NCBI RefSeq assembly: GCF_000243095.1
Contig: NZ_AHJE01000040.1
Coordinates: 1-64,000 of the forward strand
Origin: Cupriavidus basilensis OR16
Lineage (GTDB): Bacteria; Pseudomonadota; Gammaproteobacteria; Burkholderiales; Burkholderiaceae
Direction of reading: 5' to 3'
Length of the DNA stretch: 64,000 nucleotides
In this document: piece after piece, positions 1 to 64,000 of the stretch
Numbering within the stretch: position 1 is the first letter of the stretch
How the letters are laid out: each line of letters begins with the position of its first letter
Program-made: the position numbers and the translations under genes
Notes under the pieces: generated by a model
Databases searched by the model: none
Told to the model about the DNA's origin: nothing
Seen by the model: the letters and a program-made list of their open reading frames with translations, nothing else

Positions 1-57
1 CTTGGGTGCAAGATGCCAACGCCCTACAAAGACGACCACCGCCAACAAATCACCCCC

Positions 58-1752
58 CTACCCCCTAATCCCCCGCATCTTCCACCGATACGCCAACTGC
101 GGCCGCGTAATCCCCAACAACCTCGCCGCCTGGCTCATATTCCCGTTGGCGCGCTGCATGGCTGCCTCCATCAGCACCGTCTCCACATCGCCCAGCGCAA
201 GCTGCTGCTCAGCCATATGATCGAGCAAGCCATGCACGGCGGCCTCCCGCAGCTCAGGCAAGGTACCCCTGACCCCCAGCCGCGGCGCGGTGTCCATGGC
301 AGGCGGCGCGCTGGTCGGCAGGAACAGGTGGTCCGGCCCCCCGTTGCTGGCCAGGATCACGCCACGCTCGATCACGTTCTCCAGCTCACGCACATTGCCC
401 GGCCAGTCGTAGCGGCGCAGCTCGGCTAGCGCGCGGTCGGTGATGCCGACGATCTTCTTGCCGTGGCGCGCGCCGTAGCGGGCCACGAAGCGTTCCGCCA
501 GCAGGCGGATATCGTCGAGCCGCTCGCGCAGCGGCGGGATGGTGACGGGGTAGACGTTGAGCCGGTAATACAAGTCCTTGCGGAAGGTGCCTTGCTTCAC
601 GGCCTCGGCCAGGTCCACGTTGGTGGCCGCCACCAGCCGCACGTCCACCTTGCGCGGCTCGGTGCCGCCCACGCGCTCCACCTCGCCCTCCTGCAGCACG
701 CGCAGGAGCTTGGACTGCGCCGACGCCGACAGCTCGCCCAGCTCATCCAGGAACAGGGTGCCGCCGTGCGCCCGCTCGAAGCGGCCCTGACGCGACTGGT
801 GCGCGCCCGTGAAGGCACCCTTCTCCACGCCGAACAGCTCGGCCTCGATCAGTTCATCGGGAATCGCGGCGCAATTGACCGCGATGAACGGCTTGTCGGC
901 CCTGGCGCTCACGCCATGCAACGCTTGCGCAAAGCGCTCCTTGCCAACGCCGGTCTCCCCCAGCAGCAGCACCGTGACACTGCTCCCGGCGGCGCGCTGC
1001 AGCAGGCCCCAGGCGGCGCGGAACTCGGGCGAGCAGCCCACCAGGTCGGCTGGCTTGTCGGTGCTGCGCTGCAGGGCGCGCAGGTGCTCGACCTCGCTTT
1101 GCAATTCCAGGATGGTCTCGATCACCGGGTCAGGCTGGTAGAGCGCCAGCACCTCGGCGCCGTCTTCCCACGCCTCTAGCGGCTTGCCGACGATGCGGCA
1201 GTGGTCAAAGCCGCAGGCAATGCACTCAACCTCGCGATAAAGGATGGTGCGGCCCATCAGGGCCGAGGTGTAGCCGGTGGCGTAGCCGATCTGCATCCAG
1301 CAGGCAGGCGCGTCGACGATGCCGAACAACTGCCTGTGCACATCCCCCTCGAAGGAGTCTTCCCACAGGAATTCGCCATCGTAGATGCCGGCGGCGATAT
1401 CGATATCCACCTTGACCGGCGTCACCCGCACCACGCCTTCGATGGTGTGCAGGCAAGGCCCGATCTCGAGCAGGCCGAAGTCGCTGTCGCCCGGGCGCAG
1501 CTTCTTGGCCAGCTCCGCGTCGCGCATGCCCGAATGAAAGCCCATGCGCATGAACAGGCCCCGCGCGCGCTCCATGCCTAGGGTATCCACCAACTCCTTG
1601 CGCAAGGCCCCGAGCGCGGCGGTATGGAGCAGGATCATGCGCTGCTCGTCCAGCCAGATCGAACCCTCCTCCATGGCAAAGCGCAGGCGCCGCGCGAGAT
1701 GCGCCAGGCCGTCGCGCATGGTGGCCGAAAACTTGTCGGTTGAACTACTCAT
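58..1752 (-). CDS. Sigma-54-dependent activator with XylR_N/V4R sensor (PoxR/DmpR/MopR type)
   Basis: A 564-residue enhancer-binding transcription activator. Residues about 15-115 resemble the XylR_N aromatic-sensing domain. Residues about 120-190 are a V4R domain with C151, C177, C180 and C185, which by comparison with phenol sensors could bind zinc. The AAA+ core has Walker A GETGVGKE (about 265-272), the sigma-54 contact loop GAFTGA (312-317) and Walker B GTLFLDELGE. A Fis-type helix-turn-helix closes the protein. I chose the ATG at 1752 because GAGGAG lies just upstream; a longer open frame to 1827 has no such site. The gene diverges from a patatin-like lipase across an intergenic region with a perfect inverted repeat and a minus-strand -24/-12-like element. 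The effector is unknown. No phenol hydroxylase genes lie nearby, so an aromatic ligand is only inferred from the family. Confidence 0.93.
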   Translation of the reverse strand: MSSSTDKFSATMRDGLAHLARRLRFAMEEGSIWLDEQRMILLHTAALGALRKELVDTLGMERARGLFMRMGFHSGMRDAELAKKLRPGDSDFGLLEIGPCLHTIEGVVRVTPVKVDIDIAAGIYDGEFLWEDSFEGDVHRQLFGIVDAPACWMQIGYATGYTSALMGRTILYREVECIACGFDHCRIVGKPLEAWEDGAEVLALYQPDPVIETILELQSEVEHLRALQRSTDKPADLVGCSPEFRAAWGLLQRAAGSSVTVLLLGETGVGKERFAQALHGVSARADKPFIAVNCAAIPDELIEAELFGVEKGAFTGAHQSRQGRFERAHGGTLFLDELGELSASAQSKLLRVLQEGEVERVGGTEPRKVDVRLVAATNVDLAEAVKQGTFRKDLYYRLNVYPVTIPPLRERLDDIRLLAERFVARYGARHGKKIVGITDRALAELRRYDWPGNVRELENVIERGVILASNGGPDHLFLPTSAPPAMDTAPRLGVRGTLPELREAAVHGLLDHMAEQQLALGDVETVLMEAAMQRANGNMSQAARLLGITRPQLAYRWKMRGIRG

Positions 1753-1811
1753 TGTCTCCTCTCTTGGCGGCCAGGAAATCCTCGGCGCGCGTGCTTTTCC
1801 TGGCACTGCAT

Positions 1812-1826
1812 GCACATTATGTGCCA
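1812..1826 (-). promoter_or_regulatory. Candidate sigma-54 (-24/-12) promoter reading into the activator gene
   Basis: Read on the minus strand the site is TGGCAC-N5-GTGC, with GG and GC 12 bases apart as in the consensus TGGCAC-N5-TTGC. It lies 60 bases upstream of the activator start at 1752 and points into it, suggesting autoregulation. It is a single match by eye and has one mismatch in the -12 element. Confidence 0.4.
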
Positions 1827-1838
1827 TCCACGCCCTGC

Positions 1839-1875
1839 GGCGACATTGCGCCTGTCATGCCGGCGCAATGTCGCC
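1839..1875. promoter_or_regulatory. Perfect 14-bp inverted repeat, candidate activator-binding site
   Basis: GGCGACATTGCGCC at 1839-1852 is followed after nine bases by its exact reverse complement at 1862-1875. It lies between the divergent sigma-54 activator and the patatin-like gene. The arm length suits a dimeric Fis-type helix-turn-helix protein, so it may be the enhancer site of the adjacent activator. It could also fold as a hairpin in an RNA. Confidence 0.5.
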
Positions 1876-1926
1876 TATGCTTTCCTTGACAGGGATCCCC
1901 GGGGCTATTGCACCGCACCACAAACT

Positions 1927-2889
1927 ATGGAAAAAATTGCCTTTGTCTTTGCAGGGGGCGGCAGCCTCGGCGCCATCGAGGCTGGCATGCTGCGCGAGCT
2001 GGTGGCGTGGGGTATCAAGCCCGACATGGTAATCGGCGCCTCGGCCGGCGCCATCAACGGCGCCTATTACGCCTGCAACCCGCATGTGGCTGGCACCAAC
2101 CAGCTGGAGACGCTTTGGCGCGGCTTGCGCCGGGCCGAGGTGATGCCGTGGTCGTGGCGCAGCTTGTTTGGCATGCTGCGCGGACAGCGCGCCCACCTGG
2201 TCGACTCCGCCGCGCTGCAGCGCCTGCTTTCGCGCCATTTCGGCGATATGGCGCTGGAACGCGCCGAATTGCCGCTGTACGTGGTGGCCACCGATATGGC
2301 AACCGGCGCGGAGGTGGTGTTGTCCTCCGGCAGCCTGGTCCAGTCGGTGCTGGCCAGCGCAGCCATCCCGGGCGTGTTTCCGCCGGTGGCACTGGGCGGG
2401 CGGCAGCTGATCGATGGCGGCGTGGCCAACAACACGCCGGTGTCCACCGCCATCCGCCTGGGCGCCACGCGCGTGGTGGTGCTGCCGGCAGGCTTTGCCT
2501 GCGCCCGGCGGCGCGAGCCGCGCGGGCCCATCGACCATGCCTTCAACGCGCTGTCGCTGCTGGTGGCGCGCCAGCTGGTGCAGGACCTGGAGCGCTGGGC
2601 CGATCACGCGCACATCTCGGTCGTCCCGCCGCTGTGCCCGCTCGACGTCTCCCCCTACGACTACACCCAGTGCGGCACGCTGATCGACCGTGCCGCCGCG
2701 GCCACGCTGGCCTGGCTCAACGCCGGCGGACTCGACAGCCGGCACATCCCCGGCGCGCTATCCCCGCATTCGCACGACGAAGCCAACCCGAGCTGCGACT
2801 ACGACCCGCACCAGGCACACCCCGCGCACGGATCCGACAACACGCATCAACCCCACGCCGGCCACACGCACGCTTCCGTCCCGCCGTAA
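1927..2889 (+). CDS. Patatin-like phospholipase / serine acyl hydrolase
   Basis: A 320-residue cytoplasmic patatin-fold hydrolase. The glycine-rich oxyanion segment GGGSLGA is at residues 10-16, the nucleophile motif GASAG at 37-41 puts the catalytic serine at 39, and the second member of the dyad is D163 in IDGG. There is no signal peptide. Family members hydrolyse acyl esters of phospholipids or other lipids; the substrate here is unknown. The last roughly 45 residues are low-complexity and histidine-rich (HSH, HQAHPAH, HQPHAGHTH), outside the catalytic fold, and could bind metal. The start is the ATG directly before EKIAFVF; a longer frame to 1810 has no homology. It is transcribed divergently from the sigma-54 activator and is followed by a CoA-transferase on the same strand. 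Confidence 0.9.
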   Translation: MEKIAFVFAGGGSLGAIEAGMLRELVAWGIKPDMVIGASAGAINGAYYACNPHVAGTNQLETLWRGLRRAEVMPWSWRSLFGMLRGQRAHLVDSAALQRLLSRHFGDMALERAELPLYVVATDMATGAEVVLSSGSLVQSVLASAAIPGVFPPVALGGRQLIDGGVANNTPVSTAIRLGATRVVVLPAGFACARRREPRGPIDHAFNALSLLVARQLVQDLERWADHAHISVVPPLCPLDVSPYDYTQCGTLIDRAAAATLAWLNAGGLDSRHIPGALSPHSHDEANPSCDYDPHQAHPAHGSDNTHQPHAGHTHASVPP

Positions 2890-2970
2890 GCCGGCTTCGG
2901 CATTGGCGAATTGCGTGGCCGGCCGATCCAGCGAATGATGCGGGACAACCTCTCTCAGGATGGCAAGCAC

Positions 2971-4188
2971 ATGAGCGCAATTCTCGACGGCATCAAGGTA
3001 CTCGACCTGACGCGGGTGGTAGCCGGCCCATGGGCCACGCAGAACCTGGCCGACATGGGTGCCACCGTCTACAAGATCGAGAAGCCCGGTGATGGCGACG
3101 ACACCCGCAAGATGGGCCCGTTCCTCACTGACGCGCAGGGCGCAGTCACCAACGACTCCGCCTTCTACCTCGCCTGCAACCGCGGCAAGCAGTCGCTCAC
3201 CATCGATATCTCCCAGCCCGAGGGCGCCGAGCTGGTGCGCCAGCTGGCCGCCCGCTGCGACGTGGTGGTGGAGAACTACAAGGCCGGCAGCCTGAAGAAA
3301 TACGGCCTCGACTACGAATCCATCCGCGCGGTGCGCCCCGATGTGATCTATTGCTCGGTCACCGGCTTCGGCCCCGATGGCCCCTACGCGGCCCGCCCGG
3401 CCTACGACTTCATCCTGCAAGGCATGGCCGGCCTGATGAGCACCTGCGGCCAGCCGGACGGCAGCCCAGGCGGCGAGCCGATGCGCACCGCCATCCCCAT
3501 CACCGACATCCTCACCGGCCTGTACGCCACCGTCTCCCTGCTCGGCGCGCTCTACCACCGCCAGGCCACCGGGGAAGGCCAGTACATCGACGCCGCCATG
3601 CTCGATGCCTCGGTCGCCGTCAACGGCCACCTGGCGCTGGGCTACCAGATGACGGGCAAGCTGCCGCGGCGCGCCGGCAACAGCAACCCGGTCGCCGCGC
3701 CATCCGAAGTCTTTGCCTGCCGCGACGGCCACCTGATCATTGCTTCCGGCAACAACGGCCAGTTCGCCGCGCTATGCAAGCTGCTCGGCATCCCCGAGCT
3801 CGCCGCCGACCCGCGTTACGTGCAGAACGCCAACCGGGTTGCCAACCGCGATACGCTGCGCGAGACGATTGCCGAGCGCGTGGCGACCTGGAGTGCGGCG
3901 GACTTGCTGGCATCGCTGGAACGCGCCGGCGTGCCCGGCGGCCCGATCAACGAGCTCGACGAAGTGTTCGAGGATGCGCAGGTGAAGCATCGGGGCTTGC
4001 TGGTGCAACTGCCGCACGGGCGCGGCGTGGATGCGCCGAGCCTGCGCAGCCCGATGCGGTTCTCTGCCACACCCGTGGTGATGCGCTGCCCGCCGATGCT
4101 GGGCGAGCATACGGATACCGCCCTGCGGGCGGAACTGGGCTTGAGTGATGGGGATGTCGCGGGCTTGCGGGAGCGGGGAATCCTGTAG
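2971..4188 (+). CDS. CaiB/BaiF family CoA-transferase
   Basis: A 405-residue class III CoA-transferase, the usual length for the family. It begins with the typical VLDLTRVVAGPWATQ segment and has the central ATGEGQYIDAAMLDAS region, where family members carry the catalytic aspartate that forms the aspartyl-CoA or acyl anhydride. These enzymes move CoA between carboxylic acids, and some relatives are 2-methylacyl-CoA racemases. AGGA lies about ten bases before the ATG at 2971. The gene starts 81 bases after the patatin-like gene on the same strand, so co-transcription is possible. The substrate cannot be assigned. It is intact, unlike two of the other four CoA-transferase genes in this window. 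Confidence 0.9.
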   Translation: MSAILDGIKVLDLTRVVAGPWATQNLADMGATVYKIEKPGDGDDTRKMGPFLTDAQGAVTNDSAFYLACNRGKQSLTIDISQPEGAELVRQLAARCDVVVENYKAGSLKKYGLDYESIRAVRPDVIYCSVTGFGPDGPYAARPAYDFILQGMAGLMSTCGQPDGSPGGEPMRTAIPITDILTGLYATVSLLGALYHRQATGEGQYIDAAMLDASVAVNGHLALGYQMTGKLPRRAGNSNPVAAPSEVFACRDGHLIIASGNNGQFAALCKLLGIPELAADPRYVQNANRVANRDTLRETIAERVATWSAADLLASLERAGVPGGPINELDEVFEDAQVKHRGLLVQLPHGRGVDAPSLRSPMRFSATPVVMRCPPMLGEHTDTALRAELGLSDGDVAGLRERGIL

Positions 4189-4197
4189 CTGGCCATT

Positions 4198-4233
4198 CGG
4201 TTGACCGCCCGGTTGACCGCACGGTTGACCGCT
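4198..4233. repeat. Tandem repeat, three 12-bp units
   Basis: Three consecutive copies of CGGTTGACCGCN lie just after the CoA-transferase stop. Each unit contains the small inverted repeat CGGT..ACCG. No function is apparent. Confidence 0.8.
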
Positions 4234-4333
4234 CTGCTGGCTGCCTTGCGTGCGGCGCGCAACGCTCGGAATTGACGCGCCCGGGGAACGGGTACATCCT
4301 CTGGACATACTCTTCCCATCAGCGGAGCAAGCC

Positions 4334-4618
4334 ATGACCTCTAACGAATTCGCATCGTTCAAGGCACACTTGTCCATGTTGCTGCGCGACCTTCCGGTCG
4401 GGACCACGGCGGACCTCAGCGACGTGGCCGTGGCGGCGTATTGGGACGGCACGCGGATCGTCGGCACCTACCTGCGCGACGGCGGGCACCTGGACGAAGC
4501 CTTCGACTTCGACGAAAACGCCTGGGAAAACTGGCACGACGACTTCATCGGCTGGCTGGCCACGCCGAGTTTCACGCAGCGCGATGAGCTGAGGGCTTCG
4601 CTGGCGGGTGCAGGCTGA
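4334..4618 (+). CDS. Small acidic hypothetical protein
   Basis: A 94-residue protein I do not recognise. It is acidic and rich in aromatic residues (AYWDGTRIVGTYL, FDFDENAWENWHDDFIGWL), with no signal peptide, no membrane segment and no cysteine, so it is probably a soluble cytoplasmic protein. The ATG at 4334 follows a GGAG about eight bases upstream; the frame is open further upstream but looks non-coding. It lies between a CoA-transferase and the convergent peroxiredoxin gene. Confidence 0.7.
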   Translation: MTSNEFASFKAHLSMLLRDLPVGTTADLSDVAVAAYWDGTRIVGTYLRDGGHLDEAFDFDENAWENWHDDFIGWLATPSFTQRDELRASLAGAG

Positions 4619-4667
4619 CGGCCATCGCGCTCGCGGCATGGGAAGGCGCCGCCCCGGAGGATCGGCG

Positions 4668-4700
4668 CCACTGCCTCGCCACTGCCTCGCCACTGCCTCG
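4668..4700. repeat. Tandem repeat, three 11-bp units
   Basis: Three head-to-tail copies of CCACTGCCTCG lie in the convergent gap between the small hypothetical gene and the peroxiredoxin gene. A fourth, diverged unit follows. Confidence 0.8.
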
Positions 4701-4735
4701 CCACCATCGCGTCACGAGAACGTCCGGCGCGTACC

Positions 4736-5389
4736 TTACTTCGGCTGTGATACCACCCGCAGGTACGGCTTGAGCGTCTTGAAACCCTGTGGGTATTTCT
4801 TCTTGGCGTCGTCGTCGGAGACCGAGGTGGGGATGATCACGTCTTCGCCCGGTTTCCAGTTCACCGGCGTGGCAACCGTGTGTTTTGCGTTCAGTTGCAG
4901 CGAATCCAGCAGCCGCAGCACTTCGTCGAAATTGCGGCCGGCGCTCATCGGATAAACCAGCATCGCCTTGACTTTCTTGTCCGGCCCGATCAGGAACACC
5001 GAGCGCACGGTGGCATTGTCCACGGCAGTGCGCGGCCCGCCACTCGCGTTCGGATGGATCATGTCATAGAGCTTTGCGACCGTGAGGTCGACGTCGCCGA
5101 TCATTGGATAGTTGACGGCGTGGCCCTGCGTTTCCTCGATGTCCTTGACCCACTTCTGGTGGTCGGCGACCGGGTCCACGCTCAGGCCGATGATCTTGGT
5201 GTTGCGCCGGTCGAATTCCGGCTTGAGCCGGGCCATATAGCCCAACTCAGTGGTACAGACCGGGGTGAAGTCCTTTGGATGGGAGAACAGGATCGCCCAT
5301 TTGTCCCCAATCCACTCGTGGAAACTGATTTTCCCTTCCGTGGTATCAGCAGTGAAATCGGGCGCTTCGTCACCGATGCGAATCGACAT
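4736..5389 (-). CDS. 1-Cys peroxiredoxin (Prx6 type)
   Basis: A 217-residue thiol peroxidase that reduces hydrogen peroxide and alkyl hydroperoxides. The peroxidatic cysteine is C45 in the motif PVCTTE, preceded by the conserved FSHPKDFTP stretch. There is no second cysteine in the protein, which fits the 1-Cys class that needs an external thiol. The C-terminal domain has the Prx6-like segments VNWKPGEDVIIP and KYPQGFKTLKPYLR. The ATG at 5389 follows GGAGG at a good distance; the frame extends upstream without homology. It stands alone and is convergent with the small gene at 4334. Confidence 0.95.
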   Translation of the reverse strand: MSIRIGDEAPDFTADTTEGKISFHEWIGDKWAILFSHPKDFTPVCTTELGYMARLKPEFDRRNTKIIGLSVDPVADHQKWVKDIEETQGHAVNYPMIGDVDLTVAKLYDMIHPNASGGPRTAVDNATVRSVFLIGPDKKVKAMLVYPMSAGRNFDEVLRLLDSLQLNAKHTVATPVNWKPGEDVIIPTSVSDDDAKKKYPQGFKTLKPYLRVVSQPK

Positions 5390-5632
5390 GTTCAACCTCC
5401 ATGGGTTTAAGTGGGGGCGAGACAATGACCGGCATGGTAGCGGCTGTCGTCCCGACGCTGCCGTGACTTTCGGCGCGCTAGGCTCAGTATAGTGGGCTGT
5501 GACGCTGCGCAAAGGTGGAGACGGGAGGTAATGCAAGCGCGCCCCCAGTACCGTGCGCCGCACGCACGGCAACGGCTCTCGCGTACTTCGCGAATCACCT
5601 GCGCCAGCTGGATATTCCGTTGCGGCATGGCG

Positions 5633-6962
5633 CTAACGATCCAGCGCGCCGCGCACAGCCGCCTCGAACCTGGGATCCAGCACCGCGCCCACATTGAAGC
5701 GCGACCACGGCGATGTTGCCTCGGAGTCCACGCGGAAGACGCGCCCCGGGGCGATCACGACTTTCCGCGGCAGCAGCTTCTGCGCCAGCACCAGCGAGTC
5801 GTCCACGTTCGGCAGCGCGCCCCACAGGTACAAGCTCTGCTCGGTCCGCGCGAAGACGCGTGCATCCAGCCGGTCGAACAGCGCCAGGGCCTTGCCGGTG
5901 GCCTCCGCCAGGCGGGAGCGCAGCTTTGTGATGTAGCGCTGGTAGTGCCCTTCGCTCAGGATCACGTCGACGGTGCGCTCGCAGTACTCCGAGCTGCTCA
6001 CGTGGATCAGCGCCTTGAGATCGGCGAGATCGCTTGCCAGGTCGGCGCCGCAGGCAATGAATCCCACCCGCAACGCCGCGGAGAAGGATTTGGAGAAGCT
6101 GCCGATATAGAGGGTCCGCTCGAGCTGGTCCAGCGCCGCGAGCCGGGGCAGCGTGGTGGGCTTGAAATCCGCCAGCGCATCGTTTTCCACCAGCAGCAGG
6201 TCGAACTTCTGTGGGATTGTGCGCGACGGACTGGGTGAAGAACAGGCGCGGCCGCTCCTGGATCAGCAACTGCTCCAGCGCCTCCAGGTCAGGCCCATCG
6301 GCAAGGCGCGGCACACCGACGATCCTGACGCCAGCCAGCTTGAGCTTGCCGAACAGCGGGTAGTAGCCGGGATCGTCGACCAGGACCGTCGCGCCAGCCG
6401 GCAGGAAATACCGTATCACCAGGTCGATGGCATCGTTGGCGCCGTGTGTCAGCACGATCTGCCGGGGATCGGCGCCGATGCCAAGGTCGCCCAGCTTGCG
6501 CACCAGGTGGTCACGCAGGGGGCCGTAGCCGAAGCGATTGCCGTAGCGGAACAAGGCACCCAGGCCGGTGCGCACCACCTTGTGGTGGTACTTGTCCAGG
6601 CGCGCCTCCGATAGCCACGCCACCGGCGGAAACCCATCGCCCACCGCCAGCACGTCCGGGCTGCTCTTCAGTTGCTCGCGCATCAGCCAGACGATGTCCA
6701 TGGCGCGCCGCAGCGAGCCGGCATCTTCGTCCCGCGGCGCTTTGGCCGGCCGCTCGAGCACGAAGTAGCCGGAGCCACGCCGGGGTTCCACCAGCGCGCG
6801 CGCCACCAGGATCTCGAACGCGGCGAGCTTGTCGCCGGTGCGGTAGGCGCCTTCGACAATCTGCCGCTCGATGGAATCGGCCAGCGCAGTGGCAATCGAG
6901 GGGGATCTGGGGAGGGGGATCTGGGGTTCGTCATCGGCTAGTGCTCCGGAAGGCTGGATCAA
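5633..6962 (-). pseudogene. Broken MocR/GntR-type regulator (wHTH fused to class I aminotransferase)
   Basis: A MocR-family transcription factor joins an N-terminal GntR winged helix to a PLP-dependent aminotransferase-fold domain. Here the winged helix lacks its core. After GDKL at about residue 45 the sequence jumps to AFEILVARALVE, so about 20 codons holding the recognition helix are gone in frame (near 6825). A second lesion near 6208 removes about 17 codons after AHNPT and shifts the frame; the protein resumes as FDLLLVENDALADF in another frame and runs to the stop at 5633. The PLP lysine motif SFSKSFSAALRVGF is in that second part. It is divergent from mvaA across an 83-bp gap with GTACC-type half-sites, so it was probably the regulator of the mevalonate genes. 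As read, it cannot make a working regulator. Confidence 0.85.
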
Positions 6963-6976
6963 ACTGTCCCGCCCAA

Positions 6977-7006
6977 CTGTACCTTTTTATACTGGTACAG
7001 TGTACC
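6977..7006. promoter_or_regulatory. Overlapping palindromes, candidate MocR operator and mvaA promoter region
   Basis: CTGTACC (6977-6983) and GGTACAG (6994-7000) form a perfect 7-bp inverted repeat with a 10-base spacer. The second arm also pairs with TGTACC at 7001-7006. The three half-sites are spaced as expected for a GntR/MocR dimer. TATACT at 6988-6993 could be a -10 element. The gap lies between the broken regulator and mvaA. Confidence 0.5.
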
Positions 7007-7045
7007 TAGACTGTCTCCATTCCAAACCCATTCACGGAGACACCG

Positions 7046-8332
7046 ATGGTGACCGATTCGCGCCTGCCCAACTTCCGCGCCATGACGCCCGCCCAGCGCC
7101 TGGCCTACCTGGGCGACGCCGCCGCCTTGTCGGCGCAAGATATCCGGCTCGTGGCCGAGCCCGGCGCCCTGAGCGTCGAACTCGCCAACGGCATGATCGA
7201 GAATGTGATCGGCACGTTTGAGCTGCCATTTGGCGTCGCGGGCAACTTCCAGGTCAATGGCCGGGACGTGCTGGTACCGATGGTGGTGGAAGAGCCGTCG
7301 GTGGTGGCCGCGGCCTCGTTCATGGCCAAGCTGGCGCGCGAATGCGGCGGCTTCGAGACTTCCAGCACAGGCCCGCTGATGCGGGCGCAGGTGCAGGTCC
7401 TGAGCGTCACGGACCCTTATGGCGCCCGCCAGGCCTTGCTGAAGCAGCGCGAGGCGATCCTGGACGTGGCAAACGGCCGCGACAAGGTGCTGATCGGCCT
7501 TGGCGGCGGCTGCAAGGACATCGAGGTCCACGTCTTCCCCGATACACCGCGCGGGGCCATGGTCGTGATCCACCTGATCGTGGATGTGCGCGATGCCATG
7601 GGCGCCAACACGGTAAACACCATGGCCGAAGCCGTTTCGCCGCTTGTCGAAAAAATCACCGGCGGCGCCGTGCGGCTGCGCATCCTCTCCAACCTGGCCG
7701 ACCTGCGGCTGGCACGTGCCCGCGTGCGGCTGACGCCGGCGGTGCTCGCCACCAAGGAGCGTAGCGGCGCCGAGATCATCGAGGGCGTGATCGACGCCTA
7801 TGCCTTCGCCGCCATCGACCCCTACCGGGCCGCCACGCACAACAAGGGCATCATGAATGGCATCGACCCCGTGATCGTGGCGACCGGCAATGACTGGCGC
7901 GCGGTCGAGGCCGGCGCCCATGCCTATGCCTGCCGCGGCGGCCGCTATACGTCCCTGACGCACTGGGAGAAAGACACCAGCGGCGCCCTGGTTGGCACCA
8001 TCGAAATGCCGATGCCGGTGGGCCTGGTCGGGGGCGCCACCAAGACGCATCCGCTGGCGCGGCTGGCGCTGAAGATCCTCGACGTCAAATCTGCCCAAGA
8101 GCTCGGCGAGACTGCGGTCGCCGTGGGCCTGGCGCAGAATCTTGGCGCGCTGCGGGCGCTGGCTACCGAGGGCATCCAGCGCGGCCACATGGCGCTGCAT
8201 GCGCGCAACATCGCGCTGGTGGCCGGCGCCACCGGCGACGAGGTCGACAGCATCGCGAAACGCATGGCCGAGGAGAAAGACGTGCGCACCGACCGGGCCG
8301 TGGCGTTGCTGACGGCGCTCAGGAGCCGCTAG
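7046..8332 (+). CDS. mvaA: Class II (degradative) hydroxymethylglutaryl-CoA reductase
   Basis: A 428-residue HMG-CoA reductase. In catabolism it oxidises mevalonate plus CoA to HMG-CoA with NAD. The sequence is a very close class II match and the length equals that of the Pseudomonas mevalonii enzyme. The known catalytic residues fall at the same numbers: E83 in VEEPS, K267 in HNKGIMNG, D283 in GNDWRA and H381 in [10 protein letters not shown]. The signature [10 protein letters not shown] is at 52-61. The ATG at 7046 follows GGAGACACCG. The two transport genes downstream lie on the same strand and probably form an operon with it. The HMG-CoA lyase that would complete mevalonate breakdown is not in this window. 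Confidence 0.96.
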
Positions 8333-8433
8333 GCAGGTAAGCAGATAAGCAGGTAAGCGGCAACGCGCGGCACGGCCGCGGCGAAGGACAAGAACAAGAA
8401 CCGAAGGACAAGAACAAGAACAAGAACAAGAAC
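8333..8433. repeat. Low-complexity tandem repeats between mvaA and the membrane-protein gene
   Basis: An 8-bp series (GGTAAGCA, GATAAGCA, GGTAAGCG) follows the mvaA stop. From 8383 there are two blocks of AAGGACAAGAACAAGAAC-like sequence built from the 6-mer ACAAGA. They sit within a 176-base non-coding gap. Confidence 0.75.
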
Positions 8434-8508
8434 TAGAGCTGGCATCGACGCGGGCAAGCCCGCAAGCCCACAAGCACCTGGATGCCAGCCATATCCGGAG
8501 ACATGCAA

Positions 8509-9027
8509 ATGAAAACACAGCAAGCGCCATCGGCGCGGCGCCTCGTCGAGGTTTGGGGAGATACCGCCGATACCCGGCACCTGGCGTGGTCCATCGCCAT
8601 CGGGGCCGTGGTCAGCCTGACGGGATTCCTGATCGCCAGCCGCGTGCTCAACGGGCTGGTCAAGACACCAGAGCTGGCGCGTGCCTACGCCATGCTGGCC
8701 GGCCTGGCGGGCTGCCTGCTTGCGGGCGTCATCTGCGCCTGCCTGTTCAAGCCTAAACGGGAAGTGATCGAGGGCGAGTCCGGCGACCCGGCCTGGCGCA
8801 AGGAAGTACTGGACAAGCTCGCCGAGGAAGCCGGCGGACTCGGCGCCATCGCGGACCTTCCCCCGTCCGTGGTGCGGGAGCTCAAGGAGTTGCAACTCTT
8901 CGCGCTCTTCGCAGCGCGCGAGCGCCGCAACGGCGCGCCGCAGCCGGCGGAGGACATGGCGCTGTCCGCGCCCGCCACGCTTACCACGTCTAGCACGCCC
9001 GTCAGTCCCCGGTCCAACCTGGCTTGA
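8509..9027 (+). CDS. Two-helix membrane protein next to a TctA-like permease
   Basis: A 172-residue protein of no family I recognise. Two hydrophobic segments at about residues 24-46 and 53-75 look transmembrane. The remaining hundred residues are hydrophilic, with an acidic middle and a Ser/Thr/Pro-rich tail. I chose the ATG at 8509 because GGAG at 8497-8500 is eight bases upstream; two earlier ATGs are badly spaced. It lies between mvaA and a TctA-like permease, where a tripartite tricarboxylate transporter would carry its small subunit TctB. TctB normally has four helices and no long soluble tail, so this is at most a functional analogue. Confidence 0.8.
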   Translation: MKTQQAPSARRLVEVWGDTADTRHLAWSIAIGAVVSLTGFLIASRVLNGLVKTPELARAYAMLAGLAGCLLAGVICACLFKPKREVIEGESGDPAWRKEVLDKLAEEAGGLGAIADLPPSVVRELKELQLFALFAARERRNGAPQPAEDMALSAPATLTTSSTPVSPRSNLA

Positions 9028-9066
9028 ACGCCTGCCCACGGATATCCAGGATATCGAAGGCTCATC

Positions 9067-10455
9067 ATGATCGAATCTGCACTGCTTACCCACATCCTCA
9101 TTGCCGCCGGCATGGGGCTGGCCGGCGCCGTCGTCTTTGCGGCGATCGGCCTGATCTCGGGCACCGATGAAACCACCACGCTGGCGCCGCTGACGCTGCT
9201 GGTGGTGTTGCTGGGCGTGCCACCCGAGGGGGTGTTCACGTTCTTCCTCGCCGGCGCCGTCGCCAAGCACATGACCCACGCCATCCCGACCGCGCTGCTC
9301 GGCATCCCCGGCGACACGATGGCCACGCCGCTGCTGCAGGACGCCAACCACCTGCGCAACCTGGGCGTGCCGCATATCGCGCTGCGCAAGATGATCTCCG
9401 GCGCCCTCATCGCGGCGTTCATCGCCGTGCCGCTGGCGGTGCTCTTCGCCGTCCTGCTCGCGCCGTTCGGCGCGGCGATCACCAAGGCCGCGCCGTGGAT
9501 CTTCGTCGCGGCCGCCGTGCTCATCGCCTACAGTTCGGCCGGCAGGTGGGCTTCGGTGGCCACCCTGGTGCCCTTCGTGGTGGTCATCGTGGCGTTGCAG
9601 ACGCTGACGGCGAAGTTCGGCGTCAAGCTGAGCATCAGCTATTTCCTGGGCATCGCCATCGGCCCGCTCATTGCCGATCTCTTCTCGTCCATCTCGCCCG
9701 TGGATCGCGCGCGCATGCAGCGGGACCGCGTGCGGACGTTCGCGCTGGCACCTGACGTCAAAGGCTGGTCGGGGTACTTCCCCAACCCGTTCAAGGTGCT
9801 GGATCGCAGCCAGGTGAAATGGACCGTGGCCACCGCCACCGTGTCGAGCGCGACGTTCGTGTTCAGCCCGGTCGCCATGACCGTGGTCCTCGGCGAGATC
9901 GTGGGGGCACGGGTCAAGCACGCTTATCACCGCCTCACCACCGTGCTCAGTGCGCGCAACGGCATCACCGAAGCCACTTACATTGCCGAGGCCCTGATCC
10001 CGCTCATCGCCTTCGGCTTGCCGCTCAGCCCGGTTGCGGCCGGCCCCGCCGCGCCGCTGTTCAATGCGCCGCCCGTCTACACCGTGGACGCCGGCGCCGG
10101 CCAGACCCACAACCTGCACAACCTGCTCAACCACTGGGAGTTCCTGGGCTATGGGCTGCTGGCCGTGCTGCTAGCCGCGCTGGTGTCCTATCCGTTCGCC
10201 ATGAACTACGCGCGCAGCGCCGCCCTGTTCGTGTCGCGCAAGGTGTCGCATGAGGCCATCATCGCCACCTTCGTCGGCCTGATCCTGGTCATCAGCGTCT
10301 GGGAGGGCCAGTTCCTTGGCCTGCTGGTCATCCTGACCATGGGCTTGCTGGGCGGGCTGCTCTCCAGAGCGATCGGGTTCAACACCGGTGTGCAGTTCAT
10401 GGGCTACTACACCGCCGTGCTGACGGTGCCCGCGCTGCTCAAGCTGATTGGCTAG
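9067..10455 (+). CDS. TctA-like large permease, candidate mevalonate transporter
   Basis: A 462-residue inner-membrane protein with about ten to twelve hydrophobic segments, including a long N-terminal helix (ILIAAGMGLAGAVVFAAIGL), the loop GIPGDTMATPLLQD and several strongly hydrophobic C-terminal helices. It resembles the TctA large subunit of tripartite tricarboxylate transporters, which drive solute uptake with an ion gradient, but looks like a divergent branch. It starts 39 bases after the two-helix protein and is probably co-transcribed with mvaA, which suggests mevalonate or a related branched acid as substrate. A Bug-type receptor is encoded convergently just downstream. Confidence 0.82.
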   Translation: MIESALLTHILIAAGMGLAGAVVFAAIGLISGTDETTTLAPLTLLVVLLGVPPEGVFTFFLAGAVAKHMTHAIPTALLGIPGDTMATPLLQDANHLRNLGVPHIALRKMISGALIAAFIAVPLAVLFAVLLAPFGAAITKAAPWIFVAAAVLIAYSSAGRWASVATLVPFVVVIVALQTLTAKFGVKLSISYFLGIAIGPLIADLFSSISPVDRARMQRDRVRTFALAPDVKGWSGYFPNPFKVLDRSQVKWTVATATVSSATFVFSPVAMTVVLGEIVGARVKHAYHRLTTVLSARNGITEATYIAEALIPLIAFGLPLSPVAAGPAAPLFNAPPVYTVDAGAGQTHNLHNLLNHWEFLGYGLLAVLLAALVSYPFAMNYARSAALFVSRKVSHEAIIATFVGLILVISVWEGQFLGLLVILTMGLLGGLLSRAIGFNTGVQFMGYYTAVLTVPALLKLIG

Positions 10456-10500
10456 CCGTGAAGGGCCAAGTCCGCGCGCCGTGACGACGGTTGCCCCCCT

Positions 10501-11505
10501 TCATTCGACGTGGATGCCGCCCTTGTTCACCACCGCGCCCCACCGCCCGGCCTCTTCCTTGATGGAGGCCTGGAACTGGTCGGGCGTCCCGCCGACCGGA
10601 TCGATCCCGTACTCGATCAGGCGCGCCCTCACATCCGGCTGGTGCAGCACCGCATCCATCTCGGCCGAGAGCTTCGCCAGCACCGGCTTGGGCGTCCTGG
10701 CGGGCGCGATCAGGCCGATCCAGCTGCTGGCCGTCACCGCCGGATAGCCCGCCTCGGCCATGGTCGGCACGTCGGGCGCGGCCGGCCAGCGCGTGGGGCT
10801 GGTGATCGCCAGCGCCTTGAGCTTGCCGGCTTTCACCTGCGGCATCATGGTTTGCACGGAATCGAAGATCATCGCCACCTGCCCGGAGAACAGGTCCGGC
10901 AGTGCCGGCGACACGCCCTTGTACGGCACGTGGGTCATCTTGATGCCAACCGCTTGCGAGAACAGCTCGCCGGCCAGATGCGCGCCGGAGCCGTTGCCGC
11001 TAGAGGCGTAGGTCATCTTGTCGGGATTGGCCTTGCCCCAGGCCACCAGCTCCTTCACGCTGCCGGGCGGCAACTGGGCGCTGGACACCAGCAGCAGCGG
11101 GATGCGCCCGATCTGGCTGACGCCCGTCAGGTCCCTGACCGGGTCGTAGCTCATCTTGGGGTAGAGGCTGGGGTTGATGGCATGCGCGGCCACCACCACC
11201 AGCAGCGAGTAGCCGTCGGGCGCGGACTTGGCCACGTTGTCGGAGCCGATCATGCCGTTGGCGCCGGGACGGTTCTCCACCACCACCGGCTGGCCCAGGC
11301 GCTCGGCCAGCTTTTGCATGACCAGCCGCGTCACGGCGTCGGACACGCCGCCCGGGGTGTAGGGCACCACCACGCGCACGGGCTTTGACGGAAACGGCGC
11401 CTGGGCGCGAGCCGTGGCGCCCAGGCCGCAAGCCAGCGCGGTAGCCAGCAGGCATGCGTTCATCCACAGGCCACGGGGGCGCTTCGGTTGCTTGGTTTTG
11501 TTCAT
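10501..11505 (-). CDS. Bug/TctC-family periplasmic substrate-binding protein
   Basis: A 334-residue tripartite tricarboxylate transporter receptor. The first roughly 35 residues form a signal peptide (basic start, hydrophobic core, ARAQA cleavage region). The mature part has the Bug hallmarks: KPVRVVVPYTPGG, VVENRPGANGMIG, a THVPYKG segment and DVPTMAEAGYP. It binds a carboxylate ligand in the periplasm. GGAGGAGAC precedes the ATG at 11505. It lies 79 bases after atuA on the same strand and converges with the TctA-like permease, so it could serve either the terpene operon or the mevalonate permease. Confidence 0.93.
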   Translation of the reverse strand: MNKTKQPKRPRGLWMNACLLATALACGLGATARAQAPFPSKPVRVVVPYTPGGVSDAVTRLVMQKLAERLGQPVVVENRPGANGMIGSDNVAKSAPDGYSLLVVVAAHAINPSLYPKMSYDPVRDLTGVSQIGRIPLLLVSSAQLPPGSVKELVAWGKANPDKMTYASSGNGSGAHLAGELFSQAVGIKMTHVPYKGVSPALPDLFSGQVAMIFDSVQTMMPQVKAGKLKALAITSPTRWPAAPDVPTMAEAGYPAVTASSWIGLIAPARTPKPVLAKLSAEMDAVLHQPDVRARLIEYGIDPVGGTPDQFQASIKEEAGRWGAVVNKGGIHVE

Positions 11506-11584
11506 GTCTCCTCCATCAGGTGGGGATGGCTTCGGTCCGCCGTGGTTGTCTGGCAGCCGATGCCATGGAATGGCAGCTGCTGGC

Positions 11585-13275
11585 CTACGCCCAGTCTTGC
11601 GGCACCGTGAGCGGAAAATCGAGCAGCATTTGCGCGTAGCTCTTGCCGAGCGGGTCGGAGCGCAGGCTGGCCACGCCCCCGCCGCCCAGCGCGCGGTGCA
11701 GCAGGAAGTTAAGGGCGTGCAAGCCCGGCACCTCGAAGCATTCCACCTCGCCCTGGACCAGATGCGCGAAATACCCGCGCACCGCGGCCGGGGTGAGCTG
11801 CTCACGCAGCAGCGGCAGGTATGACGGCTGGCGGGCGATCACGCCGATGTTCTCGTCGTCGCCCTTGTCGCCGCTGCGCGCGTAGGCCAGCGCGATCAGC
11901 GGCACGGTTACGCGCGGCCCGCCGGGAATGCCAGGCGGCGGCGCTGCCGCCAGCGCGGCCGGCGCCGTCAGCTCGCCCGCGACGGCGGCGCAGGCAAGCG
12001 CCGCCGTCTGGCCGTCCAGCGCGACCTGCATCCGGACTTCCGCCTTCGGCACCAGGAAAGAGAACACCTTGACCACCGGCTGGATATCCACGCGGCCGGC
12101 AAAGGATGAGCGCGTGCCGGCGGCCATCGAGGTGCCCGCCGATGAGCCTTCGCGCTGCAGGAAGCGCAGCGCCTTGGCCTGCGCATGGCGCGCGCCAAGG
12201 CGCAGCACCACCTCGCGGGTGGGCAACGCGCGGGCATGCGGGCCATATTGCGACTCGCAGCCGAGCAGTTCCACCACGGTGCCGCTGTAGTCCGCCAAGC
12301 CGTTGGCGGCCAGCATGGCGCGAGTGCGCGCCAGTAGCGCGTCGGCGGTGCGGCGGGCCTTGGCGGGCGCGTCGATGCCGCGGATCGCCATCATCAGGCT
12401 GAGCTGGTAGCCAGGCATCAGGTAGTTGCCGGGGTCGCCCACCTCGTACAAGACCTGCTCCGCCACGGCGGCGGGATCGACCAGGCCGCCGGTACCCGCG
12501 GGCTTGGAGAGCACGAAGCTGCCATCCTCCGCGCAGTCGATCACCGGGTAGCCGATGCGGTCCCAGTCCGGCACGCGCTGCCAGTCGGTAAAGAGGCCAC
12601 CGGTGGCCTGCGCGCCGCACTCGATCACGTGCCCGGCCAGCGTGCCGGCGGCAAGCCGGTCCCAATCGTGCCATTGCCAGCCAAACTCGTGGGCCAGCGC
12701 GCCAACCACCCCGGCGCTGTCCACGCAGCGGCCCGTGATGACGATATCGGCGCCCAGCGCCAGCGCGCGGGCGATGCCTTGCGCGCCGGTATAGGCGTTG
12801 GCCGACATCAGCTCCGCGGGCGGCGTGGCGCCGGTGTAGAGATCGGTAAGGCCCGCGGCGCGCCAGCCCTCGAAGGCGGGCAATACGTCGTCGCCGCTGA
12901 CCACCGCCACCTTGGGCGCCAGCCCTTGCCGCGCGGCGGCGGCCATCACCGCGTCGCGGCAGGCCTGCGGATTGAGGCCGCCGGCATTGGCAATCACGCG
13001 GATGCCGCGCGCCAGGATCTGGCCGAGGTGCGGCGCCATCGCGGCCTGCACGAAGTCCGTGGCGTAGCCCAGCGCGGGGTCCTTGGCGCGGGCCCGCGCC
13101 AGGATCGACATAGTGGTCTCGGCCAGGTAGTCGTAGACCAGGTATTGCAGGCCGGGAACCTCCAGCAGTTGCGGCGTGGCGATGGCGGAATCGCCCCAGA
13201 AGCCGGAGGCGCCGCCTATGCGCACGGTGCGTGCAGGATTGGGGGTGGCGCTGGTGGTGTGCATGCTGGTGGTGT

Positions 13276-13279
<4 letters not shown>
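11585..13279 (-). CDS. atuA: AtuA-type acyclic terpene utilisation protein (DUF1446)
   Basis: A 564-residue protein of the AtuA/DUF1446 family, found in acyclic-terpene (citronellol/geraniol) operons. Its reaction is not established. Visible features are the N-terminal RIGGASGFWGDS, the GADIVITGRCVDSA segment and the C-terminal YARSGDKGDDENIGVIAR. No signal peptide or membrane helix is seen. It overlaps the end of the upstream carboxylase alpha-subunit gene by four bases (ATGA), so it is translationally coupled as the last gene of atuC-D-E-F-A. This gene is the main reason to call the operon atu-type rather than a leucine (liu) operon. Confidence 0.92.
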
Positions 13280-15279
<2,000 letters not shown>

Positions 15280-15323
15280 GGGGCGTCTCGGGATGCGGAG
15301 TATCTGGATACGGTTGTGTGGAT

Positions 15324-16199
15324 TCAGCCTTGCGTGGCCTGCGCCGCGCGCACGGTGGCGGCGTCAAGGCGTACCACCCACGCGGCATCGCGCTTGTCGC
15401 GAAAGGCCTGGATGCCTTCGGCGCCTTCGCTGCGCATGCATTGGGCGAACAGGTGCGCGGCTTCGTCCAGCACGGCGCCCTGCGCGACCTGCCCGGTGCG
15501 CGCCACCAGCGGCTTGAAGGCGCGGTTGGCTTGCGGCCCGCAGCGGCAAATGCGCGTCAGCCACTCGGCCAGCAACGCATCGAGGGCAGCGCTGTCCTCG
15601 GCCAGCGCATCGGCCAGCCCCAGCGCCACCGCCGTGTCGCCGCTGACGCGCTCGCCGGACAAGCCGAGGCGCCGCGTGGCCGCCGCGCCGATGCGCGCCA
15701 CCACGAAGGGCGCGATCTGCGCGGCAATGATGCCCAGCGACGTCTCCGACAAGGCAAAGCGCGCGTCGCGCGTGGCCAGCACGATATCGGCGGCGCAGCT
15801 CAGGCCCATGCCGCCACCCATGGCCGCGCCCTCCACCGCCGCCACCACGGGCACCGGGAGCGCGGCCAGGCGCTGCATGAAGTAGCCGAATTCGCGGTTA
15901 CGGCTTGCCAACGGATCCTCAGGCGCGTTGCCCGCCTCCAGCCTCGCCTTGAAATTGCCGACGTTGCCGCCCGCGCAGAAGAAGCCGCCCGCGCCGCGCA
16001 GCACCAGCGCGCGCACGGTGATGTCGGTCTCGGCGCGCTCCACGGCGCGCGCCAGCGCGGCGACCACTTCGGGCGCGAGCGCATTGCGCGTGGCGGGCAC
16101 GTTGAGGGTGACGAACAGCACGCCCTGGACCTCACGCACGATCACGGCGTGGGCGGCATTGGCGGCATTGGCGGCATCTGTATTGACTGCGTTGATCAT
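15324..16199 (-). CDS. atuE: Enoyl-CoA hydratase family protein (isohexenylglutaconyl-CoA hydratase type)
   Basis: A 291-residue crotonase-fold protein. It shows the oxyanion-hole segments ALVLRGAGGFFCAGGN and GAAMGGGMGLSCAADIVLA. In the acyclic terpene pathway this enzyme hydrates isohexenylglutaconyl-CoA after carboxylation. The N-terminus has a short alanine/asparagine-rich stretch encoded by three copies of a 9-bp repeat (16152-16178), so the true start may be slightly later; no strong ribosome-binding site is visible before the ATG at 16199. It lies between the dehydrogenase and carboxylase alpha genes on the same strand. Confidence 0.87.
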   Translation of the reverse strand: MINAVNTDAANAANAAHAVIVREVQGVLFVTLNVPATRNALAPEVVAALARAVERAETDITVRALVLRGAGGFFCAGGNVGNFKARLEAGNAPEDPLASRNREFGYFMQRLAALPVPVVAAVEGAAMGGGMGLSCAADIVLATRDARFALSETSLGIIAAQIAPFVVARIGAAATRRLGLSGERVSGDTAVALGLADALAEDSAALDALLAEWLTRICRCGPQANRAFKPLVARTGQVAQGAVLDEAAHLFAQCMRSEGAEGIQAFRDKRDAAWVVRLDAATVRAAQATQG

Positions 16200-16245
16200 G
16201 GCTGGAGAGATTGAAGAACGTGGGACGGCGGGCGATGGCGGGCAT

Positions 16246-17406
<1,161 letters not shown>

Positions 17407-17452
17407 GTTGGTGGTCTCCGATTCTCTTGTTGGTGTGTTCGCGGCGCGCCGA

Positions 17453-19084
17453 TCAGAACCGCGCCACGCCAAATTGCATCGCGCGCGGCGTGCGCGCTTC
17501 GGCCTCGCGGGCGGTAGCCAGCACGAAGGCCAGCACGGCGCGGGTGTCGCGCGGGTCGATCACGCCGTCGTCCAGCAACAGGCCGCTGGTGATGAAGGCG
17601 CTGGCCTGGCGCTCGAAGTTGGCGACGATCTCGCCGGTCTGCTGCGCCAGGCGCGCTTCGTCCACCGCAACGCACTTGCGCTCGGCCTGCTGGCGCGCGA
17701 CGATCTCCAGCGTCATGGCGGCCTGCTCGCCGCCCATCACCGCGGTGCGCGCGTTGGGCCACGAGAAGCAAAAGCGCGGGCGGAAGCCCCGGCCGCACAT
17801 GCCAAAATTGCCCGCGCCAAACGATGCGCCGCAATAGATCGTGACCTGCGGCACGGTGGAGTTGGACAGCGCCTGGATCATCTTGGCGCCGTGCTTGATC
17901 ATGCCGGCTTCTTCCGACGCGCGGCCAACGATAAAGCCGGTGGTGTTTTGCAGGAACACAATGGGCGTGCCGCTCTGGTTGCAGGCCTGGATAAACTGCG
18001 CGGCCTTGGTCGCACCCGCCGGGTCGATCGGGCCGTTATTGCTGATAAAGCCCACCGCATGGCCCTCGATGCGGCCACGGCCGCAGACGGTGGCCGTGCC
18101 ATAGTCCGGCTTGAACGCAAGCCACGCGGAATCGTCGGTGAGGCGGCCGATGATCTCCAGCATGTCCACGGGCTTCTTCACATCCAGCGTCATCACGCCA
18201 TCGAGCTCGCCCGCGTCCAGGCGCGGCGGCTGCGCCGGCTGGGGCAGGCGCGGCGCCACGGCCGGCCAGTCCAGGCTGGCCACCACGTCGCGCGCCAGCG
18301 CGATGGCATGCTCGTCGTCCTCGGCCAGGAATTCCGCCAGGCCGCTGACGGTGGCATGCAGGTCGGCGCCGCCCAACTCCTCATCGGTGGCGATCTCGCC
18401 GGTGGCAGCCTTGAGCAGCGGCGGCCCGGCCAGGAAGGCACGGGCGCGGCCGCGCACCATCACCACGTAGTCGGACAGGCCCGGCATATAGGCGCCACCC
18501 GCGGTCGACGACCCGTGCACCACCGTGATCACCGGCAGCCCGGCAGCGGACAGGCGCGCCAGGTTGTAGAAGATGCCGCCGCCGCGCACGAACTTGTCCA
18601 CGCGGTACTTGCGCAGGTTGGCGCCGGCCGACTCCACCAGGTGGATGAACGGCAGGCGGTTTTCCAGGGCGATCTCCTGGCAGCGCATCAGCTTGAGGTT
18701 GCCGCCCTCGGTCATGGCGCCGGCATCGATGCCGGAATCGGTCGCCACCACCATCGCGCGCACGCCGCGGACAAAGCCGATGCCGGCCACCAGCGAGCCG
18801 CCGGGAATGGAGGTGTCGTGATCGGTATCATCCATGCCATAACCCGCCAGGTTGGCGATCGGCAGGAAGGCGGTAGCGGGATCCAGCAAGCGCGCCAGGC
18901 GCTCGCGCGGCAGCAGCGCACCGCGCTTGGCGAAGGACAGGCGGGCACGCTCGGAAGCGGCAACGGCGCGCTGCTCCAGCGCGCGCAGCTGCTCGATCAG
19001 GGCTTGCATGCCGGTGCGCTGGCTGGCAAAGGTGGGACTGGCGGGATCGATCCGGGACTCGATGGGAAGCATGGCGCTCGGCAT
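17453..19084 (-). CDS. atuC: Acyl-CoA carboxylase carboxyltransferase beta subunit (geranyl-CoA carboxylase type)
   Basis: A 543-residue carboxyltransferase that moves carboxyl from biotin to the acyl-CoA, partner of the alpha subunit at 13276. Typical segments are VESAGANL, the GSSTAGGAYMPGLSDY oxyanion loop, FLAGPPLLKAATGE and GQ-type C-terminal motifs. The wording SSTAGGAYMPGLSDYVVMVRG fits AtuC better than methylcrotonyl-CoA carboxylase, in my judgement, but the two are close. It is the first gene of the minus-strand operon. The start is uncertain: ATGs at 19084 and 19072 both lack a clear ribosome-binding site. A palindromic operator lies about 70 bases upstream. Confidence 0.88.
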   Translation of the reverse strand: MPSAMLPIESRIDPASPTFASQRTGMQALIEQLRALEQRAVAASERARLSFAKRGALLPRERLARLLDPATAFLPIANLAGYGMDDTDHDTSIPGGSLVAGIGFVRGVRAMVVATDSGIDAGAMTEGGNLKLMRCQEIALENRLPFIHLVESAGANLRKYRVDKFVRGGGIFYNLARLSAAGLPVITVVHGSSTAGGAYMPGLSDYVVMVRGRARAFLAGPPLLKAATGEIATDEELGGADLHATVSGLAEFLAEDDEHAIALARDVVASLDWPAVAPRLPQPAQPPRLDAGELDGVMTLDVKKPVDMLEIIGRLTDDSAWLAFKPDYGTATVCGRGRIEGHAVGFISNNGPIDPAGATKAAQFIQACNQSGTPIVFLQNTTGFIVGRASEEAGMIKHGAKMIQALSNSTVPQVTIYCGASFGAGNFGMCGRGFRPRFCFSWPNARTAVMGGEQAAMTLEIVARQQAERKCVAVDEARLAQQTGEIVANFERQASAFITSGLLLDDGVIDPRDTRAVLAFVLATAREAEARTPRAMQFGVARF

Positions 19085-19145
19085 TGGACAAGGAATGCAC
19101 CTATTGCAAACCAGCCGCGGTGACGCGACAAGCGCAACATGATGA

Positions 19146-19166
19146 TTTGTGCATAATGTGCACAAA
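19146..19166. promoter_or_regulatory. Palindromic operator between atuC and the IclR regulator
   Basis: TTTGTGCA (19146-19153) and TGCACAAA (19159-19166) are perfect 8-bp arms around the spacer TAATG. The site lies midway between the divergent atuC and IclR-type genes and suits an IclR dimer, so it probably controls both. Confidence 0.6.
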
Positions 19167-19199
19167 CTCGTCTTTGCTGCACCTCCCTAGCGCCTCTGG

Positions 19200-19967
19200 A
19201 TGCCACCCGTGCCTGCCCTGCCCGCCTCCCCTTCCCCGCCGTCCCCCGCCATCCCCGGTGTCCAGAGCCTGGACCGCGCGTTTACCCTGCTCTGCCTGCT
19301 GGCCGAACACCACGAGTCAGGCCTGACCCTGGCACAACTGGTGGCGCAGACCGGCATCGACCGCACCACGGCGCACCGCATGCTGCGCTACCTCACCCAT
19401 GCCGGCTTTGCCGTGCAGGACGAGCAAGGCAAGCGCTTCCGGCTAGGCATGGCGGCCATGGCGCTGGGCCTGCGCACCATGAACCGCTCGCCACTGGCCA
19501 GCGCGTGCGCCACACGCATGAAGGCGCTGGCGCGCAAGACCGGCGATACGGTGTTCCTGATCGTGCGGATTGGCGACCATGGTTACTGCATGCATGCCGA
19601 GGAAGGCAGCCACCGCGTGCAGCATTTCCATCTGCTCAACGGGAGCACCCGGCTGCTGGGCCAGGGGACGGCCAGCATGGCGCTGCTGGCCAAGCTGGAG
19701 GATGAGGAGATCGTTGCGCACTATGAGCGGCATCGGGCTGAGTACGAGGGAAGCGGGCTTAGCTTGCTCAAGCTGCAGCGCGGTGTGGAGCGCAGTCGCA
19801 AGCTGGGGTATGCGCTGGCTGGCGCTGGGGGCGTGGCGGGGGTGGGGTATGCGTTTGCGTTGCCTTTTGCCGGGGAAGCTGCCATCAGTATCGTGTCTAC
19901 GGCTTCGCGGATGCCGGTGGCTCGTCGGCATGAGATTGGGGGGATGATCAGGGGGGTGTTTGGGTAG
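19200..19967 (+). CDS. IclR-family transcriptional regulator of the atu operon
   Basis: A 255-residue regulator. The N-terminal winged helix spans about residues 20-80 (SLDRAFTLLCLLAEH, TLAQLVAQTGIDRTTAHRMLRYL). The effector-binding IclR domain follows, with GQGTASMALLAKL and a C-terminal AISIVSTASRM segment. It is divergent from atuC with a palindrome between them, so it is probably the local regulator. The acyclic terpene cluster of Pseudomonas is known to use a TetR-type AtuR, so an IclR protein here would be a different control. The end of the gene becomes unusually G-rich, as does the sequence after it. Confidence 0.92.
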   Translation: MPPVPALPASPSPPSPAIPGVQSLDRAFTLLCLLAEHHESGLTLAQLVAQTGIDRTTAHRMLRYLTHAGFAVQDEQGKRFRLGMAAMALGLRTMNRSPLASACATRMKALARKTGDTVFLIVRIGDHGYCMHAEEGSHRVQHFHLLNGSTRLLGQGTASMALLAKLEDEEIVAHYERHRAEYEGSGLSLLKLQRGVERSRKLGYALAGAGGVAGVGYAFALPFAGEAAISIVSTASRMPVARRHEIGGMIRGVFG

Positions 19968-20569
19968 GTTTTGGCGTTTTGAGGTTTTTGCGCATGGAGT
20001 TGGTTTTGGGGCCCAAGGGCAGCACATTGGGCTCTTGTTGCTTGATTGGGCTTTGGTTTTTCGGTGTTGGCTGTTGCGCCCAAGAGCCGTACGACATCGC
20101 CCTGCGGGGTTGATCGCTGTTTGATTGATCGGCGATGGTTTTTGCACCCAAGAGCGTACGACATCCCTCGGTGGTTGCGTCGTACGGCCCTGGGTGTTGG
20201 CTGGCATGTTCTACCGGTTTTAGAGGCATCGCGATGGCATGACCCATGGGTTTCGTGGCGCGGCCCCTGACCTCGTATGCGGTGACCATTCTCACAGCTG
20301 CCGTTCGCGGCGCTGGCTGCTGCGCCGTTTCAGGTGTGGCTGGTTTCGTGGTTTTGTCTCTGGCGGTGGGCGCCCTGGTAGGGCTCACTCACATTGGTGG
20401 CGGCCACTCGGATTTTGTCGTCTTTTATTGTCGTAAATAAAAAAAACGCTAAAATCACCAATTGCCGAAATATCAGGTGATTGCACTGCATGCGATGCCA
20501 CTGGATGCATATCCCGGCCGTCACCGGCAGTGCCGCAAAAAAGACAAACAAGCGAAGGGAGAGGTCATT
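19968..20569. other. Non-coding stretch with G/T-rich sequence and short repeats
   Basis: About 600 bases with no convincing gene. The composition shifts to G- and T-rich. CCCAAGAG(C)CGTACGACATC occurs at 20079-20098 and, lacking one C, at 20148-20166. GCCGTACGAC (20086-20095) pairs with GTCGTACGGC (20179-20188). Short frames here, such as 20246-20440, lack a ribosome-binding site and homology. The end (20430-20460) is A/T-rich and may hold the promoter of the DUF2167 gene. Confidence 0.6.
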
Positions 20570-21493
20570 GTGGGAATGATGGGTCATGAATTGCGCAGCA
20601 TGTTGGCCGGCCTGGCAGGCGGGATGAGCCTCCTTGCTTCCGGCAGCCTGCTGGCGCAAGGCAGCGAGAGCAAGGAAAAGGAGATGGAGGCGGCCTGGCA
20701 GGCTGCGCAGTCCAGCGCCCAGGCAGGGCCGGCCACGGTAAAACTGGGCGAACAGGCCACGCTGAAGCTGCCGGCCAAGGAGGTCTTCATTCCCCAGCCG
20801 GCCGCCGGCAAGCTCATGCACGCCATGGGTAACCTCGACGACGAACGCCTGCTTGGCCTGGTGCTGCCCACCGGCGACGACGACTGGATGGTGGTGGCCA
20901 AGTACGAGCCCTCGGGCTACATCCGCGACGACGAGGCCAAGGACTGGAATGTCGACGATCTCTTCAAATCGCTCAAGGAAGGCACAGAAGCCGCCAACGA
21001 GGAACGCGAGAAGCGCGGTATCAGCGGGCTGGAGATCGTCGGCTGGGTGGAGCGTCCCCACTATGAGGCGGCCAGCCACCGCCTGGTCTGGTCGATGTCG
21101 GCACGCGAGAAAGGCCAGCCGGCCGATGCCCCGCAATCCGTCAACTACAACACCTATGCGCTCGGGCGGGAAGGCTACGTCAGCCTGAACCTGATCACCG
21201 CGCGCGACCAGGTCGACGCCAACAAACCCGTGGTGCGCACGTTGCTGTCCAACCTCGACTTCACCGAGGGCAAGGCCTATGCGGATTTCAATGCCAGCAC
21301 GGACAAGGTGGCGGAATACGGGCTGGCCGCGCTGATCGGCGGGGTAGCGGCAAAGAAGCTGGGCCTGCTGGCCATCCTGGCTGCGTTCTTCGCCAAGTTC
21401 GCCAAGGTGATCGCGTTGGCAGTGGCGGGCATCGGCTATTCCGCCACCAAGTGGTTCAGGCGCAAGCCGTCCGGTTCCGCAGAGCCGAAGTGA
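20570..21493 (+). CDS. DUF2167 domain-containing membrane protein
   Basis: A 307-residue protein of the DUF2167 family, function unknown. It has an N-terminal signal-like segment (MLAGLAGGMSLLASGSLLAQG), a large soluble domain containing LVLPTGDDDWMVVAKYEPSGYIRDDEAKDWNVDDL, and two hydrophobic C-terminal stretches before a basic tail. It is therefore likely exported and anchored in the inner membrane. I chose the GTG at 20570, five bases after GGAGAGG; ATGs at 20576 and 20579 are possible. It heads a plus-strand run with a small membrane protein, a TPR protein and a lipoprotein, which suggests an envelope role. Confidence 0.85.
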   Translation: MGMMGHELRSMLAGLAGGMSLLASGSLLAQGSESKEKEMEAAWQAAQSSAQAGPATVKLGEQATLKLPAKEVFIPQPAAGKLMHAMGNLDDERLLGLVLPTGDDDWMVVAKYEPSGYIRDDEAKDWNVDDLFKSLKEGTEAANEEREKRGISGLEIVGWVERPHYEAASHRLVWSMSAREKGQPADAPQSVNYNTYALGREGYVSLNLITARDQVDANKPVVRTLLSNLDFTEGKAYADFNASTDKVAEYGLAALIGGVAAKKLGLLAILAAFFAKFAKVIALAVAGIGYSATKWFRRKPSGSAEPK

Positions 21494-21530
21494 AGGCCCA
21501 TTCCTGCCCGCCGGCGACGGCGTTGTGCCG

Positions 21531-21722
21531 ATGCTCAAGGCCTGGCGCTACGATCCGCGGGCCCCGGAGAACCGCGCCTATTGCACCATCAGCGCGGCAA
21601 TGCGACTGACCTATACGCTGTACTACCTCGGGCTGGTGGTGTTCCTGGCGTTCCTGGCGGTCATGACCCATGACCCGCACGGCATGCTGGACAGCCTGCG
21701 CGCCGGCGGCATGGCCAGCTGA
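21531..21722 (+). CDS. Small single-helix membrane protein
   Basis: A 63-residue protein with one clear transmembrane segment (LTYTLYYLGLVVFLAFLAVM). It begins 37 bases after the DUF2167 gene and ends 56 bases before the TPR gene, in the same direction. A GTG six bases earlier is an alternative start. No family is recognised and the ribosome-binding site is weak, so it is a moderate call based on position and hydrophobic pattern. Confidence 0.5.
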   Translation: MLKAWRYDPRAPENRAYCTISAAMRLTYTLYYLGLVVFLAFLAVMTHDPHGMLDSLRAGGMAS

Positions 21723-21778
21723 CGCCGCAGAAGCCGCCCGAAGCCGCCCGAATCCAATTCAACCTGAATACCAAGGCA

Positions 21779-22921
21779 ATGAGAAGCAAAACGCTTTACC
21801 TGAAGGGCGCAGTCCTGTTGGCTGTGGCAACCATTCCCGCCATGACCCTGGCGCGCGACTACCGACCACCCGGCACGCTCGGCGAAGGCTCGCAACTGCA
21901 CCGATTCGTGCTGCGCGATCCGGCCACCGACCGGCCCCTGCCCGAGGCCCGTTACCGCTTGTTCCTGCCGGGCCAGCGGATCGCCGGCATCACCCCTAAG
22001 CCGAACGAGCAGGACAGCGTGATCTTCGGGGTGACCGACAAGCACGGCAATACCGTGTCGGTGCGGCTGCCCAAGCGCTATCCAAGGGACAAGTGGATCC
22101 TCAACCCGATCGTCGGCGAAGGGGATTTCGGGGAGGCGTTCTCGATGCGCGGCGAGACCAGCAACCATCCCATGGCTGGCCTGGCCTATGTGCTCGACCT
22201 CAAGGACGGTTTCCTGTTCTGCAACCGGACGGATAGCCGCGGCTATACCTACTATGCACAAAGCTACAAGGCACAGACGATCAGCCTGGACTATGAGTTT
22301 GGCGGCCTGGAACCGGCCGAATATGCCTGGTGCAAGCGCCAGTCCGATACCATCGCCGCCCTGCCCACCAACGCCGGGCCCGCGGCCGCGTTCCGGCAGA
22401 TGCTGGCCAGCTACGAGGCCGGCAAGGGCGAAATCGGCGCGGGCTTCCAGGCGCGCGTGCGGCGCAAGCTGATCGATCTGGCCATTGCCGGCCGGGACGA
22501 CAAGCAGCTGGATATCGCGCTTGGCCTGGCGCCGCTCACGAAGGAGCGCCTGAACGAGGTCGGCTATGCGCTGGTCGACGCGAACTGGATGGTCGGGCGC
22601 GGCATGGCCCTGATCGACGAGGCGCTGGCGCACTCGCCAGACAACCCTTTTATCCTCGACAGCAAAGGCTGGGCCCTGTTCCGCCTGGGCCAGCCCGAGC
22701 AGGCGCTCGGCTACATGGAGCAATCGCTGGCCGCGTTTGGCGAGGGCACCGAAGCCAACCTGGGCGCGCGCGTGGAAGGCCTGGTGCACAAGGGCGAAGC
22801 ACTGTGGCAGCTGAATCGCAAAGACGAGGCGCGCGCCGCGTTTGCGATGGCAACCCATTTGTCGCCCGATGACGAAACGCTGCTGCGCACCCTGGCGCGG
22901 CTGCAGGTGGAGCTGCCCTAG
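21779..22921 (+). CDS. Exported protein with C-terminal TPR repeats
   Basis: A 380-residue protein with an N-terminal signal peptide (basic start, then GAVLLAVATIPAMTLA). The N-terminal half resembles a carbohydrate-binding-like or beta-rich domain (PEARYRLFLPGQRIAGITPKP, TDKHGNTVSVRLP) and contains a few cysteines. The C-terminal third carries TPR-like helical pairs (DNPFILDSKGWALFRLGQPEQALGYMEQSL and another at the end), pointing to protein-protein contact in the periplasm. No specific function is recognised. It follows the DUF2167 and small membrane-protein genes. Confidence 0.8.
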   Translation: MRSKTLYLKGAVLLAVATIPAMTLARDYRPPGTLGEGSQLHRFVLRDPATDRPLPEARYRLFLPGQRIAGITPKPNEQDSVIFGVTDKHGNTVSVRLPKRYPRDKWILNPIVGEGDFGEAFSMRGETSNHPMAGLAYVLDLKDGFLFCNRTDSRGYTYYAQSYKAQTISLDYEFGGLEPAEYAWCKRQSDTIAALPTNAGPAAAFRQMLASYEAGKGEIGAGFQARVRRKLIDLAIAGRDDKQLDIALGLAPLTKERLNEVGYALVDANWMVGRGMALIDEALAHSPDNPFILDSKGWALFRLGQPEQALGYMEQSLAAFGEGTEANLGARVEGLVHKGEALWQLNRKDEARAAFAMATHLSPDDETLLRTLARLQVELP

Positions 22922-22927
22922 GCATAC

Positions 22928-22952
22928 CGCCCCGCGCCAAGATCGCGGGGCG
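22928..22952 (+). terminator. Hairpin after the TPR gene
   Basis: CGCCCCGCG (22928-22936) and CGCGGGGCG (22944-22952) form a perfect 9-bp stem with a 7-base loop, six bases after the TPR gene stop. There is no T-run, so it is either a weak terminator or an attenuator before the lipoprotein gene. Confidence 0.4.
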
Positions 22953-22980
22953 CTTCAAACAACATCACCAACGGTACAGA

Positions 22981-23014
22981 CAGTACCAACAGTACCAACA
23001 GCACCAACAGCACC
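22981..23014. repeat. 9-bp tandem repeat upstream of the lipoprotein gene
   Basis: CAGTACCAA, CAGTACCAA, CAGCACCAA and the partial CAGCACC lie in tandem just before the lipoprotein start. Copy number could vary between strains. Confidence 0.75.
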
Positions 23015-23029
23015 TACCTGGAAATTCCC

Positions 23030-23731
23030 ATGAAGTTCAACACCCGTTCGCTCACCTTGCTCATCGCCGCACTGCCGCTGGTGCTCGCCGCCTGCGGCAA
23101 CAAGGAGCCCGAGCAGCGCGCCGCTTTCACGCAGTTCCTGCAAACCCGGATCGTCGACAAGCCCGGCGTGCGCGTGCCGCAACTCAGCGCGGCGGAGAAG
23201 GAATCGTTTGGCGACTACGCCGCGCAGTATGCGGTGATCACCGATTTCAACACGGGCATGAGCAGCTCGGTCAAGCCGCTCGGCGATGTCATGCAAAAGG
23301 GTGCCATGCGTTCATTGAGCGACATCGTGGCGCGCCGCGACGAGGTCAAGGCTGCGCGCGAGATGCTGGCCGGCATGCGCGGCGCACTCGACACCGAGCA
23401 GGCCAAGGCCGATGCCGCCCACGCGCAGCTCAAGCAAGCGGATGACTTGAAGGTGGTCTACGACAAGGCCTTCGAGAAGACCGTGACCGTGCCCGCCAAC
23501 ACGTTCAAGGCGGTGTTCCCGCAGGTGGACGCCGCCTTTGCGAGCGGCCTGCAGGTGGCCGACTTCGTGGAGAAGAACAAGGGCCAGATCGAGGTCAGCG
23601 GGTCCGTCGTGAAAGTGCAAAGCCCGGCCGTGCAAGCAGAACTGAACAAGCTGCTGCAAGGCCTGAACAACCAGGCCAAGGAAGTGAAGCTGGCGCAGAC
23701 CCGCTTGCGGGCCGTGATGCTGGGCAACTGA
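23030..23731 (+). CDS. DUF3053 lipoprotein
   Basis: A 233-residue lipoprotein of the DUF3053 (YiaF-like) family, function unknown. The signal peptide ends in the lipobox LAAC, with the lipidated cysteine at residue 22, so it is membrane-anchored facing the periplasm. The rest is mainly helical and rich in charged residues, with likely coiled-coil around residues 95-145. It follows the TPR gene after a hairpin and a short repeat. Confidence 0.88.
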   Translation: MKFNTRSLTLLIAALPLVLAACGNKEPEQRAAFTQFLQTRIVDKPGVRVPQLSAAEKESFGDYAAQYAVITDFNTGMSSSVKPLGDVMQKGAMRSLSDIVARRDEVKAAREMLAGMRGALDTEQAKADAAHAQLKQADDLKVVYDKAFEKTVTVPANTFKAVFPQVDAAFASGLQVADFVEKNKGQIEVSGSVVKVQSPAVQAELNKLLQGLNNQAKEVKLAQTRLRAVMLGN

Positions 23732-23772
23732 GCTTCAGCGAGCAGTGATGCAAGCCATGCCAGCCCGGGCGC

Positions 23773-24267
23773 TCAGCCCTGCTGGTGTTCCTTGAACTTG
23801 GCCAGCGCGATGGCCAGCGCGGCGCTCCCGATGGTCTTGACCAACGCGGGGTGCTGCGCGTAGAAGCCGGCAATCTGGTCGACGATGCCCGGATGGGCCT
23901 GCTCGGCATGGGTGGCGATCTCCTGCACCTGCGCCGGACTCAGCTGGCTGGCCTGCTCGGGCGTGACCTGGGTCGCGCCGGGCTGCAGCAGATTGCCCAG
24001 TGCGCCGCCCGCCGCGCCGGACAACACCGCGGGCCCAAGCGTTGCCAGCAGCTGGTTAAGCATGCCCGCCTGCTGCGCACCGTTGGATTGGCCGAACAAC
24101 TCCCCCACCATATTGCCGAAGGCCGGCGTCTGATCCGAGTGGAAAGCGCCGGCCAGCAACTGGCCAAGCGCGCCCTCCGGCGCGTTCTGCGCAATGTGGT
24201 CCACCTGCTGCTCGGGATTGCCGCCAAGGGCGGAAGCTGCGTTCTGCAAAAAGTCCATCAGGCTCAT
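23773..24267 (-). CDS. DUF937/YidB-like protein
   Basis: A 164-residue protein rich in Ala, Gly and Gln, resembling the YidB/DUF937 family of unknown function. Visible features are MDFLQNAASALGG at the start and a GAAGGALGNLLQPGATQVTPEQASQL stretch before a helical C-terminus. No signal peptide is seen. The ATG at 24267 was chosen where family similarity begins. It is convergent with the lipoprotein gene and lies 86 bases downstream of a GlsB/YeaQ-type gene on the same strand. Confidence 0.75.
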   Translation of the reverse strand: MSLMDFLQNAASALGGNPEQQVDHIAQNAPEGALGQLLAGAFHSDQTPAFGNMVGELFGQSNGAQQAGMLNQLLATLGPAVLSGAAGGALGNLLQPGATQVTPEQASQLSPAQVQEIATHAEQAHPGIVDQIAGFYAQHPALVKTIGSAALAIALAKFKEHQQG

Positions 24268-24353
24268 GATCGGGTTCCGTGCTCTGCGTTGCGGGTGCTG
24301 CTGCTTGGTGCTTGGTGCTTGGTGTTGGCGCATAGCCATCAACGGCACGGGGC

Positions 24354-24602
24354 CTAGCTCTTCTTGCTGATCAGGTGATAGGCCAGCAGCAGGATCACCG
24401 CGCCCACCACGGCGCCGATAAAGCCTGCCGATTGCCCTGGGCGATACCAGTGCAGGGCCTGCCCGAGAAAGGTGGCCGCCAACGCGCCGCCGATGCCCAG
24501 CGCAGCCGTCAGGAAGAACCCGCTAGGGCCGCTGCCCGGGGTAATGGCACGCGCTACGAGCCCAGCGACGAAGCCGATAAGAATGGTCCAGATCAGGTGC
24601 AT
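24354..24602 (-). CDS. GlsB/YeaQ/YmgE family stress membrane protein
   Basis: An 82-residue inner-membrane protein of the transglycosylase-associated (GlsB/YeaQ/YmgE) family. Three hydrophobic segments span nearly the whole protein, with the family pattern GFVAGLVARAITPG near the N-terminus and a GGALAATFLG turn in the middle. Members are often linked to general stress. No clear ribosome-binding site precedes the ATG at 24602. Confidence 0.88.
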   Translation of the reverse strand: MHLIWTILIGFVAGLVARAITPGSGPSGFFLTAALGIGGALAATFLGQALHWYRPGQSAGFIGAVVGAVILLLAYHLISKKS

Positions 24603-24611
24603 GGCGTCAGG

Positions 24612-24650
24612 GGAAAAGAAAAGAGGGTGCGCCCCCAGCGGAGCGCACCC
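24612..24650 (-). terminator. Rho-independent terminator of the small secreted-protein gene
   Basis: On the minus strand GGGTGCGC and GCGCACCC (24643-24650 with 24625-24632) form an 8-bp stem, followed by CTCTTTTCTTTT. It lies 13 bases after the stop at 24663. Confidence 0.7.
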
Positions 24651-24662
24651 TGAACCCGCGCA

Positions 24663-24860
24663 TTACTGCGCGGCGGACTTGGCCGGCGTTGCCGTCTTGG
24701 TATGCTTGGAGGTGCCGTGTGTCTTGTTGCTCTTGTGCGCGCTCTTTTCGACCTTGGCAGGCGCCTTGGGGGCGTCGGCGGCCGGGGCCGGAGCCGGGGC
24801 CTGGGCGAAAGCGCCGGCAGCGAAGAGTCCGAGGGTCAGGATGGCGAGTGCCTTCTTCAT
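24663..24860 (-). CDS. Small secreted Ala/Pro/Lys-rich protein
   Basis: A 65-residue protein with a signal peptide (KKALAILTLGLFAAGAFAQA) and a short mature part of repeated Ala-Pro and Lys/His/Thr residues. It is unlikely to fold on its own. GGAG lies before the ATG at 24860, and a good terminator follows the stop. Small cationic secreted proteins of this kind are common in Burkholderiaceae; their role is unknown. Confidence 0.8.
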   Translation of the reverse strand: MKKALAILTLGLFAAGAFAQAPAPAPAADAPKAPAKVEKSAHKSNKTHGTSKHTKTATPAKSAAQ

Positions 24861-25098
24861 GTCTATCTCCAGGTTGAGGCGCGCAGCTTGCGCGTTGCCT
24901 GTAAAAACGGCCCGATGCGAGTGCCTGTTGACAGCGAATGCACAGCGCTATGTAACAGTTCGTATCCGGCTGATGGGAAGACTAGCGCAACGCATCGGCC
25001 AGCAGCATGCCGGTCACAATCTTTTGCAATCCGCGCCAGCGGCATGATGCCGGCGGCAAACAGAACAACAAGAATACGAACAGGACGACAACCCTCCG

Positions 25099-26007
25099 AT
25101 GACCGCTTCCGCCACCGGCCGCGCCCGGCTCGACTGGACCACGCTTGGCCTGCTGACATTCCCGCCGCTGAGCTGGGCCGGCAACGCCATCGTCGGCCAC
25201 TACGCCGCCGGCGCCATCCCCCCGATCACGCTGAACTTTGCCCGCTGGGCGCTGGCCGGGCTGCTGCTCGCGCCCTATGTCTGGCGTGGCGTGCGCGAGC
25301 ATGCCGCCACGCTGCGCCGGCACGCCGGTGTGATTGCCGCCATGGGCATGCTCTCCGTCTCGGTCTACAACGCCATGCAGTACCTGGCGCTGACCACCTC
25401 GTCGCCGATCAATGTCACGCTGATCAGCGCTTCGGCGCCGATCTTCCTGTTGATCATCGGCGCGCTGTTCTTCCGCGAGCGGGTGCGCGGCTGGCATGTG
25501 GCGGGCGCCCTGCTGTGCCTTGCCGGCGTGGGCGTGGTGATGCTGCGCGGGGATCCCGGGCGGCTGGCCCAGCTGGATTTCGTGGCCGGCGATTTGTTCA
25601 TGCTGGCCGGCACCATCACCTGGAGCGCTTACACCTGGCTGCTGCGCAAGAAGCGCCCGGACCTGCCGCTGGCGGTGCTGCTGTTTGCGCAGATCGTGGC
25701 GGGCGTGCTGGCCTGCGTGCCGTTCGTCGCGTGGGAACTACTGTCAGGGAGCGCGCCGATTCACTGGAACGGCAAGGCGCTCGGCATCCTGGTCTATGTG
25801 GCAACGATCCCCTCGCTGCTGGCCTACTTTGCCTGGGACCGTGCCATTGCCCGTGCCGGGGCGCAGCTGCCGGTGTTCTTCTTCACGCTCACGCCGGTCT
25901 TTGCCGCGCTGATGTCTTCGGCGCTGCTGGGCGACTGGCCGCGCTGGTATCACGCGGCCGGCCTGGGCGCCATCGTGGCCGGCATCTGGATCGCCAACCG
26001 GCGCTGA
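25099..26007 (+). CDS. EamA-family (DMT) transporter
   Basis: A 302-residue inner-membrane protein with ten hydrophobic segments arranged as two EamA repeats of five helices. Typical features are the N-terminal PPLSWAGNAIVG, the end of the first repeat (INVTLISASAPIFLLIIGALFFRERV) and the start of the second (LFMLAGTITWSAYTWLLRK). Family members export small metabolites or amino acids. It stands alone, divergent from the small secreted protein and convergent with the broken chemoreceptor gene. The ribosome-binding site is weak. Confidence 0.92.
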   Translation: MTASATGRARLDWTTLGLLTFPPLSWAGNAIVGHYAAGAIPPITLNFARWALAGLLLAPYVWRGVREHAATLRRHAGVIAAMGMLSVSVYNAMQYLALTTSSPINVTLISASAPIFLLIIGALFFRERVRGWHVAGALLCLAGVGVVMLRGDPGRLAQLDFVAGDLFMLAGTITWSAYTWLLRKKRPDLPLAVLLFAQIVAGVLACVPFVAWELLSGSAPIHWNGKALGILVYVATIPSLLAYFAWDRAIARAGAQLPVFFFTLTPVFAALMSSALLGDWPRWYHAAGLGAIVAGIWIANRR

Positions 26008-26009
26008 AT

Positions 26010-26032
26010 GCGGGCTAGGCCGCCTAGCCCGC
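26010..26032. terminator. Bidirectional hairpin between convergent genes
   Basis: GCGGGCTAGG (26010-26019) and CCTAGCCCGC (26023-26032) are perfect 10-bp arms with a 3-base loop. The stem contains the stop codon of the chemoreceptor pseudogene and begins just after the EamA stop. It probably ends transcription from both sides. Confidence 0.55.
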
Positions 26033-27773
26033 GATCGCCGGATCCAGCCGGAACACGGCGACCGAGCGCTCCATGCGCTGGGCTTGCTCCTTGAGCGCAT
26101 CGGCCGCGGCGGCGGCCTGCTCGACCAGCGCCGCGTTCTGCTGCGTCACCTGATCCATCTGCGTCACGGCCTGGTTCACCTGGACAATACCGCTGCTCTG
26201 CTCCTGGGAGGCGCGGCTGATCTCCTCCATCATGACGGTCACGCGCTTGACCGCCGCGACAATGCTGTCCATGGTGGCGGCCGCGTCCCCGGCCAGCGCC
26301 GAGCCGGCCTCCACCCGCTGCACCGATTGGGAAATCAGCATGCGGATCTCCTTGGCGGAGCTGCCGGCGCGCTGCGCCAGGCTGCGCACCTCGGTGGCCA
26401 CCACGGCAAAGCCGCGCCCGTACTCACCGGCGCGCGCCGCTTCCACCGCCGCGTTGAGCGCCAGGATGTTGGTCTGGAACGCGATGCCGTCGATCACCGC
26501 GATGATGTCGACAATGCGCTTCGAATCGGCCTCGATCTCGCCCATGGTCCGCAGCACGCGGCCCACCGAGGTCCCGCCAGCCACGGCGATGTCGGACGCC
26601 TCGCCCGCGCACCAGCGACAGCAGGTGCCGCTTCACATGGCTGAGCTCGTCGCTGCCGCGCACCGCCAGCGTAATGGCCAGGTCGCCGGCGTTGATGCGC
26701 TCCACCATGCTGGCCACCTGCCGCACGTCCTCGCGCATGCCGTGGCTGAAGCCGGCGAACAGGTAGAACGCCGCGCCCACGGCCAGCAGGGCTACCCCGG
26801 CCAGCACCTCGAGCTGCAGCATCTCGGCATCAATGCGCTGCGCCAGCATGTCGCGGGCGATCCCGGAAAACGCCTTGTTGACCGAGGAGACCGCATTGAT
26901 GGCTGCCGTCGCTTCGTCAAAATAGGGCTTGGCCTCGATGGCGATGCCGCCGCTGCCCAGCATCTTTTCCTTCAGCGTGCGGTAGAAGGCGTCCATGGCG
27001 GCCAGTTGCGCGAGCGCGCCTTCCACCCGCGGGCGATACGCCGGGGCCCCGCGCCTCACGCGGTCGATATCGCGCCGCACGGATTCCAGGCCGTCCTGGA
27101 TCTGCTCGCCCAGCGCGGCCAGCTCGGCTTGCTGCGCCGCATCAGAGTATCCACCCTGGCTGATGATGGCCGCGCCCCTGCCACGCGCCAGCGCACTCAA
27201 CTCGGCCAGCTTGGGCATCTGCCCGACCATCAGCGTCACCAGGTAGTACGAGCCGCTGTCGGGGTCGAGCGCGAGCGAAGAGCGGTCCGCCACATCGCCG
27301 ATAAACAGCCGCGTCTGCTTGACCAGCGCGCTGTGCGTCTCGAACAGCGGGCCGGCGGTGGCCTTCAGGCCCGTTTCATGCATGCGTTGCCACGACTGTT
27401 CGAGCATTCTTGCTTCCGGCATGACATCGAAGCGGGCCGCCTCGCCCGCTTGCTGCATCAGCGCGCCAAGGTGTGCCGCGGCCTTCGCATCCGCGCCGTC
27501 AAAGGTGGCGCGAAATGCCGCGTTGCCGGCAAGCACGGCATTGGCCGCGCCGCGCCGGACCTGCGTCTCGCGCATGAAATCGAGGGCACGCTCGACGATG
27601 GCCAGGCCGCGCAGTTCGTCCTGCGAAGCGCGGATCGATTGCACCGACAGGCTCAGCACCGCATAGAGCGCGCCGCTGAGCGGGATCAGGAACAGGATGG
27701 CAAGCAACAGCAGCTTGCGGGTGATGGTGAGGCGCGCCATCAGGCGCACGGCGGGGGAGAGAAAGGTAGCCAT
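26024..27773 (-). pseudogene. Broken methyl-accepting chemotaxis protein
   Basis: A chemoreceptor in two frames. The upstream part has a first transmembrane helix (LLLLAILFLIPLSGALYAVL), a helical periplasmic sensor, a second helix (VALLAVGAAFYLFAG) and a HAMP domain. Near 26605 it jumps from HLLSLVRG to [10 protein letters not shown] in another frame and continues through the conserved signalling tip ([20 protein letters not shown]) to the stop at 26024. Roughly 60-70 codons between HAMP and the second half of the signalling domain are missing, an estimate from family structure. Without that stretch the coiled-coil cannot form its antiparallel hairpin correctly even if the frame were restored. 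The start at 27773 is the best placed of several ATGs. Confidence 0.85.
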
Positions 27774-28172
27774 GGGAGCCCCGAATAATCGCTTGCATGG
27801 GTCTTGTAACGGCCGGCTCAACCCTTACTGAAGCGCGTTTTCGCGGCTTTTTCCGCATGCACAAGAGCGGGGCCAGAACGGCACAAGGCGGGTGCAGGAT
27901 TCCCGCTAAACGGGCAAGGACGGGCACAAGACGGGAGCGTGGCTAGCGAGAAGCCGGCCGCGTATAGGCAATAAGCGGAGATCAGGCTGACACAAAACAG
28001 ACGCATAACCGACGTACAACGAGCGTACAACCAAGGGATCGCGAAATCAGCGCGCTGGCTTGTAAAGATGTGGGAAACGCCTGAACCAATGCCGTTGAGT
28101 GCTGTCTTTCCGTAGGCGGTTCTGCGCCATGCGCGGGCCGCGCGATCAGGATTTTCAACCCAGGAGATGGCG
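27774..28172. other. Non-coding stretch upstream of the chemoreceptor and small-protein genes
   Basis: About 400 bases between divergent genes. CGTACAAC occurs twice (28013-28020 and 28024-28031). I looked for a flagellar sigma-28 promoter before the chemoreceptor gene and did not find one with correct spacing. Nothing else stands out. Confidence 0.5.
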
Positions 28173-28409
28173 ATGTTAAGCCCCCACGAATTTGCCACCT
28201 TGCTGCTGGTCCACGATGTGCAGGATCGACTGGAACTCGATCCCGTGGACCTGGAGGCACTACTCGAACGCGGCCTCGTGTCGCTGGCGGAATGCGGAGC
28301 CGACCTCTGGTGCCCGCGCATCACGGAGCACGGCTACGCGCTGCTCCGCGCGGTCGGCTGGCAGGGGGAGATGAACCGGGCACGGCGCGGCGAAACCACG
28401 CGGGCATGA
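28173..28409 (+). CDS. Small hypothetical protein
   Basis: A 78-residue soluble protein I do not recognise, beginning LSPHEFATLLLVHDV and ending with a basic tail. It has a predicted helix-rich acidic first half (ELDPVDLEALLERGLVSL) and two cysteines at positions about 43 and 48. AGGAG is six bases before the ATG at 28173; an ATG at 28167 is too close to it. It converges with dnaE2. Confidence 0.65.
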   Translation: MLSPHEFATLLLVHDVQDRLELDPVDLEALLERGLVSLAECGADLWCPRITEHGYALLRAVGWQGEMNRARRGETTRA

Positions 28410-28449
28410 GGCGCCCGCGCAATCACGTCCGCGGTAGCATCGCCTGGCG

Positions 28450-31400
28450 TCAGTGAAAATCGCGGCTGGGTACCATCAGGCGGCCCAGCAGCGGGCTCAG
28501 GTCCACCAGTTCCTGTGCCACCAGATGCCTGACCTCGCCCTGGCGCTGCCACGTGCCGATCACCCCCAGCAGTTTCGCGCCCAGCACCTCCTTGCGCTGG
28601 CGCTCGATCAGGTCCGGCCACAGGATCACGTTGATGGCACCGGTTTCGTCCTCGATCGACGTAAAGATGGTGCCGCCGGCCGTGGATGGCCGCTGCCGCA
28701 CCGTGACGATGCCGCAGGCACGCACCTGCCGGTTGTTGCCGCAGCGGGATAGTTCCTGCGCCGTCGCGTATTGCATCGCGGCCAGCCTGGGCCGCAGCAG
28801 CGCGAGCGGATGCGATTTGAGCGACAGGCCCGTGCTGGCGTAATCGGCCGCCACATCCTCGCCCAGGCGCGGCGCCGGCAGCGATAGCGCGCTCTCGGCC
28901 GGCGGCGCCTCATAGAGCAGGTCGTGGTGCGCGGCCTGCAGCGCCGCGGCGCGCGCCTGCCAGCGCGCCTGGCGGCGATGCCCGGCGAGGCTGGCCAGCG
29001 CATCTGCGGCGGCCAGCGCGTCGATGTCGTGCCGGTCCAGGCGCGCGCGCAGCACCAGGTCTTCCACGCTGGCGAAAGGCGCCTGCGCGCGGGCCTGCTC
29101 GATCCGCCCAGCCGCCGCCTCGCGCATGCCGTTCACGCGGTTCAGGCCAAGCCGCACCGCCGGGTGGACGCGCTGGCGCTGGCGCTGACGCTGGCGCGCA
29201 CTCGCCACCGCGCCGCTGGCCTCATGCTCCAGCGCGCTTTCCCAGCCGCTCACCGTCACATCCACCGGATACGTGCGCACGTGGTGCCGGCGCGCATCCT
29301 GCACGAGTTGCGACGCCGAGTAGAATCCCATCGGCTGGCTGTTGAGCAGCGCGCACAGGAAGGCCGCCGGATGGTGGCACTTGATCCACGCGCTGATATA
29401 GACCAGCTTGGCGAAGCTGGCGGCATGGCTTTCCGGGAAGCCGTATTCGCCAAACCCTTCGATCTGCTTGCACAGGGCCAGCGCAAAAGCCTCGGGGTAC
29501 TTGTTGCGGCCATGCCGCCCTGGATCGGGCCGGGCCGCACGATGGCCACTTCCACCACCAGGTCGTAATACTTGCGCGGCATGAGGCGCGGCAGCATCGA
29601 CTGCTGCGCGCGCGACTCCACCTGGAACACGCCGATGGTGTCGGCGGCGCAGATCATGTCGTAGGTTTGCGGATCCTTCTTGGGCACGTCTTCCATCCGG
29701 TACGGCGCGCCCGAGCGCGTGGGGATCATCGTGAGCGCACGCCGGATGGCCGAGAGCATGCCGAGCGCCAGCACGTCCACCTTCAGGAGGCCCAGCGATT
29801 CCAGGTCGTCCTTGTCCCACTGGATCACGCTGCGGTTTTCCATGGCAGCGTTCTCGATCGGCACCAGCCGCGACAGCTTGTGCCGCGCAATCACAAAGCC
29901 ACCCACGTGCTGCGACAGGTGGCGTGGAAAGCCGCGCAGCTGCGCGGTCAGGCTGGCCCACTGCCGTACTGCCGGCGCGTCCGGGTCCAGCCCGTACTGC
30001 GAAATGCGCTCCAGGAAGGTCTTGCCGCCATCCCACCACGCCTGCCCCTTGACCACCTGCTCGATCACGCTGGCATCGATGCCCAGCGCCCGGCCCACGT
30101 CGCGCAGCGCGCTGCGCGAGCGATAGGTGATCAGCGACGCCGCCAGCGCGGCGCGGTGGCGGCCGTATTTCTCGTAGATGTACTGGATGACCTCTTCGCG
30201 CCGCTGGTGCTCGAAGTCCACGTCAATATCCGGCGGCTCGTCGCGCTCGCTCGAGAGAAAGCGGCCGAACAGCAGGTTGGCATCCCTGGGACCGACCTCG
30301 GTGATGAACAGGCAATAGCAGACCAGCGAATTGGCTGCCGAGCCGCGGCCCTGGCACAGGATGCCGCGGCCGCGGGCAAAGCGCACGATGTCGTGCACGG
30401 TGAGGAAGAACGGCTCGTACTGCTTCTCGCGGATCAGCGCGAGCTCCTCCTTCAGTTGCTTGCGCCATTTGGGCCGGAGACCTGCGGGGAAGCGCCGCAG
30501 CACGCCTTTCATGGTCTCGCGGCGCAGGTAGCTGAACGGCGTCTCGCCCAGGGGCACCAGTTCCTCCGGATACTCGTAGCGCAGCGACTGCAGCGAGAAG
30601 TCGCACATTGCGGCAACCCGCAACGTCTGCGCCAGCGCCTCGCGCGGGTACAAGCGCGACAAGCGCTGGCGCATGCGCAGGTGCTGCTCGGCATTGGGCG
30701 CCAGCGCCATGCCGCATTCGGCCAGCGGCTGGCCCACGCGGATCGCGCTCAGCACGTCCGACAGTGGCTTGCGCGAGCGCACGTGCATGGTCACCGCCCC
30801 GGATGCCACCAGCGGCACGCCGGTCAGCGCTGCGGCCTCCTCCAGCCGCAGCCGGTGCATGGCATCGGCATGGCCCTGCAATTGTTCGAGCGCGATCCAG
30901 CCGCGCCCGGCAAACGTCTGCTGCATCCACTGGGCTTGCCGCAGCAGCTCGCCGGGGTCAGGGCAATACGAAGGCAGCAGCAGCGCCAGGCAATCGGGCA
31001 TGCCGCGCAGGTGGGCCTGGTCCGGCTGCGGCGCGGCGATGTCGTCGGGATGCAGCGCGTAGGCGCCCTTTTGCGCGCGCGTGCGGCCAAGCGTGATCAG
31101 CTCGCTGAGGTTGCCGAAGCCTTCCCGGTCCTGCGCCAGCAGCACCAGCCGCAGCACGGGCTGGCCCGCGTGATCGGTGAGCGTGAAGCGGCTGCCAATC
31201 AGCAGGCGGAAATCCTGCGCTGCGCGGGCCAGGGCAAGCAGGCGTTCATGGCGGCGCAGGCGGGCCTGCAAGGCTTCGTCAGGGCTTGCGGCAGCGCGGG
31301 CATCCTGCGCGGTGGCGAATTCGCCCTCGCCGCCTTCCTGGTCGCCCTCCTCCTGCGGCTCGTCCGCTGGCGCCTCCTCATCTTCATCCAGCCCGGCGGC

Positions 31401-31688
31401 CAGCCGCGCCGCGCTGCGCTCGGCCGCATCGCGAGTGCGTTCGCGCAGGTCCTTCAGCGCGTGGTGCGCGCGTGCCGTGCCCGCCACCGAGCATTCGTCG
31501 GTCAGCGCCAGGCCGCGGTAGCCCAGCGCAAATGCGCGCTCGATCAGCTCGACCGGATGCGAAGCCCCGTCCAGGAACGTGAAATTGGAGATGCAATGCA
31601 GCTCGGCATAGTCGGGCAACGCCGGCAGCAACGCGGAAAGCGCCGGCGGCAACGCAGAAAATGAAGGCATGGCTGGCTGGCTCGGCAT
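28450..31688 (-). pseudogene. dnaE2: Broken error-prone DNA polymerase, third gene of the imuA-imuB-dnaE2 cassette
   Basis: DnaE2/ImuC is the translesion polymerase of the SOS mutasome. The N-terminal PHP domain is present (residues about 25-350), as are the acidic active-site motifs PPDIDVDF and LLKVDVLALGML. After RPGPIQGGM (near 29510) the sequence jumps into another frame at YPEAFALALCKQIEGFGEYGFPESHAASFA and reads on to the stop at 28450, including the C-terminal OB-fold region. Compared with DnaE polymerases, about 85 codons of the catalytic core are absent, covering much of the fingers region, and the frame is lost. The remaining sequence is well conserved with no other stop. A 6-bp repeat at 29171-29197 encodes a Gln-Arg run. 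It begins 9 bases after imuB. Confidence 0.88.
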
Positions 31689-31697
31689 CGCTGACGC

Positions 31698-33275
31698 TCA
31701 GGCAAACAAGCCATGCAGGAACCAGCGGTATTCGCCGCTTTCCTCGCGCCCGGGGCGCTGGCGATAGACCCAGCAGCGCAGCCCATCCGGGCGCTCCGCG
31801 ATGAAGTAATCGCGCGTGGCCAGCGCCCCATCCCACCAGCCGGATTCGATGCGTTCCGGCCGCGAGAGCAAGGTCAGCGGGCCACCGTGACAAGGCCGAT
31901 GGCGTTGCACGGTCAGCGCCACGGGTTGCGCCATCAGCCACAGCGGACGCTCCGGCATGCCCGCCGCGGCACGCTCCGGCTCGCGCGGCGCGCGCGCCGG
32001 CATCTCATCCACCGGGCACCAGCGGTTGGCGCGCTCGGGCCGGTGGTCGGCCAGCGGCTGCGGTTGCAGCACGTTCTCCCGGCCCAGCCGAGCCATCAGC
32101 GTATCGAGCACGCGGCCCAGCTCCGCCGGCGTGCCACCCGGCTCGGGAAACAGCGCATCGCTCTGCGGCAGGCAGGTCTCGACCGACTCCACCACCAGCA
32201 ACAGGCTCACCGCCGGCACCGTGAACCGCACCTGGTCCAGCCGCTCCTGCAGCAGCTTGGACAAATGCGCCGGATCGCGGCTAGGCTGCGCCAGGCTGAT
32301 CGTCACCGGCGTCGCCGGGGTCTCGGTGCCAAGCCGGTAGCGCTCATGCTCCAGCCGCAGCACAAGATACGTGACACCTGCCTGCCGCACGGCCAGCCAG
32401 CCGGCCAGCGCCAGCAGCAGACGCTGCGCGCCCGCCATCACGCCCTGCACGGATTCGGTCCGGCCAGGCAGCTCCATGCGTTGCGAGAACGTGGCCGGCG
32501 CGCTGAACCACGTAAAGCGCACCGGCACCTCGCCATAGGCCTGGTCCAGCCGCGCCAGCAGGTCCGGACCCAGCCGGCGCCGCAGGCCGGCACGCGGCAG
32601 GCCCCGCACCTCGCCCACGGTCCGGCAGCCGATGCCATCGAGCCAGCCATCATCCGCCAGCCCCTGCAACATGCCCACCGGCAGCCGGTCCAGCAGCCGC
32701 GCCATGCGCCGCGGCTGCACGGCGCGGCGCGCCGGGCGCACCAGCGCGCCACGGCGATCCCGCCGCAGCGGCTGCGCCGCCAGCCACGCCGCCCCGAAGG
32801 CGGTGGGCCCGCAGCCCAGTTGCAGGAACACGCCGAGGCGCCGCACCCGCGCATACACCGCCCGGCACAACGCGAGGTGCCCGCCAAACAGCCGCAGGCT
32901 GGCCCCGGCATCGATCATCACGGTCGCTGCCCCGGGATCGGGATGCACCGTAACGTGCGGCGTGAAATGCAGCAATGCCAGCGCTAATGCCGCCATGACC
33001 TGCGCCTCGGCCGCCGGCTCGCGCTCCAGCTGCACCACCTGCGCCGACAACGCCTGCACGCCGCCCCGCCGCATCCCCGCCTGCACCCCCAGCGCCACCG
33101 CCGGGCCATTGGCCAGCACCACCCGCTCGCGCTCCATCACCGCCACCGGGACGCCGTGGTGCAGCAGGCCGGTGGCGGTATCGGAAGCGCGGGGAGCGCC
33201 GGCGGGCTCAGGCCAGTTCGGCTGCAGCGCGTCGAGCGGCAGGCGCGGCAGATGCACCGCGATCCAGTACGACAT
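31698..33275 (-). CDS. imuB: ImuB, Y-family polymerase-like mutasome hub
   Basis: A 525-residue Y-family-like protein that lacks polymerase activity and bridges ImuA, DnaE2 and the beta clamp. It begins YWIAVHLPRLPLDAL, and its middle has the IDAGASLRLFGG and LGCGPTAFGAAWLAA segments of ImuB. Clamp-contact motifs are not obvious by eye. The C-terminus ends with RCWVYRQRPG and EYRWFLHGLFA, typical of the family. The ATG at 33275 is preceded by GGGAGAGC and overlaps the imuA coding end by 68 bases, so translation is coupled. dnaE2 follows after nine bases. Confidence 0.93.
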   Translation of the reverse strand: MSYWIAVHLPRLPLDALQPNWPEPAGAPRASDTATGLLHHGVPVAVMERERVVLANGPAVALGVQAGMRRGGVQALSAQVVQLEREPAAEAQVMAALALALLHFTPHVTVHPDPGAATVMIDAGASLRLFGGHLALCRAVYARVRRLGVFLQLGCGPTAFGAAWLAAQPLRRDRRGALVRPARRAVQPRRMARLLDRLPVGMLQGLADDGWLDGIGCRTVGEVRGLPRAGLRRRLGPDLLARLDQAYGEVPVRFTWFSAPATFSQRMELPGRTESVQGVMAGAQRLLLALAGWLAVRQAGVTYLVLRLEHERYRLGTETPATPVTISLAQPSRDPAHLSKLLQERLDQVRFTVPAVSLLLVVESVETCLPQSDALFPEPGGTPAELGRVLDTLMARLGRENVLQPQPLADHRPERANRWCPVDEMPARAPREPERAAAGMPERPLWLMAQPVALTVQRHRPCHGGPLTLLSRPERIESGWWDGALATRDYFIAERPDGLRCWVYRQRPGREESGEYRWFLHGLFA

Positions 33276-34119
33276 GGGCTTGCTCTCCCGCAATGGCGTG
33301 GGAAGTCCGGGAAACCGGGGAATAGGAAGGCGCTGGCGCAACGAGGGCTGGCGACAACGAAGAGGCGCTGTCCGGCACCGCCATCATCTCGCCCAGCGGC
33401 AGCACCAGCGGCGCATCGCGCACCGGGCCGCGCCGCTTGTGAAAGCCGATCGACAAGGCATTGCCCGGCGCCGGCGACAACAGCAGCCGCAGCACCGCCG
33501 GCGACGACTCGCGCAGCACGCTGGCCGGCCGGCACGCCCACACCACGGCGTCTCCCGCCTGCGCCAGCACCTGCAAGCGCCGCAGCGCCTCCGGCCGCGC
33601 CGTGGGCAGCCAGACCATCACCCCGCCAAAGGCCTGGCTGCGCAGCACCTGCTCCGCCGCCCACAGCGCATCCGCCTGCGCCGCGGCCCGGCCCGCGCCA
33701 GCGGGCGGGCGCACCCAGTACAACTGACGCGCGGGCAGCCCCCACTCGGCCAGGCACGACGCATTGGGCAGGTATGGCGGCCCGATCAGCGCCACCCGGC
33801 GCTGATCGGCGGCCAACGCCAGCAACGCCGGGCGCAGCAGCCGCAACTCGCCCACCCCAGGGTCGGCCAGCAGCAGCTCCGTCAGCGCGCCCACCGGCCA
33901 GCCGCCGCCCGGCAACTCGGCCGAGAGCGCGGCATGGCCGGTTGGCAAGGCCGGCACGCTGCCCGCCCGGCCCAGATGGCCAAGCTGCCCCGCCCGCCAC
34001 AGGCCGGGATAGCGTTGCTCCAGTGCGCCCAGCGCAACCTGCCGGTCGGCCATGGGCGGCTGCGCCAAAGGCGAATCGCCCGACGTGCCGGGCGAGTTGG
34101 GGAAGAGTTGGGCGATCAT
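33208..34119 (-). CDS. imuA: ImuA, RecA-like mutasome regulator
   Basis: A 303-residue ImuA protein with a RecA-like fold. It shows the characteristic early segment HAALSAELPGGGWPVGALTELL and the RVALIGPPYLPNA strand. It is the first gene of the SOS-inducible imuA-imuB-dnaE2 operon and is thought to modulate mutasome activity. The C-terminal 60 residues are Ala/Ser/Pro-rich and overlap the imuB start. A perfect LexA box lies 61 bases upstream. The start at 34119 could alternatively be the ATG at 34053. Confidence 0.9.
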   Translation of the reverse strand: MIAQLFPNSPGTSGDSPLAQPPMADRQVALGALEQRYPGLWRAGQLGHLGRAGSVPALPTGHAALSAELPGGGWPVGALTELLLADPGVGELRLLRPALLALAADQRRVALIGPPYLPNASCLAEWGLPARQLYWVRPPAGAGRAAAQADALWAAEQVLRSQAFGGVMVWLPTARPEALRRLQVLAQAGDAVVWACRPASVLRESSPAVLRLLLSPAPGNALSIGFHKRRGPVRDAPLVLPLGEMMAVPDSASSLSPALVAPAPSYSPVSRTSHAIAGEQAHVVLDRGASAAPAARRAAAELA

Positions 34120-34179
34120 GTGATGCTTGCGGCTCAGCCAGCAGGAAGTCAGCAGGAACTGAGAGGGGGATTCCGATTA

Positions 34180-34195
34180 CTGTATATTTATACAG
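34180..34195. promoter_or_regulatory. LexA (SOS) box upstream of imuA
   Basis: CTGTATATTTATACAG matches the LexA consensus CTGT-N8-ACAG and is a perfect palindrome that extends two bases further on each side. It lies 61 bases upstream of imuA and marks the cassette as DNA-damage inducible. Confidence 0.92.
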
Positions 34196-34245
34196 TATCA
34201 CGGATGCGCGCAAGGGTGAAGCGGTGGGGCGATGGGGTGGAGAAT

Positions 34246-34352
34246 GACAATAGTTAGTTGTGCCGAGACATAGTTAGCTGCGCCGGACCCAAAATGACAT
34301 TGTTAGCTGCGCCGACGGGCCAGACTAACGGCTTACAAAGTTAGCTGCGCCG
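34246..34352. repeat. Four-copy direct repeat resembling a transposon end
   Basis: TTAGCTGCGCCG occurs at 34274-34285, 34303-34314 and 34341-34352, and as the variant TTAGTTGTGCCG at 34254-34265. Copies one and three are each preceded by AATGACA. The spacing is 20, 29 and 38 bases. Multiple short direct repeats of this kind are typical of the ends of IS21-like and Mu/Tn7-like elements. No transposase gene or second end is seen here. Confidence 0.55.
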
Positions 34353-34558
34353 GCACGCATATATGACGGCCTGCTGGCAGCCACACGGGAATTGAAACCG
34401 GCCTAGATCAGGAGTGAGACCGAGCAGTTGAGGGTGCCGGTCTCGACCGCGGGAACGTCAACGCCAAGCCGGGGTCAATCGGGTTTGTCACTCTTCAGTC
34501 GGGAAGGAAGTTGGCATCGCCATCTCCGCTATCAAGCAGACGCTGGGCGCGACCACCA

Positions 34559-35251
34559 TCACGGGGCCAAGAGGATGTTGATTGCGCCCCGTGGCTCGGG
34601 ACTGGAGCTCACCTCGGCGCGCCGCGGCGTGTCCCCCAGCCCCACCGCTTCCGCCGCCACCAGGATGCGTTCGGCATTCATGCCGTGCAGGATGTAGTGA
34701 AAGCCCTTGCCTTCGTCACCGATGCGGTCTTCTACCACCACCTTGAGGCCGTCTATAAAGACCTGGTTGGTATCGCCCATCTTGTCGATCTCGCGGGTTT
34801 CCACATGATTGCGGTCGATGGTCGTATAGAACAGGCTCAACCCGTCCGACTTGCTCTTGACCGACTCCAGCGGCGTGGTGCGCGCCAGGATCAGCATCTT
34901 TTCCACGCAACTGGCGGTCGAGATAAACGTCTTGGCGCCGTTGAGCACATAGTGATCGCCCTGCCGGTCCGCGCGCGTCTTCAGTTGCGTTGTATTCAGG
35001 CCGGTATTGGGCTCCGTCACCGCAAAGCATGCGCGTTCCTTGCCGGCAATCAGCGGCGGCAGCATGCGTTGCTTCTGTTCCTCATTGCCGAACATCACCA
35101 CCGGATTGAGGCCGAAGATATTCATATGCACGGCGGACGCGCCACTCATTCCCGCGCCCGACTCGGAAATGGCCTGCATCATGATGGCGGCCTCGGTAAT
35201 GCCCAGCCCGGAACCCCCATAGGCCTGGGGAATGCAGATGCCCAGCCAGCC
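34559..35251 (-). pseudogene. Doubly truncated acyl-CoA dehydrogenase remnant
   Basis: The middle part of an acyl-CoA dehydrogenase. It begins in mid-domain at GWLGICIPQAYGGSGLGITEA directly after the neighbouring CoA-transferase stop, so the usual N-terminal helices (about 50-60 residues) are missing and no start codon is available. The central beta domain is well preserved (CFAVTEPNTGLNTTQLKTRA, YVLNGAKTFIS). It loses similarity after ILVAAEAVGLG (about 34640), so the roughly 130-residue C-terminal helical domain with the catalytic glutamate region is absent. The break faces the transposon-end-like repeats at 34246-34352. Confidence 0.8.
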
Positions 35252-35260
35252 GTGCTGTTG

Positions 35261-36466
35261 TTACTTGCTGTTGTGCTCGGGAAGAAACGTCGCGCCCTGC
35301 GCGGCCAGCGCCTGGATTTGCGCCGCGCTGTAGCCGGCCTGCGCCAGCACCTCGACGCTGTGCTCGCCCAGCCGCGGCGCCTGGCGCTCGACGCGCGGCT
35401 GCGACTTCGACCAGGCCGAAGGGATTGCCATCGAACGCACGCGGCCTTCGCTGGGATGCTCGACGATGCCGAAGAATCCCACCGCATCGAGATGCGGGTC
35501 CGCCATCAGCGAGTCGATGGTGTGCATGGGCATCACCGGAATGTCGGCGGCTTCGAGCACCGCGGTCCATTCGGCCGAGGTACGCGTTGCCATGACCTCG
35601 GCCAGCATCCGGTAAAGCTCGTGAATGTGTTCGGTACGCTTGCCGATGGAGCCGAAGCGTGGATCGCTTTCCATGACCTCGGGCTTGCCGATCAGGTCGA
35701 AGAAAGACCTCCATTGCTTGTCGTTGTAGACCATCACGCAAAGATGCCCGTCCCGGGTCCGGTACGGACGGCGGTGATCGTTCAGCAAGCGCCCGTAACC
35801 GGCGGGTCCTTCCGGCGGATCGAAGGTGTGCCCGTACATGTGATCGCCAAGGACGAACTGTGCCATGGTCTCGAACATCGGCACTTCGATCGATTGCCCT
35901 TCTCCCGTGCGCTCGCGGTGGTAGAGCGCCGCGCTCACGGCATTGGCGGCGCTCATGCCGACGATACAGTCTGCCATGGCATTGGGTGCGTACCGCGGCA
36001 CTTCCGAGCCGGCCTGGGTGCTTAGCGACGGAATCGCGACCGCGCCCTGGATCAGATCGTCGTAGGCAGGCTTGGCGGCATAGGCGCCGCGCTGCCCGTA
36101 GCCATAGACGACGCCGACATAGATGATTTTCGGGTTAGCCCCAATGATCTCCTCATAGCCGAGGCCAAGCCTCGCCATGGCTTGCGGCCGCACGTTGTAG
36201 ATCAGCACGTCGGCATCGGCGGCCAGGCGCATCGCGTCCGCCTGCCTGCTTGAGATCCAGCACCACGCTGCGCTTGCCGCGGTTGGCGTGCAGGAAAATG
36301 CCACCCATGCCCGGGTTGCAGCTGGGACCGATGCTGCGGACGGTGTCCCTTCCGGGGGTCCATTAATGACATCCGCGCCCAGTTCGCCGAGTATCTGGGT
36401 CGCATACGGCCCCATCAGCCCCGTGGTCATGTCGACGATACGCACGCCTGCAAGGGGGCCGCTCAC
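35261..36466 (-). pseudogene. Frameshifted CaiB/BaiF CoA-transferase
   Basis: A class III CoA-transferase whose reading frame stays open throughout, but about 35 codons are read in the wrong frame. Between about 36350 and 36240 the frame gives a tryptophan- and serine-rich sequence, whereas a neighbouring frame gives the expected [21 protein letters not shown] and VVLDLKQ. One base seems lost after GAAGGG, and a second indel near 36240 restores the frame. The rest is normal, with [20 protein letters not shown] and a full C-terminus. The GTG at 36466 after AGGGAG is the likely start. Either the gene is inactive or the sequence has two base errors. Confidence 0.75.
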
Positions 36467-36576
36467 GCTTTGCTCCCTGAGCACAAGGTGGGCGGGAAAG
36501 TATCGGGCCTCATGGATGCCTCCTCGAATAGAACGAGGCCATGCTACGGAAGCCGGTGCAGCGAGAGTGTGTCGGC

Positions 36577-36595
36577 CGATACGCCAAACGTATCG
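36577..36595. promoter_or_regulatory. Inverted repeat upstream of the MalT-like regulator
   Basis: CGATACG (36577-36583) and CGTATCG (36589-36595) are perfect 7-bp arms around CCAAA, between the divergent CoA-transferase and LuxR-type genes. A CGTATCG also occurs at 61219-61225, upstream of the acyl-CoA ligase gene, so it may be a shared regulator site. Confidence 0.4.
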
Positions 36596-36731
36596 CGCTG
36601 TCGCCAGCGCCGCGCCAGCGCGGCACTATAATGTGTCCGCGACTTCGCTCCGCCTCCGGAAGCTGCTGCACGGCTGCAACCGGAGCCGGCAAGCCAGCTG
36701 ACCATTAAAGTTGATCAACAAGCCTGCGCCA

Positions 36732-39515
36732 ATGCCTTCCTCCAGCATCCCGTCCGAAGGAACGACCATCTCCACCGGCCACGCGGCTCAATCCATCGCC
36801 AGCACCAAGCTGGTTCCGCCGCGCGGCGCGCGCCGGTTGATGCCGCGCGAAGCGCTGCTGGCACGGTTGCTCGAAGCGAGGCGCCAGCGCTGCGTGGTCG
36901 TCCAGGGGCCGGCCGGCAGTGGCAAGACCAGCACAATGGTGGCATGGCGGCAGGCACTTTTGTCACTCGACTTCGACGTGGCCTGGCTTTCATTGGGCGC
37001 CGAGGACAACGAGCCCACGCGCTTCTTCGACTGCCTGCTGGCCAGCCTGGCCGAAGTGGATGCCAGGATGGTGCGCGAAGCTGCCTTGCTCATGGGGCGC
37101 GACAGCGAAGACTCGGCCATCGAGCATTGGGTGATCACGCTGGTCAACGGCATCGCAAACCGGACGCGCGAACTGGTGCTGATGCTCGACGACCTCCAGC
37201 ACGTGGACGATCCGCGCATCATCGAAGCCCTGCAATGCCTGATCGATTACGCGCCCCCGCAACTGCACCTGGTGCTAGGCTCCCGCAGCGCCCCGCCGCT
37301 GTCGCTGTCGCGCCTGCGCGCACAGGGCTTGCTGAGCGAATTCGACCTGCGCGACCTGCGTTTTAGCGCGGAAGAGTCCGAACGCTTCCTGCTCGAGCAG
37401 CTCGGCAAGATCGAAAAGCGCGATGCCGAGGTGCTGCATGGGCTGACCGATGGCTGGATCGCCGGCTTGCAGCTATTTGCCCTCGACCTCAAGACCAAGC
37501 AAGGCGCGCCGCAATACGCGCGCACGGAGGTACGCGACGCGCGTGCCTTCGCCAGTTACCTCGAGCGCGAGGTGCTGCTGAGGCTGGCGCCGGACGACCT
37601 CGAACTGCTTACCCGTATTTCGATCTGCAACCGGTTCTCCGCGCCGTTGTGCGCCACCCTGCTGGGTATGCCGCACGCCGTGGCGCGCATGATGGCGCGG
37701 CTCGCGCACCTGGACAGCGATAACCTCTTCATTACGCAAATCAGCAGCCGGGACCGCGAGACCTGGTACCGGATACATCCTCTCTTGCGCGAGGTGTTGC
37801 AGGCCCGCCTGACAGTCTTGTCCGAGGATGAGCAGCGCGCCTTGCATGCGGCAGCGTGGCGCTGGTTCGAGCAGAATGGCCATGTCGATGAGGCGGTTCG
37901 TCATGCCGTGCAGGCGGGCGAGCCGCAGGCCGCGGCCGATCTGGTCGAGACCTGCGCCCGTGAGCTGTATGTGCAGGGCGAATTGAGCCAGGTTGCCGCC
38001 CTGGTGCGGCGGCTGCCACCGGCCGAAGTGGAGGCGCGTTTCAGCCTGCGCTTGCTGTTGGCGCACCTGCGCCTGTACGCACGTGACCTGGACGCCGTCG
38101 CGCGGACCATCGATCAGTTGGAGGCGCCGGCCACGCTTGGCGAACTCGATATCGGCCAGCGTTATGCGCTCATCCTGCTGCGGGCCGGACTGGCGCTGCA
38201 GCGCGACGACACCGACGCGGTGGTCGCCCTGCTCCCCGAGCTGCAGCGCGTGCCCTCCGACGCCGACGACCTCACCCTCGCCGGGCGGAGCAATGTCCTG
38301 TCGTGGATGTACATGTACCGCGGCGAGTATGAAATGGCCCGCAAGGTGCTGGAAGACGAGGGCTGGCGCGAGGGTGCGCCGCGCACCAGCCTGGTGGGGC
38401 GCTGCCTGGGCGGCATGAGCCACGCGCTGGAAGGCGATATCGTACGTGCCGAGCGCATCTTCCGCGACGCGCTGCAGGAGGCGGAGAAGTATGGCGCCGC
38501 CTTCATCGGCGTCGCCTGCATGGCCGCGGGCCTGCTGGGCGATGCCATGTACGAGCTAAACGAAGTCGACGCCGCGCGGCGGATGCTGGAGGCGCGCATC
38601 GAGGTGCTGGAGCGCATCTCGATACCCGACACCGTGTGCCGGGCGCTGCTGGTGCTCGCCTCCGCCCACTGGCGCGCGAGCGGCTACCTGGAAGCGCGGG
38701 CCTATCTCGATCGTCTCGAAGAATACGCCACCACCCATTGCCTGGACCGGCTCCTCGCCCACGCACTTGGCTCGCGCCTGCGCTGGCACCTCCAGCAGGG
38801 CGAACCGGACCAGGCCGATGCGGTCCTGGCACGGCTTGAAACGCTCGGCGTGCGCCACGCCGACGCGACCCGCAGCCCCGCATGGGAGATCACTGTCTGC
38901 GCCAGGCGCGCGCGTATTGACATGTGCGTGCATCGCAAGGATTTCGAAGCGGCGCTGGCCCAGTTGGTACCGCTAATCTCGATGACCGAAGCGAGTGGCC
39001 GCTGGCGGCGCGTAGCCAGCCTGCGCATGCAACTCGCGCTGGTGGAGCAGGCTTGCGGACGCACCCGCTCGGCAAGCGAGAACCTTCTCCAGGCCCTGCG
39101 CCTGGGCCATCGGCTTGGGCTGGTGCGCACTCTGCTCGATGTTTCGTCGCGCGTGCCAGAGCACCTCGACGCACTACTGCAGGAAAAAGTGCTCGACCCG
39201 GTACTCACGTTTTACGTCCAGCGCCTGCTGGCGGCGGCGGCCCAAACCGTGGGCGAGCCTGCGGCCCGCCCGTCCGCCGGCCCGGCCGGCGCAATGCCTA
39301 ACCTCACCGAGCGCGAAGCGGAAGTGGTGGAGTTGCTCGCGCAGGCCATGGCCAACAAGAGAATTGCGAAGGTGCTCAACGTGACGCCGGAGACTGTGAA
39401 ATGGCACCTGAAGAACATCTACGCCAAGCTCAACGTAGGCGGGCGAGATGAGGCTGTGGGCCGCTTGCGGGATCTTGCGGCCAGCCAGTCGCCGGTGCCT
39501 GCCCGCCCCCGCTAG
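36732..39515 (+). CDS. MalT-like (LAL) LuxR-family transcriptional activator
   Basis: A 927-residue large ATP-binding LuxR regulator. The N-terminal NTPase has Walker A GPAGSGKTS (about residues 60-68) and Walker B LVLMLDDLQHV. A winged-helix/superhelical middle contains TPR-like repeats. The C-terminus carries the LuxR helix-turn-helix with LTEREAEVVELLAQAMANKRIAK. Such proteins activate operons on binding an inducer and ATP. The ATG at 36732 is the first in frame; a TTG at 36711 is an alternative and neither has a strong ribosome-binding site. It is the intact counterpart of the broken homologue at 58206 and faces the acyl-CoA gene cluster, which it probably controls. Confidence 0.92.
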   Translation: MPSSSIPSEGTTISTGHAAQSIASTKLVPPRGARRLMPREALLARLLEARRQRCVVVQGPAGSGKTSTMVAWRQALLSLDFDVAWLSLGAEDNEPTRFFDCLLASLAEVDARMVREAALLMGRDSEDSAIEHWVITLVNGIANRTRELVLMLDDLQHVDDPRIIEALQCLIDYAPPQLHLVLGSRSAPPLSLSRLRAQGLLSEFDLRDLRFSAEESERFLLEQLGKIEKRDAEVLHGLTDGWIAGLQLFALDLKTKQGAPQYARTEVRDARAFASYLEREVLLRLAPDDLELLTRISICNRFSAPLCATLLGMPHAVARMMARLAHLDSDNLFITQISSRDRETWYRIHPLLREVLQARLTVLSEDEQRALHAAAWRWFEQNGHVDEAVRHAVQAGEPQAAADLVETCARELYVQGELSQVAALVRRLPPAEVEARFSLRLLLAHLRLYARDLDAVARTIDQLEAPATLGELDIGQRYALILLRAGLALQRDDTDAVVALLPELQRVPSDADDLTLAGRSNVLSWMYMYRGEYEMARKVLEDEGWREGAPRTSLVGRCLGGMSHALEGDIVRAERIFRDALQEAEKYGAAFIGVACMAAGLLGDAMYELNEVDAARRMLEARIEVLERISIPDTVCRALLVLASAHWRASGYLEARAYLDRLEEYATTHCLDRLLAHALGSRLRWHLQQGEPDQADAVLARLETLGVRHADATRSPAWEITVCARRARIDMCVHRKDFEAALAQLVPLISMTEASGRWRRVASLRMQLALVEQACGRTRSASENLLQALRLGHRLGLVRTLLDVSSRVPEHLDALLQEKVLDPVLTFYVQRLLAAAAQTVGEPAARPSAGPAGAMPNLTEREAEVVELLAQAMANKRIAKVLNVTPETVKWHLKNIYAKLNVGGRDEAVGRLRDLAASQSPVPARPR

Positions 39516-39713
39516 CACCGCGGCGGCCCCCAAAGCTGCACAGTTTGATCGGCGTGCGCCCTAGCGACAGTCGCGCCTGGTCCGCAGCACACTAGCCCCC
39601 CCCGACTCGGGGAGTGCCGCTCGCCCCGCTCTCCACGAAGATGAATGCAAGGCGGTGCTGCGCCATAAAGCAGCACAACGCCGCCCTTCATCCAGACATC
39701 AGGGGAGCATCCG

Positions 39714-40853
39714 GTGGACGTCATCCGTACCGTTTTTCGCGAGGACCACGAAATGCTGCGCGACAGCGCGCGGCGCTTCTTCGAGAGGGAATGCGCACCG
39801 CGCCAGTCCGCTTGGGACCTGGCCGGCCGCGTAGACCGCGAGACCTGGCTCAAGGCTGGCCGCGAGGGCCTGCTGTGCGTCGCCATTCCCACCGAGTACG
39901 GCGGCGGCGGCGGAGACTTTGGGCATTCCGCGGTCGTTCTCGAGGAAATGCACCGTGCCGGTATTTCCGGGGCAGGCTTCTCGCTGCATTCCGACATCAT
40001 CGCGCCTTACATCAACCGGCTGGGCACTGAAGCGCAGAAACAGAAGTGGCTGCCCTCGATCTGCGCCGGGGAGACCATCCTGGCAGTCGGCATCACCGAG
40101 CCTGGCGGCGGCTCCGATGTCAAGGCCGCGCGCACCACCGCCGTACGCGATGGCGATGAATACGTCATCAACGGCAGCAAGACCTTCATCTCGAATGGCA
40201 TGAGCGCCGACATGATCATGCTGGTCTGCAAGACCGACCCGGCAGCCGGTGCCAAGGGCATCAGCCTGATCATGGTCGAGACCAACCGCGAAGGCTTCCG
40301 CCGCGGCCGCAAGCTCCAGAAGGTCGGCCAGCCGGCAGCGGATACGGCCGAGCTGTTCTTCGACAACGTGCGCGTGCCCGTGGGCAACCTGCTGGGCGAG
40401 GTGAACCAGGGCTTCGGCTACCTGATGCAGGAGCTGGCGCAGGAGCGCCTGATCATCGCCCTGTATGCCGCCACCGCGCTCGAACGCCTGCTCGGCGTGA
40501 CGCTGGAGTATGTAAAGGACCGCAGGGCCTTCGGTCAAACCGTCTGGGACTTCCAGAACACCAAGTTCAAGCTGGCCGATGCCAAGGCCCACGCGGTGGC
40601 GCTGCGCACCATGGTCGACTACTACCTGGGCGAACACCTGCGCCGCAAGCTCACTGTGCACGAAGCCGCCATCGCCAAGCTTCACGCCACCGAAACGCTG
40701 TGGAAATGCCTCGACGACATGGTGCAACTGCACGGCGGCTACGGCTACATGCTTGAGTACCCGATTGCGCGCGCCTTCACCGACTACCGCGTGTCGCGCG
40801 TGGTCGGCGGCGCCAACGAGGTCATGCGCGAGCTGATTGCACGCAAGCTCTAG
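39714..40853 (+). CDS. Acyl-CoA dehydrogenase, module 1
   Basis: A 379-residue FAD-dependent acyl-CoA dehydrogenase, full length. Typical segments are AVGITEPGGGSDVK, YVINGSKTFISNG and LHGGYGYMLEYPIARAFTDYR, where the glutamate of MLEYP is the likely catalytic base. The GTG start at 39714 is set by AGGGGAG six bases upstream and by the match to its paralogue at 51226. It introduces the 2,3-double bond into an acyl-CoA and feeds electrons to ETF. It starts a plus-strand run with a thiolase and an SDR. The two dehydrogenase copies are very similar over their whole length. Confidence 0.93.
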   Translation: MDVIRTVFREDHEMLRDSARRFFERECAPRQSAWDLAGRVDRETWLKAGREGLLCVAIPTEYGGGGGDFGHSAVVLEEMHRAGISGAGFSLHSDIIAPYINRLGTEAQKQKWLPSICAGETILAVGITEPGGGSDVKAARTTAVRDGDEYVINGSKTFISNGMSADMIMLVCKTDPAAGAKGISLIMVETNREGFRRGRKLQKVGQPAADTAELFFDNVRVPVGNLLGEVNQGFGYLMQELAQERLIIALYAATALERLLGVTLEYVKDRRAFGQTVWDFQNTKFKLADAKAHAVALRTMVDYYLGEHLRRKLTVHEAAIAKLHATETLWKCLDDMVQLHGGYGYMLEYPIARAFTDYRVSRVVGGANEVMRELIARKL

Positions 40854-40959
40854 GCAGGGCCTGGAAGCTCCGCCACCGATTCCCCCTTCAATTCCGTTAT
40901 TGCAAACAAGGCGGGCAGTGGCCGAAGGCCGCGGCCCCACCGAAACACTGGAGACAGAC

Positions 40960-42146
40960 ATGAGCGAAAAAGTGCTGGTTGGCGGCGTAGGCATGATCCC
41001 GTTCAGCAAACCGGGCGCCAGCCCGAGCTATACCGAAATGGGTGCCGACGCCGCGCGCCGCGCGCTGGCCGATGCCGGGATCGACTACCGGATGGTGCAG
41101 CAGGCCTACGTCGGCTACGTGTACGGCGACTCCACCTGCGGCCAGACCGCGCTGTACGAGGTCGGCCTGACCGGCATCCCCATCGTCAACGTCAACAACA
41201 ACTGCTCGACCGGCTCCACCGCGCTCTACCTGGCCCGCCAGGCGGTGGCACTCGGCGATGCCGACTGCGTGCTGGCGCTGGGCTTCGAACAAATGCAGGC
41301 GGGCGCCCTGAAATCCCACTGGGACGACCGCCCTGCCACGCGTGCGCGCTTCCAGCCCGTCATGCGCGAGCTCACCGCGGACGTGTCCGATTTGCCGCAG
41401 GCCCTGCGCACTTTCGGCGGCGCCGGCCGCGAGCACATGCAGAGGTACGGCACCAGGATGGAGACCTTTGCCGCCATCCGCGCCAAGGCCAGCCGCCACG
41501 CCGCCAACAATCCGCTGGCGCTCTTCAAGAACGTCCTCACCACCGAAGACGTAATGAACGACAAGGTGATGTGGCCCGGCGTGATGACGCGCCTGATGGC
41601 CTGCCCGCCGACCTGCGGTGCCGCCGCTGCGCTCATCGTCTCCGAAAAGTTCGCGAAGAGGCACGGCCTGCGCGCGGACGTGCAGATCCTGGCCCAGTCG
41701 ATGACCACCGACCCGGTCGAGTCCTTCGACCCCCCTCGCTGATCAGCTATGCGGGCTTTCACATGGCCAAGGCCGCGGCGGACAAGGTCTACGAGAAAGC
41801 CGGCGTCGATCCCAAGGATATCCGTGTCTGCGAACTGCACGACTGCTTCGCCCACAACGAACTGCTGAGCTACGAAGCGCTCGGCCTGTGCAACATCGGC
41901 GAGGCCGAGAAGTTCGTGATGGATGGCGGCAATACCTACGGCGGCCAGGTCGTGACCAATCCCTCCGGCGGCCTGCTGTCCAAGGGCCATCCGCTCGGCG
42001 CCACCGGCCTGGCCCAGTGCTTTGAATTGACGAACCAGTTGCGCGGCACCGCGGACAAGCGCCAGGTCGAGGGCGTGAATCTCGCCCTGCAGCATAACCT
42101 CGGCCTGGGCGGCGCCTGCGTGGTGACCCTCTACGGCAAGAATTGA
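40960..42146 (+). pseudogene. SCP2-type thiolase with a one-base frameshift, module 1
   Basis: A lipid-transfer-protein/SCP2-type thiolase, closely related to the intact copy at 52439. The catalytic cysteine segment VNNNCSTGS is present. At about 41732 the frame breaks in a run of Cs: TTCGAC is followed by CCCCCT and soon a TGA, while the next frame continues [14 protein letters not shown] and includes [10 protein letters not shown] and GHPLGATG to the stop at 42146. Adding one C restores exactly the length of the intact paralogue across this point. It is therefore either a recent 1-base loss, a phase-variable tract or a sequencing error. The ATG at 40960 has GGAGA upstream. Confidence 0.85.
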
Positions 42147-42213
42147 ATCCAGGACAAGCCGCGTTCGGCAAGTGTGTGGCTATCTATATCTCATCCAGTA
42201 CCAGGAGTCATTC

Positions 42214-43044
42214 ATGAGCAAGACACTTGAAGGCAAGGTTGCCATCGTTACCGGCTCGGGCCGCGGCATTGGCCGCGCCGTGGCTTTCAAGCTCGCCAGC
42301 CAGGGCGCTCGCGTGGTGGTCAACGATCTGGACAAAGCGCCCGCCGACGAAGTCGTGGCGGAGATCCGCGCCGCCGGTGGCGAAGCCGTGGCCTTTGCGG
42401 GCAACATCGTCGCGCCGGATTTCGGCACCCGCATCGTCAAGACCGCGGTGGACGCGTTCGGCAGCCTCGACATCCTCGTCAACAACGCCGGCTACACCTG
42501 GGACAACGTGATCCAGAAGATGTCCGACGAACAATGGGACGCGATTGTCGACTGCCACCTGAAGGCACCGTTCAACCTGCTGCGCGCCGCCCAGCCGGTG
42601 TTGCGCGAACTCAGCAAGGCCGAAGCCGAAGCCGGCAAGGAAGTCTTCCGCAAGGTGGTGAACATCTCGTCGATCTCTGGCACGCAGGGCAACGCAGGCC
42701 AGGTCAACTACTCGGCCGCCAAGGCCGGCGTGATGGGCATGACCAAGTCCCTCGCCAAGGAGTGGGGCCGCATGAAGGTCAACGTGAACTGCGTCGCCTT
42801 CGGTTTTATCCCCACCCGACTGACCGAGGCGACCACCGAAGAAAAGACGGTCAGCATCGAAGGGCGCAATATCAAGGTCGGCGTCAATCCGGACCGCATC
42901 GCGCAGGCCAGCAAGGAAATCGCGTTCGGCCGCCCCGGCACCGCCGAGGAAGCTGCCGGCGCGGTGTATATGTTCTGCATCCCTGAGTCGAACTACGTGA
43001 CCGGTCAGACCCTGATCTGCGGAGGCGGCCGCGGCGGCTTCTAA
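42214..43044 (+). CDS. SDR-family 3-hydroxyacyl-CoA dehydrogenase, module 1
   Basis: A 276-residue short-chain dehydrogenase. The cofactor motif TGSGRGIG is at residues 13-20, NNAG at 90-93, and the catalytic set S153, Y166, K170 is intact. It has an extended loop (EAEAGKEVFRK) before the active-site serine, shared with its paralogue at 50043. It would oxidise a 3-hydroxyacyl-CoA with NAD(P). AGGAG lies eight bases before the ATG at 42214. It follows the dehydrogenase and thiolase genes. Its stop is one base from the stop of the convergent CoA-transferase. Confidence 0.9.
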   Translation: MSKTLEGKVAIVTGSGRGIGRAVAFKLASQGARVVVNDLDKAPADEVVAEIRAAGGEAVAFAGNIVAPDFGTRIVKTAVDAFGSLDILVNNAGYTWDNVIQKMSDEQWDAIVDCHLKAPFNLLRAAQPVLRELSKAEAEAGKEVFRKVVNISSISGTQGNAGQVNYSAAKAGVMGMTKSLAKEWGRMKVNVNCVAFGFIPTRLTEATTEEKTVSIEGRNIKVGVNPDRIAQASKEIAFGRPGTAEEAAGAVYMFCIPESNYVTGQTLICGGGRGGF

Positions 43045-43045
43045 G

Positions 43046-44101
43046 CTACCGGACCGGCAAGGAGCACCAGTTGAACCGTGGCGCAACATGAGGGCGCGCC
43101 TCGGCCGCATCCGCAAGCTGGCCATCACGACGCGCCTGATGAATGCGGTGAGATAAGGCTTCAGTCAGATCGAGGACCGGTGTCACGCAAGTATCGGTGC
43201 CGTCGAAAATGCGCTCCCAATGCTCGCGCGAAGCCATCTTGAACCGCGCGGAGAAGCGGCGCTCCAGCTCGGCCCAGTTGCGGCGCTCGCTTCGCGGCGG
43301 CAGCTCCACCTCCGCGAAGCCCAGCCCGGCAACGAATGCATCGTAGAAGCGTTGTTCGATGGCGCCCACGGCCATGAACTTGCCGTCGGCGGTCTCGTAC
43401 GTCCGATACCAGGGCACACCTCCATCAATGACATTGCCACCGCGTTCGGAATGCCATGCACCCTGTGCCAGCCGGCCGAAGACAGCGCTCAGCGTATGCA
43501 AGCTGCCATCGACCATCGCGGCATCGATGACGCAACCCTGCTGTTTGCGCGACTCGTCCCAACCCGCCGCGAGTATCCCGACCACAAGGTAGAGCGCGCC
43601 CCCGGCCAGATCGCCCAGTACGTTGAGTGGCGGAACAGGGCGTCCGCCGGCTTCGCCAATGGCTGCCAGCGCGCCAGTCATGGCGATGTAGTTGATGTCA
43701 TGTCCGGCCACATTCGCCCATGGCCCGGTTTGTCCCCAACCGGTGAGGCGACCATAGATCAAGCGGTGATTGCGCCGGTGGCACGCCTGCGGCCCAAGGC
43801 CCAGGCGTTCCATCACCCCCGGACGGAAACCCTCGATGAGGACGTCGGCCGATGCCACGAGATCCAGTGCTTCGCCCCTTCCCGCTTCCGTCTTCAGATC
43901 CAACTGAACGGAATCGCGATCCCAGGTCGCAATGTCGCCTGCCGCCGCGACCGGAACCCCGAGGTCGCGCGGGGTTGGCGGCGCGATCCGAAGCACCTCG
44001 GCGCCATGCTGCACCAGCAGCAGCGCGGCAAACGGCACCGCCCCGACGGTCGCGAACTCCACCACGCGCATGCCGGCGAGCGGCCGGTTGGCTGCGCTCA
44101 T
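43046..44101 (-). CDS. CaiB/BaiF-family CoA-transferase or acyl-CoA racemase
   Basis: A 351-residue class III CoA-transferase family protein of the alpha-methylacyl-CoA racemase branch. It has GMRVVEFATVGAVPFAALLL at the start, DVLIEGFRPGVMERLGLGP, and GWGQTGPWANVAGHDINYIAMTGALAAIG, which is typical of racemases. The catalytic-region aspartate falls in CVIDAAMVDGS. The C-terminus is a little shorter than in the paralogue at 48574. It overlaps the upstream dehydrogenase by four bases and is the last gene of its operon. Racemisation of a 2-methylacyl-CoA would fit the neighbouring beta-oxidation genes, but that is inference. Confidence 0.87.
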   Translation of the reverse strand: MSAANRPLAGMRVVEFATVGAVPFAALLLVQHGAEVLRIAPPTPRDLGVPVAAAGDIATWDRDSVQLDLKTEAGRGEALDLVASADVLIEGFRPGVMERLGLGPQACHRRNHRLIYGRLTGWGQTGPWANVAGHDINYIAMTGALAAIGEAGGRPVPPLNVLGDLAGGALYLVVGILAAGWDESRKQQGCVIDAAMVDGSLHTLSAVFGRLAQGAWHSERGGNVIDGGVPWYRTYETADGKFMAVGAIEQRFYDAFVAGLGFAEVELPPRSERRNWAELERRFSARFKMASREHWERIFDGTDTCVTPVLDLTEALSHRIHQARRDGQLADAAEARPHVAPRFNWCSLPVR

Positions 44102-45279
44102 TGCCCGGACTCCGCGATATCGAGCGCACCGGCGCGCGCAGCCATGGTGCGCCGGGCGATATTGAGCTGGTGGATCTGCGTGGTGCCCTCGTACAGGCGG
44201 AACACGCGCACATCCCGAAAAAAGCGCTCGGCCACGGTGCGCGCCATGTAGCCGCTGCCGCCGAAGACCTGCACAGCCCTATCGGCCACGCGTCCCGCCA
44301 TTTCGGAGGCGAACATCTTGCACATCGACGCTTCCATGGTCACGTCACCGCCGTTGTCGCGCTTGCGCGCTGTCTCCAGCACCAGGGCACGCGCCGCATG
44401 CACTTCGGTATTGCTGTCGGCAATCATCTGCTGCACCAACTGATAATCGGCGATGGGATGGCCGAACTGCTCGCGAGTGCCGGCATAACGGACCATCTCG
44501 TCGACAAGCCGAATCGCCGGGCCAATGCACAGGCCAGCCAGGTTGATGCGCTGCTTGTTGAGCGCCTTCATCGCTGTCTTGAAGCCCTGGCCAGGCATCT
44601 CGCCCACGATGGCCGAGGCAGGAACACGGCAGTCCTTGAGGTAGACGTCGCCCACCGGCGAGCCGTGCTGGCCCATCTTGCGCTCGGCGGGCCCGGTACT
44701 CAGCCCCGGTGTATCGCGCTCGATCAGGAAGGCGCTGATGCCGTGCGCGCCCGGCTTGTCGGGATCCGTCCTGGCGAACACCGTGAACAGGTCGGCCAGG
44801 GGCGCATTGGTGATGAAGCACTTCGATCCGTTGAGGACGTAGTGGTCCCCGTCCCGGACGGCTTCCGTACGCAAGGAGGTCGCGTCGGAACCGGATTCCG
44901 TCTCGGTCAGGGCAAAGCAGCCCGTCATCTCACCCGATGCCAGCCGGGGCAAGTACCGTGCTTTCTGGGCCTCGGTGCCATCGGTTACCAGGGACTCGGA
45001 TGCAATGCCGGTATTGCCGCCAAAGCGCGCACGGAACACGGTCGCTGCCTGGGACACTTCGATATTGACGAGCGTCAGTTCCTCGGCGGTGAGACCGGCG
45101 CCGCCATAGGCTTGCGGAATGCTGTGGCCGAACAGGCCCAGCGCGCGCATTTCCTGCACCACGGCCTCGGGAATCGTGTCGCTCTGGTCGATCCCGGCTT
45201 CCAGTGGAATACAGGTTTCAAGCACAAAACGGCGAATGTTCGCCAACAAGGCGTGCAGGCCGGAGGGGTCTGTGATCAT
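44098..45279 (-). CDS. Acyl-CoA dehydrogenase
   Basis: A 393-residue flavoprotein of the acyl-CoA dehydrogenase family, full length. It has CFALTETESGSDATSLRTEAV, YVLNGSKCFITNAP, and the C-terminal QVFGGSGYMARTVAERFFRDVRVFRLYEGTTQI, characteristic of the medium/short-chain branch. It is intact and lies between a Bug receptor and a CoA-transferase, all on the minus strand, overlapping the latter by four bases. The substrate is unknown. Confidence 0.92.
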   Translation of the reverse strand: MITDPSGLHALLANIRRFVLETCIPLEAGIDQSDTIPEAVVQEMRALGLFGHSIPQAYGGAGLTAEELTLVNIEVSQAATVFRARFGGNTGIASESLVTDGTEAQKARYLPRLASGEMTGCFALTETESGSDATSLRTEAVRDGDHYVLNGSKCFITNAPLADLFTVFARTDPDKPGAHGISAFLIERDTPGLSTGPAERKMGQHGSPVGDVYLKDCRVPASAIVGEMPGQGFKTAMKALNKQRINLAGLCIGPAIRLVDEMVRYAGTREQFGHPIADYQLVQQMIADSNTEVHAARALVLETARKRDNGGDVTMEASMCKMFASEMAGRVADRAVQVFGGSGYMARTVAERFFRDVRVFRLYEGTTQIHQLNIARRTMAARAGALDIAESGQ

Positions 45280-45303
45280 GGGGTGTGGACCTCTGGTGAA
45301 AGG

Positions 45304-46305
45304 TTATTGCGCGGTGATGCCGGATGCCTTGAGCACCTTGGCCCATTTGCGCGACTCGCCGCCAACGTACTGGTCGAACGCGGATGCCGTCTGCGCAGAC
45401 ACGTCCATGCCAAGCTCCGCAAGGTGGCCAGCGGCATCGGGCGAGGCGACGGCCTGTGCCACGGCATCGGCCAGCTTCCGTACGACGGCATCCGGCGTCT
45501 TGCGCGGTGCTACGAGGCCAAACCATGCGCCGGCCTCGTAGCCGGGCAAGCCCGCCGCCTCCGCCACCGTGGGCACATCAGGCAGCCCGGGATAGCGCCT
45601 GGACGAAGTCACGGCGAGCGCTCGCAGCTTGCCGGCCTTGACGTGGGACTGGGCGATCGCGACCGTAATGGCCATCATCGAGACGCGTCCGCCCAGCAAG
45701 TCGTTCAACGCTTCGGGCTGCCCCTTATAGGGGACATGGGTAATTTGAACCCCGGCGCTTTGCGCCAGCAGCGCGGCTGCCAGGTGATTGGAGGTGCCGA
45801 TGCCAGCGCTGGCGTATGTCAGGGCATCGGGGTGCGCCCGGGCCTCGTCGAGCAGGCTCTTCAGCGTCATCAGCCGGGACGATGCCGGCACGGCGATGAC
45901 GTTGGGAATCATGCCGAACCCGCCGATCGCCCGAAAGTCGCGTTCCGCGTTCCACGTGATGCTGGCGTTCAGCAACGGCCCCACCGCGTGGCTTGGACTG
46001 ACGGCGAGCAAGGTGTAGCCGTCCGGCGCCGCCTTGGCCGCGGTGTCCGTGCCGATCGCGCCGCCCGCGCCTGCCTTGTTCTCGACGATGACGGCCTGGC
46101 CCAGGGAGTCCGCCATTTTCTGCGCGACGATCCGCGCTACCGAATCGACCACGCCGCCGGCCGAGAACGGCACGATGATCCGGATCGGACGAGCCGGATA
46201 GCGCGCCGCGTCCGCCGCCGTGGCGGCCATCGGCATGATGCTTGCCAGCATTGCGCAGGCGAGCAGGCCGCGTTTCAGGCGGGCAGGATTGTTCGTTCCA
46301 TTCAT
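45304..46305 (-). CDS. Bug/TctC-family periplasmic substrate-binding protein
   Basis: A 333-residue receptor with a signal peptide (LKRGLLACAMLASIMPMAATAADA). Family hallmarks are RPIRIIVPFSAGGVVD, IVENKAGAGGAIG, ITHVPYKGQPEAL and DVPTVAEAAGLPGYE. It binds a carboxylate in the periplasm. CGGAGACGAC precedes the ATG at 46305. It heads a three-gene minus-strand operon with a dehydrogenase and a CoA-transferase, so its ligand may be the acid those enzymes degrade. No permease genes adjoin it. Confidence 0.93.
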   Translation of the reverse strand: MNGTNNPARLKRGLLACAMLASIMPMAATAADAARYPARPIRIIVPFSAGGVVDSVARIVAQKMADSLGQAVIVENKAGAGGAIGTDTAAKAAPDGYTLLAVSPSHAVGPLLNASITWNAERDFRAIGGFGMIPNVIAVPASSRLMTLKSLLDEARAHPDALTYASAGIGTSNHLAAALLAQSAGVQITHVPYKGQPEALNDLLGGRVSMMAITVAIAQSHVKAGKLRALAVTSSRRYPGLPDVPTVAEAAGLPGYEAGAWFGLVAPRKTPDAVVRKLADAVAQAVASPDAAGHLAELGMDVSAQTASAFDQYVGGESRKWAKVLKASGITAQ

Positions 46306-46366
46306 TGTCGTCTCCGTCAGGAAGGTTTCTGCGGCCTCTGCGTGCCGTCTATCGGGTGGTGGCGCC

Positions 46367-47200
46367 CTACCGCATCAAGCCAAGCTCGATCTGCCGCACG
46401 GCCTCCAGCAATTTCGGGGCGACATCTCGCTCCAGGAATCCGTCTTTGTCCCGCAACGCCGCTACCGTGCAGTTCAGTGCAAACGGCTCCTGCTGCGCGT
46501 TCTGCCGGACCGGCGCGGCAATTGCATGGATCTCCGGCCGCCACTCGCCGCGGCTGACGCAAAAGCCGCGCGCGTTGAAATGCTGCTGGTCCCGCGTCCA
46601 CATCGGCTTCTCCAGCTTGAACCGTTCGGGATCGTCCACGCGCAGGCGGTTCAGGACCGCGGTACGTTCCTCCGCACTGCTGCCCAATAGCAGCGCGCGC
46701 CCGATTGAGCTGGACAGTACCGGGCGTGTACTGCCGATATCCGGCTGATACACGTTGGTGGGGTCCAGCCGGCAACTGTCCACATACACCACGGCAAGCC
46801 GGTCCCGCATGCCGAGATTCACGGTGCAGCCGGTTTCGCGGGCGATGGCCTCCATATACGGCCTGGCGACCTGCCGGATGGCCAGCCCGGCGAGCATCGG
46901 ATACGCCAGCGCCAGTACCCCCGCGCCCAGGCGGTACTTCTGCGTGCCAGGGACCCGGCTCAGAAAGCCCAGCAAACACAGCGTGTAGGTCAACCGCGAG
47001 ACCGTGGCCTTCGGCAGTCCGGTGCTGACCACAAGGTCCTGGTTGCCCAGGATCGGCCGAACTGGCGTGAATGCCCGCAGGACCTCCACGCCGCGCGCCA
47101 GGTTGGTCGCGAACTGTCGGTCGCTGGAGAGTTCCTCTGTGCAAGCGAGGCCGGAAATCAGGGTCTGTTCCATGGCAGGTGTGCTCTTGATGGGTTCCAT
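46367..47200 (-). CDS. IclR-family transcriptional regulator
   Basis: A 277-residue regulator with an N-terminal winged helix (VEVLRAFTPVRPILGN, STGLPKATVSRLTYTLCLLGFL) and a C-terminal IclR effector domain containing VYVDSCR, SSIGRALLLG and IAAPVRQNA. It lies just upstream of the Bug receptor operon on the same strand and divergent from a CoA-transferase pseudogene. A near-perfect 9-bp palindrome lies between them. It is the likely regulator of one or both. The ATG at 47173 is an alternative start. Confidence 0.92.
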   Translation of the reverse strand: MEPIKSTPAMEQTLISGLACTEELSSDRQFATNLARGVEVLRAFTPVRPILGNQDLVVSTGLPKATVSRLTYTLCLLGFLSRVPGTQKYRLGAGVLALAYPMLAGLAIRQVARPYMEAIARETGCTVNLGMRDRLAVVYVDSCRLDPTNVYQPDIGSTRPVLSSSIGRALLLGSSAEERTAVLNRLRVDDPERFKLEKPMWTRDQQHFNARGFCVSRGEWRPEIHAIAAPVRQNAQQEPFALNCTVAALRDKDGFLERDVAPKLLEAVRQIELGLMR

Positions 47201-47240
47201 CGTGGTATCCGTGGGGTAGCCAAGTCAATGATGGATCAAA

Positions 47241-47263
47241 ACGGTTTCGCTGTGCGGAACCGT
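47241..47263. promoter_or_regulatory. IclR-type operator palindrome
   Basis: ACGGTTTCG (47241-47249) and CGGAACCGT (47255-47263) are 9-bp arms with one mismatch and a 5-base spacer. The core GGTTYCG-N5-CGGAACC resembles known IclR-type operators. The site lies in the divergent gap between the IclR gene and the CoA-transferase pseudogene. Confidence 0.55.
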
Positions 47264-47330
47264 CCTTGCATGCCTAATCCGCTTGGTCCACGCTGGTCCT
47301 GCCCGACTTCAAGAGACCCGGTAACCCGAC

Positions 47331-48507
47331 ATGAAACACACTGACTCCGCCGCCGCCCGGCAGATCCCGCAGGCCTCGCAGGCAGGCCCGCTAAGCGGCG
47401 TGCGCATCCTTGACATGGCCACCGTCGTGGCGGGTCCTTTCGCCGCCACCCTGTGCGGCGACATGGGCGCGGAAGTGGTCAAGCTGGAACTGCCGGACGG
47501 CAGTGACCCCCTGCGCGGGCTGGCCCCGGTCAAAGGCGACCTTTCTCTCTACTGGAAAGTGACCAACCGCGGGAAAAAAGGCATCTCCCTCGACGTCAGA
47601 ACCCCGCAAGGCCGAGATCTCTTCCTGCGCCTGCTGCCGCAATTCGACGTGCTGGTCGAGAACTTCCGTACGGGGACGCTGGACCGATGGGGACTGGATA
47701 TCGCCACCTTGCACGCAGCCAACCCGCGCCTGACGGTGATGCGCCTGACCGGTTTCGGGCAACCTGTGCGGCGAACGGCGCGGCAGCCCAATGCACATGA
47801 ACTACCCGGTCGGCGACATGGTGGCCGGACTATTCGGCGCGTTCTCCATTGCGACCGCGATCGCCGACAAGCGCAGGGCCCCGGACACGCCGGGCCGGGA
47901 GATCGATCTCTCGGCCACCGAGGCGCTGCTGCGTGTCCTGGAGCCGCTTGCAGTGGAATACGAGCAACTGGGACAAGTGCGCGAGCGCGCCGGCAACCGT
48001 GCCACCTATACTGCGCCGTCGAATATGTACCGCACCGCCGACAACGTGTGGGTGTCGCTGGTGGCCTCGTCGGATGCCACGTTCCTGCGTCTCGTCGAAG
48101 CGATGGGGCATCCGGAACTGGCGGAAGCGGACGCGTACAGGCGCAATCCCGACCGGATCCGGAATATCGAGCCGCTGGACGGAATGATCGGCGCGTGGTT
48201 TGCCGCGCAATCCTATGAAGACGTAGCTACGGCGCTGCGAGCCCGGGAAGTACCGTTCAGCAAGGTCTTCAGCATCGCCGATGTGGTCAACGATCCCCAC
48301 CTGCGTGCCCGTGAGGCGATTGTCCGCCTGGAGGACCGCGACCTTGGCACGATACCCGCGCCTTGCGTGGTGCCACGATTCTCCGGGTACGCGCCTCGGC
48401 CGCCTCGCAGCGGCCCCGCTACCGGTGAGGACAACGAGGCGATCTACGGCGAGCTGGGCATCACGGGGGCGCAACTGGAAGCGCTGAAGGCGGCCAGGAT
48501 CATCTGA
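47331..48507 (+). pseudogene. CaiB/BaiF CoA-transferase with internal deletion
   Basis: A class III CoA-transferase in two frames. The first part runs from VRILDMATVVAGPFAATLCG to RLTGFGQ. At about 47761 it continues in another frame as NLCGERRGSPMHMNYPVGDMVAGLFGAF and on to the normal C-terminus at 48507. Compared with the intact enzyme at 2971, about 22 codons around the PYAXRPAYD-like segment are missing along with the frame. The rest is well conserved and has no other stop. It is divergent from the IclR gene with a palindromic operator between them, so it was probably regulated by it. Confidence 0.83.
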
Positions 48508-48573
48508 TACGCCATTCCGGGCGCTCTCCTGAAAGCCGGAGAGCGCCAACCTCAACGGTTTTCCGGCAACGCC

Positions 48574-49674
48574 CTACGCGCGCCACACCTTCCCCGGCTC
48601 GGCGCTGTTCAATGCCGCCTGGATCTCCTCACTCTGCTCCCCCCGTCGCGGGATCGGCCCCGGCGTACGTACCTGGCCATCGAAACGCGGCGCCGGCGAT
48701 GACTGCAGCAAGCCTTCACGCTCGAAGTAAATGCCACGCGCCACATTGTGCGGATGTTGCGCCGCCTCCTGCGGGCTAAGGACCGGACCGAAACAAACAT
48801 CGGTGTTCTCCATCTGCGCGCACCATTCGTCGCGCGTCTTGCTGCCGAACACCTCGGTGAAGTGCCGGTGCAGTTCCGGCCAGCGCTTACGGTCCCATTG
48901 CTGGGTAAAGCGCGCATCGTCCTTGAGCCCAAGCCTTTCCAGCAACAACGCATAGAACTGCGGCTCCAGCGAGCCCAGCGTGACAAAGCCACCGTCCGCG
49001 CAGCGGTAGGTGCCGTAGAAGTGCGAGCTGTCGTGAACGTTCTCCCCGCGCGCGCCGGTCACCAGCCCCTTGGTGCGGGTAGCGAGCAGCAGTTGCAGCA
49101 TATGCGCCGATCCATCGACGATCGCGGCGTCCACTACGCTACCCTTGCCCGTCTCGCGGGCCTTCAGGATGCCAGATAGCAAACCGACGGCAAGGTAGAG
49201 CGCGCCGCCACCCACGTCGCCAATCACGGTGATGGCGGACGACGGCGGCTCTTTCGGCGTGCCATTGTAATAGAGCGCACCCGACAGCGAAATGTAGTTG
49301 TTGTCATGGCCGGCAGCCTGGGCCATCGGCCCGTCCTGGCCCCAACCCGTCATGCGCCCGTAGACGAGCTTCGGGTTGCGCGCCAGGCAAACGTCCGGCC
49401 CCAGGCCGAGGCGCTCCATCACGCCGGGGCGCATGCCTTCGATCAAGGCGTCGGCCCCCTCGATCAAGCGCAGCACCGTTTCACGGCCTTCCGGCGTCTT
49501 GAGGTTCGCCACCACCGAGCGCTTGCCACGATTGAGCAGGCTCGGACCGGCCCAGCCGGCGGCTTCCTCGCGCTCTACCGCGATCACGTCGGCCCCCAGG
49601 TCGGCCAGATGCATGGCGCAAAACGGCCCGGGACCAATTCCGCAAATCTCCACAATCCTGATACCTGACAACAT
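48574..49674 (-). CDS. CaiB/BaiF-family CoA-transferase or acyl-CoA racemase
   Basis: A 366-residue class III CoA-transferase of the racemase branch, intact. Features are GIRIVEICGIGPGPFCAMHLADLG, ADALIEGMRPGVMERLGLGP, GWGQDGPMAQAAGHDNNYISLSGAL and SVVDAAIVDGSAHML. The ATG at 49674 is chosen because AGAGGAG lies six bases upstream; a start 24 bases earlier would overlap that site. It is divergent from the module 2 SDR gene at 50043. It is closely related to the enzyme at 43046, and either may epimerise a 2-methyl branch or transfer CoA. Confidence 0.9.
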   Translation of the reverse strand: MLSGIRIVEICGIGPGPFCAMHLADLGADVIAVEREEAAGWAGPSLLNRGKRSVVANLKTPEGRETVLRLIEGADALIEGMRPGVMERLGLGPDVCLARNPKLVYGRMTGWGQDGPMAQAAGHDNNYISLSGALYYNGTPKEPPSSAITVIGDVGGGALYLAVGLLSGILKARETGKGSVVDAAIVDGSAHMLQLLLATRTKGLVTGARGENVHDSSHFYGTYRCADGGFVTLGSLEPQFYALLLERLGLKDDARFTQQWDRKRWPELHRHFTEVFGSKTRDEWCAQMENTDVCFGPVLSPQEAAQHPHNVARGIYFEREGLLQSSPAPRFDGQVRTPGPIPRRGEQSEEIQAALNSAEPGKVWRA

Positions 49675-50042
49675 CGCGTCTCCTCTTGGTTGATTCATTC
49701 AGGCGGGTAGTCCGTCACGACACCAGCACGACACACAGGCTACTACGGCACGGCGCTCCTGACCCCACCCGCATTGAGGAGGGTCATCGGGGACGGAAAC
49801 ACCAAGCCTCGCCAAGCGCACCCCGGAGATTGCGCTTGCAGGCCTGCGCTGCGGGATTCACCCGCCCCCCCCAATTCGAGAGGGTTGCGAAGCCGGTCAG
49901 GCCGCTACGCTGAGATCTGTCCGCGCTGCACACCGGCATGGCAACAGCGTACAAGGCGGCCGGATGGCTCTGGAGGACCAAAGAGACACCGCCGGCCCAT
50001 CGCGACGCCCTATCAATCAAGCAAAAACCGGAAACTGAAACA
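49675..50042. other. Divergent non-coding gap upstream of module 2
   Basis: A 368-base gap between a CoA-transferase and an SDR gene, presumably with promoters for both. GCAGGCCTGC at 49838-49847 is a perfect 10-bp palindrome. No other clear operator or promoter is seen, and the short frames across it have no homology. Confidence 0.5.
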
Positions 50043-50873
50043 ATGAAGAAGCTCAATGGCAAGGTTGCCCTGGTAACAGGTTCGGGACGCGGCATCGGCC
50101 GCGGCGTAGCGCTGAAGCTCGCCGCCGACGGCGCGCGCGTGGTGGTCAATGACCTGGACGCCGAACCGGCGCACGCGGTGGTTGAAGAGATCCGCAAGCT
50201 CGGCGGCGAGGCGGTGGCCTGCGTCGGCAGCGTCACGGCATCCGACTTCGCCGAGCGCTTCGTCAAGACCGCGGTGGAGAACTACAAGGGCATCGACATC
50301 ATCGTCAACAATGCCGGCTACACCTGGGACAACGTGGTGCAGAAGATGAGCGACGAGCAGTGGTACGCCATCATGGACTGCCACCTGACCGCGCCGTTCC
50401 GCATCCTGCGCGCCGCTTACCCGGTGATCAGTGCGGCCGCCAAGGCCGAGGCAGCCGAGGGCAAGGAAGTGTTTCGCAAGATCGTCAATATCTCCTCGGG
50501 CGCTGCCGGCGGCAACCCCGGGCAGATCAACTATTCGTCGGCCAAGGCCGGCATCCTGGGCATGACCAAGACCATCGCCAAGGAGTGGGGCCGCCTGAAG
50601 GTCAACGTCAATGCCGTGGCCTTCGGCCTGATCGAAACGCGCCTGACCGAAGCGCTGGCCGGCAGCGAGAGCAAGACGGTGAACATCGAGGGCCGCGAGA
50701 TCAAGGTCGGCGTGCAGAAGGCCATGCTCGACGGCGCCGCCACGCGGATCCCGCTGGGCCGTGCTGGCACGGTCGAGGAAGCGGCCGGTGCCGTTTACCT
50801 GTTCTGCACCCCCGAGTCCAACTATGTCTCCGGCCAGGTACTGATCTGCGGTGGCGGCAACGGCGCGGTCTGA
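50043..50873 (+). CDS. SDR-family 3-hydroxyacyl-CoA dehydrogenase, module 2
   Basis: A 276-residue short-chain dehydrogenase, the same length as its paralogue at 42214 and very similar throughout. The cofactor motif TGSGRGIG is at residues 12-19, and the catalytic set S152, Y164, K168 is present. The first half of the substrate loop also has the insertion AEAAEGKEVFRK. The ribosome-binding site is weak. It starts the second module, followed by a small protein, an acyl-CoA dehydrogenase, a thiolase and two MaoC-like genes in the same direction. Confidence 0.9.
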   Translation: MKKLNGKVALVTGSGRGIGRGVALKLAADGARVVVNDLDAEPAHAVVEEIRKLGGEAVACVGSVTASDFAERFVKTAVENYKGIDIIVNNAGYTWDNVVQKMSDEQWYAIMDCHLTAPFRILRAAYPVISAAAKAEAAEGKEVFRKIVNISSGAAGGNPGQINYSSAKAGILGMTKTIAKEWGRLKVNVNAVAFGLIETRLTEALAGSESKTVNIEGREIKVGVQKAMLDGAATRIPLGRAGTVEEAAGAVYLFCTPESNYVSGQVLICGGGNGAV

Positions 50874-50934
50874 CGCGCACCTGTGCCGTACCGTGCGCGC
50901 GCGGGGTACGGCCAGGGCATGAGGAGAGAACGAG

Positions 50935-51129
50935 ATGAATGAGAAGTCGAATGCCGACGGAAAGCGTCTGTTTGAGCCGCCCGATCCAATATCGGCCGGC
51001 AAACCTTCGCGTAGCAAGCCGCACGCACCGACCAGCGGCAGCGTAGCAGCAAAGTTCGCCCAGGAAAGCCATGCCAACCCTGCCGAGCAGGAGTTGTACG
51101 ACGGCATTGCCGTGCGGGGATACAACTAG
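50935..51129 (+). CDS. Small hypothetical protein
   Basis: A 64-residue hydrophilic protein, rich in Pro, Ser and Lys, ending in a more regular segment (NPAEQELYDGIAVRGYN). It has no cysteine and no membrane helix, so it may be largely disordered. A strong GAGGAGAG site precedes the ATG. It lies in the module 2 run between the SDR and the dehydrogenase. I recognise no family. Confidence 0.5.
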   Translation: MNEKSNADGKRLFEPPDPISAGKPSRSKPHAPTSGSVAAKFAQESHANPAEQELYDGIAVRGYN

Positions 51130-51225
51130 TCCGCTCAAGGATTGAAATAGGGTTTCGACCAGTATAGGCCCATCCGGGCTCTCTGCGACCCCCAACACCT
51201 ACACGTCTTTTTCCAGGAATCAAAT

Positions 51226-52362
51226 ATGGAAGTCCACCGCAGTGTTTATCGTGAGGATCACGAGCAGTTCCGCACTACCGTGCGCCGCTTCCTGGAGCGT
51301 GAGTGCGCACCACGCCAGGAGCGGTGGCTCGCGGAGGGCATCGTCGACCGCGAGACCTGGCTGAAGGCCGGGCGCGAAGGCCTGCTCTGCACCGCGCTGC
51401 CGACCGAATACGGCGGCGGCGGCGGCGACTTTGGCCACGCGGCCGTCATCGCCGAGGAAATGGCCTACACCGGTGTCAGCATATCGTTCGGCCTGCACTC
51501 GGACATCGTTGCCCCGTACATCGCTCGCCTCGGCACCGAGGAGCAGAAGCAGCGCTGGCTGCCGAAGGTCTGCAGCGGCGAGACTATCCTCGCCGTGGCC
51601 ATCACCGAGCCGGGTGGCGGCTCGGACGTCAAGGCCTGCCGCACCACCGCCGTGCGCGACGGCGACGAGTGGGTCATCAATGGTAGCAAGACCTTCATCA
51701 GCAACGGCTTCTGCTCGGACATGGTGATGGTGATCTGCAAGACTGACCCCACCGCCGGCGCCAAGGGGGTCAGCCTGATCATGGTCGAGACCAACCGCGA
51801 GGGCTTCCGCCGTGGCCGTAAGCTGCAAAAGGTGGGCATGCACTCGCAGGACACCGCCGAGCTCTTCTTCGACAACGTGCGCGTACCGGCAAGCAACCTG
51901 CTGGGCGAGGCCAACAAGGGCTTCGGCTACCTGATGCACGACCTGGCCCAGGAGCGCTTCATCATCGCCGTGAGCGCAGCCTCCAAGGTCGAGCGTCTGC
52001 TGGAGCAGACCATCGAGTATGTCAAGGACCGCAAGGCCTTCGGCCAGACCGTGTGGGACTTCCAGAACACCAAGTTCAAGCTGGCCGACATCAAGGCCCA
52101 GTCGGTGGCGCTGCGCACCATGGTCGACTACTACCTCGGCGAGCACATGCGCCGCCGGCTGACCGGAGAGGAAGCCGCCATCGCCAAGTTGTACTCTACC
52201 GAGACCATGTGGAAGTGCATCGACGACATGGTGCAACTGCATGGCGGTTATGGCTACATGCTCGAGTACCCGATCGCACGCGCCTTCGTCGACACGCGTA
52301 TAGCGCGCGTCTACGGCGGCAGCAACGAAGTCATGCGAGACATCATCACGCGCAAGCTCTGA
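51226..52362 (+). CDS. Acyl-CoA dehydrogenase, module 2
   Basis: A 378-residue acyl-CoA dehydrogenase, a paralogue of the one at 39714 and aligned with it from the first residues (VHRSVYREDHEQFR against VIRTVFREDHEMLR). Key segments are AVAITEPGGGSDVK, WVINGSKTFISNG and LHGGYGYMLEYPIARAF with the likely catalytic glutamate. It is intact and in the same direction as the SDR and thiolase. The two copies may differ in substrate or in regulation. Confidence 0.94.
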   Translation: MEVHRSVYREDHEQFRTTVRRFLERECAPRQERWLAEGIVDRETWLKAGREGLLCTALPTEYGGGGGDFGHAAVIAEEMAYTGVSISFGLHSDIVAPYIARLGTEEQKQRWLPKVCSGETILAVAITEPGGGSDVKACRTTAVRDGDEWVINGSKTFISNGFCSDMVMVICKTDPTAGAKGVSLIMVETNREGFRRGRKLQKVGMHSQDTAELFFDNVRVPASNLLGEANKGFGYLMHDLAQERFIIAVSAASKVERLLEQTIEYVKDRKAFGQTVWDFQNTKFKLADIKAQSVALRTMVDYYLGEHMRRRLTGEEAAIAKLYSTETMWKCIDDMVQLHGGYGYMLEYPIARAFVDTRIARVYGGSNEVMRDIITRKL

Positions 52363-52438
52363 GCCGGCATCCGGCCAATCCGGCGAAGCGGGGCCCGCGC
52401 CCCGCCCGCCATCATCGATACATCCAAGGAGAGAGACT

Positions 52439-53623
52439 GTGACCAATAAAGTGTACGTTGCCGGCGTGGGCATGGTGCCCTTCACCAAACCGGGTGCCAG
52501 TGCCCCCTATGACGTCATGGCCGGAGATGCGGTCAACATGGCCCTGGCAGACGCCGGCATCGACTATAAGGAAGTGCAGCAGGCCTTCGCCGGCTATGTA
52601 TATGGCGATTCCACCTGTGGCCAGAAGGCGTTGTACCGGGTTGGCATGACCGGCATCCCGGTGGTCAACGTCAATAACAACTGCTCGACCGGTTCCTCGG
52701 CGCTGTTCCTTGCGCGCCAACTGGTGGAAAGCGGCGCGGTGGACTGCGCGCTGGCCGTAGGTTTCGAACAGATGAACCCGGGCGCGCTGAAGTCGCCCTG
52801 GACAGACCGCCCCGGCGCGATGGAGCATTTCCAGACGCAGGCCGATGCACTGCTCGGCCAGATCGAAGTGCCGAACGCACTGCGCCTGTTCGGCGGCGCC
52901 GGCCAGGCCCATATGCGCAAGTACGGCACCAAGCTGGAAACCTTCGCCAGAATCCGCGCCAAGGCCAGCCAGCACGCTGCGCGCAATCCGCTTGCGGTGT
53001 TCCGCAACGTCGTCACGACCGAGGACGTGATGGCCGACAAGGTGATGTGGCCCGGCGTGCTGACCCGCCTGATGGCATGCCCACCGACCTGCGGCGCCGC
53101 TGCCGCGCTGATCGTCTCGGAGAAGTTCGCGCGCGCCAAGGGCCTGCGCACCGACGTGCGAGTTGCGGGTCAGGCCATGACAACCGACCCGGCCAGCACC
53201 TTCGACGCCAATGACATGATCCGCCTGGTCGGCTTCGATATGGCCAGGAAGGCCGCCGGCATCGCCTACGAACAAGCCGGCATCGGCCCGCAGGATGTAG
53301 ATGTGGTCGAACTGCACGACTGCTTCGCCCAGAACGAACTCCTGACCTACGAGTCGCTCGGCCTGTGCGGCGAGGGCGAAGGCGAGAAGATGGTCAACGA
53401 CGGGGACAACACCTATGGCGGTCGCTACGTCACCAACCCCTCGGGTGGCCTGCTCTCCAAGGGGCATCCACTTGGTGCCACCGGCCTGGCGCAGTGCTTC
53501 GAGCTGGTCCATCAGTTGCGCGGCACCGCCGGGGACCGGCAGGTCGCTAACGCGCGCGTGGCCCTGCAACACAACCTCGGCCTGGGCGGCGCCTGCGTGG
53601 TGACCGTCTACCAGAAGAACTGA
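52439..53623 (+). CDS. SCP2-type thiolase, module 2 (intact)
   Basis: A 394-residue thiolase of the lipid-transfer-protein/SCP-x class. The catalytic cysteine is C82 in VNNNCSTGS, and the later motifs HDCFAQNELL and GHPLGATG carry the catalytic histidine region. It cleaves a 3-oxoacyl-CoA with CoA; this class often acts on branched or steroid side-chain substrates. The GTG start at 52439 is set by AAGGAGAGAG just upstream and the TNKVYVAGVGM beginning. It is the intact counterpart of the frameshifted gene at 40960 and is followed by two MaoC-like genes. Confidence 0.94.
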   Translation: MTNKVYVAGVGMVPFTKPGASAPYDVMAGDAVNMALADAGIDYKEVQQAFAGYVYGDSTCGQKALYRVGMTGIPVVNVNNNCSTGSSALFLARQLVESGAVDCALAVGFEQMNPGALKSPWTDRPGAMEHFQTQADALLGQIEVPNALRLFGGAGQAHMRKYGTKLETFARIRAKASQHAARNPLAVFRNVVTTEDVMADKVMWPGVLTRLMACPPTCGAAAALIVSEKFARAKGLRTDVRVAGQAMTTDPASTFDANDMIRLVGFDMARKAAGIAYEQAGIGPQDVDVVELHDCFAQNELLTYESLGLCGEGEGEKMVNDGDNTYGGRYVTNPSGGLLSKGHPLGATGLAQCFELVHQLRGTAGDRQVANARVALQHNLGLGGACVVTVYQKN

Positions 53624-53658
53624 TTTCCGTACGCCCTCATTGAACCGGATACATCGAC

Positions 53659-54099
53659 ATGATTGACAAGAAAATCATCGGCATGACTTTCGCGCCGCTG
53701 CACGTCGCCGCGGAGGCCGGCCAGCTGCGTTTCTTTGCGAAAGCCATCGGCGAAACCAACCCCATCTACTTCGACGAAGCCGCCGCGCATGACGCCGGCC
53801 ATCCCGCGCTGCCGCTGCCGCCCACATTCCTGTTTTCACTGGAACTGATGCGACCGCCCAGCAACTGGCGCGAGGAAGCCGGCATCGAACTGGCACGCGT
53901 GCTGCACGGTGAGCAACAGTTCACCTATCACCGCATGGCCTACGCCGGCGACACGCTCACCTTCGAGAGCAAGATAACCGACGCCTATGAGAAGAAAGGC
54001 GGTGCGTTGTCGTTCCTGGTGCGCGAGAGCCGCGTCACCAACCAGCGCGGCGAACACATCGCCGACGTGCGCAACGTGCTGGTACACCGCAACGCATAA
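53659..54099 (+). CDS. MaoC-like dehydratase, N-terminal-type subunit
   Basis: A 146-residue hot-dog-fold protein like the N-terminal half of MaoC/FAS1-type dehydratases. It lacks the D-x4-H catalytic motif; the corresponding segment is GETNPIYFD. It lies 16 bases before a second MaoC-like gene that has that motif. Such pairs form a heteromeric enoyl-CoA hydratase, as in the steroid ChsH1-ChsH2 pair. It is probably co-transcribed with the thiolase. Confidence 0.85.
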   Translation: MIDKKIIGMTFAPLHVAAEAGQLRFFAKAIGETNPIYFDEAAAHDAGHPALPLPPTFLFSLELMRPPSNWREEAGIELARVLHGEQQFTYHRMAYAGDTLTFESKITDAYEKKGGALSFLVRESRVTNQRGEHIADVRNVLVHRNA

Positions 54100-54115
54100 T
54101 CGGGAGAACTGAACC

Positions 54116-54532
54116 ATGACCATGCCCAGCTTCGACACCCTCAAGGTCGGCGACGTGCTGCCGCCCCTGGCACTGCCGCCGATCGACCGCACCACGCTGG
54201 CGCTGTTTGCCGGCGCCTCCAACGACCATAACCCGATGCATATCGACATCGACTTCGCCCGCAAGGGCCGCATGCCGGATGTGTTCGCGCACGGCATGCT
54301 GTCGATGGCCTATCTCGGACGCCTGTTGACGCAGTGGGTCAGCCAGGCCCAGGTGCGCGAGTTCAATGCGCGCTTTGCCGGCATCACCCACCTCGGCCAC
54401 CGGATCACCTGCTCCGGCAAGATTGTCGAGAAGTTCGAGGCCGGCGGCGAGCGCCGCGTCAAGTTGCAGATCCAGACGGCCAACCAGTATGGCGAAGTGA
54501 AGATTCTCGGCGACGCCGTCGTGGCGCTGTGA
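54116..54532 (+). CDS. MaoC-like enoyl-CoA hydratase, catalytic-type subunit
   Basis: A 138-residue hot-dog-fold hydratase. The hydratase 2 motif is intact, with D37 and H42 in NDHNPMHID. It would hydrate a 2-enoyl-CoA to the 3-hydroxyacyl-CoA, supplying the step missing from the dehydrogenase-SDR-thiolase set. Its N-terminal partner is encoded 16 bases upstream. It ends the module 2 operon, with a Bug receptor 201 bases further on. Confidence 0.9.
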   Translation: MTMPSFDTLKVGDVLPPLALPPIDRTTLALFAGASNDHNPMHIDIDFARKGRMPDVFAHGMLSMAYLGRLLTQWVSQAQVREFNARFAGITHLGHRITCSGKIVEKFEAGGERRVKLQIQTANQYGEVKILGDAVVAL

Positions 54533-54733
54533 GTCCAGGGCCGCTCGCGCCGCGTGATCGCACGACGGCAAGGAGCGGCCCGCAGCAAGAGAACCGCACC
54601 CCGCCGCCACTTCGGCATAGCGGTGGAGCCGGGTAGTAACAGCAATGCAGCGCAGCAGTAAAGGCACACTGCCGCGCTATTGGCCCGGCAATCAACACCG
54701 AGAGCCAAACGGCTCCGCCGAGGAGACATTGCC

Positions 54734-55708
54734 ATGCTGAAGTCCTTGACTACCACGCTTGCGCTCGCAATCGCCGCCGGCCCCGCGAGCGTCAACGCAT
54801 CCGGCCTGCCCTATCCATCCAGGCCCATCACCTTTGTGCTGCCCTATCCGGCCGGAGGCGCCTCCGACAGCCTCACGCGCGCGATGGCCGAGGAGATGGG
54901 AAAGAAGCTTGGCCAGCCGGTCATTGTTGAAAACCGGCCGGGCGCGGCCGGCGCGATCGGTACCAACTACGCGGCCAAGGCACCTGCGGACGGGTACACC
55001 GTCCTGGTCACGCTGACCCAGTCAATCCTGAACAATCAGCTCCTGTTCAGCAAACTCCCCTACGACACCCGCAAGGATCTGGCGTTCATCTCGGAACTCT
55101 TCACCGGAAATGTGGTGCTGGTGGTCAATCAAAGCCTGCCGGTGAAGAATGTAAAGGAACTGCTGGAGTATTGCGCGCAGAACAAGGGGACTTATGGCTC
55201 TTGGGGCATCGGTTCTTATGCCCACCTGGCTGGCAGCTTTCTTGGGCAGAGCCGTAACCTGAACCTGACCCATGTGCCCTACAAGGGCGAAGCGCCGGAA
55301 CTCCAGGACATCATCGGTGGCCAGCTGACCTTCGCCTTTGGCTCGATCGGGGGCACGCGGCCGTTCGTCGCGGCGGGCAAGCTGCGGGCACTCGCCGTCT
55401 CGGGCGAACAGCGCATGAAGGGCTTGCCGAATGTGCCCACCTTTGCTGAAGCCGGGCTCAACGGCCTGGAATTCAAGCCAAACGGGTCAGTCGTAATGAT
55501 GGCGCCCATCGCCACGCCGGCGCCGATACTGGCCAGGCTGGAGCAAGAAGCGCGCGCCGCGGTCGATACGCCGCCGGTACGTGCACGCTTGCAAACCTAC
55601 GGTCTGGAGCCGCTTGGCACCGACGCCAGGCGGGCGCGTGAAAACTATGACGCGCTGTACCCGGTCCAGGAACGCCTGATCAAGTTGACCGGGGCAAAGC
55701 TGGACTGA
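54734..55708 (+). CDS. Bug/TctC-family periplasmic substrate-binding protein
   Basis: A 324-residue receptor with a signal peptide (LKSLTTTLALAIAAGPASVNASG). Hallmarks are SRPITFVLPYPAGGASDSL, IVENRPGAAGAIG, THVPYKGEAPELQDIIGG and NVPTFAEAGLNGLEF. GAGGAGAC lies seven bases before the ATG at 54734. It follows the MaoC genes in the same direction and may bring in the substrate of module 2. No permease genes adjoin it. Confidence 0.93.
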   Translation: MLKSLTTTLALAIAAGPASVNASGLPYPSRPITFVLPYPAGGASDSLTRAMAEEMGKKLGQPVIVENRPGAAGAIGTNYAAKAPADGYTVLVTLTQSILNNQLLFSKLPYDTRKDLAFISELFTGNVVLVVNQSLPVKNVKELLEYCAQNKGTYGSWGIGSYAHLAGSFLGQSRNLNLTHVPYKGEAPELQDIIGGQLTFAFGSIGGTRPFVAAGKLRALAVSGEQRMKGLPNVPTFAEAGLNGLEFKPNGSVVMMAPIATPAPILARLEQEARAAVDTPPVRARLQTYGLEPLGTDARRARENYDALYPVQERLIKLTGAKLD

Positions 55709-55895
55709 CGCCCTGGCGCGGAGCGGGGCCTGCAAGGCATGGCAGGCCCGTCCTCCTTCTTGTCCACTGGCGCGCCGCTCGGGCGCCAGACTCTTTCGCC
55801 TCACCGGCTTCCCGGTCGCCGGAACCAGCGACAATCGCGCTATCCTCCGTCCCCGCCCCCTTCGCGTCGCTTCCTGCCCCAGGGAACTGCCGCCA

Positions 55896-56753
55896 CTACA
55901 GCCCCGCGCCTACTCGTACCGTCGTCCTGGCGGGGGTCGCCGCGGACGCGCGCGACCAGCTCAGCGAGGCATGCCACGCCAGCCGCGCAACCCGTTCGGC
56001 GCTGCAACCGAATCGATCGCTGAAGGCCGCATCCAGGCGTTCGAACGAGGCAAAGCCATGCCCCAGCGCTATCTCCCGGGACGAGAAGCGCCCGCCGGCG
56101 AGCTTCAGCAGCACGCGCATCAAGCGCTGCTCGCGCACGATATCGGTCAGCGCCGAGCCTTCCCGGAACAAATGGCGACAGAATTCGCGCGCCGGCAAAT
56201 TCAGGGCGTCCGCCGCGTAGCGGACCGACCACGGGGCGCCCGGATCCTGGAATACGGCCCTGGCCAGTTGCAAAGTCGAAGGCCCGGCAATGTGGCTTTG
56301 CCAGGGAGCCGGCATCGCCATCCGGCCTGTGTGCTCGGCATGTGGCGGCGGCTGATGCGCTTCGTCTTGCACCACCAGATGCAGTTCCTTGCCGCCCCGC
56401 AGATCGATGACCGAGGCACCTTCGCAATGGAATAGCTGATAGGCGGGAACACGAATGGTTGCCCCTTCGGGCAACAGGCCGGCGCGCCGGCCGCTGGCCA
56501 TGTGGAATTCGCCTCTCAGGCAGACGATGTCCACTGGGAACGGCAGCCGCAGGTTGCGCAGATGAAGCCCGGCATATGGCGCGCACCCTGATCCCGAGGA
56601 CATGATCGACGCCGCCGACGATGCGAAGCCGACGTTGCGCGCCGATACTGGCGCGCGCTCCTCAGCCGTCTCAAATTCCGCAACTACCATGACGACGGCG
56701 GCTCCGCCCCGCGGCTGCCGCATGCGCGAAGCTGCAGGCCAACAATCTGCCAA
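55896..56753 (-). CDS. AraC-family transcriptional regulator
   Basis: A 285-residue regulator. The last hundred residues form the two helix-turn-helix AraC domain (VRYAADALNLPAREFCRHLF, FSSREIALGHGFASFERLDAAFSDRFGCSAERVARLA). The N-terminal half is cupin-like with an effector-binding look but no recognised family. It lies between a plus-strand Bug receptor and a minus-strand Bug receptor and probably controls one of them. The start is uncertain; ATGs at 56690 and 56603 are also possible. Confidence 0.82.
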   Translation of the reverse strand: MADCWPAASRMRQPRGGAAVVMVVAEFETAEERAPVSARNVGFASSAASIMSSGSGCAPYAGLHLRNLRLPFPVDIVCLRGEFHMASGRRAGLLPEGATIRVPAYQLFHCEGASVIDLRGGKELHLVVQDEAHQPPPHAEHTGRMAMPAPWQSHIAGPSTLQLARAVFQDPGAPWSVRYAADALNLPAREFCRHLFREGSALTDIVREQRLMRVLLKLAGGRFSSREIALGHGFASFERLDAAFSDRFGCSAERVARLAWHASLSWSRASAATPARTTVRVGAGL

Positions 56754-56796
56754 TCCATGTACTGCCTTTTCATTCTCAATTTCAAGTCATGCGTCC

Positions 56797-57795
56797 TTAG
56801 TCGAGCCGGACGTCGGCTGAGCGGATCAGTTCGCCCCAGTAGACCTGGTCGCGCCGGACCACCTCGGAGAACGCCGCCGGTGTGCTGCCCTTGAGCAGGA
56901 TGCCTGCCTCCAGCATGCGCGCTCGCAGGGCCGGACTCTCCAGCGCCTTGTTGACGTCGGCCGAGATCTTCTGGACAAGGGCCGGCGGCGTGGCCGCCGG
57001 CGCGAATATCCCGAACCAGCCGGTCCGAGCCATCCCGGAAAAGCCCGCCTCCTGGAAGGTGGGAACATCCGGAAGCAAAGATGAACGGTTCATGCCGCCA
57101 ACCGCCAGCGGGCGCAGCTTGCCGGTGCGCACGTGCTGGCGGGCCGTGACCGCGGCTACCAACCCCACTTGTACCTGGCCACCGAGCAGGTCGGTCATCA
57201 AGGGCGCCTCTCCCTTGTAGGGGACATGCGTAAGCGCCACCTTGGCATTGCGCCCGAACACTTCCATTTGCAGGTGACTGCTCGACCCCAAGCCGACGGT
57301 GCCATAGGGCAGGGGCTTGCCGAGTTTCCGCGCGTACTCGGCGAGCCCTTTCATGCTGGTCGCCGGCAGGTCCGGGTGTACCACCAAGGTCTGATGGATG
57401 GTTGCCAGTTCCGAGATAGCCGCCAGATCGCGCACCGGGTTGTATGGTGCCTTGCCATACAGCAAAGGCGTCTGCACCACGCTGGTCAGTGCCATCAGCA
57501 AGGTGTGGCCGTCCGGCTCGGCCTTGACGACCATGTCCGCGGCGATCATGCCGCCCGCCCCCGGGCGGTTGTCGACCACCACGGCCTTACCCCAGATTCC
57601 GGCCAGTGCTTCGGCCAGCGCCCTGGCGAACTGGTCGCCGGTGCCGCCCGCGCTATAGGGCCACACCAGCCGCACCACGCGCCTGGGGAAGGCGGACGGC
57701 TGCGCGAGCGCGGTGCCGGTAGTCAGCCCCGTCAGCGTTGCGGCTGCGGCTCCCTTTGCCAGTTGCCGCAATACGCGGCGTCTTGCCTGTTGCAT
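56797..57795 (-). CDS. Bug/TctC-family periplasmic substrate-binding protein
   Basis: A 332-residue receptor whose N-terminus RRRVLRQLAKGAAAATLTGLTTGTALA has the twin-arginine pattern RRRVLRQL, so export by Tat is possible. Hallmarks are RRVVRLVWPYSAGGTGDQF, VVDNRPGAGGMIA, THVPYKGEAPLMTDLLGG and DVPTFQEAGFSG. GGAGGG precedes the ATG at 57795. It lies upstream of the AraC regulator on the same strand, so the two may be co-transcribed. Confidence 0.92.
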   Translation of the reverse strand: MQQARRRVLRQLAKGAAAATLTGLTTGTALAQPSAFPRRVVRLVWPYSAGGTGDQFARALAEALAGIWGKAVVVDNRPGAGGMIAADMVVKAEPDGHTLLMALTSVVQTPLLYGKAPYNPVRDLAAISELATIHQTLVVHPDLPATSMKGLAEYARKLGKPLPYGTVGLGSSSHLQMEVFGRNAKVALTHVPYKGEAPLMTDLLGGQVQVGLVAAVTARQHVRTGKLRPLAVGGMNRSSLLPDVPTFQEAGFSGMARTGWFGIFAPAATPPALVQKISADVNKALESPALRARMLEAGILLKGSTPAAFSEVVRRDQVYWGELIRSADVRLD

Positions 57796-58205
57796 CCTAT
57801 GTCCCTCCGGGCATTGGCGTCTCCGATACGAGATCGCTTCATTTTTGCTGGTGCGCCGAGCGCGCCTTCGAACGGGCGCGCCCGGCCGGTAGTGCGGCTC
57901 GGCTGAATCCGCACCGTCAAATCGAACAGAAAGGCTCCGGCCAGGTGGCCGGAGCGAAAAGCCCGTCGGCACCGACAGCCGGAGAGCATGGAGATCGTTG
58001 GGCGGATGCAGCCGATAGCCCGCCTCCGGCCGGCACCCTGTCCGCCGGCTCCGCAGACGGGACGCATGCGGATTCTTGTCTTGAGCAGACGACTTGCGCG
58101 GAGATCCTGTACGAACGGCTAGAGCATAGGCCAACGGTGTGGGCATCAACCCACTCACGAAGGGTGGGTCGCCGCAGCCATCCACATCGGATGCGACCGG
58201 GCCCT
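57796..58205. other. Non-coding stretch between the Bug receptor and the LuxR pseudogene
   Basis: About 410 bases with no convincing gene. A strong hairpin lies at 57934-57955. The rest holds no recognisable promoter or repeat. Short frames here have no homology. Confidence 0.5.
57924..57955 (-). terminator. Rho-independent terminator-like hairpin
   Basis: GCTCCGGCC (57934-57942) and GGCCGGAGC (57947-57955) form a perfect stem around AGGT. On the minus strand it is followed by CTTTCTGTTC. It would end transcripts reading leftwards from the LuxR pseudogene. Confidence 0.6.
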
Positions 58206-60782
58206 TCAGCCATGATCGGCACCAAGGCCCAGCTTGCGCGCGGCAACGAAGGCCTCGTAGCGGCTCGAAACATCGAGCTTGTTGAAGATCATCCTGAGGT
58301 TCCACTTGACGGTCTGGACGCTGATGTTCAGCGTGAGCGCAATCCGTTTGTTTGACATGGCCTGCTCCAGTAACGCCACGATCTCCTGCTCGCGCCGGGT
58401 CAGCACGGAGCACTCGGCCGCTGCTGCGGGCACCGGCGAAGTCGGCGTATCCCTGGCGGCCTGAGCGCCATCTGGTGCAACGCCGGTCCCCGCCCCGGTC
58501 AGCCGGGTAAGGTAAGAGCACATTGCATCGCCGCAGCCGCTGGCCAGGCGCTGCAGCATGGCCACCGTCCTTGTCCCTTCATCCAAGACGGTCCGCACTA
58601 GCCCCAGACGGTATCCCGCGGCGAGCGCCGCGCGCAGGTATTCGGTGGCCTCGGACTCGCGTCCCAGCTCTTCCAGCACCCTTGCCTCAAGCAGATCGGC
58701 GCTCACCAGGAACGCACCCCTGCCGTACTGCGCAGCGGTGCCACGCACCGTCGCCAGCGCTTGCAGCGCCTTCTTCGGCTGGTGCCGGGCCAGCGCAAGA
58801 CGGGCGCGCGAGCCCGCCGCCAGCATGCCGATCTCGGCATCGCGCGGGCTGGTTCCCGCAAAGCACTGCGCAAAATCGTCAAGCGATGCCTGCAGGCATT
58901 CAGCATGGCGCAGGTCGCCATCTCCGAGCGCAATGCGCAACTGCTCGGCTACCAGATGCGCCGCGCAACGATCGATGCCGAGGTTGCGCAGATGCGCCTC
59001 TTGCTCGACAAGATAGTCCACGGCCTGGCCCCGCATGCCGCCCGCCAGCAGCAGCCTGGCGTGACACAGTGCCACACGAAGCATGATGTCAGGGGACGAA
59101 ATGCGCAGCATGTCAAGGCGGTTTGCCAGCAGCTCGCGCGCACCATCGAGCCGATCCAGCTCATATAGCGTGTCGGCCAGCACAGCCGCGCACATGCATG
59201 CGCTGACCGAGCGCCGGCCGTAGCGTGCTTCCGCCTGCTCGAGCGCACACGCTGATCCGCTCGGCCTCATCTGGCTTTCCTTCCAGCAGGCAACCACCGG
59301 CCATGGCGGCGGCGGCAATCAGCGCCAGCTCGGCAGATGCGATGCGGGTGGCGCGAGCCGCCGGACCGTTGTAGAGGCGACGGGCTTGTGCATGGCGTCC
59401 CTCGGCGCTCAAGCAGCGGATGGTCAGGGCGACACGCAAATGCTGCGCCAAGGGATGGCCGAGTCGCGTCTCCTCGAGCGAGCGCAGGATGATATGCGCA
59501 CCTTCCACGTCGTCATGCTGCACGGCGAGCATGGCCTTCAGCAAGCCGATTTGCGGCGAATCCTCCGTTGCAGTCCTGGCCGATTCAAACGCAGCGATCC
59601 ACTTCCCTACCTTGGACGCTCGACCGGTCATGACACAAGCCCAGGCGGCCAGCAATGCAAGACGGGGATGGTGCGAGAGCCGTTCTGGCGGCACGCGATC
59701 CACCCAGCGCAGGAAGGCGCCGAGCTGGATGATGCTGCTCAATGGCGGCGTGGAGCCCTCCAGCAGTTGCACCACCGGCTCGAACGCGTCACCCAATAAC
59801 GCATGGTGCATGGCCTCCGCCAGCGCACCATGCTGCGCAAACCATTGCGCCGCGCGGCAGTGCAGACCGCGCACGTCCACCCCGTCCTGCTCCAGGCGCT
59901 TGCTCAGGTACTCCGCGAACAATGGGTGGAACCGGTACCAGTGATACTGGTCCTTCGTGTCCACCGGCAGCAGGAAGAGATTGCGCGCATCGATTGCCGC
60001 GATCATCTCGGCCGCCCGCGCGAACTCTGTGACATATGCCGCGACCTCCGGACTGAAGCGGCGCAGCACCGAGACACGCAGCAGGAAGGCGAACAAATCC
60101 GGCGGCAAATCCGCAATCACGTCCTCGGACAAGTAAGCCGCGAGATCTACGCTCTTTGGGCCCAGCGCCCGCGGCCGCGAGCGAGCGCGGGGACTTGCCT
60201 TTAGCGAGATCGATACCAGTTGAAGCCCGATGGCCCAGCCGTCGGTCAGGTCATGAATCCGCTTGGCGGTATCGAGATCGACCTTCGGATCCAGGTGGAC
60301 CTTCAGGAAGGAAAAGTGGCATCGACCAATGCCTGCATCAGGGCGATGGTGGCGGCGTCCGTGATGTGATGCACATCGTCGATCAGCAGGTACAACTCCC
60401 TCTGGCTGCGCGCCAAGGCGTTGACAAGGATCCGCGCCACTTCATGAGGGGCACGCTCCGACGCGCCGGGCATTGCCTGATCCGCATCGGGCAACAGGCC
60501 TGCCCATTGCAACGCGGCGTGCAAGGTAGCACAGAACCGGGGCAGCGCGTTGTCGTCGAGAGCAAGCGCCAGCCACACCACGTCCGCACCCGACTTGACG
60601 AGTTCCCGGCGCCACTGCGCCATCAGCATGGTCTTGCCGAATCCCGCGCTCCCGGTGATAAGCGCCAGCTTTCGGTGCTGCTCCTGCACGAGACGCGCGA
60701 TCAGGCGATTGCGCGGGATGGCGCGCCTGCCGAGGCGGGGCGTAGCATGCTTGACGGCAACGGGGGACGGTGATGGTTCCAT
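58206..60782 (-). pseudogene. Broken MalT-like LuxR-family activator
   Basis: A homologue of the regulator at 36732, now split over three frames. The N-terminal piece (60782 to about 60308) has Walker A TGSAGFGKT and Walker B LYLLIDDVHHI. There the frame ends soon after ALVDATF and resumes in another frame as LKVHLDPKVDLDTAKRIHDLTDGWA, so about 40-50 codons are missing. The middle piece ends its useful frame near 59250. There ERISV passes into another frame as ALEQAEARYGRRSV, with only a small indel. The C-terminal piece holds TPR-like helices and the LuxR helix-turn-helix (LTRREQEIVALLEQAMSNKRIALTLNISVQTVKWNLRMI) and stops at 58206. As read it is inactive. Confidence 0.85.
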
Positions 60783-61294
60783 ACGGGTTATGTCTCTGGC
60801 ATTCTCGTCTGACGCGCCGGCACAGCACTGATGCCCGCTGCGCTATTTGCGTGCGCAAGGTGAAGAGGAACAGGTCCGCTGCCGCCGCCCCCTGGTTCCG
60901 CTCTCCTGCCCCCTCAGAAGCACTCCTTTAGGAGTGGGCATCTCATGCCACCACGCATTAATATGGATTGTCCGTGCACCGTGGAAGGAAGCCTTGGGGG
61001 GATTCCATCATGCGTGGCGGCAGCCTTCATCGCGAAAGCCGGAGCAGCGGCAGCTGCCCGGTATGCTGGCGCCTCATTGGGCGCACCACGGTGAGCGGCA
61101 CGCGAAGGCATCCTGCATGGTGCGGCGTAGATCGGTCACCCCCCGATTTGGGGTGGTTCAGCCGGTGGCGCCTACGACATACTCTTTTGCATCCGCGAGG
61201 CCGCCACTGGCGCCTCCGCGTATCGTATCGATAACGTCAAGACTCCGGTCGGCTGCGTGATGCCGCAGCAAGCGCCGGGGCAACGGAGACAAGC
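60783..61294. other. Divergent non-coding gap between the LuxR pseudogene and the ligase gene
   Basis: About 510 bases with no convincing gene. CACTCC (60921-60926) and GGAGTG (60931-60936) form a short inverted repeat around TTTA. CGTATCG followed by TATCGATA occurs at 61219-61233 and partly matches the palindrome before the intact LuxR gene. No clear promoter is seen. Confidence 0.5.
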
Positions 61295-62866
<1,572 letters not shown>

Positions 62867-63093
62867 GCTGCCCGGCAGCCCGCCGCTGCCGGCGCAGGCG
62901 GTGCGGCCCAGGCGTAGACCGGCCGTTGCCTATGCCACATCGGCAACGCCCACTTCCCCTCGGCGCCTTGAGGTTTCCCTCAGGCCGAATGCCAACACTG
63001 CAACCCACTATGTACGCATCATCAGAATAGAAATGCAAGCTGTCTTGGATATTGCGGCCACCGGCCCGGATCGACGCACGCTTGCTCTGCAAC

Positions 63094-64000
63094 CTAGTCC
63101 AAAGTGATTCGCGCGCTCGATGCAATACGGCTCCAGATCTGCGCATCGCGCCGCATGAGTCTCCCAAACTCGTCCGGGGCGAGCGCTCCGGGCTCCAGGC
63201 CTTGCCCACGGATGATTTCCAACGTCTCTGGCTTGCTCAGAATGGACATCACCGCCGAAGTGAGCTTCTCAACGACCGCCTTTGGGGTCCCGGCGGGAAC
63301 GAACAAGCCGTACCAGCCGTTTGGCTCGAAGTCGCGGAAGCCGAGCTCCGTGAACGTAGGCACATCGGGAAGCAGCTGCAATCTGCGCTCACCCGTCACG
63401 GCCAGTACCTTGATCTTGGGGGATACCAGGCTGGAGCGGCTGCTGGCCACATCGACAAACGCAGAGCTGACCTGCCCACCCAACAAATCCTGCATCGCAG
63501 GCATGCCACCTTTGTAAGCGACATGGGTCAGATCGACCCCGCCCTGCATCCGCAGCAGTTCGCCGTGCATATGCGAGGATGTCCCGTTGCCATAGGACCC
63601 GTAGCTGAGTTTGCCAGGGTTGGCACGCGCGGCAGCGATGAATGCCCGCGCACTGTTGATACCTGTCGTGGCCGGTACGGCAAATACATCTGCAGAAAGC
63701 GCAACCCGCGCCACCGGGCTGAAGTCCCGGAACGTGTCGTATGGCAGGCTCTTGTAAACGGACTGCAGTTGAACAAGGGGCGTGGCCCCCAATAGCAAGG
63801 TGTAGCCATCGCGCCCGGCCTTTGCCGCAGCCGTAAAGCCAAGCGTGCCACTAGCCCCGGGCTTGTTCTCGACCACAACCGGCTGACCCCATATCGCCGT
63901 CAGTTGATGGCCAATCAGGCGTGCCACGGTATCCGAACCACCGCCAGCCGGGAACGGCACGATCATGCGAATCGGCTTCTGGGGGTAACTCGCGGCTTCG
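63094..64000 (-). CDS. Bug/TctC-family periplasmic substrate-binding protein, 5' end beyond the window
   Basis: A Bug receptor cut by the window edge. The reading frame is open from the edge, giving YPQKPIRMIVPFPAGGGSDTVARL, so the signal peptide lies outside. The remainder has VVENKPGASGTLGF, THVAYKGGMPAMQDLLGG and DVPTFTELGFRDFEP. About 300 residues are visible. It is on the minus strand, convergent with the acyl-CoA ligase gene. Confidence 0.92.
   Translation of the reverse strand, partial: EAASYPQKPIRMIVPFPAGGGSDTVARLIGHQLTAIWGQPVVVENKPGASGTLGFTAAAKAGRDGYTLLLGATPLVQLQSVYKSLPYDTFRDFSPVARVALSADVFAVPATTGINSARAFIAAARANPGKLSYGSYGNGTSSHMHGELLRMQGGVDLTHVAYKGGMPAMQDLLGGQVSSAFVDVASSRSSLVSPKIKVLAVTGERRLQLLPDVPTFTELGFRDFEPNGWYGLFVPAGTPKAVVEKLTSAVMSILSKPETLEIIRGQGLEPGALAPDEFGRLMRRDAQIWSRIASSARITLD

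Follow-up and report, generated by a model that had tools for sequence, protein, structure and literature searches.

Genes of the locus

The stretch of Cupriavidus basilensis OR16 DNA analysed here (the window; 64,000 nucleotides) carries three consecutive forward-strand genes for an HMG-CoA reductase (HMGR), a small membrane protein and a permease, with a regulator gene diverging upstream, an inverted repeat between the divergent genes and a gene for a Bug-type binding protein converging from downstream. The first gene of this cassette (7046-8332, + strand) encodes a degradative class II HMGR of the mvaA type with 428 amino acids that matches Pfam PF00368 with 368.9 bits and the NCBIfam model TIGR00532, named 'degradative', with 418.5 bits, above the curated cut-off of 259.95. 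Its best PDB matches are 6dio, 1qax (676.6 bits) and 6p7k, which we take to be the enzymes of Delftia acidovorans, Pseudomonas mevalonii and Burkholderia cenocepacia, respectively. Residues E83, K267, D283 and H381 are all present, which, by the positions known for P. mevalonii, we take to be the catalytic Glu, Lys, Asp and His, and the same set occurs in 13 of 13 aligned HMGRs. An earlier note on this DNA had described a class II HMGR with four catalytic residues, and this assignment holds.

The second gene (8509-9027, + strand) encodes a two-helix membrane protein of an undescribed family. Its longest open reading frame with an ATG, GTG or TTG start begins at 8482, but we took the ATG at 8509, the start also given in the earlier note, because of its Shine-Dalgarno spacing and the alignment with relatives. 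Its hydropathy plot peaks twice (residues 24-54 and 56-85) and the AlphaFold2 model (mean pLDDT 77.5) contains confident helices at 22-50 and 54-79, as expected from the previous description as a two-helix membrane protein. The motif E-[VI]-W-G-D-T precedes helix 1, R-A-Y-A-M-L-x-G-L-x-G-C lies in helix 2, and F-x-P-K-R follows helix 2; the protein also has a long soluble tail, which contains conserved positions in the main clade (alignment A2, 40 sequences: the window protein and 39 kept of 72 others, with 8 lacking a clear ATG left out). The suspicion that this protein belongs to no described family is in line with our searches: no Pfam or NCBIfam family scored above cut-off, the best E-value of the family against PDB sequences was 0.3, and a fold search gave no match at E ≤0.001 (best 0.61).

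The third gene (9067-10455, + strand) encodes a candidate mevalonate permease of 462 amino acids, assigned by PF01970, alignment A3 (19 sequences) and synteny. What had been called TctA-like turns out to be a divergent member of the TctA family, as it scores 75.5 bits with PF01970 (cut-off 28.9) and aligns nearly over its full length (residues 18-434 on profile positions 5-413 of 423), whereas five other TctA matches in the genome reach 350-548 bits. The TctA signature is described as glycine-rich stretches in helices 1 and 7 that end in P-G (PMC5812351). By eye, helix 1 of the window permease reads GLISGTDE and lacks the classical Pro-Gly, compared to GVAPGTDE in a second clade of relatives. 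The structure model of the permease is poor (mean pLDDT 49).

Conservation and distribution of the cassette

A search of genome contigs with the small protein yielded 177 relatives, the best 80 of which by this ranking are referred to as named loci; L002 was a chance match (E 0.2) and is excluded from all counts. The order HMGR, small protein, permease, whose recurrence in other genomes had been proposed as a check, is found in 80 of 80 named loci, which span Cupriavidus, Variovorax, Delftia, Comamonas, Pandoraea, Caballeronia, Bordetella, Pseudomonas, Azospirillum, Microvirga and others. Among 299 genomes of the family, including that of the window, the small protein occurs in 42, HMGR in 43 and the permease in 44. 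All three are present in 42, so that every genome with the small protein also has the other two, and one further genome has HMGR; the co-occurrence of small protein and HMGR gives a Fisher p of about 1e-50, uncorrected for relatedness. Both the gene order and this co-occurrence place the gene set far from chance. Beyond the family, matches to the permease profile are sparse (2 of 369 genomes class-wide and 7 of 398 phylum-wide, the own genome counted). Three annotated plasmid records contain the regulator divergent from HMGR, a hypothetical protein and the permease, together with a lyase. Gene clusters other than those of the regulator, HMGR, lyase, the small protein and the permease recur in 5 of 21 loci at most. 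The trio of HMGR, small protein and permease is thus a conserved cassette that is widely shared among bacteria.

A second clade has a different arrangement. In 14 of 14 loci a short small protein, a permease and an HMGR are kept together in the order small protein-permease-HMGR; the permease is 37-39% identical, and the small protein has only 77-109 residues and lacks the long tail. The family core is therefore reduced to W-[GDN]-D, two helices and PKR, and the long soluble tail, correctly noted before for the window protein, is dispensable. Azospirillum and Acetobacteraceae combine both lineages: their permease is of the same type as that of the window (76-82%), whereas their HMGR is closer to that of the second clade (62-69%) than to the window HMGR (52-54%), which indicates that the linkage between permease and HMGR persists even when the HMGR lineage has been exchanged.

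A divergent MocR-type regulator and a candidate operator

A match to the divergent regulator was detected in 79 of 80 named loci. MocR regulators combine a GntR-type DNA-binding part with an aminotransferase-like domain, and we class this regulator as MocR-type; in one intact relative the PdxR, YczR, MocR and EhuR models align over most of the length, all below their cut-offs. In the window, the gene (5595-6962, - strand) is broken: relative to four of four congeneric copies compared it has deletions of 54 bp and 50 bp and is split over two reading frames, so that expression of the cassette in this genome is uncertain. Upstream of HMGR lies the inverted repeat CTGTACC-N10-GGTACAG (6977-7000, no strand assigned), a candidate operator. 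In the window, the degenerate pattern TGT[ACG]CC-N9..11-GG[CTG]ACA occurs at this site alone; 64 of 80 named loci have it upstream of their HMGR gene, compared to a single occurrence in 1.5 Mb elsewhere in those loci; the 16 loci without it are mostly from Pseudomonas and Azospirillum. Normally, the regulator would control the operon via a CTGTACC-N9/10-GGTACAG site between the divergent genes. Characterised MocR members are said to bind PLP and control genes for PLP, GABA and taurine (PMC5320631), and a MocR-type regulator linked to mevalonate is unexpected.

The small protein compared to TctB

The two-helix protein fills, on our proposal, the genetic place of TctB. A strongly diverged and shortened TctB that retained the first two helices and had its tail replaced, within an ordinary TTT permease pair, would share this genetic place and a similar helix order. 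In hhalign comparisons of the small family with TctB, an alignment of 62 columns indeed covered the first two TctB helices, with a score of 20.8, whereas none of 100 TctB profiles with local shuffling scored above 20.0. However, the probability was 4-9%, close to the 3.8% (score up to 18.4) reached in a negative control with 18 windows of 100 TctA columns and far from the 84% of the positive control, the cassette permease against classical TctA once the second clade was added. This control was much weaker with fewer sequences (five TctA, 1.3%; 32 TctA without the second clade, 25%). Since hhalign is weak on shallow alignments, we read the result as a lack of detection of TctB and not as its exclusion. 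PF07331 (TctB) had no match at E 10 in any of 22 family members scanned (17 + 5), the small protein has two membrane-length helices versus four in TctB, and the three TctB matches in the genome are all on other contigs. The earlier note had named an ordinary diverged TctB as the outcome that would overturn its reading; we consider this unlikely, although the small protein may have a remote origin in half a TctB.

Probable mevalonate catabolism

Relatives of the HMGR work in the oxidative direction, converting mevalonate, CoA and 2 NAD+ to HMG-CoA, and by analogy the cassette HMGR would oxidise imported mevalonate in the same way. HMG-CoA lyase, whose gene is part of the operon in many relatives but lies at another place in the genome analysed here, would then cleave HMG-CoA to acetyl-CoA and acetoacetate. 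The lyase gene that the earlier note had suggested looking for elsewhere was found (C315, 492 bits, the top of several matches). Within the locus, a lyase is present in at least 36 of 80 named loci, at least 35 on the same strand and one on the opposite strand; some loci end at contig edges and these counts, like that for Bug genes below, are lower bounds. In 15 loci measured the lyase immediately follows HMGR, and one operon-encoded lyase scored 452 bits against a cut-off of 246. A same-strand lyase in the locus completes the route from mevalonate to acetyl-CoA and acetoacetate. From the conserved cassette and the plasmid records we infer, in agreement with the earlier note, that mevalonate catabolism is tied to transport.

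A candidate two-component importer

Overall, the locus is probably a mevalonate-catabolism cassette in which the candidate permease and the two-helix protein form a two-component importer that has no linked receptor of its own. Together, the TctA-type permease, a divergent one, and its partner would import mevalonate, a substrate suggested by the neighbouring genes. Within the membrane, the conserved core with W-[GDN]-D, two helices and P-K-R most likely binds to the permease, as their linkage suggests, and the variable soluble tail, probably cytoplasmic, would be accessory. Points that speak against this reading are the low TctA score and poor model of the permease, its missing Pro-Gly in helix 1, the broken regulator gene of this genome and the 16 named loci without the operator-like repeat.

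As the substrate is assigned from neighbouring genes and TTT substrates are diverse (PMC5812351), the permease could instead carry a related acid, for instance a branched hydroxy acid such as free 3-hydroxy-3-methylglutarate, or could export mevalonate, with HMGR serving another step. We regard this as quite improbable: HMGR, for which mevalonate is substrate or product, belongs to 80 of 80 named loci, including those in which no lyase was detected, and its linkage survives the exchange for a distant HMGR. Moreover, free hydroxymethylglutarate would require a CoA-activating enzyme, and none of the additional clusters recurs often enough to provide one.

The conserved tail positions of the main clade would also suit a regulator, a chaperone or a membrane anchor that recruits HMGR or lyase to the transport protein. 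Such a role appears very improbable for the small protein, as the second clade manages without the long tail and in Azospirillum a tailed small protein is paired with an HMGR nearer to the other clade; both observations weaken the idea of the tail as an HMGR tether. In addition, the small gene is packed against the permease gene: in all 72 loci measured, which leave out the 8 of 80 small open reading frames without a clear ATG start, the two overlap or lie at most 41 bp apart, whereas 41-332 bp separate it from HMGR in loci without an intervening lyase.

The earlier note had combined the permease and the small protein with the convergent Bug/TctC-type solute-binding protein (10501-11505, - strand; PF03401, 266 bits) into a tripartite importer. 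The receptor gene is there, 45 bp from the permease gene, and the first two parts of that proposal are supported, with an undescribed protein in the place of TctB. Orthologues of the Bug gene, however, adjoin AtuA in 21 of 22 loci, including the window; apart from the window, a single locus has one next to the permease, there as a permease remnant. Ten genomes of the genus are known here to carry the cassette, and in 8 of them no orthologue was detected among 36 candidates scored per genome, where a miss is possible. With the Bug protein of the window as the sole query, a Bug match no more than 3 kb from the cassette was seen in at least 4 of 80 named loci. We judge that the gene belongs to the neighbouring AtuA operon, and a complete TTT system of the classical composition TctA, TctB and TctC (PMC5812351) with this protein as mevalonate receptor is extremely improbable. 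Since these genomes are rich in Bug genes, a receptor may be encoded elsewhere.

We thus favour the importer of permease and two-helix protein. Whether it is also new in all its parts is about an even call: it would be a natural mevalonate importer with a TctA that works without a periplasmic receptor of its own but depends on a two-helix partner not related to TctB, the core of which spans some 75 residues with W-[GDN]-D and P-K-R, both encoded in a five-gene cassette that is partly spread by plasmids and controlled by a MocR-type regulator sensing a non-amine. In open-licence papers on mevalonate transport and catabolism, TctA, MvaR, the Delftia HMGR and MocR operators, with older subscription work outside this set, no such transporter was assigned, and no natural gene for mevalonate import was found described in the open-licence literature.

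Comparison with known systems

Pseudomonas mevalonii degrades mevalonate with the HMG-CoA reductase mvaA and the HMG-CoA lyase mvaB. The cassette shares an HMGR of the same degradative family and, in the 15 loci mentioned, the lyase right after it; compared to these two P. mevalonii genes, it adds the permease, the two-helix protein and the divergent MocR-type regulator. With TctABC it has in common a PF01970 permease and a small membrane protein encoded just before it. In contrast to TctABC, this protein has half the number of helices and does not match PF07331, and a receptor is not consistently linked. One source gives no established function for TctB and describes archaeal TctA homologues that occur without TctB or TctC (PMC5812351). 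The cassette permease resembles the latter but differs in that a dedicated two-helix partner adjoins it in every full locus examined. If our proposal is true, a TctA permease would work with a non-TctB partner and without a linked receptor. The cassette supplies two candidate genes for mevalonate import and thereby offers isoprenoid engineering a natural candidate importer. This proposed function is shared with the engineered importers MCT1 F360C and evolved yeast JEN1 (PMC12405511), but these are mutated eukaryotic carriers, whereas the cassette pair would be natural, bacterial and of another family.

Gene content and conservation of the cassette

The earlier note had proposed three plus-strand genes, and all of them are present: a HMG-CoA reductase (HMGR, 7046-8332), a small two-helix protein (8509-9027, 172 residues) and a TctA-family permease (9067-10455). 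The HMGR is a degradative HMG-CoA reductase (TIGR00532, 418.5 bits vs. a cut-off of 259.95) that carries E83, K267, D283 and H381; its nearest PDB entries are 6dio, 1qax and 6p7k. The start of the small protein at 8509 is backed by the GGAG spacing and the alignment of relatives. It has two hydrophobic segments; in its predicted model, two helices (22-50 and 54-79) are confident, and the tail behind them is helical in part. The permease (PF01970, 75.5 bits) is the outlier of six TctA matches in the genome, the remaining five scoring 350-548 bits.

Scanning named genomes with an alignment of the small protein yielded 177 relatives, and the best 80 were taken for locus counts. HMGR, small protein and permease follow one order on one strand in all 80 of these loci. 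A divergent MocR-type regulator match accompanies them in 79 (the exception is locus L127) and an HMG-CoA lyase in 36, 35 times on the operon's strand. The genes for small protein and permease overlap or lie at most 41 bp apart in 72 of 72 loci measured (eight of the 80 fell outside the measurement). In the window, the gap between HMGR and small protein is 176 bp, exceeding that of 55 of the 57 measured relatives among these 80 that have no intervening lyase; short tandem repeats with the units GCAGGTAA, AAGAAC and GCAAGCCC occupy this region at 8333-8475. Since the 80 loci had been selected by the small protein, co-occurrence was tested in reverse across 299 family genomes, counting the window's own: the TIGR00532 HMGR was matched in 43, the permease in 44 and the small protein in 42, and 42 genomes had all three. 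The exceptions are genome G215 with only a partial HMGR match and genomes G110 and G256 with permease fragments only. The trio is a conserved unit. C-terminal remnants of the permease occur at locus L263 (2546-2680) and in G110 and G256, where the rest of the cassette is absent, and one of them adjoins Bug/AtuA genes; they are probably decayed copies of the locus.

The permease was found on six plasmid records, four of which were examined at locus level. The annotated plasmids of Lichenicola cladoniae, Roseomonas gilardii and Rhizobium etli 8C-3 carry a PLP-dependent aminotransferase family protein and, divergent from it, in this order HMGR, a "hypothetical protein" and a "tripartite tricarboxylate transporter permease". 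These hypothetical proteins are members of the small family (40-50% identity). The lyase lies at the cassette end in the first two and beside the regulator in R. etli. On the unannotated plasmid of Burkholderia cenocepacia, tblastn located regulator, HMGR, small protein and permease, and no lyase inside the stretch examined.

A second clade and exchange of HMGR

A class-wide search of 369 genomes identified one further genome (permease 327 bits) with the order divergent MocR-type regulator, 79-residue small protein, permease and HMGR. Its regulator shares 41% identity with a main-clade regulator. Within the family of this genome 18 of 201 genomes match: in 14 of 14 divergent-type loci the permease is flanked by a short small protein and HMGR, and the other four genomes hold the main-type permease, the long small protein and the lyase, with no HMGR inside the stretch examined. 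Counted from the last Met preceding the motif, the short proteins comprise 77 to 109 residues (77 or 78 in 12 of 14). Both clades share W-[GDN]-D, two helices and P-K-R but not the long tail, and a Pfam scan of four short proteins gave no match above any cut-off.

Azospirillum HMGRs (L128, L130, L131) are 68-69% identical to those of the second clade and 52-53% to the window's, their permeases 38% and 82%, respectively. Likewise, two plasmid cassettes of Acetobacteraceae (L292, L293) combine an HMGR closer to the second clade (62-63% vs. 52-54% to the window's) with a permease 76-77% identical to the window's. Because the permease type persists beside differing HMGRs, these sequence comparisons speak for mevalonate as the substrate common to permease and enzyme.

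Regulation

Upstream of HMGR, 64 of the best 80 of 177 loci contain an inverted repeat that fits a degenerate version of CTGTACC-N9/10-GGTACAG. The remaining sequence of these loci, about 1.5 Mb, has it once; in the window it is found solely at 6977-7000. The 16 loci without it are mostly from Pseudomonas and Azospirillum. MocR-type models match one intact regulator relative below every cut-off (best PdxR, 228 bits), and the main text of a MocR regulon survey mentions neither mevalonate nor HMG-CoA (PMC5320631). Judged against four of four congeneric copies (79-81% identity), the window's regulator gene (5595-6962, minus strand), divergent from HMGR, carries two deletions, one of 54 bp where DNA binding is encoded and one of 50 bp farther along; either it has decayed to a pseudogene or the assembly is at fault.

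Relation to tripartite transporters

The idea that the convergent Bug protein (10501-11505, minus strand) serves as third subunit of a tripartite importer did not hold. AtuA adjoins the Bug orthologue in 21 of 22 loci of the genus (identity at least 74%, the window's included), and the orthologue is missing from eight of the ten cassette-holding genomes of the genus known here (36 first-look candidates scored per genome). A Bug match within 3 kb of the cassette was seen in four of the best 80 of 177 loci. In the window, the Bug gene begins 80 bp past AtuA on the same strand. Based on these patterns, Bug appears to be a neighbour of the cassette rather than a transporter subunit. The minus-strand cluster at 10501-19084 comprises Bug receptor, AtuA, biotin carboxylase, enoyl-CoA hydratase and two more ORFs resembling, by eye, acyl-CoA dehydrogenase and carboxyltransferase; it probably serves the catabolism of acyclic terpenes or branched acids.

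A half-TctB origin of the small protein is possible. When 17 proteins of the main clade and five further members were scanned against PF07331, none matched at E 10, and hhalign aligned the small family along TctB helices one and two with a probability of 4-9% and scores of 20.8-22.4. Control scores reached at most 20.0 for shuffled TctB (100 trials) and 18.4 for TctA windows (n=18), so a relation to TctB is not demonstrated. As positive control, the permease was compared with classical TctA, giving 84% with and 25% without the second clade.

Proposed mechanism and novelty

Gene content, conservation and family assignments form the established part of our account. Permease and small protein would together import mevalonate, presumably coupled to an ion; mevalonate would then be oxidised to HMG-CoA, which a lyase would cleave, and the regulator may control the operon. 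The window's genome encodes an HMG-CoA lyase away from the cassette (best match C315, 492 bits). By the positive-inside rule, the conserved P-K-R behind helix 2 makes a cytoplasmic location probable for the variable tail of the small protein.

Mevalonate uptake was reportedly described as inducible in Pseudomonas sp. M in 1984. A 2025 paper states that bacterial systems for mevalonate import exist and that mutant MCT1 was the sole importer known before (PMC12405511). In our literature search, neither a TctA-type permease nor the small two-helix family was found assigned to mevalonate. Judged by Pfam, NCBIfam and PDB, the small protein represents an undescribed family. The cassette permease is a relative of TctA; within the literature searched, its pairing with the small protein is new, as is the lack of a receptor linked to it.
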